A DNA stretch of 64,000 nucleotides from Gemmatimonadaceae bacterium. Lineage in GTDB: Bacteria; Gemmatimonadota; Gemmatimonadetes; Gemmatimonadales; Gemmatimonadaceae. The position numbers were made by a program, and so were the translations under genes. The stretch is from assembly GCA_019186945.1 (NCBI GenBank), contig JABAQJ010000010.1:1-64000 (forward strand), in the 5' to 3' direction. Shown here in pieces: positions 1-64,000 of this stretch. Every line of letters starts with the position of its first letter. The stretch's first letter is position 1. The notes under the pieces are model-generated. The model saw nothing but the letters and a program-made list of their open reading frames with translations. It was not told where the DNA came from and did not search any database.

Positions 1-180
1 ACGGATCGGGCGCGCGAGTCCTACCTTCGCATGGCCGAGGCGTATGACGCGATTCGGTGGAAGGAAGACAAGGCCGAGGTATGCAAGACTCTCTACGAGC
101 GCTATCCACAGGACCGTCAGGTTCCCATCGTATGCGGACCGCCCGGTAAGACGGATTCGACGTCCGCGGGCCAGCTCTAG
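1..180 (+). CDS. C-terminal end of a TPR-like protein, possibly BamD (partial)
   Basis: An open frame enters from the left edge and stops at TAG 178-180, giving the last 59 residues of a protein. The visible part contains one helix-turn-helix repeat pattern (YLRMAEAYDAIRWKEDKAEV, then CKTLYERYPQD) typical of tetratricopeptide-type solenoids, followed by a short Pro/Gly/Ser/Thr-rich tail. Outer-membrane assembly lipoprotein BamD ends in such repeats, and a BamD-like gene next to nadD would fit this envelope-rich diderm, but the catalytic or lipoprotein part that would prove it lies outside the window. It ends 3 bases before the nadD start, so it probably shares an operon with nadD and secA. 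The fold is reasonably supported; the BamD name is inference. Confidence 0.55.
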   Translation, partial: TDRARESYLRMAEAYDAIRWKEDKAEVCKTLYERYPQDRQVPIVCGPPGKTDSTSAGQL

Positions 181-183
181 CCA

Positions 184-798
184 GTGCGCCTTGGCATACT
201 CGGAGGAAGCTTCGACCCGCCGCACATGGGCCACCTGCTGGTTGCCCTGGATGCGGTTGAGGCTCTAGCGCTCGATCGACTGGTCTTCATTCCCGCGGCC
301 AAGCAGCCGCTGAAAACTGGACGAGGCGCTAGTGCGGCGGAGGCCAGGCTGGAAATGGTTCGGCGGACCGTGGATGGGTTTCCTAGTCTCGGCTGGGACT
401 CCGTCGAGGTGGACCGGGCCGGCTTATCTTACAGTGTGGAAACGGTGGCCGATTACGCATCGCGCTTTCCGGATGCCGCGCTGTACTTCCTGCTTGGTGC
501 GGATGCCGCGCGTTCACTCCCCATGTGGCGCGAGCCTGAGAGGCTGGCGAGCATGGCTCGACTCGTCTTGCTCGCGCGAGCGACCGATGGGCAGGATGCG
601 GACGTGGCGGCGCAATTGGAGTCGGCGACGCGACTTGCAGATCTGGGTCGTCGGCCCGTTGTGCTCGCGACACGACGCATCGACTTGTCGTCCACGGAAA
701 TTCGTGACCGTGTTCGGCGCGGCCTGTCGATCAAGGGATTCGTGACCGACGCAGTCGCGAGCTACATCGCGATGAGTGGGCTTTATCGACAGGACTAG
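184..798 (+). CDS. nadD: Nicotinate-nucleotide adenylyltransferase NadD
   Basis: 204 residues, the usual length for the family. It transfers AMP from ATP to nicotinate mononucleotide in NAD biosynthesis (cytosolic). The N-terminus carries GGSFDPPHMGH (residues 7-17), the nucleotidyltransferase signature with the HxGH pair H14/H17, and near residue 169 the second motif SSTEIRDR, equivalent to the family's ISSTxIR. The start is GTG 184, chosen because the glycine-rich first strand begins only three residues later. It sits 3 bases after the preceding stop and 3 bases before secA, so it is almost certainly cotranscribed with secA. Confidence 0.95.
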   Translation: MRLGILGGSFDPPHMGHLLVALDAVEALALDRLVFIPAAKQPLKTGRGASAAEARLEMVRRTVDGFPSLGWDSVEVDRAGLSYSVETVADYASRFPDAALYFLLGADAARSLPMWREPERLASMARLVLLARATDGQDADVAAQLESATRLADLGRRPVVLATRRIDLSSTEIRDRVRRGLSIKGFVTDAVASYIAMSGLYRQD

Positions 799-801
799 GC
801 A

Positions 802-3800
802 ATGATCAAGGGACTACTCGGCAAGGTATTCGGTACGCGACATGAGCGGGAACGGAAGCGCGTCCAGCCGATCATCGACGAAATCAACCGCGAGTACGAG
901 CGACTCCACGACGTTTCCGAGGACGAGTTGCGCGGACAAACGGAGAAGTTTCGCGGCATCATCCGCGAACGCACCGGTGCGATGGAAGCCCGCATCGCCG
1001 AGTTGAAGGAACTGAAGCGCATCACGAAGGACACGACGGAACGCGATGCCCTCGACAACGAGTTGAGCGGCGCAGATGGACGCGGCGGAGTGGAGCAGCA
1101 ACTCCGGGCCGAGTTGTCCGAGGTGCTCGACGAAATTCTCCCGGAGGCCTTCGCGACCGTGCGGGAGGCGGCGCGACGTCTGGTTGGGACAACGGTGGCC
1201 GTCACCGGGCACGAGACGCTGTGGGACATGGTGCATTACGACGTGCAGCTCATGGGCGGGATCGAACTGCATCTGGGGCGGATCGCGGAGATGGCGACCG
1301 GTGAAGGGAAGACATTGGTCGCCACACTCCCGTTGTATCTGAATGCGCTTCCGGCGAAAGGCGCGCACCTGGTAACCGTGAACTCCTATCTGGCGCGCCG
1401 CGACTCGCAGTGGATGGGGCACATCTATCGGTATCTGGGGCTCACAGTCGGCTGCATCGATGATACCGAACCGGGAACGCAAGCGCGCCGCGCTGCCTAC
1501 GAGTGCGATATTACGTACGGTACCAACAACGAGTTCGGGTTCGACTACCTGCGCGACAACATGGTCGTATCGCTCGAACAACGGGTGCAACGCCAGCACT
1601 GGTTCGCGATCGTCGACGAGGTCGATTCGGTCCTGATTGACGAAGCACGGACGCCGCTGATCATCTCGGGCCCGGTCGGCAACGAGAACGACGGGATGTA
1701 TGCCGAGCACAATTCCGCCGTGACGCGACTCGTCCGTCGCCAAACGGAGGTAGTCAACGCGCTGGTCGCCGAGGGAGACAAGGCCCTGGCCGAAAACGAC
1801 GAGCGCTCGGCGTCGCTCGCATTGTTCAAGGCGCAGCTGGGAAGCCCCAAGAACAAGCGATTGATGAAGACGCTGCAGGAGCCCGGGGTCAAGCAGCTCG
1901 TCCAGAAAATGGAACTGGAGTACATCGCCGATCGGAAGATCCCTCCGGCGAAGCAGCAGTACCGCGACCTGGAAAACGACATGTACTATGTGCTCGACGA
2001 GAAGGGGCACACCGTACATCTCACCGATCGCGGCGTCGACGAACTGTCGCCATCCGACCACGATCAGTTCGTGCTGCCGGACATTTCGACGGAGGTGCAT
2101 CGAATCGAACACGATCACGCTCTGTCGCCGCAGGACAAGCTCGACATGCGCCGGCACATCGAGACCGAGTACGCGCTCAAGAGCGAGAAGCTGCACATCG
2201 TCCACCAGCTCCTGCGGGCGCACGCGCTCTACGAGAAAGACGTCAACTATGTCGTTCAGGAAGGCGAAGTCCTGATCGTCGATGAGTTCACTGGCCGGAC
2301 CATGCCTGGCCGCCGGTGGTCGGAGGGCCTCCACCAGGCTGTGGAAGCGAAGGAGAACGTGAAGGTGAAGGGCGAGACGCAGACGCTCGCCACCATCACG
2401 ATCCAGAACTACTTCCGCATGTATGCGAAGCTCGCCGGCATGACGGGAACGGCGGAAACGGAGGAGCGCGAGTTCTTCGAGATCTACAAGCTGGAAGTCG
2501 CGGTCATCCCTACGAATCGTCCGATTGTGCGCGATGACCGTCACGACCTCGTGTACAAGACGCGGCGCGAGAAGTACAACGCTTTGGTGGAAGAGACGCA
2601 ACGGCTGAACGGACTCGGATATCCGGTGCTGGTTGGGACGACCAGCGTCGAAGCATCGGAAACGCTGTCGCGCATGTTCAAGCGCGCCGGTCTTCTCCAC
2701 AACGTACTGAACGCCAAGTACCACCAGCGCGAAGCGGAGATCGTCGCGGGAGCCGGCCAGGCATCCGGCATCACGATCGCTACCAACATGGCCGGTCGCG
2801 GTACGGACATCAAACTTGGACCTGGGGTCAAGGAGGCGAAGCCGTCGCGGGTGAAGGATCCCGACGGCAAGCTGATCGACGTCGAGGAGTGCGGCGGGTT
2901 GCACATCCTGGGTTCGGAGCGCCATGAGTCTCGGCGCATCGACCGCCAGCTGCGAGGACGTGCGGGAAGACAAGGCGATCCAGGAGCATCGCAGTTCTTC
3001 CTGTCGCTCGAAGATGACCTGATGCGACTCTTCGGGTCCGAGCGCATCGCACGCCTGATGGATCGGTTGGGCGCGCAGGAAGGCGAGATGCTGACCCACC
3101 CGCTCATCACTCGCTCGATCGAGCAGGCGCAGAAGCGCGTCGAGCTCCAGAACTTCCAGTCACGCAAGCGACTGCTGGAGTATGACGACGTCATGAACCA
3201 GCAGCGCGAAGTCATCTACTCGCTGCGCTCGTTCGCTCTCGAAGGAGGCGAGGAACTGCGAGGTGAGGCGTTCAAGATGGTGGAAAAGGCGGTGGCACGG
3301 CGGGTGGAAACCTTGCTGGCGGACTTCGAGGACGCGACGCAATGGGACCTCGGCCTCGTCAGGCAGGACATGCTCATGCACTACCTCCTCACCGTGCCTG
3401 AGCTCGAGGGTCACGATACGCCGACGACCATCGAGGGCGTCTCCTCGGCGGCTGTGGGTGCTGCGACGAGGGCGTTCGAGCACAAGGCGCAATCCCTGGT
3501 GCTCGAAACGCCGGATGGCCCGCAGGACTACTCCGGCCAGTTGCTCGCACTCATCATGCTCAACGTGCTCGACGAGAAATGGAAGGACCACCTGTACGAC
3601 CTGGACCAGTTGCGTGGCGCCATCCACTACCGGTCATGGGGGCAGAAGGATCCGCTCATCGAGTACAAGCAGGAAGCGTACACGATGTTTGTCGACCTCA
3701 TGCACGACATCCATCATACATTCACCGAGCGCTACCTGCGGGCTCAACTCGTGTTGAATCCACCGGCGCCGCCGCCCGTGGAGACCGGTGGACCTGGGCG

Positions 3801-4131
3801 TGACGCGGATGGGCGGGCTAGACCCCGTCGGCGCTACAACGCGTTAGGCATCCTGGAAGACGTCGTCGACGATGATCTCGCGACCGTCCCGGATGCCGGT
3901 GAGACCAGCGACCCGCCGGAGGCCGCCGCTCACCAGCCGGCTGTGGCCGCCAAACGGCCGGATCCGATGGTCGTCGGAGCTGGCAGGAGTCGCTCGCTCT
4001 CGCAGATGGGCAGCGGCGCCGCCGGCGTTGCGGGTGGCGTCCCCAGGGATATCGATTGGTCCGCTGTCGGCCGAAACGATCCATGTCCATGCGGATCGGG
4101 GAAGAAGTTCAAGAAATGCCACGGAGCGTAG
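802..4131 (+). CDS. secA: Protein translocase ATPase SecA with a large insertion
   Basis: 1109 residues, about 200 longer than E. coli SecA. It is the motor that drives preproteins through SecYEG. Seen: Walker A region MATGEGKT near residue 166, the Walker B/DEAD stretch DEVDSVLIDEARTPLIISG near 272, the helicase-core motif GRAGRQGDPG, and a C-terminal zinc motif with C1095, C1097, C1106 and H1107 (CPCGSGKKFKKCHG). Between the DEARTPLIISG segment and the next conserved block (YVVQEGEVLIVDEFTGR) lies an insertion at roughly residues 310-465 that includes FVLPDIS and DEKGHTVHLTDRGVD-type segments. Insertions of this kind are known in SecA of Bacteroidota and Chlorobi. A variable, Pro/Ala-rich linker precedes the zinc tail. 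It follows nadD by 3 bases. Confidence 0.98.
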   Translation: MIKGLLGKVFGTRHERERKRVQPIIDEINREYERLHDVSEDELRGQTEKFRGIIRERTGAMEARIAELKELKRITKDTTERDALDNELSGADGRGGVEQQLRAELSEVLDEILPEAFATVREAARRLVGTTVAVTGHETLWDMVHYDVQLMGGIELHLGRIAEMATGEGKTLVATLPLYLNALPAKGAHLVTVNSYLARRDSQWMGHIYRYLGLTVGCIDDTEPGTQARRAAYECDITYGTNNEFGFDYLRDNMVVSLEQRVQRQHWFAIVDEVDSVLIDEARTPLIISGPVGNENDGMYAEHNSAVTRLVRRQTEVVNALVAEGDKALAENDERSASLALFKAQLGSPKNKRLMKTLQEPGVKQLVQKMELEYIADRKIPPAKQQYRDLENDMYYVLDEKGHTVHLTDRGVDELSPSDHDQFVLPDISTEVHRIEHDHALSPQDKLDMRRHIETEYALKSEKLHIVHQLLRAHALYEKDVNYVVQEGEVLIVDEFTGRTMPGRRWSEGLHQAVEAKENVKVKGETQTLATITIQNYFRMYAKLAGMTGTAETEEREFFEIYKLEVAVIPTNRPIVRDDRHDLVYKTRREKYNALVEETQRLNGLGYPVLVGTTSVEASETLSRMFKRAGLLHNVLNAKYHQREAEIVAGAGQASGITIATNMAGRGTDIKLGPGVKEAKPSRVKDPDGKLIDVEECGGLHILGSERHESRRIDRQLRGRAGRQGDPGASQFFLSLEDDLMRLFGSERIARLMDRLGAQEGEMLTHPLITRSIEQAQKRVELQNFQSRKRLLEYDDVMNQQREVIYSLRSFALEGGEELRGEAFKMVEKAVARRVETLLADFEDATQWDLGLVRQDMLMHYLLTVPELEGHDTPTTIEGVSSAAVGAATRAFEHKAQSLVLETPDGPQDYSGQLLALIMLNVLDEKWKDHLYDLDQLRGAIHYRSWGQKDPLIEYKQEAYTMFVDLMHDIHHTFTERYLRAQLVLNPPAPPPVETGGPGRDADGRARPRRRYNALGILEDVVDDDLATVPDAGETSDPPEAAAHQPAVAAKRPDPMVVGAGRSRSLSQMGSGAAGVAGGVPRDIDWSAVGRNDPCPCGSGKKFKKCHGA

Positions 4132-4293
4132 CCACTGACGCGCTGGTGAGTGACCCGCTGGAATAGAGCGGCCGGACAACCTGCCGCTCGTCGTTTTCGT
4201 GCGAAAATCCGCACGGCCGGCGTGGAAATGATGCGGTCGCCGCGGGGCGATATCGATACGATGTCGTCCTCACCTGCGAGTCACAGAGGCCCG

Positions 4294-5031
4294 ATGTCCG
4301 ATACTTCAAGCAAGGCACGCCCCGCGCAGCGCCCTTGCGACCGCATGAGCATTCGCGAGATGCCGGCAGCCGAGCGGCCGCGGGAGAGACTCACTCGTCT
4401 TGGTGCCTCATCTCTCAGCACGATCGAGCTGCTCGCGATCCTCCTGGGCACCGGAAGCGGCGGACGCTCCGCTCTGGTGTTGGCTCACGAGGTACTTGCC
4501 TCGGTGGATGGTTCGTTGCGGAAACTCGCGCTCGGGTCGGTCGGGTCTCTGACCGGCATCGAAGGAATTGGCAACGCCCGCGCGGTCAGCGTTCACGCTG
4601 CCATCGAACTGGGTCGAAGGATGTCCGGTGAAGGAAAGGTGGAGGGGGTACCGATGCGCTCGCCCAAGGACGTGCATGCGGTCTTCGGACCTCGGCTTGA
4701 GGACGTTCCGGTCGAGGAGTTTCACGTTGCGATTCTCGACGCGCAGTTCCGTCTCGAACGTGATGTGACTGTCACACGCGGACTTCTCAATACCTCCCTG
4801 GTCCATCCGCGCGAGGTTTTTAGGCAGGCGATCGCCGAGCGTGCCGCGGCGATCATTCTGATCCACAACCACCCGAGCGGCGATCCCACGCCCTCGCGCG
4901 AGGATGAGGCAGTCACCGAGCAGCTGTTCCTTGCCGGGAAGCTCCTGGACATCCCGGTGCAGGACCACGTGATCATCGGCCGAGGACGCTACGTCTCGAT
5001 GATGGAAACCGGTCGGCTCGTGGCGCGCTGA
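4294..5031 (+). CDS. radC: RadC/JAB-domain protein
   Basis: 245 residues from ATG 4294, which has AGAGG a few bases upstream; an in-frame ATG at 4345 (MSIREMP) is also possible, and the frame stays open back to 4150, but that part looks non-coding. An N-terminal helix-hairpin-helix-like UPF0758 domain (SSLSTIELLAILLGTGSGG) is followed by a JAMM/MPN+ metal site: H191, H193, S201 and D204 within HNHPSGDPTPSRED. RadC proteins of this family have the JAB fold; despite the name, a direct role in DNA repair is not established, and some are linked to natural transformation or mobile elements. It lies between secA and the (p)ppGpp synthetase gene with about 160 and 110 bases of spacer. Confidence 0.93.
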   Translation: MSDTSSKARPAQRPCDRMSIREMPAAERPRERLTRLGASSLSTIELLAILLGTGSGGRSALVLAHEVLASVDGSLRKLALGSVGSLTGIEGIGNARAVSVHAAIELGRRMSGEGKVEGVPMRSPKDVHAVFGPRLEDVPVEEFHVAILDAQFRLERDVTVTRGLLNTSLVHPREVFRQAIAERAAAIILIHNHPSGDPTPSREDEAVTEQLFLAGKLLDIPVQDHVIIGRGRYVSMMETGRLVAR

Positions 5032-5142
5032 ACAATGGACAGCCGGCAGCTGCTCTGCTAAGTATCCAAAGGAACCCCACTACTGGTGTGGTGACCGGCG
5101 CTGCTGGGTCGGTCGCTGTCGCCTCCTGTGCGTCAAGCAAGC

Positions 5143-7329
5143 ATGGCCACGATACTCAGCGAGACTATTCCCGGCTGGACGCTTCCTGAGAGCGCAACGG
5201 AGCGTCTGGATTCGGACTTGCTCGTCAAGGCGTATCGGTTTTCGCAGAAGGCGCATGAGGGCCAGCAGCGCCGCAATGGCGATCCGTTCGTGACCCACTG
5301 CGTTGAGGTGGCCAAGATCCTTGCCGAACTCCAGCTCGATTCGGTAACGGTGGCTGCCGGCTTGGTCCACGACGTGATCGAGGATACGGTTACCACCGTC
5401 GCCGATCTGGAACGCGAATTCGATCCTGCCATCGCGGAGATCGTCGACGGCCTCACGAAGATCGGAAACCTGCCGCTGAACTCGACAGAAGAGCGGCAGG
5501 TCGAAAACTATCGGAAGTTGCTCCTGTCCGTGGCGAAGGATGCGCGGGTCATCATCATCAAGCTGGCGGATCGTCTGCACAACATGCGGACGCTGGAGGC
5601 GCTTCCGGAGACAAAGCGGCGGCGGATTGCCCAGGAGACGATGGATCTCTATGCGCCACTGGCTCATCGCTTCGGGATGGCGCAGATGCGCTGGGAGCTC
5701 GAGGACTTGGCGTTCAAGCACCTCGAACCGGACGAGTACCGAAAGCTTGCCACGCTGGTGGCGAGCAAGCGCGTGGAGCGCGAGGGCTTGATTGCCCAGA
5801 TGCGCGGTCCTTTGGAGCACGCTCTCGACGAGGCGGGGATAAAGGATGTCGAGGTGACGGGACGGGCGAAGCATCTGTGGTCGATTTTCAAGAAGATGCA
5901 GAAGCGGCAGCGTCCGTACGAGGAGATCTACGATCTGCTCGCCATCCGGGTGCTGGTCGGGTCGGTACCGGACTGCTATCACGCGTTAGGTGTCATTCAC
6001 GACGGCTTCACCCCGCTGCAAGAGCGGATCAAGGACTACATCGCTCAGCCCAAGTCCAATGGCTACCAGTCGTTGCATACGACGGTCTTCGGTCCCGGCC
6101 GTCTGCTCTACGAGGTCCAGATCCGAACGCGGGAAATGCATCGGACGGCTGAGATTGGGATCGCGGCGCATTGGCTCTACAAGGCGGACGCCAAGGCGAA
6201 AGTCGACAAGGATACACCCGAGCTTGCGTGGTTTCGGCAGATCGTCGAATTGCAGCTGGATGCCAAGGATCCGAAGGAGTCGCTCGACCTGCTCAAGCTC
6301 GACTTGTATGAGGACGAGATTTTCGTCTTCACGCCCACGGGCGACGTGATTCAGTTGCCCAAGGGAGCCACGCCGATCGATTTCGCGTTCGCGGTACACA
6401 CGGAAGTCGGCAAGAGGTGCGCCGGCGCCAAGGTCAACGGGAAGATCGCGCCGCTGTCGCGCCAGCTGAAGAATTCGGAGACCGTTGAGATCCTCACTTC
6501 GCCTGGCGCACGGCCGAGTCGCGACTGGCTCGCGCACGTTCGAACGGCGCGTGCGCGCCACAAGATCCGTCAGTGGGTACGCCAGGAGGAGGAGCAGTCA
6601 TCGGCGCGCATGGGGCGCGAGATGCTCGACCGAGAGGTCAGGAAACGGCGGCTCGCGAAGCCCGAAGACGCGCAGCTCGAGGCTGCGGCCACGGCGCTCG
6701 GCTTGACGAGCGTCAATCACGTGATTGCCTCGTTAGGTCAGGGCGACTTGAGTATCACGCAGGTGCTCAAGGCCATCTATCCCGACGTGGACACCGCACC
6801 GGACTCGGCGCCGCGACCCACGGCGCTCGAGCGCCTGATGGACCGCGTGCGCGGGACCTCGAAGGGAATAACGATTCATGGCGCCGATGGACTGATGGTG
6901 CGGTATGCGCAGTGCTGCCAGCCGGTCCCAGGTGACACGGTGGTGGGCTATGTCACGCGCGGCCGCGGCGTGTCGATCCATCGCGCCGACTGTCCGAACC
7001 TGCTCGTCCTGATGCACGAGCCGGAGCGAAGGCTCGACATCGACTGGAAGGAGCAGGCGGGGGAACGGTTCGTGATCAGGCTGGCGCTGGAAGGCCTGGA
7101 TCGCCGCGGACTCTATGCTGACCTGGCGGCCGCCGTCAGTTCAACCGGAACTGACATCCGCAGCATGGAACTGAGAGCCGTAGACGGTCGCATGACGGGT
7201 TCGGCGCTCGTGGAAGTGGAGAACCTGGCGCACCTGCAGAAGATCATGCGAGCGGCGCGTCGCGTGAAGGGCATTAGCGAGGTGCAACGGCGCGAACGTA
7301 TCTCTGCCGACGATCGCGCGCCGCTGTGA
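5143..7329 (+). CDS. rel: Bifunctional (p)ppGpp synthetase/hydrolase (Rel/SpoT)
   Basis: About 728 residues from ATG 5143; GTG 5128 is in frame and cannot be excluded, since neither has a clear Shine-Dalgarno sequence. Domain order is HD hydrolase, RelA/SpoT synthetase, TGS and ACT. Hydrolase-site residues look intact: H52, the H76-D77 pair with E80/D81 (LVHDVIEDT) and D143/N147 (LADRLHNM). The synthetase shows SNGYQSLHTTV and EVQIRTREMH. TGS contains FTPTGDVIQLPKGATPIDFA. The C-terminal ACT part includes RRGLYADLAAAVSSTGTDI. An intact HD site together with an intact synthetase suggests that this organism uses one Rel-type enzyme to make and degrade the stringent-response alarmone, acting at the ribosome. 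The gene stands alone and converges on the sigma-factor gene. Confidence 0.95.
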   Translation: MATILSETIPGWTLPESATERLDSDLLVKAYRFSQKAHEGQQRRNGDPFVTHCVEVAKILAELQLDSVTVAAGLVHDVIEDTVTTVADLEREFDPAIAEIVDGLTKIGNLPLNSTEERQVENYRKLLLSVAKDARVIIIKLADRLHNMRTLEALPETKRRRIAQETMDLYAPLAHRFGMAQMRWELEDLAFKHLEPDEYRKLATLVASKRVEREGLIAQMRGPLEHALDEAGIKDVEVTGRAKHLWSIFKKMQKRQRPYEEIYDLLAIRVLVGSVPDCYHALGVIHDGFTPLQERIKDYIAQPKSNGYQSLHTTVFGPGRLLYEVQIRTREMHRTAEIGIAAHWLYKADAKAKVDKDTPELAWFRQIVELQLDAKDPKESLDLLKLDLYEDEIFVFTPTGDVIQLPKGATPIDFAFAVHTEVGKRCAGAKVNGKIAPLSRQLKNSETVEILTSPGARPSRDWLAHVRTARARHKIRQWVRQEEEQSSARMGREMLDREVRKRRLAKPEDAQLEAAATALGLTSVNHVIASLGQGDLSITQVLKAIYPDVDTAPDSAPRPTALERLMDRVRGTSKGITIHGADGLMVRYAQCCQPVPGDTVVGYVTRGRGVSIHRADCPNLLVLMHEPERRLDIDWKEQAGERFVIRLALEGLDRRGLYADLAAAVSSTGTDIRSMELRAVDGRMTGSALVEVENLAHLQKIMRAARRVKGISEVQRRERISADDRAPL

Positions 7330-7441
7330 GTCCTGGCGCCGAGCCGGCTCGGGTCTCCGGCAGCTCGTCGCAGCGGTATCCGTGACCTCGGGACGAGAGT
7401 ATCGGTTCCTGGAGCGCTCGGACGAGGTGTCGTTGCGCGAT

Positions 7442-7478
7442 GGCAGACAGGACGGAAAATCCTGGATCGTCTGCTGCC
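7442..7478. other. Hairpin in the convergent rel/sigma spacer
   Basis: The 185-base spacer between the convergent rel and sigma-factor genes holds an inverted repeat. GGCAGAC pairs with GTCTGC-t-GCC at the outer stem, an inner AGGA/TCCT stem follows, and the loop is CGGAAAA, with a 5-nt bulge on one side. It may act as a bidirectional terminator, but no T-run follows on either strand. The rest of the spacer shows nothing gene-like. Confidence 0.3.
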
Positions 7479-7514
7479 AGCGACCTGATGGCGTTCGGCC
7501 AGCCTGCCGGCGCC

Positions 7515-8096
7515 TCAGAGTGTCTCCATCGTTCGAAGGGAGTCCCGCAGTTCATGCATAGCCGTGCTCAGGAGCGCTCGCGCCGTCGGCGGTGCTATCC
7601 CCATGCGCTGGGCCGCGTCCAGGACGGACAGTCCGTCGAAGAATACGAGTTCAAGAGCCGCCGCCGAGAGCTCGTTCAAGCCGCCAAGCGCTGTCTGCAC
7701 GCGATCACGACGTTGCACGGCCTCTGCCGACATCAGCGGGAGAACGCAATCGTTCTGGTCACCGGCGAATGCCCCGATCCGCGCGAACCCCGTGCCGCCC
7801 ATGAGCCGCGGCTGCCGCGGTCGCTCGTTCGCTGCCTGCCGGCACAGACCCGTCAGCCACGCTCGCACCGTAAGACCGGCGGACCGCCCGCCAGAAGGCT
7901 GCTGCCAAACGGTCCGAAAAACGGCGCACACCAGGTCCGCGGCGTCGTCGACGTCACCGGTCAGCCGCAGCGCGTAGCCGTAAACCACCGCCGCATGCCT
8001 GTCGTAGAGCAGCCCATGGGCGGCTTCCTCACCGTTCTCGACGCGGTCGAGGAGCGCGGCGTCGCGTTCAAGCTCACCAGACGTGAAGTCGGTCAT
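7515..8096 (-). CDS. ECF-type RNA polymerase sigma factor, degenerate region 2
   Basis: 193 residues. Region 2 is recognisable ([20 protein letters not shown] followed by [18 protein letters not shown]), as is region 4 with a helix-turn-helix ([20 protein letters not shown], then [20 protein letters not shown]). In typical ECF sigmas the region 2 core reads close to DAEDLVQEVFLRVW; here the QE pair is replaced ([11 protein letters not shown]), so core-RNAP contacts may be altered. No anti-sigma gene or zinc-finger protein is adjacent, which is unusual for ECF factors. It is divergent from uvrB (122-base spacer) and convergent with rel. A same-strand promoter and ribosome site are not obvious. 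The family is solid; regulon and trigger are unknown. Confidence 0.82.
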
Positions 8097-8206
8097 TGAG
8101 GAGGCTCGTCCAAGACTCCGTCTTCATACGAGCTTCCGCGTTGCCACGGAAGGGTCCGCAATTGGTATCGTGCGTCAGTGACCCGAACAAAAACCGGAGG
8201 GGCTGC

Positions 8207-8212
8207 TATATT
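8207..8212 (+). promoter_or_regulatory. Putative -10 box of uvrB, consistent with a leaderless transcript
   Basis: TATATT lies 6 bases before ATG 8219. Transcription from a sigma70-type -10 starts about 6-7 bases downstream, so the mRNA would begin at or next to the start codon. The only purine-rich stretch that could be a Shine-Dalgarno (GGAGGGG, about 8197-8202) is some 16 bases from the ATG, too far for normal use. No good -35 hexamer is visible. The same arrangement occurs before alaS. Confidence 0.45.
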
Positions 8213-8218
8213 CCGGAA

Positions 8219-10264
8219 ATGAGAAAGGCACACTTTCGTCTTCAGGCGCCGTTTTCTCCGGCGGGCGATCAGCCCCGAGCGATCGCCGAACTCACGGCGG
8301 GACTGGGGCGCGGCGACCGATTTCAGACGCTGTTGGGGGTAACTGGCTCCGGAAAGACCATGACGGTTGCCAGCGTCATCGCCGAGTTTGGTCGCCCAAC
8401 GCTCGTGCTCTCGCACAACAAGACGCTCGCCGCCCAGCTCTACGGCGAGCTGAAGGGATTTTTTCCGCAGAATGCGGTCGAGTACTTCATCTCGTACTAC
8501 GACTACTATCAACCGGAGGCATACGTCCCGTCGAGCGACACGTATATCGAGAAAGACGCGTCGATCAACGAGGACATCGATCGCCTCAGGCTTCGCGCGA
8601 CGTCCAGTCTCATGGAGCGCGACGACGTGGTGATCGTCGCCACGGTTTCCGCGATCTACGGTCTGGGCGACCCTATCGAGTATCGCGAGCAGTGCGTCAT
8701 CCTGAATCGCGGGCAGCGCATCGCGCGCAACGACATCCTCAAGCAGCTGGTCGCGGTTCAATACAGCCGCAACGATGCTGCCTTCGAGCGCGGAACGTTC
8801 CGTGTCCGTGGTGACACCGTGGATGTGCTACCGGCCTACGAAGAGCAAGGCGTCCGCATCGAACTCTGGGGCGACGAGATCGAGCGGATCTCCAAGATCC
8901 ATGCGCTCACCGGAGAAACGATCGCAGTGCTGGATCGTGCCGCGATCTATCCCGCGAAACACTTTATCACAACGCGGCCCACGCTCGTTCGGGCTGTCGA
9001 GGCGATCCGGGCCGAACTCGCCGATCGACTGCTGGCGTTGCGGAACGCCGGCAAGCTCCTGGAGGCTCAACGTCTGGAGTCTCGCACCAACTTCGACATC
9101 GAAATGATGCTCGAAGTCGGAACCTGCGCGGGCATCGAGAACTACTCGCGGCACCTGTCGGGTCGTGCGGAAGGCGAACGTCCAGCCTGCCTGTTCGACT
9201 ACTTCCCTGAAGATTTCCTCGTAGTCGTTGACGAGTCGCACGTTTCGCTGCCCCAGATTCGCGGCATGTACAACGGCGATCGCTCGCGCAAGGAGACGCT
9301 GGTGGAGTACGGCTTTCGCCTGCCGAGCGCGCTCGACAACCGGCCGCTCGTCTTCGACGAGTTTCTTCAGCTGACGCCTCGCGCGCTCTTCGTGAGCGCG
9401 ACGCCGGGCGAACTGGAACTGCAGCTCTCGCAGGGAGTGGTCGTCGAGCAGATCATTCGTCCCACGGGTCTGGTTGATCCAGAAATCGAGGTCAGGCCCG
9501 TGCGGGGACAGGTTGACGACCTGCTGGCCGAGATTCGGCTTCGGGAGCGCCGCGGCGAGCGCGTCCTGGCTACCACGCTCACCAAGCGGATGGCGGAGGA
9601 TCTGACGGACTATCTACAGCAGATCGGCGTACGCGTCCGCTACATGCACTCGGACATCGATGCGATCGAGCGCATGGAAATCGTCCGCGGGCTTCGCCTG
9701 GGCGAGTTCGACGTACTCATTGGCATCAACCTCCTCAGGGAAGGCCTGGACATGCCGGAGGTCTCGCTCGTGGCTGTTCTGGATGCGGATCAGGAAGGAT
9801 TCTTGCGCAGTGACCGATCGCTTATCCAGACGGTGGGGCGTGCCGCGCGCCACCTGAATGGTCGTGCGATCTTCTACGCTGACAAGGTGACCGATTCGAT
9901 GCGGCGGTGTCTCGACGAAACGAATCGTCGTCGCGCTGCCCAACTGGCGTTCAACACAGAGCACGCGATCACCCCACGCAGCGTCCTCAAGAGTATCGAT
10001 GACGTGCGACTGATCACGCGCGTTGCGGATGTCCGCGAAGCGCGTCAGGAGGGGAAGCGCGTGGCCGAGTCGGCGGCTGCATACGAGACGAAGGACCTCG
10101 AAGCGGTCATTTCGCGTCTGGAGCGCGAAATGCGCGCAGCCGCAGCGGAACTGGACTTTGAGACCGCAGCCCGTGTGCGCGACGAGGTTTTCGAATTGCG
10201 GGCAAGGCTGGACGGCCAGAAGGTACGGCGAGATGCTTTCGCCGGAATCCGTGCCAGTCGCTGA
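8219..10264 (+). CDS. uvrB: Excinuclease ABC subunit UvrB
   Basis: 681 residues from ATG 8219. The frame is open to 8096, but the family's N-terminus ([17 protein letters not shown]) begins just after this ATG, fixing the start. Domains: helicase-like core with Walker A GVTGSGKT near residue 40; the Tyr-rich beta-hairpin [12 protein letters not shown] near residue 95 that clamps damaged DNA; DESH box; helicase motif [17 protein letters not shown]-terminal UVR domain (about residues 637-672) that contacts UvrC. It verifies damage in nucleotide excision repair together with UvrA and UvrC, neither of which is in this window. No LexA-type operator was recognised upstream. Confidence 0.98.
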
Positions 10265-10271
10265 CGTGGAA

Positions 10272-10715
10272 ATGCCCGCGAGTGCCATTGCGCGTGGCAG
10301 CTGGCGCCTGTCGCGGGACGATCTGGTGGCGTTCGGCGAGCGCATGGGCCGTGCGCTCGCGCCACCTCATGTGGTTGCGCTGTCCGGAGACCTCGGCTCG
10401 GGGAAGACGACGTTGGCGCAAGCGATCTGCCGCGGCTACGGCGTCAAGGAAAATGTCACCAGCCCAACGTTCGCGCTCGTGCATGCATACGAGGGAAAGC
10501 ACTCGACGGTCTACCACTGCGACCTCTACCGGTTGCGGGACGAATCCGAGCTGACCAACATTGGCTGGGACGATCTGCTGAACGAGCGAGCGCTCGTGCT
10601 GATCGAGTGGCCTGAGCGTGCGGGCTCCAGGTTGCCGGAGGAAGTGACGCATCTCCATCTAGACCATGTCGGCGACCAGACGGATGTACGCGTTCTGACG
10701 GTAGGGCTCGAGTGA
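10272..10715 (+). CDS. tsaE: tRNA threonylcarbamoyladenosine biosynthesis ATPase TsaE
   Basis: About 147 residues from ATG 10272, placed just after the uvrB stop; GTG 10266 or ATG 10233 (overlapping uvrB) are alternatives. A P-loop reads GDLGSGKTTLAQ (about residues 39-50), followed by NVTSPTFALVHAYEG and the family's YHCDLYRL and LIEWPER motifs. TsaE is the ATPase of the TsaB-TsaD-TsaE complex that makes t6A37 on ANN-decoding tRNAs. It is followed by tsaB through a GTGA overlap and then rimI, the classical tsaE-tsaB-rimI order. tsaD is not in the window. Confidence 0.95.
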   Translation: MPASAIARGSWRLSRDDLVAFGERMGRALAPPHVVALSGDLGSGKTTLAQAICRGYGVKENVTSPTFALVHAYEGKHSTVYHCDLYRLRDESELTNIGWDDLLNERALVLIEWPERAGSRLPEEVTHLHLDHVGDQTDVRVLTVGLE

Positions 10716-11383
10716 GCGGCCGCAGGACATTGGCCGTCGAGGCGGCGACGTACGTTGCGAGCGTGGCGCTGCTCGACGGCGATTTCGTTCTCGATCATCG
10801 TCTGGTTGCGATGCGAGGCGCGACGGAAGAGCGGTTGATGCCGGCGATCGTCGACGTGCTGGGGCAGGCAGGTGTTCGTGTGGACGACCTGGCCGCGATC
10901 GCTTGCGGGTCGGGTCCGGGAAGCTTCACCAGCCTGCGAATTGCCGCGTCGCTGGCGAAGGGGCTGTCCGTGGCGGGGCGCGTGCCGTTGTTTGCGATGT
11001 CATCGCTCACGTTGATCGTTGCTGCCGCCGAATCTCTGGCTCCGGGCGCCTACCTCGCACAGCTAGACGCGATGCGAGGTGACGTGTACGTACAGCGAGT
11101 ACGCGTTCGTGCCGACAGGACCATTGTGGAGGACGGCCGTGCGGAACTACTGACGACGACAGATGCCGTGGCGCTGGCGGCGCGGGACGGTTTAGTGACC
11201 GTCGGCGGCGCTGGAGCATCGATTTCCATGGTTCCCGACGCCCGCGGTTTCGCGTATGCCGCGTCCCTGATGCGGGAGGTTGACGTCGCGACCTGGGAGC
11301 CAGAGTATGGACGCATGGCGGAGGCCCAGGTCCAGTGGGAGCGGAGGTACGGGATCCCGCTCCAGGCGAAGCAGGATGCCTGA
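10712..11383 (+). CDS. tsaB: tRNA threonylcarbamoyladenosine biosynthesis protein TsaB
   Basis: 223 residues, GTG start overlapping the tsaE stop by 4 bases. It is an ASKHA-fold protein with the N-terminal strand LAVEAATYVASVALLDG and the signature GSGPGSFTSLRIAASLAKGL near residues 66-85. TsaB is the non-catalytic partner that holds TsaD in the t6A synthase. In this protein the first strand reads AVEAAT where the family usually has a D (xIDTA/T), consistent with TsaB lacking catalysis. It overlaps rimI by 8 bases. Confidence 0.94.
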   Translation: MSGRRTLAVEAATYVASVALLDGDFVLDHRLVAMRGATEERLMPAIVDVLGQAGVRVDDLAAIACGSGPGSFTSLRIAASLAKGLSVAGRVPLFAMSSLTLIVAAAESLAPGAYLAQLDAMRGDVYVQRVRVRADRTIVEDGRAELLTTTDAVALAARDGLVTVGGAGASISMVPDARGFAYAASLMREVDVATWEPEYGRMAEAQVQWERRYGIPLQAKQDA

Positions 11384-11840
11384 CGATTGGGTGGGCGGGA
11401 CGTCGATCCGCGCAGCCGTGGCCGACGACGTGGCGGACATCGTGCGAATCGAACGCCAGTCTTTCAGCCGACCCTGGAGTGCGCGGTCGTTCCATGACTT
11501 CATGCGAACGCCGTCGGCGTTCGTGATCGTGGCCGCTCCCGCCGCGCACCCGGTGTGCGCGTACGCCGTCGCGTACGTTGCAGCCGATGTCGGCGAGCTG
11601 GCGAACTTTGCGGTCGCGGTCGATGCGCGGGGCAAGGGAATCGGCCGCATGCTGCTCGAAGCCGTGCTCGACCGCGCTCGATCGCTGGGTGCAGCGTCGC
11701 TGTTTCTCGACGTCCGGGCTTCCAACGTGGTGGCTCAGGCGCTCTACACGTCTACCCAGTTCATCGAAGTCGCCCGTCGCCGCGATTACTACGCGCATCC
11801 GGTGGAAGACGCGATCGTAATGCGCCGCTCCCTGCCGTGA
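11376..11840 (+). CDS. rimI: Ribosomal-protein-alanine N-acetyltransferase RimI (GNAT)
   Basis: 154 residues from ATG 11376, inside the end of tsaB. A GNAT fold is shown by the acetyl-CoA motif A (VDARGKGIGRMLLEAVLDRA), the preceding strand GELANFAVAV, and the C-terminal part FLDVRASNVVAQALYTSTQF. RimI acetylates the N-terminal alanine of ribosomal protein S18; in this gene order (tsaE-tsaB-rimI) the assignment is the usual one. Substrate specificity cannot be proved from sequence, since GNATs are diverse. Confidence 0.88.
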   Translation: MPDDWVGGTSIRAAVADDVADIVRIERQSFSRPWSARSFHDFMRTPSAFVIVAAPAAHPVCAYAVAYVAADVGELANFAVAVDARGKGIGRMLLEAVLDRARSLGAASLFLDVRASNVVAQALYTSTQFIEVARRRDYYAHPVEDAIVMRRSLP

Positions 11841-11858
11841 TGCAACGGAAAGATCCGA

Positions 11859-11887
11859 CTGGCAACGAAATGTACACGCAATAACTT
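11859..11887 (+). promoter_or_regulatory. Possible sigma70-type promoter of ssb
   Basis: CTGGCA (11859-11864) and TAACTT (11882-11887) are separated by 17 bases and lie about 55 bases before the ssb start. They match four of six -35 positions and the TANNNT form of the -10. It is in the only real gap between rimI and ssb. This is a pattern match only. Confidence 0.35.
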
Positions 11888-11942
11888 GCCGTCCTGTTTA
11901 CTCTCGTCGGCGAGGTCCAGTTCACCTTCGCCAGGAGGTCCC

Positions 11943-12443
11943 GTGAGCCGCAGTCTGAACAAGATCATGTTGATCGGCAATGTCGGAAATGATCCTGAAA
12001 TCCGCACGACATCCAACGGTGCGAAAGTGGCCCAGTTGAATCTCGCCACGACGCGCACGTGGAATGGCCCCGGAGGGGATCGGCAGGAGAAGACGGAGTG
12101 GCATCGCTGTGTCCTGTGGAACGGGAAGGGGTCGGGATTGGCGGACATCGTCGAGCGGTACGTGCGCAAGGGGGACCGCTTGTACGTCGAAGGCCGTGTC
12201 GAATACCGCCAGTGGCAGGACAAGGAGGGGCAGACGCGGTACACCACGGAGATCAACGTTCGCGAGATGTTGATGCTGTCGTCACGAGGCGGAGCGTCGG
12301 CTGACGGGGAGACGGGTGGCAGTCGTCCGCGGTCGCAGGTGGAGCGGACGAGGACTCCGGCTGCGTCGTCCGCGGCGAGTGGGGGGGATTTCGAGGACTT
12401 CCCGGAAGCGCTCGCGGACGAGGACGATGATCTGCCGTTTTGA
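11943..12443 (+). CDS. ssb: Single-stranded DNA-binding protein SSB
   Basis: 166 residues from GTG 11943, which follows a strong AGGAGG Shine-Dalgarno (11931-11937), deciding the start against the longer frame. OB-fold domain at residues 1-110, opening with SLNKIMLIGNVGNDPEIR and containing the conserved KTEWHRCVLWN and GDRLYVEGRVEYRQW stretches. A flexible Gly/Ser/Arg linker follows, then the acidic tip ending DEDDDLPF, which in SSBs recruits repair and replication partners. It stands between rimI and a sugar epimerase and is followed by a 249-base spacer. Confidence 0.97.
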   Translation: MSRSLNKIMLIGNVGNDPEIRTTSNGAKVAQLNLATTRTWNGPGGDRQEKTEWHRCVLWNGKGSGLADIVERYVRKGDRLYVEGRVEYRQWQDKEGQTRYTTEINVREMLMLSSRGGASADGETGGSRPRSQVERTRTPAASSAASGGDFEDFPEALADEDDDLPF

Positions 12444-12529
12444 TCGGCGCGCTCCCAAGAGCGCAACGCAATAGGTAGATTGGGCGCGACGCTAGTCGCG
12501 CTCGCGGCAGTCTGCCACGCAGGTGACGT

Positions 12530-12565
12530 ACGGCGCTGGAGCGAGTTTCAATCGCCCAGCGCCGT
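12530..12565 (+). terminator. Possible terminator hairpin after ssb
   Basis: ACGGCGCTGG (12530-12539) pairs perfectly with CCAGCGCCGT (12556-12565) around a 16-nt loop. A smaller perfect hairpin, GCGCGAC-GCTA-GTCGCGC, lies just before it at 12484-12501. Both are in the 249-base spacer 12444-12692, which otherwise shows nothing. Neither is followed by a T-run, so Rho-independent termination is uncertain. Confidence 0.35.
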
Positions 12566-12692
12566 TTCCGCACGGACGGTTCCGGCGCCAGCTTCCTTTC
12601 ATCCGACACATCACGGAGACAGACATGATCGGGTACCGGATCTCGAGACCTTCTGCCAGCGGATTCGCGCGTCCGCGGCGTGGGTGCCGGCG

Positions 12693-13658
12693 ATGAAGCC
12701 ACGAGCGCTGGTCACCGGCGGTGCGGGTTTCATCGGTTCGCACGTCGCGGAGATCTACCTCGAACACGGTTACGAAGTCGATGTGGTCGACAATCTGGCC
12801 AGCGGCCGCCGCGAACACGTTCCCGTTGGCGCGCGCTTTCATGAACTTGACATCGGGTCTCCGGAGGCCGCACGGCTCGTGCGGGAGGGACGCTTCGACG
12901 TCATCTCGCACCTTGCGGCACAGATCGATGTGCGAAAGAGCGTGACGGATCCATCGTACGATGCCGGCGTCAACATTGGCGGGTCGTTGAACCTGTTGGA
13001 GGCGGCGCGGGCGGGCGGGGCGCGTAGTCGCTTCGTCTTTTCGTCGACGGGTGGAGCCATCTATGGTGACTTCGTGCCTGTCCCGACCATGGAAGACATG
13101 CCGAAGGATCCGGAATCGCCGTACGGGATCGCGAAGCTCTCCGTCGAGTACTACATGGCCTATTTCGCCCGCGTTCATGGCCTGGAGACGGTCGCGTTGC
13201 GCTACTCGAATGTCTACGGACCCCGGCAGAACCCACACGGCGAAGCGGGCGTCGTTGCGATATTCTGCGACCGCATACTCAGCGGCAGACCGATGACCGT
13301 GTTCGGCGACGGGATGCAGACGCGGGACTACGTATTCGTCGAAGACGTGGCTCGCGCGAATCTCGCGGCGGCTCGCGCGAGCCTGCCTGCGATGCGAACG
13401 CTCGATACGAGGTCGTACAACATCGGCACGGCGCAGGAGACGACCGTGTTGCAGCTTGCGGAGCTACTCCGCATTGCCGCGGGCGCATCGACGCCCATTC
13501 AGCTGGCGCCCGCGCGCGTCGGCGAGCAGCTCCGGTCTGTCGTAAACGTGGACAAGGCTGACCGCGAACTCGGTTGGAAGCCCCGGGTCTCGCTCGCCGA
13601 TGGGCTCAGCGCCACCCATGGCTACTTCGCCAACCGCTACGCGATGGAGGACCGATGA
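12693..13658 (+). CDS. NAD-dependent sugar-nucleotide epimerase/dehydratase (GalE-like)
   Basis: 321 residues from ATG 12693; the longer open frame upstream (to 12480) has no family similarity. It is an extended short-chain dehydrogenase with the Rossmann motif GGAGFIGS (residues 9-16), a serine in VFSSTGGAIYGD, and the catalytic YGIAK pair Y144/K148. Further family features are RYSNVYGPRQNPHGEAGVV and RDYVFVEDVARANLAA. It most resembles UDP-glucose 4-epimerase-type enzymes that supply sugars for LPS or capsule. The true substrate is not determinable. It overlaps tolQ by 4 bases (ATGA), so it heads or joins the tol envelope operon. Confidence 0.88.
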   Translation: MKPRALVTGGAGFIGSHVAEIYLEHGYEVDVVDNLASGRREHVPVGARFHELDIGSPEAARLVREGRFDVISHLAAQIDVRKSVTDPSYDAGVNIGGSLNLLEAARAGGARSRFVFSSTGGAIYGDFVPVPTMEDMPKDPESPYGIAKLSVEYYMAYFARVHGLETVALRYSNVYGPRQNPHGEAGVVAIFCDRILSGRPMTVFGDGMQTRDYVFVEDVARANLAAARASLPAMRTLDTRSYNIGTAQETTVLQLAELLRIAAGASTPIQLAPARVGEQLRSVVNVDKADRELGWKPRVSLADGLSATHGYFANRYAMEDR

Positions 13659-14374
13659 CGAGTGGATTGTGGCTGCAGGCCGGCGCCGCGATTCCTCAGA
13701 CGCCGTTGGAACTCATGTTGTCGTCCACGCTGGTGACCAAGGTTGTACTTGGCCTGCTCGTGCTCATGTCGCTCGTAAGCTGGACGATCATGCTCGCGAA
13801 GTGGCGGGAGTTCGGAAGGATGCGGCAGTCGACCAGAGTGTTTCTAGAGCGGTTCGAGGGGGCGCACAGCGTCGACGAAGTCGCGCAGGTATCCAGACAG
13901 GGCCCGAGCAGCCCATTCACGCGCGTTTTTGACCGGGCGCAGCAGTTCATCGCGGAAACCACACCGGCGCTGTCTGCCACCCCTGATCGTGTTGCGCGCT
14001 TCAGCGCCAGCCAAGTCGAGGCATTACGGCTGGTGCTCGATGCCCAGACTGACTCCGAGCGCGACAACCTGACCCGATACGTTCCCTGGTTGGCGACCAT
14101 CGGATCTGTATCTCCGCTGATGGGGCTCCTGGGCACCGTGCTGGGCGTGATCGAGGCCTTCATCGGTATTGCCACCAAGGGGTCCGGGAACATTGGGGCA
14201 GTTGCACCTGGGGTGGCGGAGGCCTTGACGGCGACGGCGATGGCGCTGGCCGTGGCGATACCGGCTGTCTTCGGCTACAACTTCTTCGCGAATCGCGTGA
14301 ACCGGTTCGACTCCCAACTCGAGGGATTCGGGTCTGAATTGATCGCGCTCATGGTTCGCGAAGGCCGGATGTGA
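13655..14374 (+). CDS. tolQ: Tol-Pal system proton channel subunit TolQ (MotA/TolQ/ExbB)
   Basis: 239 residues, ATG overlapping the epimerase stop. Three membrane segments: about residues 29-47 (VVLGLLVLMSLVSWTIMLA), 145-172 (a helix beginning WLATIGSVSPLMGLLGTVLG) and 182-210 (VAEALTATAMALAVAIPAVF). The polar Thr/Ser positions in the last two helices and the GLLGTVLGVI motif are hallmarks of the ExbB/TolQ proton channel. With TolR it uses proton motive force to energise TolA and pull the outer membrane inward during division. The order Q-R-A-B-pal-cpoB downstream supports TolQ over ExbB. Confidence 0.95.
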   Translation: MTSGLWLQAGAAIPQTPLELMLSSTLVTKVVLGLLVLMSLVSWTIMLAKWREFGRMRQSTRVFLERFEGAHSVDEVAQVSRQGPSSPFTRVFDRAQQFIAETTPALSATPDRVARFSASQVEALRLVLDAQTDSERDNLTRYVPWLATIGSVSPLMGLLGTVLGVIEAFIGIATKGSGNIGAVAPGVAEALTATAMALAVAIPAVFGYNFFANRVNRFDSQLEGFGSELIALMVREGRM

Positions 14375-14381
14375 TGGGCGC

Positions 14382-14792
14382 ATGAGCCGGCGCCGAACGG
14401 ACAAGGCTCCGCTGAATGCCGAGATCAATGTCGTCAGCCTGATCGACGTTATGATGCTGTTGATGGTGATCTTCATGATTACCGCGCCGATCATGCAGGG
14501 TGGTGTGGACGTCGCCCTGCCGAAAGCCGAGGCGAAGCCGCTTGAGCCCAAGAGTGGTCTGGTCGTGACGGTAAGCCGTCGTGGCGACCTGTTCGTCGAC
14601 GAGACGCGAATGTCGTTGGGCGAGTTCCGGGCGAGTTTCCGTGCTCTGGCAGACCAGCGGGCAAAGCAGGGTGTGTACCTGCGTGCCGATGCGGCTGTGC
14701 CCTACGGTACCGTTGTGCAGGTTCTCGCTATCATGCGCGCTGCCGGAGTGGCGGACATTGGACTGGTTGCGGAACCGGAGGACGTGCGATGA
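14382..14792 (+). CDS. tolR: TolR/ExbD biopolymer transport protein
   Basis: 136 residues. A short cytoplasmic segment (NAEINVVSLID) leads into a single membrane helix about residues 18-38 that contains D22, the proton-carrying aspartate of ExbD/TolR proteins. The periplasmic domain follows (VDVALPKAEA, YLRADAAVPYGTVVQVLAIM). It forms the ion-channel complex with TolQ. It starts 7 bases after tolQ and overlaps the TolA-like gene by 4 bases. Confidence 0.95.
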   Translation: MSRRRTDKAPLNAEINVVSLIDVMMLLMVIFMITAPIMQGGVDVALPKAEAKPLEPKSGLVVTVSRRGDLFVDETRMSLGEFRASFRALADQRAKQGVYLRADAAVPYGTVVQVLAIMRAAGVADIGLVAEPEDVR

Positions 14793-15505
14793 CGCCGGTG
14801 GCGATGCGACGCCCTGCCGCCGGATCCATGCGCAGCTCGTTAGGTCTGTCGCTGATCCTTCACGGCTCGCTGATCGCGTTGACGATCGTCATCGGCTGGC
14901 GTGGCAGACCGGTGGAGGCGCCGGTTTACAGTGTCAACCTCGTGGCCGCGCCTCCAGGTGAGCGCGCCATCGGAACCGTAATGGATACGCCGCCAGCACT
15001 CGACGCGCCGCCGGAACCCCCGAAGCGCGCAGAGCGTGCCCCCGACGAGCGTACCATTCCAACGAAGAAGCCGGCCCAGAGCGCAAGGAAGCAGCCTGCA
15101 CGTGCCGCGCCCACCCCCAATGCTCGAAGCGCGCGCCGGGACGAGAGTGCAGCCCGCGCCGGCGGCGGGCCGACTGGCGGAAAGGGTGCCGATGTTGCCA
15201 ACGTCCGGACGGAGGGGATCCAGTTCCCGTATCCTGCGTATCTGGAAAACATCGTCCGTCAGATTGCCTTGCGATTCAAGCCCCGCAATCCTGGCGCGCT
15301 CCGCGCAGAGGTTGTGTTCCTGATCCGGCGCGACGGTAGTGTAACGGGATTTCAGTTTCGCCAGCGGTCCGGTGTGTATGCCTTCGATCTGGAGGCCCAG
15401 GGTGCCGTGGAGGCGGCGTCGAGTTCTTTCGGTCCACTGCCCGATGGATTCAGAGACGACGTGCTGACCGTTATTTTCGCTTTCGACCCTCAGTTGATCA
15501 GATGA
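14789..15505 (+). CDS. tolA: TolA/TonB-like energy-transducing protein
   Basis: 238 residues. One N-terminal membrane anchor (about residues 15-35, SSLGLSLILHGSLIALTIVI) is followed by a Pro/Ala/Lys/Arg-rich periplasmic linker and a C-terminal TonB/TolA-fold domain (residues about 150-238; YLENIVRQIALRFKPRNPGA, AEVVFLIRRDGSVTGF). It should bridge TolQR in the inner membrane to TolB-Pal at the outer membrane. The linker is much shorter than the long helical domain of E. coli TolA, a common state outside Proteobacteria. Position in the operon decides TolA over TonB. Confidence 0.88.
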   Translation: MTPVAMRRPAAGSMRSSLGLSLILHGSLIALTIVIGWRGRPVEAPVYSVNLVAAPPGERAIGTVMDTPPALDAPPEPPKRAERAPDERTIPTKKPAQSARKQPARAAPTPNARSARRDESAARAGGGPTGGKGADVANVRTEGIQFPYPAYLENIVRQIALRFKPRNPGALRAEVVFLIRRDGSVTGFQFRQRSGVYAFDLEAQGAVEAASSSFGPLPDGFRDDVLTVIFAFDPQLIR

Positions 15506-15657
15506 CGCGAGTCAGGATGTCGTCCACCACCCCAGTCCGGCGGCGCGTGCGTCTCGTTAGGTGCGCAGAGGCCCGGGAAGCGTGTGTCCGAGGACGTTGG
15601 ATGCCGCCATCGGGCCGTCATTCGGCGCGGTGTCGCGCTGTCACGTGCGGCGGGAAA

Positions 15658-17007
15658 ATGGCGATGTTGGCAAAGAATCGGTGGGGCTGGCTCATGGTGG
15701 TGGCGGTGGTCTGGCTGGTGGGGGGTTGGGGGCGTGCCGCCGCGCAGGACACCACATTCAAGGAAGGGGTGCGGATCGGTCTCGTCTACTCGCCCGGAAC
15801 GAAGCCCGGTGTCCTCATCATGCCCGTCGGTGGCGACATGGCAGATTCGATCCACACGATTCTCTCACGCGATTTCGAGTACGGCGACCGCATCAACGTC
15901 GTCGCACTCGACCCGAGCGCGGTCGCGGAAGCGACCACCGCCGCTCGGGTGGGAACAGGTCCCGTGCCCAACTATCCGCTCTACGCCAAGCTTGGCGTCC
16001 AAGTCCTTGTCCAGGCCAATGTCACGGCTGTTGGGCTCCACGTCTCCGTGCACAACGTCGTGAAGAAGCAGATTGAGCGGGTGAGGGATTACCCCCTGCT
16101 TGGTGTGCCACTCTCTCCGGAATGGCGGCTCGCGCTGCATAACGCGGCCGATGACCTCGAGTTCTTCGTGACTGGGACGCGGGGAATTTCGTCGACGCGG
16201 ATCCTGTACGAGAGCGGCGGGCGGATCTGGCAGGTGGATGCCGACGGTGCAAACGCCATCGCCGTCACTACCACTGGTACGGCCATGTCGCCAGCATGGC
16301 ATCCCAAAGCCACGCACATGGCCTATATGCAATTCGGATCGGCAGGAACGCAGATCGTCATCAAGGAGATCGGCGGGCCAACGCGCATCCTCTCGTCGAC
16401 ACCGGGAGGGCTCAATACCACGCCGGTATTCTCTCCAGATGGCTACACGATGATTTATGCACACGCCGCGGAGTCCGGCGCAGACCTGTTTGCAGTGAAC
16501 GCTTTCGGTTCAGAGCCGGCGCGGCGCGTAACGGTGGGGCGCGGCAGCGACAATACCCAACCCACCTTCTCACCGGACGGTCGCCGTATCGCCTTCACTT
16601 CCAGTCGGAGCGGCCACCCAGAGGTGTATATTTCCGACGCGGATGGTACGAACGCAGACATCTTGACGACTTTCAACTTCGGCGACCAATCCTACCGCGG
16701 TAGCCCGGACTGGTCACCTGACGGACGTCTCATTGCCTTTCAGACGCAAATAGCGGGGCGATTCCAGATCGCCACGATCAGTCTTCGAGATCGATCGATC
16801 AAACAGTATACGAGCGAGGGAGTCAACGAGGATCCGTCGTGGGCACCCGACAGTCGTCATTTGGTGTTCACGTCCGACCGAGGCGGGACGAGACAGCTGT
16901 GGATCCTCGATACGGACTCCGGTCGTCCGCCGAGACAACTCACCCGGAGCGCGATCCGACGTGGCGCCCGATTGGGCGCTTGGTCGCCTCCGCTCCGTCC
17001 GCACTAG
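15658..17007 (+). CDS. tolB: Tol-Pal periplasmic beta-propeller protein TolB
   Basis: 449 residues from ATG 15658 (ATG 15664 is also possible). A signal peptide (WGWLMVVAVVWLVGGWGRAA, cleavage after AAA-Q) begins here. The frame remains open to ATG 15502, which overlaps the tolA stop as ATGA, but that 52-residue Arg-rich extension would bury the signal peptide. N-terminal alpha/beta domain to about residue 160, then several WD40/PD40-like propeller blades with repeated SPDG-type turns (VFSPDGYTMIY, TFSPDGRRIAFTSSRSGHPE, DWSPDGRLIAFQ, SWAPDSRHLVFTSDRGG). TolB binds Pal and is released by TolA. The C-terminus ends in an Arg/Pro-rich tail. Confidence 0.95.
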   Translation: MAMLAKNRWGWLMVVAVVWLVGGWGRAAAQDTTFKEGVRIGLVYSPGTKPGVLIMPVGGDMADSIHTILSRDFEYGDRINVVALDPSAVAEATTAARVGTGPVPNYPLYAKLGVQVLVQANVTAVGLHVSVHNVVKKQIERVRDYPLLGVPLSPEWRLALHNAADDLEFFVTGTRGISSTRILYESGGRIWQVDADGANAIAVTTTGTAMSPAWHPKATHMAYMQFGSAGTQIVIKEIGGPTRILSSTPGGLNTTPVFSPDGYTMIYAHAAESGADLFAVNAFGSEPARRVTVGRGSDNTQPTFSPDGRRIAFTSSRSGHPEVYISDADGTNADILTTFNFGDQSYRGSPDWSPDGRLIAFQTQIAGRFQIATISLRDRSIKQYTSEGVNEDPSWAPDSRHLVFTSDRGGTRQLWILDTDSGRPPRQLTRSAIRRGARLGAWSPPLRPH

Positions 17008-17052
17008 TTGCCGTACCACCGTCCCATACCCTTCCACACATTGGGAGAGCGC

Positions 17053-17664
17053 ATGCACCGCACACAACGCCTGGTTGTCCTCGCCATCGTCGCCGGAACA
17101 TCGCTGGTCGCTGCCTGCAAGAAGAAGCCGGACGTCGCGCCGGCGCCTGATGCCGGGCCTGGTACGCCACCGGCCCCCACCTGCGATCGCGCCTGTCAGG
17201 ACAGCATTGCCCGCGCTCGTGCGGACTCGGTGGATCGAGCGAATCGGGAGCGGGAGCGGCTTGAGGCAGAGGCGCGCGCTCGAGCCAGCGCTTCGGCACG
17301 CGCCGCGATCGAAGCCAAGGTGTTCTTCGACTACGACCAGAGCGACCTGAGTGCGTCTTCTCGGGCGACGCTGGATGCGAAACTCCCCGTGCTCCGAGCG
17401 AATCCGGGTATGCGTCTTCGGATCGCCGGTCATGCGGACGACCGCGGATCGGACGAGTACAACCTGGCGCTTGGCCAGCGACGCGCGGCGGCGGTGAAGC
17501 GGTATCTCACCGATCAGGGTGTCGATGCCGGCCGCCTGGACGTCATCAGCTACGGCGAGGAGCGACCCGCCATGGAGGGAGAGAACGAGGAGGCGTGGCG
17601 GCAGAATCGTCGAGCCGAGTTCGAGATTGTAGCTGGCGGCGATAACATCGTCGTGCCGAAATGA
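17053..17664 (+). CDS. pal: Peptidoglycan-associated lipoprotein Pal
   Basis: 203 residues from ATG 17053, preceded by GGGAG at about 17043-17047. The lipobox LVAAC places the lipidated cysteine at C22. A Pro/Ala/Asp linker and an Arg/Ala/Glu-rich helix (about residues 50-80) precede an OmpA-like peptidoglycan-binding domain (about 85-195) with FFDYDQSDLS and GHADDRGSDEYNLALGQRR, including the conserved aspartate and arginine that hold diaminopimelate. It anchors the outer membrane to the wall and is the final target of the Tol machine. Confidence 0.97.
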   Translation: MHRTQRLVVLAIVAGTSLVAACKKKPDVAPAPDAGPGTPPAPTCDRACQDSIARARADSVDRANRERERLEAEARARASASARAAIEAKVFFDYDQSDLSASSRATLDAKLPVLRANPGMRLRIAGHADDRGSDEYNLALGQRRAAAVKRYLTDQGVDAGRLDVISYGEERPAMEGENEEAWRQNRRAEFEIVAGGDNIVVPK

Positions 17665-18473
17665 AGCGCCGCGTCGCCCTGCTGGTAGCCACGGCTGCTC
17701 TCAACAGCGCCTGCTTTGCGACTCGCAATGACGTGCGAATCCTGCAGGGCGACGTCCTGGCAATGCGTGGCGAAATCGCCCGCGCGGATTCTGCACGCTC
17801 GCGCCAGATGGCAGGCGTCGCAACGCAGGTGGCGTCGCTGCTGGCCACGCTTTCGGACTCGATGCGCGTGACCTCTGCTCGGCTCGACAGATTGCGCGGG
17901 GACACCAGGACCGACCTGTACGATATCCAGCAGCAGCTTCTCCAGATCCAGGAACTCACCGGGCAGAGTCAGCGTCGGCTACAGGAACTGCGAGCGCAGA
18001 TGGAGGAGCGTGCGTCGCAGGTTGTCGCACCAGCACCAACTCCAACGGACTCGACCGTGGCGGCGGCAGGAGCAACGCCGCCGGCTCAACCCACCGCACC
18101 CGGACCGAACCAGCTATTTCAGCTCGCACAGGACCAGATGCGACGTGGCAGCTACGCGACCGCTCGTGCGGGATTCCAGGAACTGGTCCGGCTCTATCCA
18201 ACCTCCGACCTGGCGCCCGATGCTCTCTACTGGTCAGCCGAGGCGTTCGCTGCCGAAGGAAATCGCACCTCGTCGGACTCGGCGTACACGGAAGTGCTGA
18301 CGCGCTATCCGCGCGCCTCGCGGGCGCCGACAGCCCTCTACAAGCTGGCGCTTTCGTTGGACCGCCAGGGCAAACGGAGCGAGGCGCGCGCAGCGATGGA
18401 TCGGGTATCGCGGGAGTATCCGCAATCGGATGAAGCCGATCTGGCGCGCGATTGGCTCCGCACGAACAGGTAG
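17661..18473 (+). CDS. cpoB: Cell division coordinator CpoB/YbgF, here with a lipobox
   Basis: 270 residues, ATGA overlap with pal. The N-terminus carries a lipobox (LNSAC, C18), so it is likely a lipoprotein rather than the soluble periplasmic form of E. coli. A coiled-coil region spans about residues 25-115 (RNDVRILQGDVLAMRGEIA, QQLLQIQELTGQSQRRLQEL). A Pro/Ala linker follows, then three TPR units (FQLAQDQMRRGSYATARAGF, YWSAEAFAAEGNRTSSDSAY, YKLALSLDRQGKRSEARAAM). CpoB links Tol activity to septal peptidoglycan synthesis. Confidence 0.92.
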   Translation: MKRRVALLVATAALNSACFATRNDVRILQGDVLAMRGEIARADSARSRQMAGVATQVASLLATLSDSMRVTSARLDRLRGDTRTDLYDIQQQLLQIQELTGQSQRRLQELRAQMEERASQVVAPAPTPTDSTVAAAGATPPAQPTAPGPNQLFQLAQDQMRRGSYATARAGFQELVRLYPTSDLAPDALYWSAEAFAAEGNRTSSDSAYTEVLTRYPRASRAPTALYKLALSLDRQGKRSEARAAMDRVSREYPQSDEADLARDWLRTNR

Positions 18474-18493
18474 CGACACGAGGTCTGGAGGAA

Positions 18494-19267
18494 ATGTCGG
18501 CGAACGCCAATGCGGAAATGCCTTTCCTCGACCATCTCGAGGAACTGCGATGGCGCCTCATTTGGTCGCTCGGTGCTCTGGCGATCGGGTTCGGTATCGG
18601 GTGGTGGCTGCTGAGCAGCACGGACATTTTCCGGCTCCTCGAGGAACCGATCGCGCCGTACCTGCACGGCAAGCGGCTCGTCTATACGCATCCCGCCGAC
18701 ACGTTCCGCATCCTGATGAGCGGCGCACTCGCCGTTGGCATGGTGCTCGCCCTTCCGGTGATCGCCTACCAGACCTGGGCGTTTCTTTCGCCGGCGCTGC
18801 ACAAGCACGAAAAGCGCATCGTCATTCCTGTTCTGTTCGCTGGAACCGGGCTGTTCGTGTGCGGGGTAGCACTGTGCTTCAAGGTGATTCTGCCGCTCAC
18901 GCTGCGCGTGCTGCTTGGAATCCAGTCCGATTATATCGAGCCGATGATCACCGTGCAGGAGTACTTCGACTTCGCGATCACCTTCTGTTTAGGGATGGGA
19001 GCGGTGTTCGAACTGCCGATCGTGATCATCGCGCTGACGGCTCTTGGGGTGGTCACACCGGCGTTCCTGAGCAGGTTTCGGCGGCATGCAATCGTCCTGT
19101 GTCTGGTCGGAGCCGCGTTCATCACGCCCGGCGCGGATCCGTTTTCCCTGTTCGCCCTTGCCGTGCCGCTCTATCTCCTGTACGAAGTGAGCGTGGCAGC
19201 GTCGTACATCATCCATCGGCGCCGACTCCGTCGTCAGGCTGCTGACCGGATCGGAGCGCTGGCGTGA
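18494..19267 (+). CDS. tatC: Twin-arginine translocase subunit TatC
   Basis: 257 residues from ATG 18494 with GGAGG immediately upstream. The conserved N-terminal motif MPFLDHLEELRWRLIWSL and six hydrophobic segments (for example LGALAIGFGIGWWLLSS, ALPVIAYQTWAFLSPAL, VLFAGTGLFVCGVALCF, FAITFCLGMGAVFELPIVI) define TatC, which recognises twin-arginine signal peptides of folded proteins. The TatA partner is encoded about 13 kb downstream. It sits between cpoB and the LptD-like gene and overlaps the latter by 4 bases. Confidence 0.96.
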   Translation: MSANANAEMPFLDHLEELRWRLIWSLGALAIGFGIGWWLLSSTDIFRLLEEPIAPYLHGKRLVYTHPADTFRILMSGALAVGMVLALPVIAYQTWAFLSPALHKHEKRIVIPVLFAGTGLFVCGVALCFKVILPLTLRVLLGIQSDYIEPMITVQEYFDFAITFCLGMGAVFELPIVIIALTALGVVTPAFLSRFRRHAIVLCLVGAAFITPGADPFSLFALAVPLYLLYEVSVAASYIIHRRRLRRQAADRIGALA

Positions 19268-22200
19268 CGTCCGCCAGGCAGCGATGGGGTGCCCGATCGG
19301 CACTTGCGTGCGCGATCGGGATCGTTCTCGCGGTGCCCGCCCACGCTCAAGTCAAGCCACCGCCCAAGCCCGACTCGGCGGCGAGCAGAATGCGCGCTGC
19401 CGGCGACACTCTCAAACCGGCCGACACGTTGCGAGTGGCCGGCGCGGATTCGGTGCCACGATCCCGCAGTCAGCAAGACTCCACCAAGGCTCGGAGAAAT
19501 GTCGTCTGGACCGCCCCCGATTCGGTGATGGCGGACCTTATGGCACGGGAGGGATACTCCGTCACCCGCTACGAAGGCAGGCTCGTGGAGTTCCTGACGA
19601 AGGAGCACACGATCTACCTGCGCGGCAAGCCATCGCAGGTGGAGCGCGACGAGGCGCTCCTTACCGGTGATACGATCAGATTCAACGACTCGACGAAGGT
19701 CGTGGTGGCGACCGGCGACACGCTGCTGCTTCGAGACCCCGCGCAAGGCCAGGATGACATTATCGCACTGGGCCTGCTTCGCTACGATGTCGAGGCCAGG
19801 CGCGGTCTGGTCCGCGATGTGACGACGACAGTGGAGAGCGGGGAGCGCTGGGTCGTGCATGGAGGCGTGGCTGCCTTCAAAGGCGATTCGGCGACCGAAG
19901 GATCTTCGTCGGCGTTTTATGCCCGCAATGGGTGGCTCACCAGCTGTGAAGAAACCGAACCGCATTATCACTTCCAGGCTCGTGAACTGAAGCTCGTCTC
20001 CAAGAACATCATGGTCGCACGGCCGGCAGTGCTCTACATCGCCGACATCCCGGTGGCCTGGTTGCCGTTCATTTTTCAGGACATGCGTTCCGGCAGGCGG
20101 AGCGGAATCATCCCGCCACGCTTCGGTTTCAGCGACATTGTGCGAAACAGCACCTCGTACCGCCGGACGATCGACGACCTGGGCTACTACTTCGCGCTCA
20201 GCGACTACATGGATCTGGAAACGTCCGTGGATTGGCGATCCGACGCTGGCTCGGGCGGAATAGATCCGGGTTGGATTCGCGGTAAGGCGCTCCTCCAGTA
20301 TCGCTGGCAGGATCGCTTCATCACGGGAAATCTTGGGGTCTCCTACCACTACCTCAAGAATGGGGAGACGAACAAGGAGTTCTCGCTGATGCATCAGCAG
20401 GAGTTCTCCCAGCGAACGCGTGTGACTGCTGACCTCCGGTACATGACGAATACGACGGTTCAGCGGAATACGACGTTCAATCCCTACCAGGCGCTGGGTA
20501 CGATCTCATCGCGCCTGAACTTCACCTCCGGGCGCGGGCCGTTCACGCTTTCGCTCGGCGGGTCACAGACGCAGTATCCGGGGCGGGACGAGTTGCAGCG
20601 CGACTTCCCCAGCCTCAGCGTTACGTCGAAGGCGATCAAGGTCGGCGAATGGCTGACATGGACGCCGTCCCTTTCGGCCTCGACCAGCAGCCGCCTTCAT
20701 ATCGATCAGGTCGGCGACTTCGCGTATCGCCTCTTCGCACGATCGGATGGTTCGCTGGATAGCAGCAGGATCGATCGCAGCAGTCGCAACTCCAGAATCG
20801 CCTTCGACACGCCCATTCAGCTCTTCGGGTTCAATTGGCGCAACTCGTTCAACCTTGCCGATCGCGTCAACGACTTCCCGGAGAGGCGTATCATCTTCCT
20901 GTCGCCGACCGATACGTCGAAGAAGGAAACGCGCGTCTACAAGCGGACCTATGTGACTGACCTGAACTGGGAGACGAGCTTCAGCCTTCCCAGTTTCTCG
21001 CAGGGCAAGTGGCAGGTCAGCCCGAATATCACCTTCCAGAAGGTCGACGGCCGGTCCGGGCTGTTCGTGCGCTCGGAGCGCACAGGCGGCAAGTGGGTTG
21101 CACAATCGCTCCGGCCATCCGTCGGCCTGAGTATCTCGCCGACGTTCTACGGGTTCTTTCCCGGCTTCGGCCCGCTGTCCCGCATTCGCCACTCGGTCCA
21201 GACCGGCCTCTCTTATGCGTACACGCCCGCCAGCAAGGTATCCGACGAGTTTCTTGCGGCGAACGGAGACACGCGCGTCGGCTACCTGGGCGATCTGACG
21301 CAGAACACCGTCCAGTTCACGTTCAACACCAACCTTGAGGGGAAGCTGCGCGGGGCTGAGGATTCGCTGGCGGCCGGAACTGAGTCCGGACAGGACAACG
21401 CCAGGAAGATCAAGCTGTTGTCCGTCAGCTTCACATCGCTGGCCTACGATTTCGAACGCGCGCGGATCACCCACAAGACCGGGCTGTCCACGAGAAACTT
21501 CGGGTACACAATCAAGTCGGACCTTCTTCCCGGCATCGACTTCGGCAGCGACTACTCGCTGTTCCAGGGCGATCCGATCAGCGATACTGCGGTGTTCAAG
21601 CCGTATCGGGAAAGGTTCTCGGGAAGCATGTCTCTTGGTGCGACCTCCGGCATCGTCAGGTTTGTCGGCCGCTTGTTAGGCTTCCGAACCGATACGTCAT
21701 CCGAGCGAGGCGAAGAAGGGGAGGAGGGAACGGATCGAGGAAGCCTGGCATCGCGTTTCGGTGGCGAGGCCGCGCGTCCGGGGCAGTCGCTCGGTGGTTC
21801 CCGCAACCGGGCATCGGCGTTCCAGATCCCGTCCGGCCAGGGTTGGCAGCTCAACCTGCAGTACTCCGCGACTCGACAGCGCCCGCCGGTAGGATCAGGA
21901 GTGGTCGCGCTCGACCCCACCGCCAAGTGCCAGCCCTTCAAGGACACGGATCCGTTCGCATATCAGTTGTGCGTCACGGCCAACAGCGCCCAGGCCGGCT
22001 CCTCGCTGTTCGAGAACACGACGCGTGGCGGAACGTTCTTCCGCATCCCGCCGCAGCAGAGCATGCAGGGCAGGATGTCCTTTCACATCACGGACAAGTG
22101 GGCTGGATCCTGGAGCACCACGTACGATTTCGTGGAGCGAAACTTCGCCAGCCAGGTGGTGTCGTTGCAGCGCGAGTTGCATGACTGGGATGCCGTATTC

Positions 22201-22335
22201 GCCTTCACAAAAGCGCCAAACGGCAACTTCGCGTTCAATTTCTTCATTGCGCTGAAAGCGGAGCCGGACCTCAAGTTCAACTACGACAGACGCGACTATC
22301 CGCGCGGCTACACGGGAAGGCGGCTAGCGCAGTAA
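19264..22335 (+). CDS. lptD: LPS-assembly outer-membrane protein LptD-like
   Basis: 1023 residues, GTG start overlapping tatC. A signal peptide (ACAIGIVLAVPAHAQ) precedes a Pro/Ser/Asp-rich stretch, an OstA-like beta-jellyroll region (about residues 95-210) and a long C-terminal region rich in alternating beta strands, expected to form the 26-strand barrel. The most diagnostic block is near residues 235-290: HYHFQARELKLVSKNIMVAR, VLYIADIPVAWLPFIFQ and RRSGIIPPRFGFSD. LptD inserts lipopolysaccharide into the outer leaflet with LptE. Cysteines seen in the mature part are C228, C889 and C903; disulfides matter for folding in E. coli LptD, but these positions are not equivalent to its four cysteines. 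No LptE candidate was recognised nearby. Confidence 0.9.
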   Translation: MTSARQRWGARSALACAIGIVLAVPAHAQVKPPPKPDSAASRMRAAGDTLKPADTLRVAGADSVPRSRSQQDSTKARRNVVWTAPDSVMADLMAREGYSVTRYEGRLVEFLTKEHTIYLRGKPSQVERDEALLTGDTIRFNDSTKVVVATGDTLLLRDPAQGQDDIIALGLLRYDVEARRGLVRDVTTTVESGERWVVHGGVAAFKGDSATEGSSSAFYARNGWLTSCEETEPHYHFQARELKLVSKNIMVARPAVLYIADIPVAWLPFIFQDMRSGRRSGIIPPRFGFSDIVRNSTSYRRTIDDLGYYFALSDYMDLETSVDWRSDAGSGGIDPGWIRGKALLQYRWQDRFITGNLGVSYHYLKNGETNKEFSLMHQQEFSQRTRVTADLRYMTNTTVQRNTTFNPYQALGTISSRLNFTSGRGPFTLSLGGSQTQYPGRDELQRDFPSLSVTSKAIKVGEWLTWTPSLSASTSSRLHIDQVGDFAYRLFARSDGSLDSSRIDRSSRNSRIAFDTPIQLFGFNWRNSFNLADRVNDFPERRIIFLSPTDTSKKETRVYKRTYVTDLNWETSFSLPSFSQGKWQVSPNITFQKVDGRSGLFVRSERTGGKWVAQSLRPSVGLSISPTFYGFFPGFGPLSRIRHSVQTGLSYAYTPASKVSDEFLAANGDTRVGYLGDLTQNTVQFTFNTNLEGKLRGAEDSLAAGTESGQDNARKIKLLSVSFTSLAYDFERARITHKTGLSTRNFGYTIKSDLLPGIDFGSDYSLFQGDPISDTAVFKPYRERFSGSMSLGATSGIVRFVGRLLGFRTDTSSERGEEGEEGTDRGSLASRFGGEAARPGQSLGGSRNRASAFQIPSGQGWQLNLQYSATRQRPPVGSGVVALDPTAKCQPFKDTDPFAYQLCVTANSAQAGSSLFENTTRGGTFFRIPPQQSMQGRMSFHITDKWAGSWSTTYDFVERNFASQVVSLQRELHDWDAVFAFTKAPNGNFAFNFFIALKAEPDLKFNYDRRDYPRGYTGRRLAQ

Positions 22336-22361
22336 CGAGGCTTGAATTGGAGGCGCGCACG

Positions 22362-23903
22362 TTGGACCTTTCCGGCATGACGCCGCCAACTCCGCTTCAA
22401 CTCGATGGTCGTTCGCTGACGATCGCCGACGTGTGCCGCGTGGCACGCGACCGCCATCCCGTCGTGCTCCCTGCCGAGGTCCGTGAACGCGTTCTGCAGG
22501 CGCGGGCCATTGTCGATGCCATCGTTGCCGAGAACCGCGTGGTATATGGTGTAACGACGGGTTTCGGAAAGATGTCGGACATCGCCATCCCTCCGCACCG
22601 GCAGGCGGAACTGCAGCTGAACCTGATTCGCTCGCACGTGGTGGGTGTCGGGCCCCTGCTTCCGGAAGCAGAAGTGCGTGCGATGATGCTGTTGCGCGCC
22701 AACGTCCTTGCCAAGGCGTACACTGGTGTCCGACCCGAAGTACTGGAACTGCTGGCGGGAATGCTGAACGCTGGCCTCTTCCCTGACGTCCCCGAACAGG
22801 GAAGTGTCGGAGCCAGCGGTGACCTGGCGCCGTTGGCCCATCTGGCGATCACGCTCGTTGGTGAAGGCGAATTGAACGAGGGGACGAGGCGAGGGGCAGC
22901 GACCGAGATGCTGCACCGGCATGGCCTCTCGCCCGTGGTCCTCCAGCCGAAGGAGGGCGTGGGGCTGATCAACGGCACACAGGCCCACACAGCGATCGCA
23001 GCGCTGGGATGGCACGATGCGGGTGTGTTATGGGAAACGGCACAAGTCGCTGGAGCGGCGACGCTCGAGGCACTGAAGGGGACGCCAGTCGCGTTCGATG
23101 CGCGCATCCACGAAGCCCGTGGGCAGGTCGGTCAGATGACGAGTGCTGCGCACTTCCTGCGCCTGCTCGCGTCCAGCGAGATACGCGAATCGCATCGCCA
23201 TAACGACCCTCGCGTCCAGGACGCTTACGCGCTGCGATGCATGCCCCAGGTCCATGGGCCAGTGCGCGACCTGCTCGACCATGCGGAGCTTGTGATTACG
23301 CGCGAACTCAATGCCGCCACGGACAATCCGCTGGTGTTTCCCGACGGCGAGATGCTGAGCGGCGGCAACTTCCACGGGCAGGCGGTCGCAATGGTGCTCG
23401 ACTTCATGAGCATCGCGCTGACGAATCTTGCGGTGATGTCGGAGCGGCGCATCGACCGCTTGGTGCATCCCGATCTCAACGAAGGCCTTCCGCCGTTTCT
23501 CACGCGCGACGCTGGCGTTTGTTCCGGGATGATGATGGCACAGGTTACCGCCGCAGCGATTACGAGCGAATGCAAGGTGCTCTCCCATCCCGCCAGCGTC
23601 GATTCGATTCCCACCGACGGCAGCAAGGAGGATGTCGTACCCATGGCGATGGGGGCCGCCTGGAAGTTCCGGCGCATCGTACACAACGTGCGTCACGTGC
23701 TGGCGATCGAGCTGTTGTGCGCGATGCAGGGGATCGACTACCGGCGGCCGTTGCGTGCAGGCCTGGGCGTCGAGCGGGCCTATGCCACTTTACGAGCGGC
23801 TGTCAGCTTCCAGGAGCAGGACCGACAACTGACGCCGGACATACAGGCCATCGCAAAAATGATCGAACGCGGTGCGTTCAGAGCGCTCGATCGCGCTGAC
23901 TGA
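22362..23903 (+). CDS. hutH: Histidine ammonia-lyase HutH
   Basis: About 513 residues from TTG 22362, chosen because GGAGG (22349-22353) lies 8 bases upstream; TTG 22347 and ATG 22377 are in-frame alternatives. It deaminates histidine to trans-urocanate. The MIO electrophile forms from the A151-S152-G153 triad in [17 protein letters not shown]. Other family signatures are [10 protein letters not shown] near residue 60, [14 protein letters not shown] and [20 protein letters not shown]. It is the first gene of hutH-hutU-hutI and starts 26 bases after lptD, but belongs to an unrelated pathway. Confidence 0.97.
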
Positions 23904-23915
23904 CGAACAACGATC

Positions 23916-23933
23916 CACGCCGTTCACGGCGTG
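23916..23933 (+). other. Intercistronic hairpin between hutH and hutU
   Basis: CACGCCG-TTCA-CGGCGTG forms a perfect 7-bp stem with a tetraloop in the 50-base hutH-hutU gap. It has no following T-run. It could tune processing or relative expression within the hut operon, or be incidental. Confidence 0.3.
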
Positions 23934-23953
23934 TCAAGCATGACGAGACCAAT

Positions 23954-25657
23954 ATGACCTCTATCCTCGACCAGCTCGATCGCACCGGGAGCGGACCGCG
24001 TCCGGTGCGCGCGCCACGCGGGAACGCCATCTCCTGCAAGGGATGGCAGCAGGAAGCCGCGCTGCGCATGCTCATGAACAATCTCGATCCGGAAGTCGCG
24101 GAACGTCCGGACGACCTTGTCGTGTATGGAGGCACTGGTCGTGCGGCGCGCTCATGGGAAGCGTTCGACGCGATCGTGGCCAGCCTTCGCGCGCTCGCCG
24201 CCGACGAAACGCTGCTGGTCCAAAGCGGAAAGCCGGTGGCCGTCTTCCGGACCCACACTACTGCCCCTCGCGTCCTGATCGCCAACAGCAACCTTGTGGG
24301 GCGATGGGCGACCTGGGATGTATTCCGCGAGCTCGAACGCAAGGGCCTGACGATGTACGGACAGATGACGGCGGGCTCGTGGATTTATATCGGTTCGCAG
24401 GGCATCGTCCAGGGAACCTACGAGACCTTCGGTGCCGTAGCGGCAAGACACTTCGGCGGCACGCTGAGGGGGAGGTTCGTGCTGACGGCCGGACTTGGCG
24501 GCATGGGCGGCGCCCAACCGCTCGCCGCCACCATGTGCGGTGCCGCGATACTTGCTATCGACGTCGACGAGACACGGATCGACAAACGGCTGGCGACGCG
24601 CTACTGCGACCGCAAGACGCATGACCTTGACGAGGCGCTGGCATGGATTCGGGAGGCCACGACTTCCGGGAACGCGCTCTCGGTCGGACTCGTCGGCAAT
24701 GCCGCTGACGTACTCCCTGAACTCGTCAGGCGCGACGTCACACCGGATGTCCTCACCGACCAGACGAGCGCGCACGATACGTTACAGGGATACGTGCCCA
24801 ATGGCATGTCGCTCGCCGAGGCGGCGTCGCTTCGCAGGAAGGACCCAAACGAGTATGTCCGCCGAAGCGTGGCTGCGATCGTCGATCACGTCCAGGCGAT
24901 GCTGGAGCTGCAGCGACGCGGCGCCGTGACTTTCGACTACGGCAACAATATCCGCACGGTCGCCTTCGATGCGGGCGTGACAAACGCCTTCGACTTCCCG
25001 GGATTCGTTCCTGCCTACGTGCGCCCACTGTTCTGCGAAGGAAAAGGACCGTTTCGTTGGGTGGCGCTGTCAGGCGACCCGAACGACATCTATCGCACGG
25101 ACGATCTGATCCTCGAGCTCTTTCCGAACGATGCACACCTGCGCCGCTGGATCACGTTGGCGCGCGAGAGGATCGCCTTCCAGGGACTCCCGGCCCGCAT
25201 CTGCTGGCTCGGTCAGGGCGAACGGGCGCGGTTTGGAATGGCACTGAACGACCTTGTCGCACGTGGCCAGGTGTCGGCGCCGATCGCCATCGGTCGGGAC
25301 CACCTGGACACCGGATCCGTCGCTTCGCCGTTCCGGGAGACAGAAGCGATGAAGGACGGCTCGGATGCGATCGCCGACTGGGCGATCCTCAACGCCCTTC
25401 TCAACGTCGCCAGCGGCGCATCATGGGTTTCATTCCACCACGGCGGGGGAGTCGGTATCGGCAACTCGCTGCACGCGGGACAAGTGATCGTCGCTGACGG
25501 AACTCCGGAGATGCGACTCCGGCTCGAGCGCGTGCTGACGAACGATCCCGGGATTGGAGTCGCGCGCCACGTCGATGCCGGGTACGAGATCGCACGCGAG
25601 ACGGCGAGTCGTGAGGGGTTGCGGATCCCGATGATGTCGGTCGTAGCCGAGCGCTGA
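23954..25657 (+). CDS. hutU: Urocanate hydratase HutU
   Basis: 567 residues, close to the typical 550-560. It hydrates urocanate to imidazolonepropionate using tightly bound NAD as an electrophile. Recognisable blocks: [20 protein letters not shown] at the N-terminus, [11 protein letters not shown], the NAD-binding [32 protein letters not shown], and Cys417 in [15 protein letters not shown], equivalent to the active-site cysteine region. [20 protein letters not shown] is the C-terminal signature. It is followed after 4 bases by hutI. Confidence 0.98.
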
Positions 25658-25661
25658 GGCG

Positions 25662-26966
25662 GTGCGATCCTCGTCAGGCGTTTCGATACTGACGCCGCCC
25701 GACGCTCCCGGCAGGCAGTTGTTCACGAATTGTGCACAGGTGGTGACATGCGCGGGGCCGCCCCGCGCCCGTCGTGGACCGGAACTCTCGGAGTTGCTAA
25801 TCGAGCGCGATTGCTCTGTTCTGGTAGAGGGAGGCGCGATCGTGCAGGTAGGATCTCGTGCCGTGCTAGAACGAATCGCCGGCGTAACGGCTATCGATTG
25901 CGAAGGTGGCGTCCTGCTCCCAGGGCTTGTTGACTCGCACTCCCACGCCATCTTCGGCAAGCCGCGGTTCGAGGAACAGGAGCTTCGCGCCCAGGGCCTC
26001 GACTACATGGAGATCGCGCGGCGAGGCGGCGGCATCCACAGTTCGGTGCGAGACCTACGTCAGCGAGGCGAAGAGGAACTGTACGAGTTGGCGATGCGCA
26101 GGCTGCTCCGCATCGCGTCTCATGGGACAACTACGCTGGAAGTCAAGTCTGGGTATGGACTTACGATCGATGACGAGATGAAGATGTTGAGAGTCATCGC
26201 GCGTCTGTCCAGGTCGCTTCCCCTGCGGCTTGTGCCAACCTTCCTCGGTGCGCACGAAATCCCGCTGGAAGCGCGCGCAACCACATCCGGTCGTTCCGAT
26301 TACGTAGCCTTGCTCGTCAAGGAGATGATCCCGCAGGTGGCCTCGTTGGGTCTCGCCCGTTTCGTCGATGTGTTTTGCGAACCGGGCGTGTTCACGATCG
26401 AGGAAACGCGCACGATTCTGTCGTGTGCGCGACGTGAGGGGTTGTTGCTGAAGTTGCACGCGGACGAGCTGCGCCCTTCGGGCGGAGCCGAGCTGGCGGC
26501 TTCGTTAGGCGCGACTTCCGCGGACCACCTGGCGGCGATCTCCGAGAGCGGTGTTCGGGCGCTGGCGGAGGCAGACACGGTTGCAACCCTCCTTCCAGGA
26601 ACGATGCTGTTTCTCGGGAAAGACCGTCAGGCGCCGGCGCGCGCGCTCATCGAGGCGGGAGCGGCCGTTGCCCTGGCCACGGATTTCAACCCGGGTACTT
26701 CGCCCACGGTCAATTTCCCATTGATTCTCACGCTTGCGGTCAGCCAACTGCGCATGTCGGTTTCAGAGGCCGTTCTTGCCGCAACGGTCAATGGCGCCGC
26801 CGCGCTCGCGCTCGCGGATCGGGTGGGGCAGATCGCTCCCGGATTCTCCGCCGACTTCGCGCTATTCGACATCGCCGACGTGCGTGAGTTGCCGTACTGG
26901 TACGGCGACCGCCGATGCCGCGCGACGTGGGTGCGCGGCGTCCCCTGTCACGTGGAGTCCCGCTGA
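25662..26966 (+). CDS. hutI: Imidazolonepropionase HutI
   Basis: 434 residues from GTG 25662. It hydrolyses imidazolonepropionate to formiminoglutamate. Amidohydrolase metal ligands: H93 and H95 (DSHSHAIF), a histidine in FLGAHEIP, a histidine in KLHADELRPSGGAELAASLG, and aspartate in ATDFNPGTSPT. The family's KSGYGLTIDDEMKMLRV is present. The first 20 or so residues are Pro/Ser-rich and unlike the family, so the real start may be a later codon. It completes steps one to three of histidine degradation; the last step (hutG or hutF) and a hutC regulator are absent from the window. Confidence 0.96.
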   Translation: MRSSSGVSILTPPDAPGRQLFTNCAQVVTCAGPPRARRGPELSELLIERDCSVLVEGGAIVQVGSRAVLERIAGVTAIDCEGGVLLPGLVDSHSHAIFGKPRFEEQELRAQGLDYMEIARRGGGIHSSVRDLRQRGEEELYELAMRRLLRIASHGTTTLEVKSGYGLTIDDEMKMLRVIARLSRSLPLRLVPTFLGAHEIPLEARATTSGRSDYVALLVKEMIPQVASLGLARFVDVFCEPGVFTIEETRTILSCARREGLLLKLHADELRPSGGAELAASLGATSADHLAAISESGVRALAEADTVATLLPGTMLFLGKDRQAPARALIEAGAAVALATDFNPGTSPTVNFPLILTLAVSQLRMSVSEAVLAATVNGAAALALADRVGQIAPGFSADFALFDIADVRELPYWYGDRRCRATWVRGVPCHVESR

Positions 26967-27008
26967 GCGCGGCGCTGCCGTCGCGCCCGCGGTGCCAGAT
27001 CCCCCGGC

Positions 27009-30000
27009 ATGTCGAATACGGCGAAGCTCAGGAAACGCGCCACCGAGTTCGAACAGAAGAAACAGTTCGATAAGGCGTTGCAGCTGTATATCCAGCTGCT
27101 GAACGAGGCCGGGCGCGAACTGGACGACAGCGACCTGCAGTTGTACAACCGCGTGGGCGACCTGCTCATGCGCCAAGGCAGCACGTCGGAAGCCCTTGGC
27201 TATTACGAGAGCGCCGTCGACATGTACGCCGAGCGCGGCTTTCTGAACAACGCCATCGCGCTCTGCAGCAAGATCCTCCGGCAATCGCCGGCACGAACGG
27301 CGGTGTACTACAAGCTCGGCAAGATCTCGGCAAGCAAGGGATTCAAGAGCGACGCCAGGAAGAACTTCCTCGAATACGCGGATCGCATGGAGAAGGCCGG
27401 ACAGCGCCAGGAGGCGTTCCGTGCCCTCAAGGAATTCGCCGACCTCTGTCCCGACCAGGAAGATGTGCGGTTGATGCTGGCGGAAATGCTCTCGAAGGAC
27501 AATCGCAAGAGCGAAGCGCTCGACCAGCTGTCTGCCCTCTACGAGAAGCTCAACGTCGAAGGCAGGGACGTCGAAGCCAGAGCGACGCTCAATCGCATGA
27601 TCGCGATTGACCCGAACGTTCCGGCACCGGTGGCAGCCAGCAACAACAGCCGCAAGTCCAACGACCTCGTCTTCCTCGACCTTTCGGCCGAGTACGGTCA
27701 GTCGTTGGCACCGCCAGACGATCGCGCGCAGACCTCCTCCCTCGAACCGACGGACCCGCAGCAACCAGGCGACGAGGGCGATCGCGAGGACGCGCTGAAC
27801 GCGCCATCGCTTCAGGGGCTGGAGATCACATTCGTGCCGGGCTGGGAGCAGTCCGACGTCTCGAACTCGCACCCGCCCGTCCTCGACGAGGTCGAACCGG
27901 GCCCTGGCGAGGACTTGGAGCACGGTGCGAGCAGCCTGCTCGATGGGCTGAGCCTGATTTCGCCGGCGATGGAGGACGCTGTTGCGAGTCTGGAGGCGCC
28001 GGACTCGCCAGGAATCGAGGACGCGATCGCGTCCGACGAGTCCAGCACCGATCGACGGGTTCAAGGCCTCGCTCACGACTCGACCATCGACGCGATCGAC
28101 CTGCTGCTCGCGACGGAATTCGTGCCGCCGTCGCCGATCGACATCGTCGCCATGCCAGTCCCCATCGTAACCCACGAGATGGAAGCGGTGAGTTCACCGT
28201 CACCGATCGACGTGGTGGACGTCGGCGGCCAACCGGACGCTGGGCTGGACCTCCTGGCGGAACTGGCGTCGCCTTTCGAGCGGGGTCCGGCAACGGCAGG
28301 CGACTCTCCAGCACCGGAGCCGGCACCGATTCCTGGCTTCGAACTCGATGCGTTTGAGCTGCCAGTCCTGTCGATCGCACCGGAAGCGCAGGGCCTGGAT
28401 CCCTTTGCTCTCGTCGACCTGATACTCCCGGTCGCGGCCGAAGCGGCCTTGGAGGACGCATTCGCCGAAACCGCGACGCATGCAACGGTCGAACCCACGG
28501 CAAGCGATCCAAGCGAAGCAACCGGCGCAGGCCCCGCGTCGGAAGGCCTCACATCCGGTTCCGTCGAAGCCGCCGAAGCAGCGATGCCGTGCGCCGTGAA
28601 CATGGACACGGATGAGAGCGCGGAGTCACACCATGCCGCCGATGTGCCACGGGATCGCACCTTAACGGAAGAGCCAGTCCACGCAGCGGTCGATCCTTCT
28701 AACGGTGCGAGTTCCGTCGAATCGGAGGAGCGAATCGCGGCGCCAGCCGTGGCCGGTCATGGTGAATGCGCCAGCGCGCTCGGCCCCACCGTCGACGGGG
28801 TCGAACGCACCTCGAGCGATGCAACGGATACGGGCTGCCACGTCCCAGCCGCGACCGATACGGACTCCGGGGATGAACAACGAGTCCTTGCGGCGGCCAC
28901 GAACGATAGTACCGAAAGCACGGCCTCGATCGATACGTCAACGGGCGGGCCAACGTATCCATCTGCCAACACCTCGACGGAACCCCAAGGTCAAGAGACG
29001 GACGACAACCAGCAGAGCGGTAGTGGCTTGCTGCTGGATGTACCGGGGTTTGGTGTGAGCGATCCGGAGGCCTCCACGTTCCATCCGAGCCCTCGGCTGT
29101 CGATTCTGACTCTGCAACCGGATTCCTGGAGCAGCGACGAGACTCCGGAAGTGCTGATAGACGGCGAATGGCACGACGAGCACGTCGCCGACGCAGCGCA
29201 CGTTGCGTCGGGCGAGGCACCAGAGGATCACGCGCGATTCGACGACCTGTCGGCAGCGATGATGTGGACGCCAGAAGAAGAAGGCGCTCCAGATGCGTTT
29301 GCGATGTCGCCGATCCTGGGATCTGCGCATGGACACGTATCGTTCGGTGGTGTCGAGGATCAGCTGCGCAGGCGGTTGGAACTGGTCCCGGAGAACTGGG
29401 CGCTGCGCCGCCAACTGGGCGAGGCCCTGCTCGAAGCGGGCGATCGCGATGCGGGGCTGTACGAGCTGGATCTGGCGATGGTTGGCCACGAACTGTCAGG
29501 CAATCTGGACGGCGCGATGGACGTCGCTGACGAAATCGTTCGTCTCATTCCGTCGTCCGTTCGCCATCACCAGAAGCGGGTCGAGTACTCCGTGCGCGCA
29601 GGAGATCGCAGCAGGCTCGTTGGCGCGTACATGGAGCTGGGTGACGCCTTATTTCGTGACGGCGAAGTAGACAAGTCCATCGCGGTCTACTCCCGAGTGC
29701 TGGAACTCTCTCCCGGACACGACGGCGCAACGTTCGCCCTTTCCACGCTTGCGCCTGTGGGGTCAGTCACCGAAAGCGGCATCCCGACAGTGGTCGCCGT
29801 GCCCGACGATGCGTTTTCCGAGTGGGAGCCGCCGGCACATGTTCTCGACAGTTTCGTCTCGGCCCGGTCCGACGAGTATCCGTGCCTGGCAACCGAGTGC
29901 GAAAGCGCGTCGGATTGCGACCAATCGACTGCCAGCGATGCCCCCTGCAGGTCAGAAATCGATCAGGCTGCCACAGAGGATCCGGTCACCGCGGACCTCG

Positions 30001-31055
30001 ACGAATCCAAGCGAGACGCGTCCGTGGAAACGGCTAAGGATGCAGATTCGGCGAAGATCGTTGCGGCCGCCGAATCCTCTGCCGGCCCCAGCATCGAGCT
30101 GGCGGACTCGCTGGTTGTGGCGAGCGGGGCTGTCGAGACGGCCGCCCTTCGAGAGGTCGATTCCTCCGATCGTCGGGAATCGGGAGCGCCCGAGGCGGTT
30201 GGAGAGCCAGATCCATCCATGGAGTCCGATGGAATCGGTGCCGAGGGGACGGGAAGTCAGGCAACGGTGATGGACGCGGGCGATCCGGTACGATGTCACG
30301 AGGAAATTTTCGAGGGCCAACAGGAGCCTGCTTCACCGGCCGAGAACGCCCCGACACTGGAGGTCGTCGTCGAATCCGCCCTTGACGTACCGGCGCTACG
30401 TGCTTCCATGCCGCAGCTCGCCGCTGACTCGCACCAGTCGATCATCGCCCCGGCTGATCCCGCTAACGCAGAAGGCGCACTCATCGCACGGGCTCGCTCG
30501 ATGACCCCGGTCGGGGCCCGCGACGACGAGTACGTCGATCTCGGCGAATGGCTGCGGATGACGGAGCCACCTCGAACGACCCGAATGGTCGTGGCGGAAG
30601 CCGGGCCATCGGGTAATGAGCAGGCGGATTTTGAGGAGATGCTTCGTCGGTTCAAGCTGGGCATCGCGGAGAACGTCGACGATGAGGACTTCGCATCGCA
30701 TTACGATCTCGGCGTAGCGTACAAGGAAATGGGACTGATCGACGAGGCCATCGCGCAGTTTCAGCGAGCGCTTCGCGGGGAAGAGCACCGGATCAAGTCG
30801 TATGAAGCGCTTGGGCAGTGCTTCGTGGACAAGAGCCAGTACGCAGTTGCCACGGCCCTGCTGCAGCGAGCCGCGGACTCATCGCATGGCGACGACCACC
30901 GTTTGGTGGGGGTCCTGTACCTGCTTGGATATTCGATGGAGATGGTGGGGCACCGGAGTGAGGCATTGCGTTATTATCAACGCGTCTTTGCCGTGGACAT
31001 CGAGTTCCGAGATGTGGTAAGGCGAGTCGCCGCGATGGAGCATCAGCCAACGTGA
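27009..31055 (+). CDS. Very large TPR protein with acidic low-complexity linkers, function unknown
   Basis: 1348 residues, not recognised as a named family. Three TPR modules are separated by two long Ala/Glu/Asp/Ser/Thr-rich, probably disordered linkers. Module 1 is at residues 1-210 (LYNRVGDLLMRQGSTSEALG, YESAVDMYAERGFLNNAIAL, YKLGKISASKGFKSDARKNF). Module 2 is at about 777-905 (LRRQLGEALLEAGDRDAGLY, YMELGDALFRDGEVDKSIAV). Module 3 is at about 1205-1348 (YDLGVAYKEMGLIDEAIAQF, YEALGQCFVDKSQYAVATAL). There is no signal peptide or membrane segment, so it is probably cytoplasmic and a scaffold. It overlaps the polyprenyl synthase gene by 4 bases and shares architecture with the 928-residue protein at 34744-37530. 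Linker base composition resembles the neighbours, so there is no sign of transfer. Confidence 0.85.
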   Translation: MSNTAKLRKRATEFEQKKQFDKALQLYIQLLNEAGRELDDSDLQLYNRVGDLLMRQGSTSEALGYYESAVDMYAERGFLNNAIALCSKILRQSPARTAVYYKLGKISASKGFKSDARKNFLEYADRMEKAGQRQEAFRALKEFADLCPDQEDVRLMLAEMLSKDNRKSEALDQLSALYEKLNVEGRDVEARATLNRMIAIDPNVPAPVAASNNSRKSNDLVFLDLSAEYGQSLAPPDDRAQTSSLEPTDPQQPGDEGDREDALNAPSLQGLEITFVPGWEQSDVSNSHPPVLDEVEPGPGEDLEHGASSLLDGLSLISPAMEDAVASLEAPDSPGIEDAIASDESSTDRRVQGLAHDSTIDAIDLLLATEFVPPSPIDIVAMPVPIVTHEMEAVSSPSPIDVVDVGGQPDAGLDLLAELASPFERGPATAGDSPAPEPAPIPGFELDAFELPVLSIAPEAQGLDPFALVDLILPVAAEAALEDAFAETATHATVEPTASDPSEATGAGPASEGLTSGSVEAAEAAMPCAVNMDTDESAESHHAADVPRDRTLTEEPVHAAVDPSNGASSVESEERIAAPAVAGHGECASALGPTVDGVERTSSDATDTGCHVPAATDTDSGDEQRVLAAATNDSTESTASIDTSTGGPTYPSANTSTEPQGQETDDNQQSGSGLLLDVPGFGVSDPEASTFHPSPRLSILTLQPDSWSSDETPEVLIDGEWHDEHVADAAHVASGEAPEDHARFDDLSAAMMWTPEEEGAPDAFAMSPILGSAHGHVSFGGVEDQLRRRLELVPENWALRRQLGEALLEAGDRDAGLYELDLAMVGHELSGNLDGAMDVADEIVRLIPSSVRHHQKRVEYSVRAGDRSRLVGAYMELGDALFRDGEVDKSIAVYSRVLELSPGHDGATFALSTLAPVGSVTESGIPTVVAVPDDAFSEWEPPAHVLDSFVSARSDEYPCLATECESASDCDQSTASDAPCRSEIDQAATEDPVTADLDESKRDASVETAKDADSAKIVAAAESSAGPSIELADSLVVASGAVETAALREVDSSDRRESGAPEAVGEPDPSMESDGIGAEGTGSQATVMDAGDPVRCHEEIFEGQQEPASPAENAPTLEVVVESALDVPALRASMPQLAADSHQSIIAPADPANAEGALIARARSMTPVGARDDEYVDLGEWLRMTEPPRTTRMVVAEAGPSGNEQADFEEMLRRFKLGIAENVDDEDFASHYDLGVAYKEMGLIDEAIAQFQRALRGEEHRIKSYEALGQCFVDKSQYAVATALLQRAADSSHGDDHRLVGVLYLLGYSMEMVGHRSEALRYYQRVFAVDIEFRDVVRRVAAMEHQPT

Positions 31056-32056
31056 CATCACACCCCCGTGTGACACCGGTAGCCCCCGCTGGACTGCCAG
31101 ACATTCAGGATCCCGTAGCTGACGCTCTCCGTCGTGTATCCGAAGAGATGTGGCGAATAGTGGCCATCTCCGGCGATGCTTTTGCTGGCGTCAGTCGGCA
31201 TCTCATGCTGATGAAGGGCAAGATGTTTCGGCCCACGCTCCTGTTGTTGGCGAGTGAGGCCGAAGGCTCTCCCGAGCCGCGTGCTACCGCTTACGCCGCC
31301 GTGCTGGAACTGATCCACCTGGCAACCCTCGTGCACGACGATGCGGTGGACCACTCGGTGCTGCGCCGCGGCATGCCGACGATCAACGCGCTTTTCACGC
31401 ATCAGGTGTCGGTCATTGCCGGCGATTTCCTCTATTCACGGGCCGTGCAGGAACTGGTGCGTCTTGGGGATATGGAGCCGTTGCGGGTGCTGGCCAAGGC
31501 ATCCAACGAGCTCACGCTGGGTGAAATGCGCCAGCTTGCCGCGCTCGACGCTCTCGCGTTTTCCGAGGACGACTACGAGTTCCTGATTCGGGCCAAGACG
31601 GCGGCGCTGTTTTCCGCGGCGTGCGAGGTCGGTGCCTTGTGTGGTGCTCCTGCCTACAGGGAGCCGTTGCGGCTGTATGGGGAACGCCTCGGCATGGCTT
31701 TTCAGGTTGCGGACGACCTGCTTGACTACACGGCAAGCGAAGAGACAACCGGGAAACCGACAGGTCTCGACCTTCGCGAACACAAGGTGACGCTGCCGCT
31801 GATTCATGCGCTCAAGTCGCTATCGATACCGGAACGCGCTCCGATCGATGAGCTGTTTCGAACACCGGAGCCCACGGATAACCAGATTGCACGCGTCGTC
31901 GACGTGGTGCGGGAGGCAGGTGGCCTGGAGTACGCGAGGCGGCGTGGGGAGGAGTTCGCTGCTCAGGCAGAAGAGGCCATCTCTGTGCTGCCCGTGACCG
32001 CGGCGCGCGCTGCCCTCTACGAAGCCGTCGCCTACGTCATGGCCCGGAGGTCTTGA
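31052..32056 (+). CDS. Polyprenyl diphosphate synthase
   Basis: 334 residues, GTG start overlapping the TPR gene. It is a trans-isoprenyl synthase with both aspartate-rich motifs: D96-D97-A-V-D100 (FARM) and D221-D222-L-L-D225 (SARM), plus the [13 protein letters not shown] and [11 protein letters not shown] helices. It elongates allylic diphosphates with IPP. In a respiring bacterium of this type the product is most likely the octa- or heptaprenyl chain of menaquinone, but chain length cannot be read safely from sequence. It is followed directly by a small membrane-protein gene (TGATG junction). Confidence 0.93.
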
Positions 32057-32334
32057 TGAACAAGTCGTCGCCCCGGCACCGCCCGCTCTTTCATGCCTTC
32101 GTTCTTGCCCTCGGCTTCGTTGTTGGCGGGTTCATGACGACTTTTGCGAGGAAGTTTCTCCCCGTGGGCGCGGTGAAGGAGTTCCTGACGACAGGCGTCA
32201 CTCCTTCTCTCGGGCCGATGAAGGTAGATTTGGTTATCTTAAGCCTCTCGCTGGGCCCAATCGCCCTCGACGTGTCGCTCCTGAGTCTGGTCGGGGTACT
32301 GATCGCGTACCTGATTGCGCGGTCGCTCTTCTAG
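32056..32334 (+). CDS. Small membrane protein, DUF4321-like
   Basis: 92 residues from ATG 32056, whose first base is the last base of the preceding stop. Two hydrophobic segments: about residues 12-30 ([20 protein letters not shown]) and 70-90 ([20 protein letters not shown]). The intervening part ([31 protein letters not shown]) resembles the DUF4321 family of short two-helix proteins; this is recognition by general look, not a search. It precedes tatA by 8 bases. Function unknown. Confidence 0.75.
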
Positions 32335-32342
32335 GAGACGTT

Positions 32343-32600
32343 ATGAATTTCGGCAACCTGGGCTTCACAGAGATCCTGATGATCGTCGTCGTCGTGCTGC
32401 TGCTCTTCGGCGCGAAGCGACTTCCAGAGATCGGCTCGTCGTTCGGAAGGGGGATTCGAGAGTTCAAGAAGAGCCTGACGGACGTGAACGAAGAGATCAC
32501 CAAGCCCGCGCGAACGGAGCGCCTGTCGCAGCCAGCTGCGAACATGGAGACTCGTGCGGAGGAGGAAGCTCGGCCTGAGCCGAAGCGTCTGTTGAACTAG
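32343..32600 (+). CDS. tatA: Twin-arginine translocase subunit TatA/TatE
   Basis: 85 residues with AGGAG 5-9 bases before the ATG. One N-terminal membrane helix ([20 protein letters not shown]), the [10 protein letters not shown] hinge, an amphipathic helix ([16 protein letters not shown]) and a short charged tail give the full TatA architecture. It forms the protein-conducting element with TatC (18494-19267). No TatB is visible, so a TatA-C minimal system is possible. It is the last gene before a strong terminator. Confidence 0.96.
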
Positions 32601-32620
32601 AGATCCGAGTTCAGTAGCGA

Positions 32621-32655
32621 AAGGGAGGGCCGACTCAGCGAGTCGGCCCTCCCTT
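32621..32655. terminator. Strong bidirectional terminator between tatA and ppiD
   Basis: A perfect 16-bp stem (AAGGGAGGGCCGACTC against GAGTCGGCCCTCCCTT) with a 3-nt loop AGC lies in the 78-base gap between two convergent genes. It is the longest perfect inverted repeat noticed in the window. T-runs are weak on both sides (TTCGTTA on the plus strand). Convergence and symmetry support a two-way terminator. Confidence 0.8.
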
Positions 32656-32678
32656 CGTTATGACGCGGCGAGCGATTC

Positions 32679-34520
32679 CTACTGGACTGTAGCCGCGGCC
32701 TGTTCGCGGGCGGAAGCGTTCAGTTCCTTGCGCTTGTCCTTGATGTTCGCCTGCTTGCGAACGCCCTCGATGTAGTTACGAATCCGCGCTTCGCGCAGGG
32801 AGTTCATCGCCTGTTTCCGCTGGTCACTCTTCTGCACGACCCAGGCTGCCGAATCGGCTTCCACGCGCCGATCGACTCGAATAACGAACACGCCCTCGTC
32901 CGCGACGATCGGCTCCGATACGGCACCCACGGGAAGTGAGAAGGCAGCGCCAATCGGCGCGTTCAACCGTCCCAAGCCTGGGACGAAACCCGGTCGGGCG
33001 AAGGATGGTGACTTGGTAACGGTGAGATCTTTTGCCTTCGCAGCTGCATCGAGCGATGTGCGCGCGGCCTCTGAAGCGAACGCCTGCGCCTGGGGCAGTA
33101 TCAGCTCGGCTTTCTTCCGCTGAGTCAGCGTAGCGACGATCTGGTCCTTCACGTCAGCCAGCGGAGCGATACCTCCCTCGCTGAGCGTATCGAGTCTGGC
33201 GACGAAGTACGCCTCGTCCGAGTCGAACATATCACTGATATCACCGACTCTCGCACCACCGAAGGCCCAGGCACTGACGCTCGGAACCACGCGCCCCGCA
33301 GCGAACAGCGGCTGTCCTTCGACTGCTATCGCACGTTCCGGGGCAAGCTTCAACAGGGTCGCTGCCGAGTCCAGCCGAGAGGGAATGCTCGTTCCCGCGG
33401 CGATCTTGACCAGTGAGTCCGCCTTCCTGTCTGTTCGCATCGCGGAACTGTCGCTCTGCTGAATGCGGAGCAGGATGTGCCGCAGCGAGAGCGTGTCACC
33501 CTTCCGCGAATCGATCTTGATCAGGTGATATCCGAAGGACGTCGCCACCGGCTGCGAAATCTCGCCGGGCTTGAGCGCATAGGCGGCAGACTCGAACTCC
33601 GGTACAAAGCGTCCCTTGCCGCCTCGTCCGAGCGATCCACCGTCGGCAGCGGACACCGAATCTGCCGACTCTCGCTTCGCGACGTCCTCGAACTTGGCTC
33701 CCTTGAGAATCTCCTCCCGCAGTGCAAGCGCCCGATTGCGGACGGTAGCGCTGTCTGCCGTGGTGATGGCGCGCGGAATTGCCAGGAGAGTCATGACCGC
33801 ACGGCCTGGCCGTTCGAACCGCTTCCTGTTCTGGTCGTAGTAGGTTCGCACCTCGGCTTCGCTGACCTTGATCGTGCTGTCGGGGATCGACGATGGGTCG
33901 AAGTGCACGAAACTCACCTGAGCGGAATCGTTCAGATCCCTGTATACCGCCCACAGCTTCGCGTCGCTCACGTAAACGTCACCGGCGAGCTGGTCGTAGA
34001 GTTTCGCCCGCGGTATCTCCGACCTGTAGTAGTTCTCGAGCTGGACGAGGAGGCCCTGTTGGCGAGACGCCGGGCTCTTGAGAAGTCGCTGATACTTCGC
34101 GAGATCGAACTGGCCGTCCGTCTGGAGTTCGGGATTTTGCATCAGTTCCGGCGGCGGATTGAACTGCGCCGCCTGGATGATCTCGTCGTCCGTCACCGAT
34201 ATCTTGCGCTTCTTGTACTCCTGGTCCAGCAGAATTGCGGTTACCAGCTGGTCGAACGCCTGGTCCTCGACTCGGCGTCGTTCGTCCAGCGTGAGGCTCT
34301 TTCCAGTCTGGCGCTCCTCCTGCTGGGCAAGGTTATTCGATAGGTTGAGCCAGGAGACATACGGGATGTCCACACCGTTGACCGCGCCGACGACGGAGCT
34401 CGTGGAGATGGGTTCGCGGCCGAGGAGTCCGGACGTCTCCACGAAAAGGAATCCACCTACGAAGGAAGCGACCACGAAGAGCCAAATCCACTTGGCATTG
34501 GCCCGCATCTGTTGCAGCAA
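32679..34520 (-). CDS. PpiD-like membrane-anchored peptidyl-prolyl isomerase/chaperone
   Basis: 613 residues, TTG start at 34518-34520 with AGGAG just upstream; ATG at 34506-34508 is the alternative. An N-terminal inner-membrane anchor (KWIWLFVVASFVGGFLFV) leads to a periplasmic SurA_N-like chaperone region. A parvulin domain follows at about residues 270-350 (GGSLGRGGKGRFVPEFESAA, LKPGEISQPVATSFGYHLIK, LRHILLRI), then a C-terminal helical part that includes a second, degenerate PPIase-like segment (PVGAVSEPIVADEGVFVIRV). PpiD helps newly secreted proteins fold at the periplasmic exit of SecYEG. It is one of few minus-strand genes and is divergent from the second large TPR gene. Confidence 0.88.
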   Translation of the reverse strand: MLQQMRANAKWIWLFVVASFVGGFLFVETSGLLGREPISTSSVVGAVNGVDIPYVSWLNLSNNLAQQEERQTGKSLTLDERRRVEDQAFDQLVTAILLDQEYKKRKISVTDDEIIQAAQFNPPPELMQNPELQTDGQFDLAKYQRLLKSPASRQQGLLVQLENYYRSEIPRAKLYDQLAGDVYVSDAKLWAVYRDLNDSAQVSFVHFDPSSIPDSTIKVSEAEVRTYYDQNRKRFERPGRAVMTLLAIPRAITTADSATVRNRALALREEILKGAKFEDVAKRESADSVSAADGGSLGRGGKGRFVPEFESAAYALKPGEISQPVATSFGYHLIKIDSRKGDTLSLRHILLRIQQSDSSAMRTDRKADSLVKIAAGTSIPSRLDSAATLLKLAPERAIAVEGQPLFAAGRVVPSVSAWAFGGARVGDISDMFDSDEAYFVARLDTLSEGGIAPLADVKDQIVATLTQRKKAELILPQAQAFASEAARTSLDAAAKAKDLTVTKSPSFARPGFVPGLGRLNAPIGAAFSLPVGAVSEPIVADEGVFVIRVDRRVEADSAAWVVQKSDQRKQAMNSLREARIRNYIEGVRKQANIKDKRKELNASAREQAAATVQ

Positions 34521-34572
34521 GGGCTCACTCCTGACGAAAATCGATCCTGATGACGCTCACTCGAAGCCAACA

Positions 34573-34602
34573 AAGCTATTTGTGACCTGAGTCTAAAAGC
34601 AA
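34573..34602 (-). promoter_or_regulatory. Sigma70-type promoter of ppiD
   Basis: Read on the minus strand: TTGCTT (34602-34597), 18 bases, TAGCTT (34578-34573). Both hexamers fit a housekeeping sigma consensus (TTGACA / TANNNT). The predicted start near 34566 leaves a leader of about 46 bases with an AGGAG before the TTG start. The same -10 hexamer, TAGCTT, is used in the putative hldA promoter. Confidence 0.5.
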
Positions 34603-34743
34603 GTTGGAGTGTCACTTCGGCCGCGGGGACAGCGCATCCTCCGGCTGTCACGTCTGCAAACGTCGCTCGTCATTTGTGAGAGCGCTTGCGTGCGCTCGAA
34701 GGTTGCCCCATTTCACCCGGCGCTTTCCCACCGAGGCCGCGGC

Positions 34744-37530
34744 ATGGCATCAAGTGCCCGTCTGGAAGAACTCACAAGGAAGTTCGACGAAAACCCGCGA
34801 CGATACTTCGCCCCTCTGGCAAACGAGTATCGGAAACTGGGTGACCTGTCGCAAGCGATCGCCCTGTGCCGAGCGCACCTGCCGAATCAACCAGGCCATC
34901 TCAGCGGCCACGTCGTCCTCGGACAGGCACTGTTCGAGACGCACGAACTGGCGGAATCCAGATCCATTTTCGAGCAGGCACTCGAGCTGGATCCCGAGAA
35001 CCTGATCGCACTCCGCACACTGGGCGACATCGCAAGCGCTCAAGGCCAGCCGTCAATCGCGCGCGGATGGTACGAACGGCTTCTGGAAGTCGATCCGCGC
35101 AACGATGCCGTCGCCAACCTGTTGCGCGAGATCGCGGCATCTGCCTCGGCAACGGAGTCCGCAGCCGTAGTCGAAACGCAGGCTCCAAGCCAGGAAGTCG
35201 CAGCTGATGCGCCCCGCTCCATGGCGTGGGATCCTGACAGGACACCGATCTCGAACGTAGCTGTGCCGGCCTGCGACGCGCATGTCCTCGGTAGCGACCG
35301 TGCGGACCTGACCGATGCTATGGCCGGTGACTTTGCGACGGACACCTCGTCGCGCCCCGACGCCAGGTATGACGAGCGTGAATACGCGGATGGAGCGAGT
35401 ACGCTCGCGGAGCCACCGACGGACGTCGGTGCTGACGGCGTGGTCGCCGAGGCGGAGTTTATCGGTTACGATGCCGTCGACGTTGAGCCAACGAGTGGAG
35501 TGGGCGAGGACGAAGCTCCCTCCGCTGACTTCCCGACATTCGAGGAAGACGGAGCCGCCTTCGCCGTTGAGCAGTCGATGGGCGCTACAGGCGCGCAGCC
35601 CGACGACTGGTTCAGCGCGCCCACGCCTGCCCACGGGGCCGCTGTCGTTCCGGAGAGTCCCCACCTCGAGTCGGATGAGCCGGCCACCGGGACGCTTACG
35701 GTTCCCACGGTGCCAACTGGCGCCGAGCCCGGCAGCACGACCGTCGATTTCGAGATGTTCGACCTGGTCGAGAAAGGCGACGCCGCTGGAATCCCACCCT
35801 CATCGGTCGCAGACGAACCGGAGGTGCCGGCCGAGGCCAAGGTGGCTACGCCAGAACTCTATGACGACTGGTTTGCGGCGCTGTCCGCGAAGGATCAATC
35901 GCCGTCAGACGCGGAGTGTGCACCTGACCTCCCGGAGCCCGTAGTAGAGTCCGCCCCTCGATTGGACGATGCGCTCGACGAGCCCATCGACTCTCCGGAT
36001 ATCGGCGTTTCGACGATAGCCCACGCGGTCGCTTCAGAGTCGCTCGCCGAGTTGTCGAACGATGCCGCGGCGTCTGGTGGAACGATGACGGCGGACGGAA
36101 CCGAGGCTACGGTGGCGGACGCAGTCTACGACCTCGCGGCGAGAAGCGAACCGGTCGACCTCGGGGACGAAGACGCGCCTGCTGCCAGCGCAGAGCTGCG
36201 AGTGGCGGAGGACTCGGCCGACACGGGAGCCGCAGACTGGTCTCACGACGTCGTTCAAGAGGCTGCCGAGGCGCTCGATGGCGAGTCGTGCGAAAACGTT
36301 CTCTTATCCGAAATTGTCGCAGGTCCATCTGTTGCGACTGAGCCCGAATTGGCGATCGCAGCACCGGATCCGGACAGCCACGCGGAACTTCATGCGGCTG
36401 TGGATGCTTCGGCGGATGCTGCTGCTCACGAGGTGCCGCCAATCGTGGTTCTGGAGGACGAAGGTACGCCGAGGGAGATCGACTGCGGAATCGTAGGCAG
36501 CGGTGGTGTTGGCGCTGAGTTTTCCGAAGCAGCCTCGGGCTACCGGGCCCCGCTGGAATCGACAAATGGCGAGGCCTCGACGACTCCGGAGTTGGACTTG
36601 GCTTACGAAGGGAACGGGCACGCTGATCCGCCTTGGGAGCATGCTGACCTGCCGGCGCCTGAAGCGGCAGACGCGTCCGAATTGACCGACATCACGGCCG
36701 AAGAATGGGCAGCCATTACTGAGCCCTCCTCTGTGGCAGCGAACCGCCATGAGACTGCGTGCGAGGTTGCTTCGGAGCGGATCCAGGACCCGGAGGAACC
36801 GGCTTCCGATTTGCAGGTGGTGGCCACGACCGGTTCTTCACAAGCATTGGACGGGGATTTCGGCGAAGGTGCGCTGCCCGAGATGTTCGTCACGGAAACG
36901 ATGGCTGAGTTGTACCTCCAGCAGGGTTTCGTGAGCGAGGCGCTGCAGGTGTACCGGAAATTGTCGGCACGGTCGCCGTGGGATGAGTCGCTTCGAGCGC
37001 GGGTTGCGGACCTGGAGAGGGCGCCTGGGAAGGTTGGCCCGTTGCCAGCGTTGGATCGATCGGCGCAGTCTGTACGCGTTTTCTTTGGGCGTATTGCACG
37101 TCGCCAGCCGGCGCGTCGACAGTCGGGTAGCGCTTTGGACGTCGCGTCGCTGGGAGCGCAGGTGGCGAACCGGCAGGGTGTGGAAGTAACGACGGTGGAG
37201 CATGCCGCGCCGACGCTCAATGAGCTGTTTGCCGAGGCCCGCCCGGAAGTCGCGGACGATGCAGCTGCTCGTCGCTTGGCATCCGCGCTTGGCTCGGCTG
37301 AAGGTGCAGGACGACCGGCCCGCGTCGCCGAGTCGGAGTTGTCACTCGACCATCTCTTTCGCGATGTTCCATCCGGGTCGTCCGACGCCGTGACGCTGGA
37401 CGCCTTCTTCGCCGCTCAGGGCGGCGCGGGATCCGAGGCTTCGGGTTCGGACCAAGGGCCGGACGAGGAAGCACAGTCGGGGGACATCGAACAGTTCACG
37501 GCGTGGCTCGAGGGCTTGAAAAAGAAGTGA
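34744..37530 (+). CDS. Large TPR protein with acidic linker and repeated LxxLF-type motifs, function unknown
   Basis: 928 residues from ATG 34744; the frame is open to 34609 but that part is Arg/Cys-rich and unconvincing. N-terminal TPRs at residues 1-130 (YRKLGDLSQAIALCRAHLPN, GQALFETHELAESRSIFEQA, IASAQGQPSIARGWYERLLE) are followed by about 570 residues of Ala/Asp/Glu/Ser-rich, presumably disordered linker. A further TPR-like unit follows (VTETMAELYLQQGFVSEALQ, VYRKLSARSPWDESLR). The last 110 residues carry three similar short motifs: TLNELF (37213-37230), SLDHLF (37342-37359) and TLDAFF (37393-37410). The protein ends in an acidic helix with a Lys tip (QFTAWLEGLKKK). No signal peptide. It overlaps aroQ (GTGA), so it heads the aroQ-pepP-acc operon. 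Architecture parallels the 1348-residue protein at 27009-31055. Confidence 0.82.
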   Translation: MASSARLEELTRKFDENPRRYFAPLANEYRKLGDLSQAIALCRAHLPNQPGHLSGHVVLGQALFETHELAESRSIFEQALELDPENLIALRTLGDIASAQGQPSIARGWYERLLEVDPRNDAVANLLREIAASASATESAAVVETQAPSQEVAADAPRSMAWDPDRTPISNVAVPACDAHVLGSDRADLTDAMAGDFATDTSSRPDARYDEREYADGASTLAEPPTDVGADGVVAEAEFIGYDAVDVEPTSGVGEDEAPSADFPTFEEDGAAFAVEQSMGATGAQPDDWFSAPTPAHGAAVVPESPHLESDEPATGTLTVPTVPTGAEPGSTTVDFEMFDLVEKGDAAGIPPSSVADEPEVPAEAKVATPELYDDWFAALSAKDQSPSDAECAPDLPEPVVESAPRLDDALDEPIDSPDIGVSTIAHAVASESLAELSNDAAASGGTMTADGTEATVADAVYDLAARSEPVDLGDEDAPAASAELRVAEDSADTGAADWSHDVVQEAAEALDGESCENVLLSEIVAGPSVATEPELAIAAPDPDSHAELHAAVDASADAAAHEVPPIVVLEDEGTPREIDCGIVGSGGVGAEFSEAASGYRAPLESTNGEASTTPELDLAYEGNGHADPPWEHADLPAPEAADASELTDITAEEWAAITEPSSVAANRHETACEVASERIQDPEEPASDLQVVATTGSSQALDGDFGEGALPEMFVTETMAELYLQQGFVSEALQVYRKLSARSPWDESLRARVADLERAPGKVGPLPALDRSAQSVRVFFGRIARRQPARRQSGSALDVASLGAQVANRQGVEVTTVEHAAPTLNELFAEARPEVADDAAARRLASALGSAEGAGRPARVAESELSLDHLFRDVPSGSSDAVTLDAFFAAQGGAGSEASGSDQGPDEEAQSGDIEQFTAWLEGLKKK

Positions 37531-37967
37531 GAATCGCCGTCCTGCACGGCCCCAACCTCAACCTGCTTGGAACACGAGAGCCGGAAATCTATGGCTCGAC
37601 GACCCTCGCGCAGATCGATGAGCGCCTGGGAGCGGTCGCGCTCGAGCTGGGCGTCGACGTTACGTGCTTCCAGAGCAACCATGAAGGGGCCTTGGTCGAT
37701 GCTATTCAGGGACTCGCCGGTATCGCTGTGGGCGCGATCATCAATGCGGGTGCGTTCAGCCACTCCAGCCTTGCGATTCGCGATGCCCTCACGGCCACGG
37801 GACTGCGGTACGTCGAGGTCCACATCAGTAACATTTTCGCGCGCGAGCCAGAGCGGCGTCACACCGTTCTGGCAAGTGGAGCCGTCGGAGTCGTGGCTGG
37901 GCTCGGCGCCATCGGTTACGAGCTTGCCCTTCGGGGGCTGGTGGCGCACCTAACGAATCGTGGCTGA
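37527..37967 (+). CDS. aroQ: Type II 3-dehydroquinate dehydratase
   Basis: 146 residues, the standard size, from GTG 37527 overlapping the TPR gene stop. It removes water from 3-dehydroquinate in the shikimate pathway. The family opening GPNLNLLGTREPEIYG supplies the catalytic Tyr22; H99 in VEVHISNIFARE is the general acid. NAGAFSHSSLAIRDAL is the substrate-binding stretch. It overlaps pepP by 8 bases. Confidence 0.97.
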   Translation: MRIAVLHGPNLNLLGTREPEIYGSTTLAQIDERLGAVALELGVDVTCFQSNHEGALVDAIQGLAGIAVGAIINAGAFSHSSLAIRDALTATGLRYVEVHISNIFAREPERRHTVLASGAVGVVAGLGAIGYELALRGLVAHLTNRG

Positions 37968-39048
37968 CGTCCGCGCCGTGCGGCTCGCCGCTCTGCGCTC
38001 GGTCCTCGCCGCGCGGCAAGTCGACGGGATGCTGATTTCGAGCCTCGCGAACATCCGGTACCTGACGGGCTTCTCCGGTTCGAATGCCTTGCTGGTCGTG
38101 GGACCCGCGGACAGTGTTCTCCTGACGGATTTCCGATACCAGACGCAGGTCGTGGATGAAGTGGGCGACTTGGTGCCGGTCCGGGTCGAATCGAAGTCGC
38201 TGTGGAACGGCCTCTGGGAAGCGTTGCCGGCGATGGTTGGACTCGAACGTCTGGGCTTCGAGTCTGCGCACCTGCCACACCGCGATTTCGATCGACTCCT
38301 GGAGCACGGGAGGAGATGGCGTTGGCAGGCGACGCTGGATGTCATCGAGGGCCTTCGCGAGAAAAAGGATAGTGGCGAACTAGCGTCGATCCGGCGCGCG
38401 GCGGAGATTGGGGCAGATGCGTTTGCCCGCACGCTGGCGGGCGTTCGCGTCGGAATGACGGAGTTGCAGCTTTGCGGCCTGTTGGAGCACTCGTTGCGCG
38501 ACAGTGGCAGCGAGGCGCATCCGTTTCCTCCGATCGTGGCCTCCGGACCGCGGACTGCGCTTCCGCATGCGCGCGCATCGTCGCGGGCTATTGCGCTCGG
38601 TGATTTTCTGTTGTTGGATTTTGGGGCGACGCACGGCGGATATTGCAGCGACATCACTCGAACGGTCGTGGTCGGTCGGAGCAATGAGCGGCAGAGGGAG
38701 GTGTACGCCGCAGTACTTGAAGCGAATGAAGAATCGAGGAGATTCGTGCGGGCCGGGATGAGAGGGTGTGATGCGGACGCGATCGCACGCGACGTCCTGG
38801 AGAAGGCCGGGTTCGGTGAGGCCTTTGGGCATGGGCTGGGCCATGGGATCGGGCTGGACGTTCATGAAGCACCACGCTTGTCGCGTGTTTCGGAGACGCC
38901 GCTTCCGTCGGGAGCGGTGGTGACCATTGAGCCCGGCGTATACCTGGTGGGGTGGGGTGGCGTCCGCATCGAGGACGACATCGTAGTCCAGGACGGGGAA
39001 GCCGAGCTTCTGACGATGATTCCTCGCGAACTGATCGAACTCCTGTAG
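37960..39048 (+). CDS. pepP: Xaa-Pro aminopeptidase (M24B)
   Basis: 362 residues. N-terminal creatinase-like domain (LISSLANIRYLTGFSGSNAL) and C-terminal pita-bread metallopeptidase domain with all five metal ligands: D220 (DFGATHGGYCSD), D231, H295 (GLGHGIGLDVHEAP), E324 (VVTIEPGVY) and E338 (VRIEDD). It removes an N-terminal residue preceding proline. The short length and the location after aroQ and before accB match the yqhT/pepQ-type genes that often precede efp or acc genes. There is no efp here. Confidence 0.94.
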   Translation: MADVRAVRLAALRSVLAARQVDGMLISSLANIRYLTGFSGSNALLVVGPADSVLLTDFRYQTQVVDEVGDLVPVRVESKSLWNGLWEALPAMVGLERLGFESAHLPHRDFDRLLEHGRRWRWQATLDVIEGLREKKDSGELASIRRAAEIGADAFARTLAGVRVGMTELQLCGLLEHSLRDSGSEAHPFPPIVASGPRTALPHARASSRAIALGDFLLLDFGATHGGYCSDITRTVVVGRSNERQREVYAAVLEANEESRRFVRAGMRGCDADAIARDVLEKAGFGEAFGHGLGHGIGLDVHEAPRLSRVSETPLPSGAVVTIEPGVYLVGWGGVRIEDDIVVQDGEAELLTMIPRELIELL

Positions 39049-39063
39049 GCTGCCGCCGGACGC

Positions 39064-39069
39064 TACCAT
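39064..39069 (+). promoter_or_regulatory. Putative -10 box directly before accB
   Basis: TACCAT (TANNNT) ends 6 bases before ATG 39076 in the 27-base pepP-accB gap, which has no Shine-Dalgarno sequence. This is the same geometry as at uvrB and alaS and would give a leaderless accB mRNA. No convincing -35 is seen. Confidence 0.35.
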
Positions 39070-39075
39070 TCGCGT

Positions 39076-39570
39076 ATGATCGATCTTCGATACGTCAAGA
39101 AACTCATCGAAATGCTGGACGGGTCGTCCGTGGACTCTGTTGAAATCTCCACGGACAAGGGGATGAAGATCCGCATCTCGAAGACTCCGCAGCAGCGAGG
39201 AGCCTTGCAGATACCTGCGCCTGTCCAGATGCCGGCCATGGTAGCGCCTCAGCCGACTGGGCGGATGACGCCGGCGGAAGCATCGGTGGCGATTCCCGAG
39301 CCAGAACCCGAACCGCCGAAGGCAAGAACGCTGGAGGTCAAGTCTCCCATGGTGGGGACGTTCTATGGCCAGCCTGAACCTGGTGCGAAGCCGTATGCCG
39401 GCGTGGGTTCGCGAATAGAGAAGGGTCAGGTACTGTGCATCATCGAGGCGATGAAAATCATGAACGAGATCGAGTCGGAGTTCAGCGGCGTCGTGCGCGA
39501 GGTGTGCGTGTCTGACGGGCACGCTGTTGAATACGGGCAGGTGCTGTTCCGGATCGATCCGAATGGCTAG
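39076..39570 (+). CDS. accB: Biotin carboxyl carrier protein of acetyl-CoA carboxylase
   Basis: 164 residues. An N-terminal segment (LRYVKKLIEMLDGSSVDSVE) and a Pro/Ala-rich hinge (about residues 45-85) are followed by the biotinyl domain; K127 in the IEAMKIMNEIES motif is the biotinylation site. It carries the carboxyl group from biotin carboxylase (accC) to the carboxyltransferase in fatty-acid synthesis. Oddly, accC does not follow directly: pilT is inserted between them, overlapping accB by 8 bases. Confidence 0.97.
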   Translation: MIDLRYVKKLIEMLDGSSVDSVEISTDKGMKIRISKTPQQRGALQIPAPVQMPAMVAPQPTGRMTPAEASVAIPEPEPEPPKARTLEVKSPMVGTFYGQPEPGAKPYAGVGSRIEKGQVLCIIEAMKIMNEIESEFSGVVREVCVSDGHAVEYGQVLFRIDPNG

Positions 39571-40735
39571 TCCCGTCCCTGTTCCGGAGGGTGGCACCCA
39601 GCCGGTGCCACGCGCTCCGTTCAATTTCAAGGCTATCCTGCAGCAGATGGTGCAGGTGAATGCCTCGGACCTGCATCTGAAGGTCGGACGGCCCCCGACG
39701 CTGCGAATCAATGGCGATCTGTCGCCGATGCCGCTCCCCGCTCTTCGGCCGGAAGATCTGAGTTCGCTGGCGAAAGACATCATGACGCCCAAGCAGGTGA
39801 AGGAGTTCGCCGAGTTCCGTGAGGCGGACTTCGCGACCGGTGTGCCAGGTATTGGCCGGTTCCGCGTCAATGCCTATCAGCAGCGAGGCACGATCGCGTT
39901 CGCCGTACGGACGATTCCACACCATGCGCGCTCGATGAGCGAGTTGCATCTGCCGGCGATCGTGGAAGAGATCGCGCTTCTGCCGAGGGGACTGGTGCTC
40001 GTGACGGGGATCACCGGATCTGGGAAGTCCACGACGCTTGCATCGATGATCCAGCTGATCAACGAGCGTCGTTATGCGAACATCATCACGATCGAAGATC
40101 CGATCGAGTTCCTCCATCGCGACCTCAAGTGTCATATCAACCAGCGAGAGGTCGGGACCGACACGGGCAGCTTTGCTCAGGCCCTCAGACGTGTCCTTCG
40201 GCAGGATCCGGACGTTGTGCTGATCGGAGAGATCCGCGATCTGGACACGCTCGATACGGCGCTCAAGGCCGCGGATACTGGCCACCTGGTGTTCTCCACG
40301 CTCCACACGACGGACGCCACGCAGACCATCAACCGCATCCTGTCGTTCTATCCGCCGCACCAGCAGAACGAAGTGCGGTATGCGCTGTCCAGCGCGCTGG
40401 CGGCGGTCGTCTCGCAGCGCCTCGTACCCCGTGCCGACAGACCGGGACGGGTGCCAGCATGCGAGATCCTGATAAACACGGCGGCCGTTCGTGAGCAGAT
40501 ACGCGATCTGACGAAGACGCTGAACATTCCGGACCTCATCAAGGAGGGCACAGTCCAGTACGGGATGCAGAGTTTCGATCAGTCGCTCATGCAGTGGTAT
40601 TCGCGCGGGCTGATCTCCTACGAGAGTGCGGTGTTCTACGCGACGAACCCCAGCGAGTTCGCATTGCGGGTGCAGGGCGTCGCGCAGTCGAGCGACACGT
40701 CGTGGGACGATTTCCAGAAAGATCAGACGTCATAG
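39563..40735 (+). CDS. pilT: Type IV pilus retraction ATPase PilT
   Basis: 390 residues from ATG 39563 inside the end of accB. It is a GspE/PilT-type hexameric ATPase with N-terminal [20 protein letters not shown], Walker A ITGSGKST with K155, the Asp box [14 protein letters not shown], Walker [21 protein letters not shown], the His box [20 protein letters not shown], and the PilT-specific C-terminal segment near [16 protein letters not shown]. PilT powers pilus depolymerisation and twitching. It sits inside the acetyl-CoA carboxylase cluster, with accC starting 16 bases downstream. No other pilus genes are in the window. Confidence 0.96.
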
Positions 40736-40751
40736 CGCCCGGACGCTCCCC

Positions 40752-42119
40752 ATGTTCAGGAAAGTGCTGGTCGCCAATCGCGGGGAAATCGCCCTTCGCG
40801 TCATCCGAGCCTGCCGCGAGTTGGGAATCGAGACTGTTGCCGTCTACTCGGAGGCAGATCGGGAATCCCTGCATGTACGCTTCGCGGACGACGACGTGTG
40901 CATTGGCCCCGCTCCGGCACGCGAGTCGTACCTCAAGATCCCGCGGTTGATCGCGGCGGCCGAAATCACGGGCGCGGACGCGATTCACCCAGGTTACGGG
41001 TTCCTGGCGGAGAATGCCGAGTTTGCCGAGACCTGCGCTGCGTCGAATATCGACTTCATTGGGCCGACGGCGGAACAGATCCGCCTGATGGGAGACAAGG
41101 CGGCGGCGCGGCGTACGATGATGGAGGTCGGCGTTCCGGTCGTACCGGGCACACCCGGTCCGGTCGAGGATGCCGACGAAGCGCTGGGTTTCGCCAGAGG
41201 GATTGGTTTCCCGGTGATCATCAAGGCGGCCGCCGGCGGGGGCGGCAAGGGGATGCGCGTCGCCAGCGACGCGGAAGAGTTCCCCCGGGCGTTCTCGCTG
41301 GCCAGATCGGAAGCGCTGTCGGCGTTCGGCAATGGCGACGTGTACGTCGAGAAATACCTCGCGCGGCCCCGACACATCGAGTTTCAGATCCTTGGCGACA
41401 AGCACGGGAACGTCGTTCATCTTGGCGAGCGCGACTGCTCCGTACAGCGGCGACACCAGAAGCTGATCGAGGAGGCACCGAGTCCGGCGATGACACCGGA
41501 GTTGCGACTGGCGATGGGTACGGCCGCCGTTGCCGGTGCCAAAGCCATCGACTATGTGGGGGCAGGGACGATCGAGATGCTCCTGGACCAGGACGGCAGC
41601 TACTACTTCATGGAGATGAACACGCGGATCCAGGTCGAACACCCGGTGACCGAACAACTGACGGGCGTGGACCTCGTGAAGGAGCAGATTCGGGTTGCAG
41701 CTGGCGAAGCGTTGTCGGTACACGAACTTCCGCCACTGCGCGGTCATGTGATCGAATGCCGGATCAACGCCGAGGATCCGTCGCGCGGCTTCCAGCCATC
41801 GCCAGGGCGGATCGATGTCTTCCATCCGCCGGGCGGACCCGGCGTACGGTTGGATACGCACGTCTACGCCGGCTACTCCGTCCCCCCCTACTACGACTCG
41901 TTGCTGGCAAAGCTGATCGTACAGGGTCGGGATCGTGAGGAAGCGATTCGGCGCATGCAGCTGGCGCTGGAGAGCTTCATCATCGAGGGCGTGACCACGA
42001 CGGCGCCGTTCCTTGCTCGTTTGATGACGAACGAGCGATTCCGTGCCGGCGACGTGGACACCAAGTTTCTGGAGCGGGAGCCGAGCCTGTTCAAGGAGTC
42101 AGCGCAGCTTGAAGGTTGA
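40752..42119 (+). CDS. accC: Biotin carboxylase subunit of acetyl-CoA carboxylase
   Basis: 455 residues from ATG 40752; the frame upstream overlaps pilT and is not conserved. N-terminal preATP-grasp domain ([20 protein letters not shown]), ATP-grasp with the Gly-rich loop [32 protein letters not shown], catalytic [15 protein letters not shown], and C-terminal carboxylase domain ([20 protein letters not shown]). It carboxylates biotin on AccB with bicarbonate and ATP. Confidence 0.97.
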
Positions 42120-42855
42120 TGTGTTGTTCGGGCCTGGCGGGATGGGGCCGGCGGAAATGCACGGACGAGTGGTTGTCGTGATCGATGTGCTTCGAGCCTC
42201 CACGTCCATTGTCGTGGCGCTGGCCAACGGGGCGCGCAACGTCGTCCCGTTCGAACATGCGGACGAGGCAGCGGAGCGGGCGAAGTCCTACGAGCGCCGT
42301 GAGGTCGTGTTGGCCGGCGAACGCCGAATGCAGCGAATCCCCGGGTTCGATCTGGGCAACTCGCCGCGCGAGTTCACCCGGGAAGCCGTCGATGGCAAGT
42401 CGATCCTCTTCACGACGTCGAACGGGACGGTGGCGCTGGTTGCGGCACAGGGAGCGGAGGAGGTGTTCGTGGGAGCATATGTGAACGTGTCCGCCCTGTT
42501 GTCCGTGCTGACGAGCCCTGCGCGTGCGCGAAACGACCTCGTAATCGTCGCCGCTGGAAAAGACAGGCAGTTCTCGCTCGAGGATGCCGCTTGCGCTGGC
42601 CGATTCGTGCGTGGTCTCATGGACGGTGGCGGTGCGTTGGAGCTGAACGATGCCGCCTGCGCGACCGTGATGCTCGACAAGCGATACGGACGCACGCTGC
42701 ATCGCATGTTCAAGGACGCCGAGCACGCGAGGGCGCTCGTGAGCGCCGGATATGGCGACGACATTGCCGTCTGCGCCGCCATCGACGCCTATCCGGTTGT
42801 CCCAGTCTACGCCGATCGCTTGATTACCCGCATGAGCGCAGCCCAGACACGCTAG
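42109..42855 (+). CDS. comB: 2-phosphosulfolactate phosphatase family protein (ComB-like)
   Basis: 248 residues from TTG 42109, with AAGGAG (42093-42098) 10 bases upstream; it overlaps accC by 11 bases. The family's N-terminus is clear: [44 protein letters not shown], then [20 protein letters not shown] and [20 protein letters not shown]. The ComB family is characterised in archaeal coenzyme M synthesis, where it dephosphorylates phosphosulfolactate; many bacteria without coenzyme M carry homologues with unproven substrates. Here it is between accC and ftsK, with no comA or comC in the window, so the real substrate is uncertain. Confidence 0.88.
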
Positions 42856-42860
42856 CACCG

Positions 42861-45107
42861 ATGAGCGAATCGATCCGGCGAGAGCTCACCGGGATCGCGC
42901 TCCTGCTCGTCGCCGTCTTTCTGGCCGGAGCGCTGCTCCTGCCGTCGTCGCCGCCCGATGCTGGATCGTGCGCGAATGCCACTGGCGTGTTCGGGCCGGT
43001 TGGCGCCTGCCTGAAATCGCTGCTCTGGATCTCCCTTGGACTGCCCGGGTCGATCCTGCTGATCCTCGCTCCAGTCGTGCACGCGTTACGCCTCTTCGGC
43101 AGACTTCGATCGTCGACGGATCGTTCGTGGCTCGTCTTTCTGCTCGGAGCGGCGCTGATCGTACCGGTCGCCGCGGGTCTGGCGACAGGCGCACCGAGGG
43201 AGGCCACGAGTGTCGCGGGAGTTTGGGGCAATCTCGTCGCGTTCTACCTGACGGCTGCACTGGGCTCCGCGGGAGCCTGGATAGCCGTAGCCCTCGTGGG
43301 CTCCGTGTTGATGGCCGTCACCCTGCGATGGAATCCCATCCGCATGCTCGTGGCGCCCGCGCCAGCTCGACCGCCAGCGCCTTCGCTCGCCAGACAGCTG
43401 GAGCCAGAACCGGAGGAAATGCCGTCAATCGTGACGGACTCGAAGCCCGTCGATCGGCCCGAGGAGCGTCGCGTCCCGGAGAAGAAGATCCGGAAACCGA
43501 CAGAGGAACACGCGGAAGTGCAGTCGCCTCGGCCGGTATTTCAATTGGGCGATGTCATGGTGGACGAACTGCCATCCCCGGATCTCCTGGCGGCCATTCC
43601 ATCCGTGAACGTCGAGTCCGAACAGCGCGAACTCGACCAGATGGGGCAGAAGCTCATGGATGCACTCCGAACCTTTCGGGTGGACGGTCATTTGCTCGGG
43701 CGCACGACAGGGCCGGTCGTCACGCAATACGAGATCGAGCCCGCGGCTGGCGTCAAAGTCCGTCAGTTCGCGAACCTCGCCAACGACCTCGCGCTGGCCA
43801 TGCGCGCTGCGAGCATTCGAGTGGTTGCCCCGATTCCGGGCCGCGGCGCAGTGGGAGTGGAAGTGCCTAACCCGATCCCGACGATCGTGTCATTCCGCGA
43901 GATGATCGAATCGCCGGAGTTCAGGAATGCGCGTGCATCGCTGCCGATCGCGTTAGGTCGGGATCTCGAAGGACGACCGGTTGTCGCTGACCTCGCGAAG
44001 ATGCCGCACCTGTTGATCGCAGGGGCGACTGGATCCGGGAAGTCCGTCTGCGTCAACACGATCGTCACGAGCCTTGTTTACCGACACCAGCCAGAGACAC
44101 TGCGTTTTCTGATGGTGGACCCGAAGATGGTCGAACTCTCGGTCTACAACCAGCTGCCACACCTCCGGTACCGCGTTATCACCGACAACCACGATGCGGC
44201 GGACGTGCTCGAGTGGGCCGTCATGGAAATGCAGGAGCGCTACGAACTGCTGGCAGCGAACGGCGCACGGAACGTCCAGGAGTTCAACAAACGGGTGCAC
44301 GAGGGAGCCAAGTTGCTGGTCCCGAAAAAGGAGGACGTCGCATTCGAGGACCGCACGTATCGCCGTGGCATACTCCCTTACATCGTCGTCGTGATAGACG
44401 AGCTGGCCGACCTGATGATGACAGTCGCCGGCGAGGTGGAGCGCCCGTTGGCCATGCTGGCACAGAAGGCGCGCGCGATCGGTATCCACTTGATTCTCGC
44501 GACGCAGCGGCCGAGCGTGAACGTCATCACGGGCCTGATCAAGGCGAACTTCCCCAGCAGGATTGCCTTCCGAGTTGCATCCCAGATCGACAGCCGCACG
44601 ATCATCGACGGCATGGGGGCGGAGTCGCTGCTCGGCAATGGGGACATGCTGTTCATCCCCCCGGGGAAGTCGGAGCCACTGCGTCTGCAGGGCGCGTTCC
44701 TGTCGGGCGAAGATACGGAGCGCCTGATGCAGTGGTACGAAGCGAGGCGGTTGGCCAAAAGGGAGGCACTGCGTGCCCGTGGAGGAGTCCCGGACCAGAT
44801 CCCGGAGCCGGACATTCTCCAGGTCGCCCGCGACGCGCGGGCCGCAAGGAGCGCAGTGGACGACGAGGCAGACACGTCACGCGGCGAACGCGACGAGTAC
44901 TTCCGGAAGGCGGGGGAAGCATGCATACAGCACCAGCTCGGATCGACCTCGCTGTTACAGCGAAAGCTCGAGGTCGGGTACGGTCGCGCTGCGCGGATCA
45001 TCGACCAATTGCATGCTCACGGTGTGCTCGGCCCGCCTAACGGCTCGAAACCGCGGGAGATCCTGATGGGCCTGGAGGAGTTCCACCGCCTGTTCGACGA
45101 TCCCTAG
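42861..45107 (+). CDS. ftsK: DNA translocase FtsK/SpoIIIE
   Basis: 748 residues from ATG 42861, 5 bases after comB; the open frame upstream overlaps comB and is spurious. Four hydrophobic segments in residues 1-160 (for example LTGIALLLVAVFLAGALLL, WLVFLLGAALIVPVAAGLA, AWIAVALVGSVLMAVTLRW) anchor it at the septum. A short Pro/Glu linker is followed by the alpha domain and the RecA-like motor with Walker A GATGSGKSV near residue 390 and Walker B VVVIDELADLMM. The C-terminal gamma winged helix is present (LGSTSLLQRKLEVGYGRAAR, IIDQLHAHGVLG). It pumps chromosome termini and activates XerCD; the gamma domain would read polar sequences such as KOPS. Confidence 0.96.
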   Translation: MSESIRRELTGIALLLVAVFLAGALLLPSSPPDAGSCANATGVFGPVGACLKSLLWISLGLPGSILLILAPVVHALRLFGRLRSSTDRSWLVFLLGAALIVPVAAGLATGAPREATSVAGVWGNLVAFYLTAALGSAGAWIAVALVGSVLMAVTLRWNPIRMLVAPAPARPPAPSLARQLEPEPEEMPSIVTDSKPVDRPEERRVPEKKIRKPTEEHAEVQSPRPVFQLGDVMVDELPSPDLLAAIPSVNVESEQRELDQMGQKLMDALRTFRVDGHLLGRTTGPVVTQYEIEPAAGVKVRQFANLANDLALAMRAASIRVVAPIPGRGAVGVEVPNPIPTIVSFREMIESPEFRNARASLPIALGRDLEGRPVVADLAKMPHLLIAGATGSGKSVCVNTIVTSLVYRHQPETLRFLMVDPKMVELSVYNQLPHLRYRVITDNHDAADVLEWAVMEMQERYELLAANGARNVQEFNKRVHEGAKLLVPKKEDVAFEDRTYRRGILPYIVVVIDELADLMMTVAGEVERPLAMLAQKARAIGIHLILATQRPSVNVITGLIKANFPSRIAFRVASQIDSRTIIDGMGAESLLGNGDMLFIPPGKSEPLRLQGAFLSGEDTERLMQWYEARRLAKREALRARGGVPDQIPEPDILQVARDARAARSAVDDEADTSRGERDEYFRKAGEACIQHQLGSTSLLQRKLEVGYGRAARIIDQLHAHGVLGPPNGSKPREILMGLEEFHRLFDDP

Positions 45108-45140
45108 CAGGCTGTCCGGGAGCCTGCGGCGCTGTGCCGC
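45107..45140 (+). terminator. Tandem hairpins immediately after ftsK
   Basis: GCAGGCT-gtccggg-AGCCTGC (45107-45127) starts at the last base of the ftsK stop and is followed directly by GCGGC-gctgt-GCCGC (45126-45140). There is no T-run, but stacked hairpins right after a stop suggest termination or 3'-end protection. The remaining spacer up to 45323 shows no gene. Confidence 0.4.
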
Positions 45141-45323
45141 GCTCTCGAGGTGATCGCCGGATTCAGCGCGATCCCGGGGACATATTGGTCGCACTTCCGG
45201 GGGTAAGCGCGCGGTGCGCCTCGCACGCCTAACGGTCTGGGGTGCCGCTGGGAGGCAATGATGTGGTACGGGATGCGCGAACATGATGACGCTCGCCGAA
45301 CCGGAAGCCCCCAGGTTCTCCCC

Positions 45324-45698
45324 ATGTCTGACGAACGACAGGTTCTGGGGTTGGCCGGCGAGCGAGTGGCCGAACGATGGCTGCGCCGAAGAGGGTGGCG
45401 AGTGCTGCAGCGCCGCTACCGGGCTGGGCACCGTGATATCGACCTGATCGCCGAGCGAGACGGCCTAGTGGCGTTCGTAGAGGTCAAGGCGAGAAGCGGC
45501 GAGGCGTTTGGCGATCCTGTGGCTGCCGTCAACTGGCGGAAACAGAACGAGTTAGTCCGCTCTGCGACCGTTTGGATAGACCGGAATGGCAAGCACGGTG
45601 AGCAGTACCGTTTCGACGTCATTGGAGTGCTGATCGAGGGACAGCGAGTACGGGTTCGGCACGTGGTGGATGCGTTTCGGCTGTCCGCACGATCTTGA
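45324..45698 (+). CDS. yraN: YraN/UPF0102 family endonuclease-like protein
   Basis: 124 residues from ATG 45324. It shows the restriction-endonuclease-like fold of UPF0102: GLAGERVAERWLRRRGWRVL, RRYRAGHRDIDLIAERDGL and VAFVEVKARSGEAFGDPVAA. The RDIDLIA aspartate, VEVK glutamate and lysine form a PD-(D/E)xK-type site. The family is conserved and often linked to Holliday-junction or repair contexts, but its activity is not firmly established. It stands just before recA, which fits a DNA-maintenance role. Confidence 0.93.
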   Translation: MSDERQVLGLAGERVAERWLRRRGWRVLQRRYRAGHRDIDLIAERDGLVAFVEVKARSGEAFGDPVAAVNWRKQNELVRSATVWIDRNGKHGEQYRFDVIGVLIEGQRVRVRHVVDAFRLSARS

Positions 45699-45756
45699 TG
45701 GCCAAGGTCAAGCTTCGTAGTTTGTTCGGGGGTATCGACTCGTTCACGCCACTCCG

Positions 45757-45762
45757 TAGATT
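45757..45762 (+). promoter_or_regulatory. Possible -10 box of recA
   Basis: TAGATT lies about 47 bases before the recA start in the 110-base yraN-recA gap. No matching -35 is clear, and no LexA-type operator was recognised (neither the enterobacterial CTGT-N8-ACAG form, the Gram-positive GAAC-N4-GTTC form, nor GTTC-N7-GTTC). Two GTTC tetramers occur but are 14 bases apart. Confidence 0.25.
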
Positions 45763-45808
45763 CACGGCGGTGGCCAGAGCAGTTCAACACCAACGTTGCG
45801 AGTGAGGA

Positions 45809-46855
45809 ATGGCGGTTTCCGCTCTCCAGGAAGATCGAAAGAAGGCGCTCAATCTGGCCATTGCACAGATCGAGAAGAGCTGCGGTAAGGGCTCGATCAT
45901 GCGAATGGGCGCTGAGTCGGGACGTGTTCGCGTCGAAGCAATTCCTACTGGGGCCATCAACCTGGATGCGGCCATCGGTATCGGGGGAATTCCGCGCGGA
46001 CGAATCACGGAGATCTACGGTCCGGAGTCCAGCGGCAAGACGACCTTGTGCTTGCACGTCGTCGCCAATGCGCAGCGGGCCGGCGGTGTGGCCGCGTTCA
46101 TCGACGCGGAGCACGCATTGGACATCGACTACGCGCGCAAGCTTGGCGTCGACGTCGAAGGATTGCTGGTATCGCAGCCGGATACCGGCGAGCAGGCGCT
46201 CGAGATCTGCGAGATACTCGTGCGCTCAGGCGCTGTGGACATCGTCGTGATCGATTCGGTTGCGGCCTTGGTGCCGAAAGCCGAAATCGAAGGTGAGATG
46301 GGCGATTCCCACGTCGGGTTGCAGGCTCGCTTGATGAGTCAGGCGCTTCGCAAACTCACTGGATCGATCGCCAGGTCGCGAACGTCGGTCATCTTCATCA
46401 ACCAGCTGCGTGAGAAGATCGGGGTGATGTTCGGGAACCCGGAGACCACGACTGGTGGGAAAGCGCTGAAGTTCTACGCGTCCGTGCGCCTGGATATTCG
46501 ACGGATTGGTCCGGTGAAGGACAAGGAGGAGGTTACCGGGTCTCAGGTGCGTGTGAAGGTCGTGAAGAACAAGGTGGCACCGCCGTTCAAGCAGGCCGAG
46601 TTCGACATCATGTACGCCGAGGGCATCAGCCACACGTCGCTCCTTGTGGACATCGGGTCTGAGGCGGGGATCATCGAGAAGTCGGGCGCATGGTACAGTT
46701 ACAATGGACAGCGGATTGGCCAGGGGCGAGAGAATGCCAAGATGTTCCTGAAGGACAATCCGTTGATGCAGTCTGAGGTGGAAGAAAAGGTGAAGAGCAT
46801 ACTCGGCCTTAAGGCGGCGGGCTCGCTGCCGGAAGCGGAGGGGACGGACGAGTAG
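45809..46855 (+). CDS. recA: Recombinase RecA
   Basis: 348 residues. N-terminal helix ([20 protein letters not shown]), Walker [10 protein letters not shown] near residue 71, the [10 protein letters not shown] block, Walker [14 protein letters not shown]1 and L2 loops ([40 protein letters not shown]) and the C-terminal domain all match. It forms ATP-dependent filaments on ssDNA for strand exchange and LexA cleavage. The C-terminal tail is short and modestly acidic (ending EAEGTDE). It is followed by a structured spacer and recX. Confidence 0.98.
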
Positions 46856-46889
46856 AACGGTACTTTCCCAGTCGGCGCCTGCGATTCAT

Positions 46890-46966
46890 AGGGGCCGGAG
46901 GGTCGCTCTCTGAGAAGGATGGTGCCCGGAACACCGCTTTGCTCAGAGGGCTTCACTCCGGCCTCT
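46890..46966 (+). ncRNA. Long near-continuous hairpin in the recA-recX spacer
   Basis: A 77-nt symmetric hairpin. AGGGGCCGGAG pairs with CTCCGGCCTCT (11 bp with one G-U). A 7x7 internal loop (GGTCGCT / GGCTTCA) follows, itself with three possible Watson-Crick pairs. CTCTGAG then pairs perfectly with CTCAGAG, a 6x6 loop (AAGGAT / GCTTTG) follows, then GGTG/CACC and a 7-nt apical loop CCCGGAA. Loops are equal on both arms, so the whole may be almost continuously stacked. It is not followed by T residues. It could attenuate read-through into recX, protect the recA mRNA 3' end, or be a protein-binding RNA or DNA cruciform. Whether it is transcribed as part of the operon is inference. Confidence 0.5.
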
Positions 46967-47086
46967 CGCGTCTTGGGACCTGCGGGTGTGCCATCACGAG
47001 GAAGTTGGGCGCGCTCCGGTGAAGCGCGATAACGCGAAAAGCTTCCGATGACTGAGCAGAGGCGACCCTGCTCCAGGTCCGCGTCC

Positions 47087-47764
47087 ATGGAGACAATCAC
47101 AGGCATTTCGGAAGCCAACGATGGGTCCGGTCGCTTCCTGATCTCCGTCGACGGCAGAGAACTCGGTCTGCTCTCGGCAGGCGCCTTGTCGGAACTTGGC
47201 TTGCGCGGCGGCGATGCGTTGGATGCGAGATCGAGCGATGCCTTGCGGGATGCCGTCGCCACGCAAGCGGTGTTCGACAAGGCAGTGGAGCTGCTACGTG
47301 CCCGTCAGCGGTCAACACGGGAACTGCAGCGTCGGCTGGTTCAGAAGGGCGCTGGGAGAATGCACGTCGTCGCGGCGATCGACAGACTGGTTGCGCTGGG
47401 ATACCTCGACGACGCCGCATATGCAGAGAGCATCGTGCAGTCGCAACTGGTCGAAGGCGGTTCGTCGAGGCGACGCGTCCAACAAGACCTCCTCAAGCGG
47501 GGCGTCGAACGAGCAGTCGTTGCGGATGCCATCCAGCGAGCCGTCGACGAGAACGGGAGCGACGAAGCCGCTACCGCTCTGGACCTCGCACGAGGGCGAC
47601 TTCGCACGATGCGAAGCCTTGAAGCTGAGGCGAGACGTCGCCGTCTGTACGGATTTCTCACGCGGCGTGGCTACGATCCCGACGTGATTGCGAGTGTGAT
47701 GCGTGCCCTTCGGTCTGAGATTTCATCGACAGGGGAAGACGGGCCCGACGATCCTGCCCAATAG
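47087..47764 (+). CDS. recX: RecA regulator RecX
   Basis: 225 residues from ATG 47087, where family-like sequence begins (ETITGISEANDGSGRFLISV); ATG 47048 is in frame. Tandem three-helix RecX repeats: FDKAVELLRARQRSTRELQR, LVQKGAGRMHVVAAIDRLVA, LGYLDDAAYAESIVQSQL, then SRRRVQQDLLKRGVERAVVA and YGFLTRRGYDPDVIASVMRA. RecX binds the RecA filament groove and limits its activity. It is separated from recA by the hairpin spacer and is followed by alaS, an order seen widely (recA-recX-alaS). Confidence 0.93.
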   Translation: METITGISEANDGSGRFLISVDGRELGLLSAGALSELGLRGGDALDARSSDALRDAVATQAVFDKAVELLRARQRSTRELQRRLVQKGAGRMHVVAAIDRLVALGYLDDAAYAESIVQSQLVEGGSSRRRVQQDLLKRGVERAVVADAIQRAVDENGSDEAATALDLARGRLRTMRSLEAEARRRRLYGFLTRRGYDPDVIASVMRALRSEISSTGEDGPDDPAQ

Positions 47765-47810
47765 GCGCACGATCGCAAGCGCGTCCATGCCGTGTCAAAC
47801 CTCGGCCGTC

Positions 47811-47816
47811 TATATT
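47811..47816 (+). promoter_or_regulatory. Putative -10 box of alaS, consistent with a leaderless transcript
   Basis: TATATT ends 7 bases before ATG 47824 and is followed by CTTCCGA, with no Shine-Dalgarno sequence. The layout copies that of uvrB (TATATT-N6-ATG). The 59-base recX-alaS gap would therefore hold an internal promoter. Confidence 0.45.
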
Positions 47817-47823
47817 CTTCCGA

Positions 47824-50598
47824 ATGCAAGCGACCGAAATCCGTAACAGCTTCCTCGAATATTTCCGCCGCCACGCGCATTCCGTGCGGCCGAGCTCTTC
47901 CCTGGTTCCAGCAGATGACCCGACGTTGCTTTTCACGAACGCGGGGATGGTCCAGTTCAAGAAAGTTTTTCTGGGACTTGAAGAAACGGATTTTGGACGT
48001 CGCGCTGCGACGTCACAGAAGTGTGTGCGAGCCGGAGGCAAGCACAACGACCTCGAGCAAGTCGGTCACACGGCCCGGCATCACACGTTTTTCGAGATGC
48101 TGGGAAACTTCTCCTTCGGGGACTACTTCAAACGCGAGGCAATCCGGTTTGCCTGGGAATGGGTTACGGGGTCACGTGATACCGGAAACCTCGGCATCGA
48201 TCCCGGATACATCCGGGTGTCAGTGTACCGCGAAGACGATGAGGCGCGCGCCCTTTGGCGTGAAATTGCTGGGATCCCGGACTCCAGGATCTATGGGCTT
48301 GGCGAGAAGGACAACTTCTGGCAGATGGCGGACACTGGTCCCTGCGGCCCGTGTTCGGAGATCTATGTGGACCTCGCGCACTTGGCTGCCGATTGGGCTT
48401 TCCCTGAGGAAGCGAGTGGCGAATGGACGGAGCTGGATCGCGAGGAGTTTTCGCAGGATGCTTTCGTGGAAGGCGCGGAGGCAGGGCGTTTTCTGGAGAT
48501 CTGGAACCTTGTCTTCATGCAGTTCGATCGGCAGCCTGACGGGACGCTCGTTCCGCTCCCGAAACCATCTGTCGACACCGGTGCTGGCCTCGAACGAATC
48601 GCGGCCGTCCTGCAGCGGGTCACGAACAACTTCCATACCGACCTCTTTTCGCCGCTGATCGCGCGAATCGAACAAGTCGTCGGCTTGCCGTATGAGGGAC
48701 GACTGCCAGTATCAGTAAGGTCCGCGCAGGTGGACCCTGCAGCATTCCGGGTTCTCGCCGATCACGCGCGCGCGGTGGCCTTCCTGCTGGCCGATGGTGT
48801 GTTCCCGGCGAACGAAGGGCGCGGCTATGTCCTGCGCCGAATACTGCGGCGCGCTGTACGGCACGCGTACCTGCTGGGCAGACGACAGCCGACGCTCGCG
48901 CCAGTGGTGGAGTGCGTCATCGAGACGATGGGAGACGTGTATCCCGAGCTGCTTCATCGGTCGGCGCACATCCTTGAAACGACTCGCGCCGAGGAGGACC
49001 GATTCTTTGCTACGATCGAAGGCGGCATGCGCCGATTCGATGAATTGGCACCACACCACACGACGCAGGGGTCGACCGCGTTGCGGGGCACCATCAGCGG
49101 CGAGGACGTCTTTCGGCTGTACGACACCTACGGGTTCCCACTGGATCTGACGGAGCTGATGGCGCGCGAGCGCGGTTACACGATCGACATTGCGGGATTC
49201 GACAACGCGCTCAAGGCGCAGCGCAGTCAATCGCAGGAGGATCGGAAAGCGCGCAAACCAGGCGTGAGCATGGATGCGGCCCTGTCGTGGTCGTGGCGAA
49301 CGCCCCAGGGTGAGGCGGACACTGCCGGGACGGCGATCCCATCGTTCGTCGGCTACAACACCGTGGAGATCGAGACGCAGGTGACGGCGATTCGGCACCT
49401 GCCGGAAGGGCGCATTGCCGTCCTGCTCAACGAGACGCCGTTTTACGCCGAGTCGGGTGGTCAGTCATCCGACCATGGCGAAATCGTTGGCAACGGTTGG
49501 CGCGTCGACGTCGACGACGTTCGGAAGCTCTACGGTCGAAGCGCGGCCATCGGCCGATTGACCGGCACGCCCGATTTCGGGATCGTGATCGCTCGCGTAC
49601 CTGCCGTTCGCCGGCACGACACAGAGCGAAACCACACGGCAACGCATCTGCTTCACGCAGCTCTCCGCGATGTGCTTGGCGACCATGTGCACCAGGCCGG
49701 CTCGTTGGTTGCACCCGACCGCCTGCGATTCGATTTCACGCATCACGGGCCCGTCAGGGCGGAGGCGTTGCGGGAGATCGAGGATCGCGTGAACAGCGGA
49801 ATCTGGGCGGCTGTGGACGTCGAGGTCGAAGAGAAGCCGTACCAGGAAGCCTTGGCCGATGGCGCGATGGCGCTTTTCGGCGAGAAGTACGGCGAGGTCG
49901 TGCGCGTGGTGCGAATCTCGGGGCTGTCCGTCGAGCTGTGCGGAGGAACGCACGTCCGCAACACCTCCGAAATCTCGATCTTCAGGATCGTGAGCGAGAG
50001 TGGAGTGGCCGCTGGCGTGCGACGCCTTGAAGCGGCTACGGGGCCGCGCGCATTCGCGTTGCTCCGGGATGCCGAGCGGATCCTGGCCGAGGTGAGCGAT
50101 GTTCTGAAAGCGACGCCGGAGACCGTCGTTAAGCGAGCGCATCTCCTCGTGGAGGAGCGACGTGCGTTCGAAAAGAGGCTTGGCGAGGCCACGAAGGGGG
50201 GCGGTGGCGATCTGGTCCGGCGATTGCTGGAAGAAGCGCAACCTGTCGACGACGTGAAGGTCATTGGCGCTGTTGTGCCAGCGGAGGACGCCCGTGCGCT
50301 CCAGTCGTTGGGCGATGTGGTCCGAGAGCAACTGGGCACTGGAGTGGCAGGGTTAGGCGCGACGTTCGCAGATGGCAAGTCCGCGCTCCTGGTAGTGGTG
50401 ACTGACGACGCACGCACCCGCGGGCTGCGTGCGGACGTGCTCGTTAGGGAGATCGCGTCTGCGGCCGGTGGGCGCGGTGGCGGGAAGCCGCATATGGCGC
50501 AGGCCGGTATTCGCGATGCGTCCCGGATCCCCGACGCCTTGTCCGCGCTCCTGCCGGCGGTGAGGAGTGGCTTGCACGGTACCGGACAGACGTCGTGA
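47824..50598 (+). CDS. alaS: Alanyl-tRNA synthetase
   Basis: 924 residues. Class II catalytic core: EIRNSFLEYFRRHAHSVRPS, FTNAGMVQFKKVFLG, CVRAGGKHNDLEQVGHTARH, TFFEMLGNFSFGDYFK and the motif 3 region VDTGAGLERIAAVLQ. The editing domain has the zinc-type HNHTATHLLHAAL site and the later CGGTHVRNTSEI cysteine-histidine motif. The C-Ala domain has GGRGGGKPHMAQAG. It charges tRNA-Ala and clears Ser/Gly mischarging. An insertion near residues 470-500 (KARKPGVSMDAALSWSWRTP) is variable in the family. Confidence 0.98.
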   Translation: MQATEIRNSFLEYFRRHAHSVRPSSSLVPADDPTLLFTNAGMVQFKKVFLGLEETDFGRRAATSQKCVRAGGKHNDLEQVGHTARHHTFFEMLGNFSFGDYFKREAIRFAWEWVTGSRDTGNLGIDPGYIRVSVYREDDEARALWREIAGIPDSRIYGLGEKDNFWQMADTGPCGPCSEIYVDLAHLAADWAFPEEASGEWTELDREEFSQDAFVEGAEAGRFLEIWNLVFMQFDRQPDGTLVPLPKPSVDTGAGLERIAAVLQRVTNNFHTDLFSPLIARIEQVVGLPYEGRLPVSVRSAQVDPAAFRVLADHARAVAFLLADGVFPANEGRGYVLRRILRRAVRHAYLLGRRQPTLAPVVECVIETMGDVYPELLHRSAHILETTRAEEDRFFATIEGGMRRFDELAPHHTTQGSTALRGTISGEDVFRLYDTYGFPLDLTELMARERGYTIDIAGFDNALKAQRSQSQEDRKARKPGVSMDAALSWSWRTPQGEADTAGTAIPSFVGYNTVEIETQVTAIRHLPEGRIAVLLNETPFYAESGGQSSDHGEIVGNGWRVDVDDVRKLYGRSAAIGRLTGTPDFGIVIARVPAVRRHDTERNHTATHLLHAALRDVLGDHVHQAGSLVAPDRLRFDFTHHGPVRAEALREIEDRVNSGIWAAVDVEVEEKPYQEALADGAMALFGEKYGEVVRVVRISGLSVELCGGTHVRNTSEISIFRIVSESGVAAGVRRLEAATGPRAFALLRDAERILAEVSDVLKATPETVVKRAHLLVEERRAFEKRLGEATKGGGGDLVRRLLEEAQPVDDVKVIGAVVPAEDARALQSLGDVVREQLGTGVAGLGATFADGKSALLVVVTDDARTRGLRADVLVREIASAAGGRGGGKPHMAQAGIRDASRIPDALSALLPAVRSGLHGTGQTS

Positions 50599-50906
50599 AT
50601 GCGCGCGAGTGGCTGGCGACGCGCGAGCCACGTCCACCGGCAGCCCTGACGGCGCGCATCGACGCCGTGCTCGGGGATGTCAACATGGGAGCGCAGATCC
50701 CCGAGGTGCTTGTCGAGGCCGCCGGAGTGGCGCTCGAAGCATTGCTGTCGAGGCCGCAGCGAGAGCGCGCAGTCGCTCTGGACCTGCTGGCAGCAGACGC
50801 GCTGGCGACCTATGCGTTCGAGGCCGCCAGCGAGGATCCTGCGACGATTGAACAGCGGGCAACCGAAGCGATGCGACGACTCTCCGTCGTGCGGGTCGGC
50901 TCGTGA
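50595..50906 (+). CDS. Small conserved-looking protein of unknown function
   Basis: 103 residues, GTG start overlapping alaS (GTGA) and its own end overlapping the PHP gene, so it is embedded in the operon and very likely real. It is predicted all-helical and Ala-rich: WLATREPRPPAALTARIDAV, QIPEVLVEAAGVALEALLSR, RAVALDLLAADALATYAFEA and QRATEAMRRLSV. There is no signal peptide, cysteine or known motif. I do not recognise it. Its position between alaS and the PHP-phosphatase gene gives no clear functional clue. Confidence 0.75.
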   Translation: MNAREWLATREPRPPAALTARIDAVLGDVNMGAQIPEVLVEAAGVALEALLSRPQRERAVALDLLAADALATYAFEAASEDPATIEQRATEAMRRLSVVRVGS

Positions 50907-51688
50907 TCGACCTTCACACGCATCTGCTGCCCGGCGTCGATGACGGATCGCCGACGATGGATCACTCGGCGATGGTCCTGTCCCGTTTTGCCGGTGAGGG
51001 GGTGCAGGGAGTCGCGTGCACCCCGCACCTGCTCGCGAGCGACAGCGAAACCGCTCCGATCGAGGAGTTTGGGGCGATCCGTCAGCAGTTACAGACTCGG
51101 TGTCCCGAGGGACTCACGCTGTACGGCGGCTGGGAGATCATGTTGGATCGGCCGGGGCTGCTCCGCGCGGCTCCCGGTCTCACTCTCGGTTCGTCGCACA
51201 CCGTTCTGGTGGAATGGCCGCATGGCGAAGTTCCGGCGTGGGCGACCAACGAGCTGGCGCGACTGCGAGGGAACGGGCTGGTGCCGCTGGTCGCACATGC
51301 AGAACGATATCGCGGGGTGACGTTGGAACTGATCAGGGAATGGCGAGCGCTTGGGGCAGCGATCCAGACCGATGCCACGATCCTTGTCTCTGGCGGCGAC
51401 AAGGGGGAGTTCGCGAAGGCGATGTTGCGTGATGGGTTGGTCGACCTGCTGGCGAGCGACAATCACGGTGACCGCCGTTCGCTAGGCATGACGCGCTGGT
51501 GGCTCGAGGAGATTGGCGCGGGCCATCAGGGCGAGCGGTTGACGGCAGAAAACCCGAGACGGCTGCTGGGGGATCAGGCGTTACTGCCCGTGGACGGCAT
51601 CGAGTTCGAGCAGGGAATGTTCGAGCGGCTCCGAGCATGGTGGCGTAAGCGGAAGCGAGAACCGACGACAGATTCCGAGGGCTCATGA
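50903..51688 (+). CDS. PHP-domain tyrosine-protein phosphatase family (CpsB/YwqE-like)
   Basis: 261 residues from GTG 50903. The metal-binding motif HTHLLPGVDDG (H5, H7), CTPHL, VAHAERY and ASDNHGDRRS are the hallmarks of the PHP phosphatases CpsB/CapC/YwqE, which dephosphorylate bacterial tyrosine kinases that control capsule or exopolysaccharide export. No BY-kinase or Wzz-like gene lies in this window, so the partner is elsewhere or the substrate differs. It overlaps gmhA by 4 bases, in keeping with surface-polysaccharide biology. A charged Lys/Arg-rich tail ends the protein. Confidence 0.85.
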   Translation: MIDLHTHLLPGVDDGSPTMDHSAMVLSRFAGEGVQGVACTPHLLASDSETAPIEEFGAIRQQLQTRCPEGLTLYGGWEIMLDRPGLLRAAPGLTLGSSHTVLVEWPHGEVPAWATNELARLRGNGLVPLVAHAERYRGVTLELIREWRALGAAIQTDATILVSGGDKGEFAKAMLRDGLVDLLASDNHGDRRSLGMTRWWLEEIGAGHQGERLTAENPRRLLGDQALLPVDGIEFEQGMFERLRAWWRKRKREPTTDSEGS

Positions 51689-52284
51689 GCGATAGGACCG
51701 AGAGGGACCGTGCGCACGTCGAGGCACGGCTTCGCGATCTGGCGGACGAAGCCAACCGTGCAGCGGAGCGCCTGGGCGCCGACATCGCCCAAGCGGTTGG
51801 CATGATCCGGACCTCGCTGGCCGGTGGCGGCACACTTTACTTCTGCGGCAACGGCGGGAGCGCCGCGGACGCGCAGCACATAGCCACCGAGTATGTGGTT
51901 CGTTACATGAGGAACCGCCGGGCGCTCCCGGCAGTGGCGCTGACGACCGACACTTCGTTGCTCACCGCGGCCGGAAACGATTTCGGCTTTGACGAGATAT
52001 TCGCCCGTCAGGTTGAAGCTTTGGCGCGCCCCGGAGACTGCCTCATCGTCCACAGCACGAGCGGCAATTCGTCGAACGTCCTCCGCGCCGCGGTCACGGC
52101 GCGTCGCCAGGGTGTGCAGGTGCTCGCGCTCACCGCGCGCGATGGCGGAGCACTAAGGGAGCTTGCGGATCACAGTATCGTCATTCCCACAGATCGCACT
52201 GATCGCGCCCAGGAGTTGCATCTGAACATCCAGCACGCGATCTGCGAAATCATCGAGCAAGAGCTGGCGGAGGCGGCACCATGA
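51685..52284 (+). CDS. gmhA: Sedoheptulose-7-phosphate isomerase GmhA-like
   Basis: 199 residues, ATGA overlap on both sides. It is a SIS-domain protein with the GmhA signature FCGNGGSAADAQHIATEYVV and the second loop VHSTSGNSSNVLRAAVTARR; the C-terminal stretch ELHLNIQHAICEIIEQEL includes the active-site glutamate/histidine region. It isomerises sedoheptulose 7-phosphate to D-glycero-D-manno-heptose 7-phosphate, the first step of LPS heptose synthesis. The next enzyme, the heptose-7-phosphate kinase, is encoded 9 kb downstream on the minus strand. Confidence 0.93.
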   Translation: MSDRTERDRAHVEARLRDLADEANRAAERLGADIAQAVGMIRTSLAGGGTLYFCGNGGSAADAQHIATEYVVRYMRNRRALPAVALTTDTSLLTAAGNDFGFDEIFARQVEALARPGDCLIVHSTSGNSSNVLRAAVTARRQGVQVLALTARDGGALRELADHSIVIPTDRTDRAQELHLNIQHAICEIIEQELAEAAP

Positions 52285-53036
52285 TCGACTTGACCGGAAA
52301 GCGCGCCGTGGTCACCGGTGGAGCAAGAGGGATCGGTGGCGCCACCTCGCGGCTGCTCGGCAGCCGTGGCGCGCATGTCGCCATCAGCTATCGGACGCGC
52401 GCTGCGGAGGCCGAGGCGCTGGTTGCGGAACTCCGCAACGCGGGAGTTCGGGCGCTGGCGCATCGCGCGGAGATGGGCGATCGAGCCTCCGTGGATGCGT
52501 TCTTCGAGCGCGTCCATCGCGAGTGGGGCGGCATCGACATCTTTGTAGGGAATGCCGGCGTCTGGCCGGCGGACGAGGTGGCGGCGCCGGCGATCACGGA
52601 CGAACGCTGGCATTGCACGATGGACGCCAACGTGCATGGCATGTTCTACTCGACTCGTGCGGCCTTGCGGCAGATGGATGCCGGCGGACGCATCGTCCTG
52701 ATCTCGAGTACGGCGGGACAGCGTGGCGAGTCCATGCACGCGGACTACGCCGCGTCCAAGGGCGCGGTGATCGCATTCGTCAAGTCCGTGGCGGTAGAAG
52801 TCGCACCTCGACAGATCACCTGCAACAGCGTGGCGCCGGGTTGGGTGGATACCGAGATGTGCGAGCAACCGTTTGCGGGCGACGGCCGCTCGCGTATCGC
52901 CGCCGGGATCCCCGTCGGACGTGTCGCCACGCCGGAGGATGTTGCCGCACCGGTAGTGTTCCTGTGCTCCCCGGAGGCACGACACATCACCGGCGAGATA
53001 CTGAACGTGAACGGCGGAAGCGTCCTGTGCGGATAG
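52281..53036 (+). CDS. Short-chain dehydrogenase/reductase (FabG-like)
   Basis: 251 residues. Classical SDR: cofactor motif VTGGARGIGGATSRLLG, NAGV (VGNAGVW), serine in ISSTAG, and Y156/K160 in DYAASKGA. VAPGWVDTEM and the C-terminal NVNGGSVLCG are typical. An Arg after the first loop (YRTRAAEAEALVAEL) suggests NADP(H). It resembles 3-oxoacyl-ACP reductases, but general SDRs look the same, and the neighbours (gmhA, asparaginase) do not settle the substrate. It overlaps the asparaginase gene by 10 bases. Confidence 0.85.
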   Translation: MIDLTGKRAVVTGGARGIGGATSRLLGSRGAHVAISYRTRAAEAEALVAELRNAGVRALAHRAEMGDRASVDAFFERVHREWGGIDIFVGNAGVWPADEVAAPAITDERWHCTMDANVHGMFYSTRAALRQMDAGGRIVLISSTAGQRGESMHADYAASKGAVIAFVKSVAVEVAPRQITCNSVAPGWVDTEMCEQPFAGDGRSRIAAGIPVGRVATPEDVAAPVVFLCSPEARHITGEILNVNGGSVLCG

Positions 53037-54001
53037 TGGCGCTCGTATTCACCGGCGGTACGATCTCGATGCGAGTCGAGACAGCCGGTGGTGGTGCCGT
53101 GCCAGCGTTAGGCGCGGCTGAAGTAGTTGCGGCGGCGCGCGGCATCGAGGCAGTGGCGGAGCTTCGAGTGGAGGAGTGGGGACGGTTCCCGGGCCCTCAC
53201 ATGACCATCGACAAGCTGTGGGCGCTCCGGAATCGCGTGGCGACGCTCGTGGCCTTGCCCGAGGTGGCGGGCGTCGTGGTCACCCACGGAACGGACACGC
53301 TCGAGGAATCCGCTTACCTGGCGACGCGCTCGATTGCAACGAACAAGCCGGTCGTCTTCACGGGCGCGATGCGAAACGCATCCGAACTGGGGTGGGACGG
53401 CCCGGCGAACCTCACCGATGCCGTGCGAGTGGCGGCCAGCGACGTGGCTCACGGATACGGCGCTCTCGTCGTGCTCAATTCCCGCGTCTTCGCTGCCGTC
53501 GACGTCACCAAGGCACATACGCATCTGTTGGACTCGTTCGAGAGTCCCGGATTGGGTCCGGTGGGTGTGGTCGATGACGGCGAAGTCATTTTCAGGCGGT
53601 CGTTGCCGTCGCTCCCGCCGGTGATCGCACCGGCGGCGTTAGGCGACCCGGTCGATATAATCCTCGCATATGCCGGAGCGGACAGCCGCCTCCTCGATGT
53701 CTCCGTTCGAACGGCGCGCGGAGTAGTGGTGGCGGCGCTCGGTCGCGGCAATGTGCCGCCCGACTTGGCGGCGGGAATTCGCCGGGGCGTCGACGCGGGT
53801 GTCCCGATCGTGATATCGTCGCGCGCTTGGCGCGGTCGAGTCGGTGAGACCTATGGCTATCAAGGCGGCGGTCGGAACCTGGCCTCTCTTGGCGCGATCC
53901 TGGCGGGGGCGCGCCGGCCGCAGCAGGCCCGCATTGACCTGCTCCTCGCGCTTGGCGCCGGCTACGATCGCGAACAGCTCACCGAGCTGTTCGCAACCTG
54001 A
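53027..54001 (+). CDS. L-asparaginase (AnsA/AnsB family)
   Basis: 324 residues from GTG 53027, overlapping the SDR stop; the longer open frame upstream runs across the SDR gene and is a shadow. Both asparaginase signatures are present: FTGGTISMRV with the nucleophilic threonine near residue 11, and GVVVTHGTDTLEESAYLA with the Thr-Asp pair. VVFTGAMRNASELGWDGPAN and DSFESPGLGPVG follow. It hydrolyses asparagine to aspartate and ammonia. There is no signal peptide, so a cytoplasmic type I role is likely. A second, unrelated asparaginase family member lies at 62408-63400. Confidence 0.9.
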   Translation: MRIVALVFTGGTISMRVETAGGGAVPALGAAEVVAAARGIEAVAELRVEEWGRFPGPHMTIDKLWALRNRVATLVALPEVAGVVVTHGTDTLEESAYLATRSIATNKPVVFTGAMRNASELGWDGPANLTDAVRVAASDVAHGYGALVVLNSRVFAAVDVTKAHTHLLDSFESPGLGPVGVVDDGEVIFRRSLPSLPPVIAPAALGDPVDIILAYAGADSRLLDVSVRTARGVVVAALGRGNVPPDLAAGIRRGVDAGVPIVISSRAWRGRVGETYGYQGGGRNLASLGAILAGARRPQQARIDLLLALGAGYDREQLTELFAT

Positions 54002-54025
54002 CGAGCCTTGTCCTGTCCCGGACCC

Positions 54026-55366
54026 ATGAGCGAGTTCTCGGCCATCCAGACGCTGCAACCGCCGCAGGCCGTGCGCGCGATTGCCGAAACGCTCGAACGT
54101 GCGGGCCACGAAGTCTGGTGCGTCGGAGGCGCCGTGCGGGATGCGCTCGCCGGCGAGCCACATCTCGACTGGGACTTCGCGACCTCAGCGACGCCGGCAC
54201 AGGTGCAAGGACTGTTTCGCAAGACGATTCCCATCGGGATCGACCACGGTACCGTGGCAGTCATCGACCGGCACGGGACGCTGCACGAGATCACCACGTT
54301 CCGCCGGGATGTGCGGACAGACGGACGGCACGCCGTTGTGGAGTTCGGTGCGTCGCTGACGGAGGACCTTGCGCGCCGGGACTTCACGATCAACGCCATC
54401 GCATACTCGCCCACCCGCAACGAGATCCGTGACCCGTTCGGCGGCCGCGAAGACCTGGAAAGGCGCATCCTTCGGTGTGTTGGCGAACCTGGGCATCGCA
54501 TGCGCGAGGACTGGCTCCGGGCGCTCCGGGCCATGCGGTTCGCGGGACGGTTCGACCTAACCATCGAGCCGGAGACATGGAAGGCGATCGTAGAAGCGTC
54601 GCCGTTCCTGCCAAGGCTCTCCGCCGAGCGCGTTCGGCAGGAGATCGAGAAGACGATGGAGCAGGTGCCGTGCCCAAGTCGCTCGTTCCTGCTGTGGCGC
54701 GCGAGCGGTGCACTGCACAGCCTGCTCCCGTCCGTCGCCGCTGGCGACGACGTGGCCGTTCGTGCTGCCGACTGGGTCGCTCGGCCAGAAGACACGCGGC
54801 GTGCCGAACGGGCCACGTTGCGGAAACTCGTCAGGTTGGCTTGCCTGTTCAGTGGGCCGGATCCCGATGTCGTCAGGGTAACCATGCGGGCGTTACGGTT
54901 TTCGAATCGGGACGTTCAGGCTCTGTCGCACATTGCCGCCGCACGAGCGGCAATCGAGGCAGGCGTGCACGCGTCGCTGGATGTGGCGAGTCGGCCCCGC
55001 GCGGTTGCGATCCGCCGCTGGGTCGCGGCGTCGGGCCGCACGGATTTTCCCGCCGTGTATCGGACGCTGTATGCCCGACTTCGTGCATCCGGCACACCAG
55101 ATGCCGCACCGGACGCTCCCTTCCACGCTCGGCAGCTCTACCGTGACGGACTGCGGCTCGCGTTTCGGGACCCGGTTGCGATCGCCGACCTGGCGATCGA
55201 TGGGGATGACCTGATGCGGAGCGGGATTCCTCCCGGACGCCGGGTCGGCGAGATTCTTCGTGGCTTGCTCGATCTGGTGCTTGAAGACCCGACCCTGAAC
55301 ACGCGGGAGCGACTTGTTCAGCTGGCGCGTGAACGAGAGGCGTGCCGTCCCGCTGGCTCAACGTAG
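54026..55366 (+). CDS. CCA-adding tRNA nucleotidyltransferase / poly(A) polymerase family
   Basis: 446 residues from ATG 54026 (TTG 54008 possible). Class II nucleotidyltransferase head: VGGAVRDALAGE, the metal-binding D48-W-D50 pair (LDWDFAT), VEFGASLTEDLARRDFTINA, the NTP-selecting GGREDLERRILRCVGEP, and DWLRALRAMRFAGRFDLTIE. The helical body and tail are present and long. CCA addition is essential where tRNA genes lack CCA, which is true of both tRNAs in this window. CCA-adding and poly(A)-polymerase activity cannot be told apart with certainty by eye; the CCA role is favoured. Confidence 0.92.
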   Translation: MSEFSAIQTLQPPQAVRAIAETLERAGHEVWCVGGAVRDALAGEPHLDWDFATSATPAQVQGLFRKTIPIGIDHGTVAVIDRHGTLHEITTFRRDVRTDGRHAVVEFGASLTEDLARRDFTINAIAYSPTRNEIRDPFGGREDLERRILRCVGEPGHRMREDWLRALRAMRFAGRFDLTIEPETWKAIVEASPFLPRLSAERVRQEIEKTMEQVPCPSRSFLLWRASGALHSLLPSVAAGDDVAVRAADWVARPEDTRRAERATLRKLVRLACLFSGPDPDVVRVTMRALRFSNRDVQALSHIAAARAAIEAGVHASLDVASRPRAVAIRRWVAASGRTDFPAVYRTLYARLRASGTPDAAPDAPFHARQLYRDGLRLAFRDPVAIADLAIDGDDLMRSGIPPGRRVGEILRGLLDLVLEDPTLNTRERLVQLAREREACRPAGST

Positions 55367-55375
55367 GCGATCCGA

Positions 55376-55903
55376 ATGTTCTTTCGCGGACGGGAGCACG
55401 AGTCAACGATATGGCAGCGATTTCACACGTCGAGCGACGGGTTTACGGTACGTCGATTCGATGGGCTGGTCGAGGTTGTGGTCAGCGCGAACGCTGACCG
55501 GCTCGTCGATCTATTCCTGGCGCTGCTGAACGAAATGCCGCCGGCCTTATCCGTCGAGGTCCACGACGTGCGGACCTCGCAGCGGTGGGTAGGTGTCGAC
55601 CTCGCGCGGCCGGATGTGTCGGCGACGCTGGCACGCCTCAAGGTCTCGTTGAGCACATGGGCAGGAGCCGAGATCTGCGTCTACGGCTCCGATGTACAGC
55701 TGACCATCACGCCGTGGTTGGAGCTGTATGTGCACTCGACGAGCGAGCGGTGGGTGTTTGTGTTGACGGGCTATGGCCTGCAGCTGCGTGAACACCGTAC
55801 CTCGCGCAGTTGGCGATTGCCTGCCGATGGATTTCCGCGCGCTGAAGATGCGTCGGCAGCGCTCCGTCAGGCTGTCGACAAGCTCGGCATGGAACCCGCA
55901 TGA
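55376..55903 (+). CDS. Conserved-looking protein of unknown function
   Basis: 175 residues, starting 9 bases after the CCA enzyme gene and overlapping the ZIP gene by 4 bases, so operonic and credible. Mixed alpha/beta, soluble, no signal peptide: WQRFHTSSDGFTVRRFDGLV, LVDLFLALLNEMPPALSVEV, VDLARPDVSATLARLKVSLS, CVYGSDVQLTITPWLELYVH and YGLQLREHRTSRSW. I do not recognise a family or catalytic motif. The C-terminal helix (ASAALRQAVDKLGM) may pack against the sheet. Confidence 0.75.
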   Translation: MFFRGREHESTIWQRFHTSSDGFTVRRFDGLVEVVVSANADRLVDLFLALLNEMPPALSVEVHDVRTSQRWVGVDLARPDVSATLARLKVSLSTWAGAEICVYGSDVQLTITPWLELYVHSTSERWVFVLTGYGLQLREHRTSRSWRLPADGFPRAEDASAALRQAVDKLGMEPA

Positions 55904-56613
55904 GTGTGGCCCTCCTGTGCGCGGCCGTGGCCGCGGCCGGGAACGTCCTTGGCGCGCTCACCGTCGTATGGCGTGCGACGTGGAATCGGGCCGCTCTCGA
56001 GTCGATGCTGGCGGTAGCGGCCGGTTTCATGGTAAGCGTGGCGATCGTCGAGCTGATCCCGGAATCCATCGCCCGCAGCGGCGTCAGCGCCGGCAGCTGG
56101 ATTCTGGGCGGCTACCTGGTCGTGCATCTGACGCAGCACACGTTTGCCGGACATTTCCATTTTGGCGAGGAGCGACATCGGGTGTCGCCGTCCGTGAGTA
56201 CGGCGGCGCTTGCGGGATTGATGGTTCACACCTTCGTGGATGGCGTGGCGATCGCTTCGGGGTATGAGGTGAGCACAGCGTTAGGCACGCTCGTGTTCGG
56301 CGCAATCCTGCTGCACAAGGTTCCGGAAGGGCTGGCGATCGCCAGCATGTTCGTGGCGGCTGGCGCAGGGCGCCGGGCTGCACTGGTGGCGGCGGCCGCT
56401 CTCGGCGTCGCCACGATCCTTGGGGTTGCCCTGACGGGCTGGATCGATCCGCTGGCGCGATACGGTCTGCCCCTGGCGGCCGGTGTGTCTCTGTACGTGG
56501 GTGCGTCGAACCTGGTGCCGGAGCTTCATCGCCTGCCTCGCTGGCGAACGGCGGCGGCGTTCTTTGGAGGTTGTGGGCTCTTCTTGCTGGCACGCGCCGT
56601 GGTGTTCCAGTGA
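55900..56613 (+). CDS. ZIP family divalent metal transporter
   Basis: 237 residues with eight predicted membrane segments. The diagnostic metal-site helices are MVHTFVDGVAIASG (TM4-like) and LHKVPEGLAIASM (TM5-like), with H, D/E and H/P-E ligands. A histidine-bearing loop (HLTQHTFAGHFHFGEERH) lies between TM3 and TM4, as in many ZIPs. It likely imports zinc or a related divalent ion into the cytoplasm. It overlaps rarA by 4 bases. No Zur-like operator was recognised. Confidence 0.92.
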   Translation: MSVALLCAAVAAAGNVLGALTVVWRATWNRAALESMLAVAAGFMVSVAIVELIPESIARSGVSAGSWILGGYLVVHLTQHTFAGHFHFGEERHRVSPSVSTAALAGLMVHTFVDGVAIASGYEVSTALGTLVFGAILLHKVPEGLAIASMFVAAGAGRRAALVAAAALGVATILGVALTGWIDPLARYGLPLAAGVSLYVGASNLVPELHRLPRWRTAAAFFGGCGLFLLARAVVFQ

Positions 56614-58013
56614 CGCGAGCCCCACGTATCCCGTCGCCCCGGAGTAGTGAGACGCTTTTCAGCAAGCGACGCGACGCGGAGCCGTTGGCGGCCCGGATGC
56701 GGCCGATATCGCTCGACGAAGTTGTCGGACAGCGCGGCCTGTTGGGAGCGGGGAAGCCGCTGCGTGAGGCCATCGAACGCGGCACGATCGGGTCGATCAT
56801 ACTGTGGGGTCCCCCGGGCTCAGGGAAGACGACCCTGGGACGACTCATGGCGCGTTACACGGATCGCGAGTTCGTCCCGTTCTCCGCCGTCACGGAGGGC
56901 GTGCCTCGCGTCCGCGAGATCCTCGCCGAGGCCGAATCCCGCCTTGGGATGGGCAGACGTACGATCCTGTTCGTCGATGAGATCCATCGCTTCAACAGGA
57001 CTCAGCAGGACGCCTTTCTTTCTGCAGTCGAGTCGGGCATCGTGACGCTGATCGGCGCCACCACGGAGAACCCGTCTTTCGAGCTGAATGGCGCACTCCT
57101 GTCGCGGACGCGGGTCTTCGTCCTGGCCTCACTGGAAGTCGCCGACCTACACGTGCTGTTGCGACGAGCGCTGGCTGACGAGGAGCGTGGACTTGGACGG
57201 ATGCACCTGTCGGCGGATGCGGATGCGGTGGATTGGCTGGCGGAACAGGCGGACGGCGATGCACGGCGGGCGCTGACGATACTGGAAGCCGCGGCCGAGT
57301 ACGTCGGACAGGGAGGACGACTGACGCGCCAGGCGCTTCAGGATGCCCTTCAGTTGCGCGTCGCGAGGTACGACAAGAGCGGCGAGGAGCACTTCAACCT
57401 TATCTCGGCATACCACAAGGCACTCCGCGGCAGCGATCCGCAGGGCGCACTGTACTGGCTCGCGCGCATGATCGAAGGCGGTGAGGATCCGATGTACGTG
57501 GCGAGGCGCACAATCCGGTTCGCTTCCGAGGACGTCGGTCTGGCTGATCCGCAAGCGCTGCAGGTCGCCCTGGCGGCGCGGGATACGTACCATGCGTTAG
57601 GTTCGCCCGAGGGTGAATTGGCGATTGCGGAAGCGGCGGTATACCTGGCCGTCGCCCCGAAATCGAACCGCATCTACGAGGCATGGAATGCCGCGCTGGA
57701 GCTGGCGCGTGCGCATCCCGCGGAACCGGTGCCCCTCCACATCCGTAACGCACCGACGTCGCTCATGAAGGAACTGGGTTATGGAAAGGGGTACGAGTAC
57801 GCCCATTCCGTCCCGGAGGGTTTCACCCCTCAGGAGTACCTGCCCGATCGGCTGCGCGGTGCGGTACTGTACGAACCCGGTGGATTCGGTTTCGAAAAGG
57901 ACATCGCGAAGCGGCTTGCATGGTGGGCCGGACTGAAGGAACGGATGCTGGGCGCGTCTTCGCCTGGCGAGAACCAAGCACCCGAAAAGGATTCTGGAGG
58001 ATCGAATGCGTAA
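56610..58013 (+). CDS. rarA: Replication-associated recombination protein RarA/MgsA
   Basis: 467 residues from GTG 56610. AAA+ clamp-loader-like ATPase: MRPISLDEVVGQRGLLGAGK, Walker A WGPPGSGKTT near residue 67, FSAVTEGVPRVREI, Walker B FVDEIHRFNRTQQDAFL, sensor 1 IGATTENPSFELN, then the C-terminal tetramerisation domain (YDKSGEEHFNLISAYHKALR, YHALGSPEGELAIAEAAVYL, GYGKGYEYAHSVPEGF). It acts at stalled forks together with RecA and SSB, both of which are encoded in this window. It overlaps the lipoprotein gene by 8 bases. Confidence 0.95.
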   Translation: MTRAPRIPSPRSSETLFSKRRDAEPLAARMRPISLDEVVGQRGLLGAGKPLREAIERGTIGSIILWGPPGSGKTTLGRLMARYTDREFVPFSAVTEGVPRVREILAEAESRLGMGRRTILFVDEIHRFNRTQQDAFLSAVESGIVTLIGATTENPSFELNGALLSRTRVFVLASLEVADLHVLLRRALADEERGLGRMHLSADADAVDWLAEQADGDARRALTILEAAAEYVGQGGRLTRQALQDALQLRVARYDKSGEEHFNLISAYHKALRGSDPQGALYWLARMIEGGEDPMYVARRTIRFASEDVGLADPQALQVALAARDTYHALGSPEGELAIAEAAVYLAVAPKSNRIYEAWNAALELARAHPAEPVPLHIRNAPTSLMKELGYGKGYEYAHSVPEGFTPQEYLPDRLRGAVLYEPGGFGFEKDIAKRLAWWAGLKERMLGASSPGENQAPEKDSGGSNA

Positions 58014-58461
58014 GACATCGTTGGCTGCCGCGTTGTTCCTGACGAGCGCCTGCGCGACGCTCGGCATGGTACGTTTCAAGGAGCCGATCGTCAGCTTCAA
58101 GGACGTCAAGATCACCGGGCTCGGGATAACGGGTGGCTCGATGGAGATCGTCCTTGACGTGTACAATCCCAACAACTTCCGCCTCGACGGCAGCCGGCTC
58201 ACGTACCAGCTGATGGTCGATAGCCTGACCTTCGGGACAGGAACGTACGATTCGCGGTTTCAGGTCGAGAAAGGCGATACGTCGGAGATCCGCCTTCCAT
58301 TCAATTTCTCGTATGCCGGGGCTAATGCCGCCGGCCGGCAGCTTCTCCAGACGGGCAGCGTGGAGTACCGCGTTCTCGGTGACGTCACCGTCAACACACC
58401 TATTGGCTCCTTTACGCGCCCATACGACCAGCGTGGTCGATTCAACACGATGAGTCGATAG
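58006..58461 (+). CDS. LEA type 2 family lipoprotein
   Basis: 151 residues with GGAGG 6-10 bases before ATG 58006. The lipobox LTSAC places lipidated C16. The remainder is an all-beta LEA2 (Water stress/hypersensitive response, WHy-like) domain: VSFKDVKITGLGITGGSMEI, VLDVYNPNNFRLDGSRLTYQ, EIRLPFNFSYAG and VEYRVLGDVTVNTPIGSF. Bacterial LEA2 lipoproteins are found in many diderms; their role is unknown, possibly envelope protection under stress. It probably resides at the inner face of the outer membrane or in the periplasm. Confidence 0.85.
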   Translation: MRKTSLAAALFLTSACATLGMVRFKEPIVSFKDVKITGLGITGGSMEIVLDVYNPNNFRLDGSRLTYQLMVDSLTFGTGTYDSRFQVEKGDTSEIRLPFNFSYAGANAAGRQLLQTGSVEYRVLGDVTVNTPIGSFTRPYDQRGRFNTMSR

Positions 58462-58566
58462 GCAGCCGCGATGCCTGCCAAGCCGGCGGCGATGCTGTAG
58501 ATTCCGTGAGGCTGGAGCCAGGGATGGCGCCGGTGCCCATCCGTTACTTCAATCCGGGAGCTACCG

Positions 58567-59871
58567 ATCGCACGCGAACCGATTTCGCTCGAACCGCCGA
58601 TTGAGCGCGCCCTCCTGGTTGGCGCGCCGCGGAAGGGGAGCGGAACCCGTCATCTGACGGACGAGCACCTGCGCGAACTCGAGCGTCTGGCGGATACTGC
58701 GGGAGCGAACGTCGTCGGGACACTGACCCAGCAACTCGATCGTCCGAACCCGGCTACCTATCTCGGTTCGGGCAAGATCGACGAGTTGCGCGAGCGCATT
58801 GCCCGGGATGCCATTACGCTGGTGATCTTCGACGACGAGTTGACACCGTCGCAGGGAAAGAACATTGAGGATGCCGTCGGCCAGCGCGTTATGGATCGAG
58901 CGGAATTGATCCTCGACATCTTCGCCACGCGTGCGCGGAGCCGGGAAGCGCGCATGCAGGTGGAACTGGCGCAGCTCGAGTACATGTTGCCGCGCCTGAC
59001 GAGAATGTGGACGCATCTCGAGAAGTTTCGCGGTGGAATCGGCGTTCGCGGCCCCGGCGAGACGCAGCTCGAGACGGACCGCCGACTGATTTCGCACCGG
59101 ATCCGCGTGCTGAAGGAGCGGTTGGAGGATGTCCGCCGATCGAGAGCGGTACAGCGACGTTCGCGCAGCGACCAGTTCCGTGCTGCTCTCGTCGGTTACA
59201 CCAACGCGGGAAAGTCCTCGCTCCTGCGTGCGCTTTCCGGCGATCGAGACGTCTTTGTGGAAGATCGACTGTTCGCAACGCTGGATACCTTGACCCGCGA
59301 GGTCTCGCTGGGTGCCGCGGATCGTCAGCACGTGTTGCTGACGGACACGGTTGGCTTTATCAGGAAGCTGCCACACCACCTCGTCGCGTCGTTCCGGGCG
59401 ACTCTGGAAGAAGTTATCGAGGCGGATATCCTGTTACACGTCATCGACGCCAGCCACCCCTCGTGGGAAGAACAGCGCGACGTGGTGGACGACGTACTGG
59501 CGGAACTGGGCGCACGGGAAACGCCGGTCCTCCATGTGTTCAACAAAGTGGATCTCCTGACGTCCGACGAGCGTGAGGGTCTGAGTGCCCGCGTGACTGC
59601 AATGCTTCCGGGAAGCGTGCTCGCCTCGGCACGGATCGACGGTGGAACCGACGCACTGCGGGAGGCGCTGGCTGCGCGGTTGGAAAGGCAGCGTCCGGCG
59701 ACCGAGTTGCGAGTGCCGGTCCGGGATGGACGGCTTCTGGCGGAGGTCCATCGAGCCGGCCATGTGATCGAGCAGCGAGCGGAGGGAGACGACCTCGTGC
59801 TGGTGGCACGGCTGGATGCGGTGGCGGTGGCACGCCTCCAGCGCGCCGGCGCCGTGGTGGGTTCCTCGTGA
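58567..59871 (+). CDS. hflX: Ribosome-associated GTPase HflX, no canonical start codon in frame
   Basis: 434 residues if translation starts at ATC 58567, close to the family norm. HflX-specific N-domain: [86 protein letters not shown], then [20 protein letters not shown]. The GTPase has G1 GYTNAGKSS near residue 210, G3 DTVGF and G4 NKVD. Between the in-frame stop TGA 58507-58509 and TTG 58786 there is no ATG, GTG or TTG, yet at least 60 residues of conserved HflX sequence lie upstream of that TTG. GGGAG (58556-58560) sits 6 bases before ATC 58567. Either a rare start codon is used or a base is wrong. HflX splits stalled ribosomes. It overlaps gmd by 4 bases. Confidence 0.9.
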
Positions 59872-60875
59872 CGTCCAGCGCAATGCGGACAGCGTTGATT
59901 ACCGGCATTACTGGGCAGGACGGCTCGTACCTAGCCGAGTTGTTGCTGGGTAAAGGCTACGATGTGCATGGAATCGTGCGCCGGTCGAGCCAGTTCACCA
60001 CGGCCCGGATCGAGCCACTGTACCTGAGCGAGCACCTCCCGGGGGACCGGCTGCACCTGCATTACGGCGACCTGAACGACGCCTCGTCTCTCCATCGCGT
60101 CCTCGCGCGCGTTGCCCCTGACGAGATTTACAACCTTGGTGCGCAGAGCCACGTCCGCATCAGCTTCGATGTCCCCGAGTACACTGTCGAAGTGGCGGGC
60201 GTGGGTGCGCTGCGATTGCTCGAGGCGATCCGTAACCTGGGGATGACGCCGCGCTTCTACCAGGCATCATCGAGCGAGATGTTCGGCAAGGTTGCGGAAA
60301 GTCCACAAACCGAACGAACGCCGTTTCACCCGAGATCACCGTACGCCTGCGCCAAGGCGTTTGCGCACGCGATCACTGTCAACTACCGCGAATCGTACGG
60401 GCTACATGCCTCGTGCGGCATCCTGTTCAATCATGAAAGCCCGCGCCGCGGCGAGAACTTCGTCACTCGCAAGATCACGCGAGGGCTGGCGCGCATCAAA
60501 CTCGGGTTGCAGCCGAAGCTGTACCTGGGCAATCTGGATGCTCGCCGCGACTGGGGCTTCGCCGGGGACTACGTCGAGGCGATGTGGCGCATGCTCCAGC
60601 AGGATACGCCTGACGACTACGTGATCGCGACTGGCGAGACGCATTCGGTGCGCGATCTCCTCGATTCGGTCGGCGCCGTGCTCGATCTGGATTGGAGGCC
60701 GTATGTCGAGATCGACCCGAAATACTATCGACCCGCCGAGGTCGACTTGCTGCTTGGGGACGCCAGCAAGGCGCGGGAGCGTTTGGGCTGGACGGCAACG
60801 ACGTCCTTCGGCCAGTTGGTGCGGATGATGACGGAAGCGGACTTGCGCCTGGCGAGGGCCGAGCTGGAGGGCTGA
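59868..60875 (+). CDS. gmd: GDP-mannose 4,6-dehydratase
   Basis: 335 residues from GTG 59868 (ATG 59883 also possible). Extended SDR with the Gmd signature [30 protein letters not shown], the catalytic set around [12 protein letters not shown] and [20 protein letters not shown], and [20 protein letters not shown], which is highly characteristic. It makes GDP-4-keto-6-deoxymannose, the precursor of GDP-fucose, rhamnose or perosamine for surface glycans. It is the last gene of the long plus-strand run. No fucose synthase (fcl) follows, so the end product is open. Confidence 0.95.
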
Positions 60876-60941
60876 ACATCGAGGCGTCGTCTCGCCCAGA
60901 ACAAGGGCGCCAGCCAGCGGCAGCTGACGGGCTGGGTGGTA

Positions 60942-61015
60942 TGGTCGCGCAGGGACTCGAACCCCGGACCTCTGGTATGTGAGACCAGCGCTCTAACCAG
61001 CTGAGCTACGCGACC
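60942..61015 (-). tRNA. tRNA-Val (CAC)
   Basis: A 74-nt cloverleaf on the minus strand: acceptor GGTCGCG/CGCGACC with discriminator A, D-arm TAGCTCAGCTGGTTAGAGC, anticodon arm CTGGT-CTCACAT-ACCAG with anticodon CAC, and T-arm with GGTTCGAGTCCC. It reads GTG valine codons. The 3' CCA is not encoded (TACC follows), so the CCA-adding enzyme is required. Confidence 0.96.
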
Positions 61016-61133
61016 GGAATACCCCGCGCCGAACCCTCGCGCGGTCGCGAAGGTTAATCGACCGGTCGTGACGAGGCTAGTCTCCGGAGGCAGCGCGTCC
61101 GTTGCGAGCCGCCGGCCTGACCGCGCCCGGCAA

Positions 61134-61207
61134 TGGGCCCTCTGGGGATCGAACCCAGGACCGTCGGATTATGAGTCCGCTGCTCTAACCGGCTGAGCTA
61201 AGGGCCC
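61134..61207 (-). tRNA. tRNA-Ile2 (CAU anticodon, lysidine-modified)
   Basis: A 74-nt minus-strand cloverleaf: acceptor GGGCCCT/AGGGCCC, D-arm TTAGCTCAGCCGGTTAGAGC, anticodon stem CGGA/TCCG around CTCATAA, T-arm GGTTCGATCC, no encoded CCA. The anticodon is CAT, which pipelines may name Met. The body (TTAGCTCAG and GACTCATAATC) matches the minor isoleucine tRNA, in which TilS converts C34 to lysidine so that AUA is read. It differs from initiator tRNA, which has three G-C pairs in the anticodon stem. Confidence 0.85.
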
Positions 61208-61219
61208 GACAACTGCCGA

Positions 61220-61225
61220 AAGATA
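61220..61225 (-). promoter_or_regulatory. Possible -10 box of the tRNA-Ile2/tRNA-Val unit
   Basis: TATCTT on the minus strand ends 12 bases before the tRNA-Ile2 5' end, a normal distance for a precursor start. There is no matching -35 at 17 bases. The 118-base gap between the two tRNAs (61016-61133) shows no gene and no clear second promoter, so the two may be cotranscribed. Confidence 0.3.
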
Positions 61226-61293
61226 CGTCACCGTCCGCAACGCGCCAGTTGACGCGCGGTTGGTTTGGAGACGTAGCCGTTCCGCCGTCTTCG

Positions 61294-62304
61294 TTAGGCC
61301 GAACTCGATCGATGGCTGTCGTAGGCGTTCATGACCTCTTCGGGCGTCACCGTCGCCGCGCCGAGCTTTCCCACCTCGACGCCGGCGGCGTAGTTCGCCA
61401 CCACCGCAGCTTCGCAGGCCGTCGCGCCAGCGGCAAGCGCGGTCGCCAGGTAGGCCGTCACGGTATCGCCTGCTCCGACGACGTCGTACACCTCCCGCGC
61501 CGTCGTCGGGATCCGACCCACGGTCCCATTCGCGGAGATCAGCACCATCCCGCGTTCTCCCAGAGTCAGCAGCAGGTGGTCGACTCCAAGACGTCGAAAA
61601 ACGTCGGGCAACGTATCTATGTCGTCGAGCACCACCGAGGCACCTAACGCCGACTCAAGCTCGCGCCGATTGGGCTTGAAGACAGTCGCTCCGCGAAAGG
61701 CGAAGAAGTTACGGAACTTCGGATCGACCACGATCGGGATCCGTCGCTCGCGGGCGGCTGCGATCGCCCGCTCGATGATCGCGGGCACCAGCACGCCCTT
61801 GTTGTAATCCTCCAGCACCAGGGCATCGGCCTTCGTCAGCAGATCGTCGAGATGCTCGGCTATCCGGCGCACCTCGGTGGCTGACAGGTCGGCGTCTTCC
61901 TCTTCGTCGAAACGCACGACCTGCTGCGCTCTCGCCACCAGTCGCGTTTTGGTGGTTGTGGGGCGGTCCACGTCGATCAGGCCGCGTCCGTCGGCGGACA
62001 GGGCGGCGAGCATGGTCCGCAACCGCTCGCCGGCGACGTCCTTGCCGATGGTTGCAACGAGGTACCCCAAGGCGCCCGCCGAGATGACGTTCTGAGCCAC
62101 GTTCGCCGCCCCGCCGAGTGCATAACGACGGTCGCGCACGCGCACCACGGGTACCGGAGCTTCCGGCGAGATCCTGTCCACCTCGCCGTGGAGGTACACA
62201 TCGAGCATGGCGTCGCCCACGATGACCACGCGACGACCCTGCATTGCACGAAGCAGTTCCTGCAGGCGATCACGCGCCAGCGACGGGACGACTTGGCTCG
62301 ACAT
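61294..62304 (-). CDS. hldA: D-glycero-D-manno-heptose-7-phosphate kinase (HldE kinase domain only)
   Basis: 336 residues. PfkB-type ribokinase fold: VVIVGDAMLDVYLHGEVDRI, SPEAPVPVVRV, YALGGAANVAQNVISAGALG, DYNKGVL, VDPKFRNFFAFRGATVFKPN and the anion-hole motif VVGAGDTVTAYLATAL. It matches the N-terminal half of bifunctional HldE (RfaE). The C-terminal adenylyltransferase half is missing, so the organism should have a separate HldC-type gene elsewhere. It pairs with gmhA at 51685 in making ADP- or GDP-heptose for LPS. The divergent neighbour is an asparaginase gene. Confidence 0.93.
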   Translation of the reverse strand: MSSQVVPSLARDRLQELLRAMQGRRVVIVGDAMLDVYLHGEVDRISPEAPVPVVRVRDRRYALGGAANVAQNVISAGALGYLVATIGKDVAGERLRTMLAALSADGRGLIDVDRPTTTKTRLVARAQQVVRFDEEEDADLSATEVRRIAEHLDDLLTKADALVLEDYNKGVLVPAIIERAIAAARERRIPIVVDPKFRNFFAFRGATVFKPNRRELESALGASVVLDDIDTLPDVFRRLGVDHLLLTLGERGMVLISANGTVGRIPTTAREVYDVVGAGDTVTAYLATALAAGATACEAAVVANYAAGVEVGKLGAATVTPEEVMNAYDSHRSSSA

Positions 62305-62311
62305 TGCCCCG

Positions 62312-62341
62312 AAGCTAGAGGCGCGCGCGAGGAATGGTCAA
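62312..62341 (-). promoter_or_regulatory. Sigma70-type promoter of hldA, likely leaderless
   Basis: Minus strand: TTGACC (62341-62336), 18 bases, TAGCTT (62317-62312), then CGGGGCA and ATG (62304-62302). Both hexamers are close to the housekeeping consensus, and transcription should start at or next to the A of ATG. This is the best supported of the four leaderless-type promoters because its -35 is also good. Confidence 0.55.
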
Positions 62342-62407
62342 CGTCCCGTGCTCACGAACGTCGTGTCGTGGCGGTTATCTTCCCGTCCCGGCCGATCATC
62401 AAGGCGC

Positions 62408-63400
62408 ATGCACACATTTCAGATCGACGTCCAAGTCACGCGCGGCACGTGCGTGGAATCGCGACACCGCGTGCATGGTGCGGTCGTGTCGGCCGATGGC
62501 GCCCTGCTCGGCGCCGCGCGCGATGCCCAGCTCGTGACCGCGTGGCGCTCGTGTGCCAAGCCGTTTCAGGTCATGTCTCTTGTGGAAACTGGCGGTCTCG
62601 ATCGGCTGCACTGGGGCGACGATGAGCTGGCCCTGGCGTGCGCGTCGCACGGCGGCGAGCCGGAGCACGTGTCCATTGCCGAGCGGATGTTGCGCGATAT
62701 CGGGCTCGAGGAAGGCGACCTCGCGTGCGGGCCGCATGAGCCACTGTCAAGGCGCGGGGCGCGGATACTGCACGATCTCCACATGGCGCCAACCCGGCTG
62801 CACAACAACTGTTCAGGGAAGCATGCCGCCATGTTGGCGCGCGCTCGTCTCGCAGGCTGGCCAGTATCCGGCTACGAGCGCGATGGGCATCCCGTTCAGG
62901 AAGCTTGTGCCGACATTGTCGCGGCCTGGACCGGCCTCAGGGCGTCGGACCTGGTGCGGGCGACCGATGGGTGCGGTGTCGTGGTATTTTCGCTTCCGCT
63001 CAGCAACATGGCGTCGTCCTTCGCGCGACTCGGCGATGCGTGGGCGCGAGTTGACGGAGCTCCGCGACGCATTGTGGAAGCCATGCGAAGTCGTCCATTC
63101 CTGGTGGGTGGAACTGAACGCTTCGATACCGTGTTGATCGAGGAGTCCGGCGGCCGCATCCTGTCGAAGATCGGTGCTGAAGGAGTACATACCGCCGTGG
63201 ATCTCGACCGGGCAATTGGCGTGGCTATCAAGGTTCAAGATGGAGCGGTTCGCGCGCAGTATCCAGCGCTGCTCCGCCTGCTACAACACGTCGGCGCACT
63301 CCCGGGCGTGCTTTCGCCGCGGCTGCAGGCATTCGCCCGCACGCCGATTCGCAACACGAGGGGCGACGTCGTCGGCGGCGTATACGTGATGGACGCGTGA
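62408..63400 (+). CDS. Asparaginase of the Rhizobium etli (AsnA-II/thermolabile) family
   Basis: 330 residues from ATG 62408; the upstream extension of the frame overlaps hldA and is spurious. Family features: VESRHRVHGAVVSADGALLG, WRSCAKPFQVMSLVE, ACASHGGEPEHV, NNCSGKHAAMLARA, TDGCGVVVFSLPLSNMASSF and the C-terminal KVQDGAVRAQYPALLRLLQH. The SxxK and CSGKH motifs are typical of this Ser/Lys-type amidase family, unrelated to the AnsA fold encoded at 53027. It is divergent from hldA (103-base gap). A -10-like TATCTT at 62376-62381 may serve it, but no -35 was seen. Confidence 0.88.
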   Translation: MHTFQIDVQVTRGTCVESRHRVHGAVVSADGALLGAARDAQLVTAWRSCAKPFQVMSLVETGGLDRLHWGDDELALACASHGGEPEHVSIAERMLRDIGLEEGDLACGPHEPLSRRGARILHDLHMAPTRLHNNCSGKHAAMLARARLAGWPVSGYERDGHPVQEACADIVAAWTGLRASDLVRATDGCGVVVFSLPLSNMASSFARLGDAWARVDGAPRRIVEAMRSRPFLVGGTERFDTVLIEESGGRILSKIGAEGVHTAVDLDRAIGVAIKVQDGAVRAQYPALLRLLQHVGALPGVLSPRLQAFARTPIRNTRGDVVGGVYVMDA

Positions 63401-63431
63401 GCGGCAACGGAATGTGCCGGCGGGGGATGGA

Positions 63432-64000
63432 ATGATGACGCACAACGGCGATACCACGGTCATCGTGGACGCACTGGACGACGGCACCCGCGCGATCGTC
63501 AGGCTGGCGGGAGCGATTGCTGCTCTCGACGAGGCAGGGATTCGCGCGCATATCGCGGCAGCCGCTGGGATCGCACCACACTCCTGGGTGGAGGAAGTAT
63601 TGCTTCAGTCGTATCTGTTCGCCGGTTTCCCGCGAACGTTGAACGCCATGCGTGAGTGGCGGCGTATCGGGCAGGCGGTTGCTCCCACTCGCGATGACGG
63701 AGAGGATTTCGACCGCACTGTCGAGTGGCGCGAGCGCGGCGAGGTTACCTGCCGTACGGTGTACGGTCCGTTCTACGATCGGTTACGCGCGAACGTTCGA
63801 TTGCTGCACCCGGCACTGGATGCATGGATGATCGTCGAAGGTTATGGGAAGGTGCTGTCGCGGCCGGCACTCGACCTGGCGCGTCGCGAGATCTGTATCG
63901 TCGCGGCCTGCGCCACCTCGCGACAGGACCGCCAGCTGCATTCCCATCTCCATGGTGCGCTGCATGCTGGCGTGGCGCCTCAGGCGCTGGACCAAGCGCT
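63432..64000 (+). CDS. Carboxymuconolactone decarboxylase/AhpD-family protein (partial)
   Basis: The first 189 residues of an open frame that runs off the right edge. It starts at ATG 63432 (second ATG at 63435) with GGGGATGGA upstream. AhpD-like helical repeats are visible: SWVEEVLLQSYLFAGFPRTL with NAMREWRRIG, and later RREICIVAACATSRQDRQLH with SHLHGALHAGVAPQALDQAL. The second unit has the family's helix-H-x-H-G-A-L arrangement. The usual CxxC of AhpD peroxidase-reductants is not seen: the one cysteine here, in VAACATS, is alone. Whether it is a decarboxylase, a peroxidase helper or a structural homologue is open. It is 31 bases after the asparaginase and probably in its operon. Confidence 0.82.
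   Translation, partial: MMTHNGDTTVIVDALDDGTRAIVRLAGAIAALDEAGIRAHIAAAAGIAPHSWVEEVLLQSYLFAGFPRTLNAMREWRRIGQAVAPTRDDGEDFDRTVEWRERGEVTCRTVYGPFYDRLRANVRLLHPALDAWMIVEGYGKVLSRPALDLARREICIVAACATSRQDRQLHSHLHGALHAGVAPQALDQA

Follow-up and report, generated by a model that had tools for sequence, protein, structure and literature searches.

The stretch of DNA analysed here (the window) comprises 64,000 nucleotides of a contig from a Gemmatimonadaceae bacterium and contains recA and recX, with alaS next after recX. The identity of the two genes that flank the recA–recX spacer, as given in the original prediction, is confirmed by Pfam matches, and the spacer coordinates yield the same length of 192 nt (Table 1). 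The closest named matches of RecA belong to a Gemmatimonadetes MAG (87%) and a Gemmatimonas MAG (85%). Two tRNA genes on the minus strand (60942–61015 and 61134–61207) are the window's only Rfam matches at curated thresholds.

Table 1. Position of recA, recX and the parts of the spacer hairpin in the window.
Feature	Position	Strand	Evidence or remarks
recA CDS, 348 aa	45809–46855	+	ORF; Pfam RecA (E 8e-140) and RecA_C
recA–recX spacer, 192 nt	46856–47047	+	
Whole hairpin in the recA 3' UTR; long, imperfectly paired stem-loop, single copy	46890–46966	+	fold z −4.6; covariance model 85.6 bits
Lower stem, 5' arm (partner 46954–46965)	46891–46902	+	consensus structure; two-sided changes in 7/12 pairs
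Middle stem, 5' arm (partner 46940–46951)	46905–46916	+	two-sided changes in 10/12 pairs
Apical stem, 5' arm TGGTG (partner 46932–46936)	46920–46924	+	100% of cells paired
Apical loop CCCGGAA	46925–46931	+	7 nt; CCCGG(A/U) in relatives
Apical stem, 3' arm	46932–46936	+	consensus structure and alignment
Middle stem, 3' arm	46940–46951	+	consensus structure and alignment
Lower stem, 3' arm	46954–46965	+	consensus structure and alignment
Degenerate U-tract position, TCTCGCGTCTTGGG	46964–46977	+	same position T-rich in most relatives
recX CDS, 238 aa	47048–47764	+	Pfam RecX_HTH1, HTH2 and HTH3

The hairpin had been described as two perfect arm pairs plus GGTG/CACC, separated by internal loops of equal size (7 × 7 and 6 × 6). 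The arms sit where they were placed, namely GGCCGGAG (46893–46900) with CTCCGGCC (46956–46963), CTCTGAG (46908–46914) with CTCAGAG (46942–46948), and GGTG (46921–46924) with CACC (46932–46935), the last pair closing on the 7-nt loop CCCGGAA (46925–46931). However, the internal loops are not truly open, and the fold is near-continuous once G–U pairs are included. The minimum free energy of the RNA from 46890 to 46966 is −52.9 kcal/mol, compared with −36.1 ± 3.65 kcal/mol for shuffled sequences (z = −4.60), and none of 200 shuffles was as stable; the hairpin is, in this respect, the stable G+C-rich stem-loop expected of a terminator.

The recA–recX spacers of one member from most genera of the family of Gemmatimonas (Gemmatimonadota) were sampled, and nearly all of them contain a long hairpin, with CCCGG(A/U) at its apex, whose stem sequences are unlike and whose tip is common. 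The hairpins span 73–92 nt in the 60 elements measured. The original prediction would have been refuted by a lack of covariation and of conservation in relatives, and both this conservation and the covariation described below go against such a refutation. To avoid circularity, spacers were also counted without requiring a hairpin: among the 23 members of the family whose spacer measures 60 nt or more, 22 have CCCGG(A/T) no further than 160 nt from the recA stop codon. The sole exception among these 23 (L028) is without a hairpin capped in this way; its gap between recA and the aligned part of RecX is 339 nt, with a possible start codon at +264. The element is absent in the four members with shorter spacers, in which recX starts at about +38, +26, −4 and −44 from the recA stop codon. 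The order's other families, in which recX usually adjoins or overlaps recA, have no such hairpin either. A 38-nt spacer (L016) carries a short 10-pair hairpin (GGCCGGCGCG...CGTGCCGGCC) without the CCCGG loop, perhaps a remnant, perhaps an independent terminator. The long hairpin is real and is kept after recA in nearly every genus of the family that has room for it.

Covariation in the spacers of relatives, proposed in the original prediction as a check, is very strong when counted as two-sided changes. In a MAFFT alignment of 33 sequences with 7-nt loops (A4), which was not fitted to the structure but is somewhat favoured, since some of its sequences were used to derive the structure, 93.5% of the cells are paired and two-sided changes occur in 19 of 29 pairs; two-sided cells number 139 compared with 49 in shuffles, none of 500 shuffles matches any measure, and structures slid along the alignment leave only 45–56% paired. 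In a second alignment of 20 sequences with 8–9-nt loops (A6), aligned by the model and hence fitted to it, two-sided changes occur in 25 of 29 pairs and again none of 500 shuffles is as good. Covariation above both shuffled and slid structures is what characterizes a conserved structured RNA. The suggestion that pairing on this scale is unlikely to arise by chance is corroborated by these results, together with the fold statistics and the conserved place in relatives, and a functionless inverted repeat, refuted by the covariation and by the constancy of place and loop, retains a negligible probability. Moreover, the stem cells contain 146 G–U and 12 A–C combinations, and this large excess of G–U shows that it is the sense-strand RNA that is under selection. 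The same asymmetry disfavours both an antisense RNA and a cruciform or other role at the DNA level, which had been listed among the candidate functions.

The window copy has no proper T-run, as had been noted: its tail, TCTCGCGTCTTGGG, never has more than 3 T in an 8-nt stretch downstream of the stem, which is below the usual requirement for a terminator, and the hairpin was not called by a terminator scan. In relatives, T residues were counted in 8-nt segments within 16 nt past the 3' arm, for the 75 of 79 elements with a recognisable arm end; at least 4 T are present in 65 of them (87%), whereas control positions reach this in 10% of cases, and at least 5 T in 52 (69%), as against 2% at control positions. 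A U-tract directly after the stem is, thus, the rule in the family, and the window genome is the exception. Setting the element apart from a terminator by its missing T-run and its length was therefore misleading.

The apical loop keeps its sequence across the family. Among 79 unique elements, 70 have CCCGGA and 9 have CCCGGT, although the five bases CCCGG are invariant by construction, because the elements were collected by requiring them; the count free of this bias is that of 22 in 23 members, given above. The loop, whose variants include CCCGGAA, CCCGGAT, CCCGGTA, CCCGGAAT, CCCGGACT and CCCGGAAAC, starts 45–142 nt past the recA stop codon, mostly at 55–75 nt, and is retained also in the window and in one relative (L021), both of which have a weak U-tract. 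Among 2346 long hairpins in 1.2 Mb from two genomes, CCCGG(A/T) lies directly at the closing pair only in recA's own, in a scan that needed six contiguous apical pairs and so missed the window copy and saw that of another genome (G021) only via the other strand; two further loci (L214 and L224) carry CCCGG(A/T) inside a larger loop in the same scan. The loop is, thus, unsupported as a genome-wide feature of terminators, no other long hairpin being so capped within that range. Invariance of a loop amid drifting stems usually means recognition by another molecule. Since the loop is kept despite stem divergence and U-tract decay and is not shared by other long hairpins, recognition in trans is the economical reading, and CCCGG(A/U) is probably recognised in this way; against this stands the fact that no conserved complement of the loop was found in the recA–recX flanks examined.

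A candidate partner would be CsrA, which could bind GGA in the hairpin loop and control the recA mRNA. As in CsrA/RsmA hairpin sites, GGA stands in the loop in 70 of the 79 unique elements and the protein is encoded in the genome, csrA being found in all four genomes tested. However, nine of the 79 elements have GGU, some of them in CsrA-encoding genera (G028 and G183), and thereby lack the GGA that such a site requires; the usual context of these sites is ANGGA, which the preceding CCC does not fit, and the element lies in the 3' UTR, after recA, instead of over a ribosome-binding site. Control by CsrA is, on this evidence, quite improbable. A broader alternative is that the loop is the functional core and that the stem acts as a display scaffold or as an RNase III substrate controlling recA mRNA stability, with termination secondary or absent. 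The loop is invariant and the U-tract is not, a long hairpin with this cap occurs only at recA in the 1.2 Mb scanned, and a stem of about 30 pairs falls in the size range usual for RNase III substrates. Nevertheless, 87% of relatives have, immediately past the stem, the T-rich sequence that a terminator needs, which this proposal leaves unexplained, and no partner of the loop was found. It appears somewhat unlikely as the main function of the element.

The hairpin is a single-copy feature. No second copy was found by DNA search in the 3.95 Mb genome of the window, and a permissive search with the model in six genomes gave no second credible copy. Two covariance models, R1 and R2, match in 78 and 112 of 179 family genomes, respectively, counts that depend on stricter filters, under which several genera are missed by score despite a clear hairpin (for example, L009 and L116); in about 395 genomes across the phylum, all matches of both models lie inside the family. 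With the two strands of the palindrome counted as one locus, there is one place per genome, with a sole exception (G066). The bare pattern GGNNCCCGGWNNCC has many matches per genome in the 179 genomes and is uninformative. Terminator-embedded uptake sequences and REP elements are likewise intergenic palindromic hairpins with a fixed core, but those are dispersed in many copies, and a dispersed repeat of either kind was rejected here on account of the single place per genome, with two in G066 only. Rfam 15 contains no family that matches the hairpin at curated score, and at a loose threshold mainly eukaryotic microRNA models appeared, far under the cut-off. A literature search returned no paper on a recA–recX RNA in Gemmatimonadota, and recA is absent from the main text of a survey of 104 motifs. 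As a conserved RNA the element is undescribed, although its kind is broadly known.

Genomes in which recA and recX are separated indicate which gene the element serves. In three of them (G022, G166 and G162), the loop lies 52–105 nt past recA, with recX 1.2–1.8 kb away and other ORFs in between. The hairpin stays by recA when recX is distant and is, therefore, to be assigned to recA and not to recX. At L257, L261 and L262, which represent a single genus (g23) with three genomes, the ORFs that separate the recA hairpin from recX are unrelated, and recX there, therefore, probably has its own promoter. In G066 (contig C33, L277/L278), two copies, at 2563–2636 and 20576–20648, are 81% identical and each has a strong T-run; one follows recA and the other precedes recX, 18 kb apart, with an exopolysaccharide gene cluster between them, showing that a copy can stand before recX without recA. 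This arrangement, together with the inverted repeat itself, could be taken for a DNA-level element such as a cruciform, a recombination or attachment site, or a REP-like repeat. However, no integrase was evident on reading the ORFs between the G066 copies, and an attachment site was rejected, the insert being an exopolysaccharide cluster; the single place in other genomes and the excess of G–U over A–C argue in the same direction, and a function of the DNA itself is highly unlikely.

A stem with a U-tract at the end of a gene, by the usual criteria, and a terminator at the same place in E. coli make a terminator the best reading of the hairpin body. In E. coli, recX is expressed via about 10% readthrough of the terminator after recA, as stated in PMC3542578 with reference to Pages et al. 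2003. The element resembles that terminator in its place and in the stem-loop and U-tract of most relatives, and would plausibly also limit recX; however, its stem is far longer and covaries, it has an invariant loop and, in the window, a degenerate U-tract, and it persists behind recA in genomes where recX is no longer the neighbouring gene. It also resembles the L17 downstream element (RF01708; PMC2864571), a clade-restricted 3'-UTR structure of one housekeeping gene, with a strand fixed by G–U pairs and an unproved function, but that element belongs to another gene and another clade and is not matched by Rfam here.

The preferred interpretation, with a probability of roughly 0.6, is that of a recA-specific 3'-UTR element with the body of an intrinsic terminator, a leaky or stability role in the window genome, and a loop probably bound in trans. 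The sequences themselves show the constancy of place and loop, the covariation of the stem, the action as sense-strand RNA, the U-tract of most relatives and the single copy per genome, whereas termination, readthrough and a partner in trans are inferred. In this interpretation, a terminator hairpin of about 30 pairs, with a U-tract in most species, would end most recA transcripts and give the recA mRNA a protected 3' end, and only a fraction of transcripts would read through where recX lies directly downstream. In the window genome, the degenerate U-tract would make the hairpin a leaky terminator or chiefly a 3'-end and stability structure. A protein or RNA probably binds the CCCGG(A/U) loop in trans and tunes termination or decay of the recA mRNA. 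Against the terminator part of this interpretation stand the window copy, with its few T and its absence from the terminator calls, and the fact that a plain terminator requires neither an invariant loop nor a stem so long. The original prediction, made from a single sequence, was right that a real RNA structure occupies the place of the E. coli recA–recX terminator, as the fold and the covariation of relatives attest, and its attenuator, RNA-stability and protein-binding candidates are retained; its contrast with a terminator, the cruciform and the antisense RNA are not, and it missed the invariant loop and the tie to recA rather than recX.

A more specific proposal, offered tentatively, is that of a recA-dedicated 3'-UTR switch, in which an RNA-binding factor acting in trans on the CCCGG(A/U) loop would alter termination or decay and set the output of recA, and of recX, after initiation. 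To our knowledge, no such post-initiation layer of DNA-damage control has been described in bacteria. In most of one family, recA, a gene central to DNA repair, is accompanied by this strongly covarying element, which offers a directly testable way into the post-transcriptional control of the gene. It also shows that a terminator-like hairpin that is easily dismissed may hold a second, sequence-specific layer.
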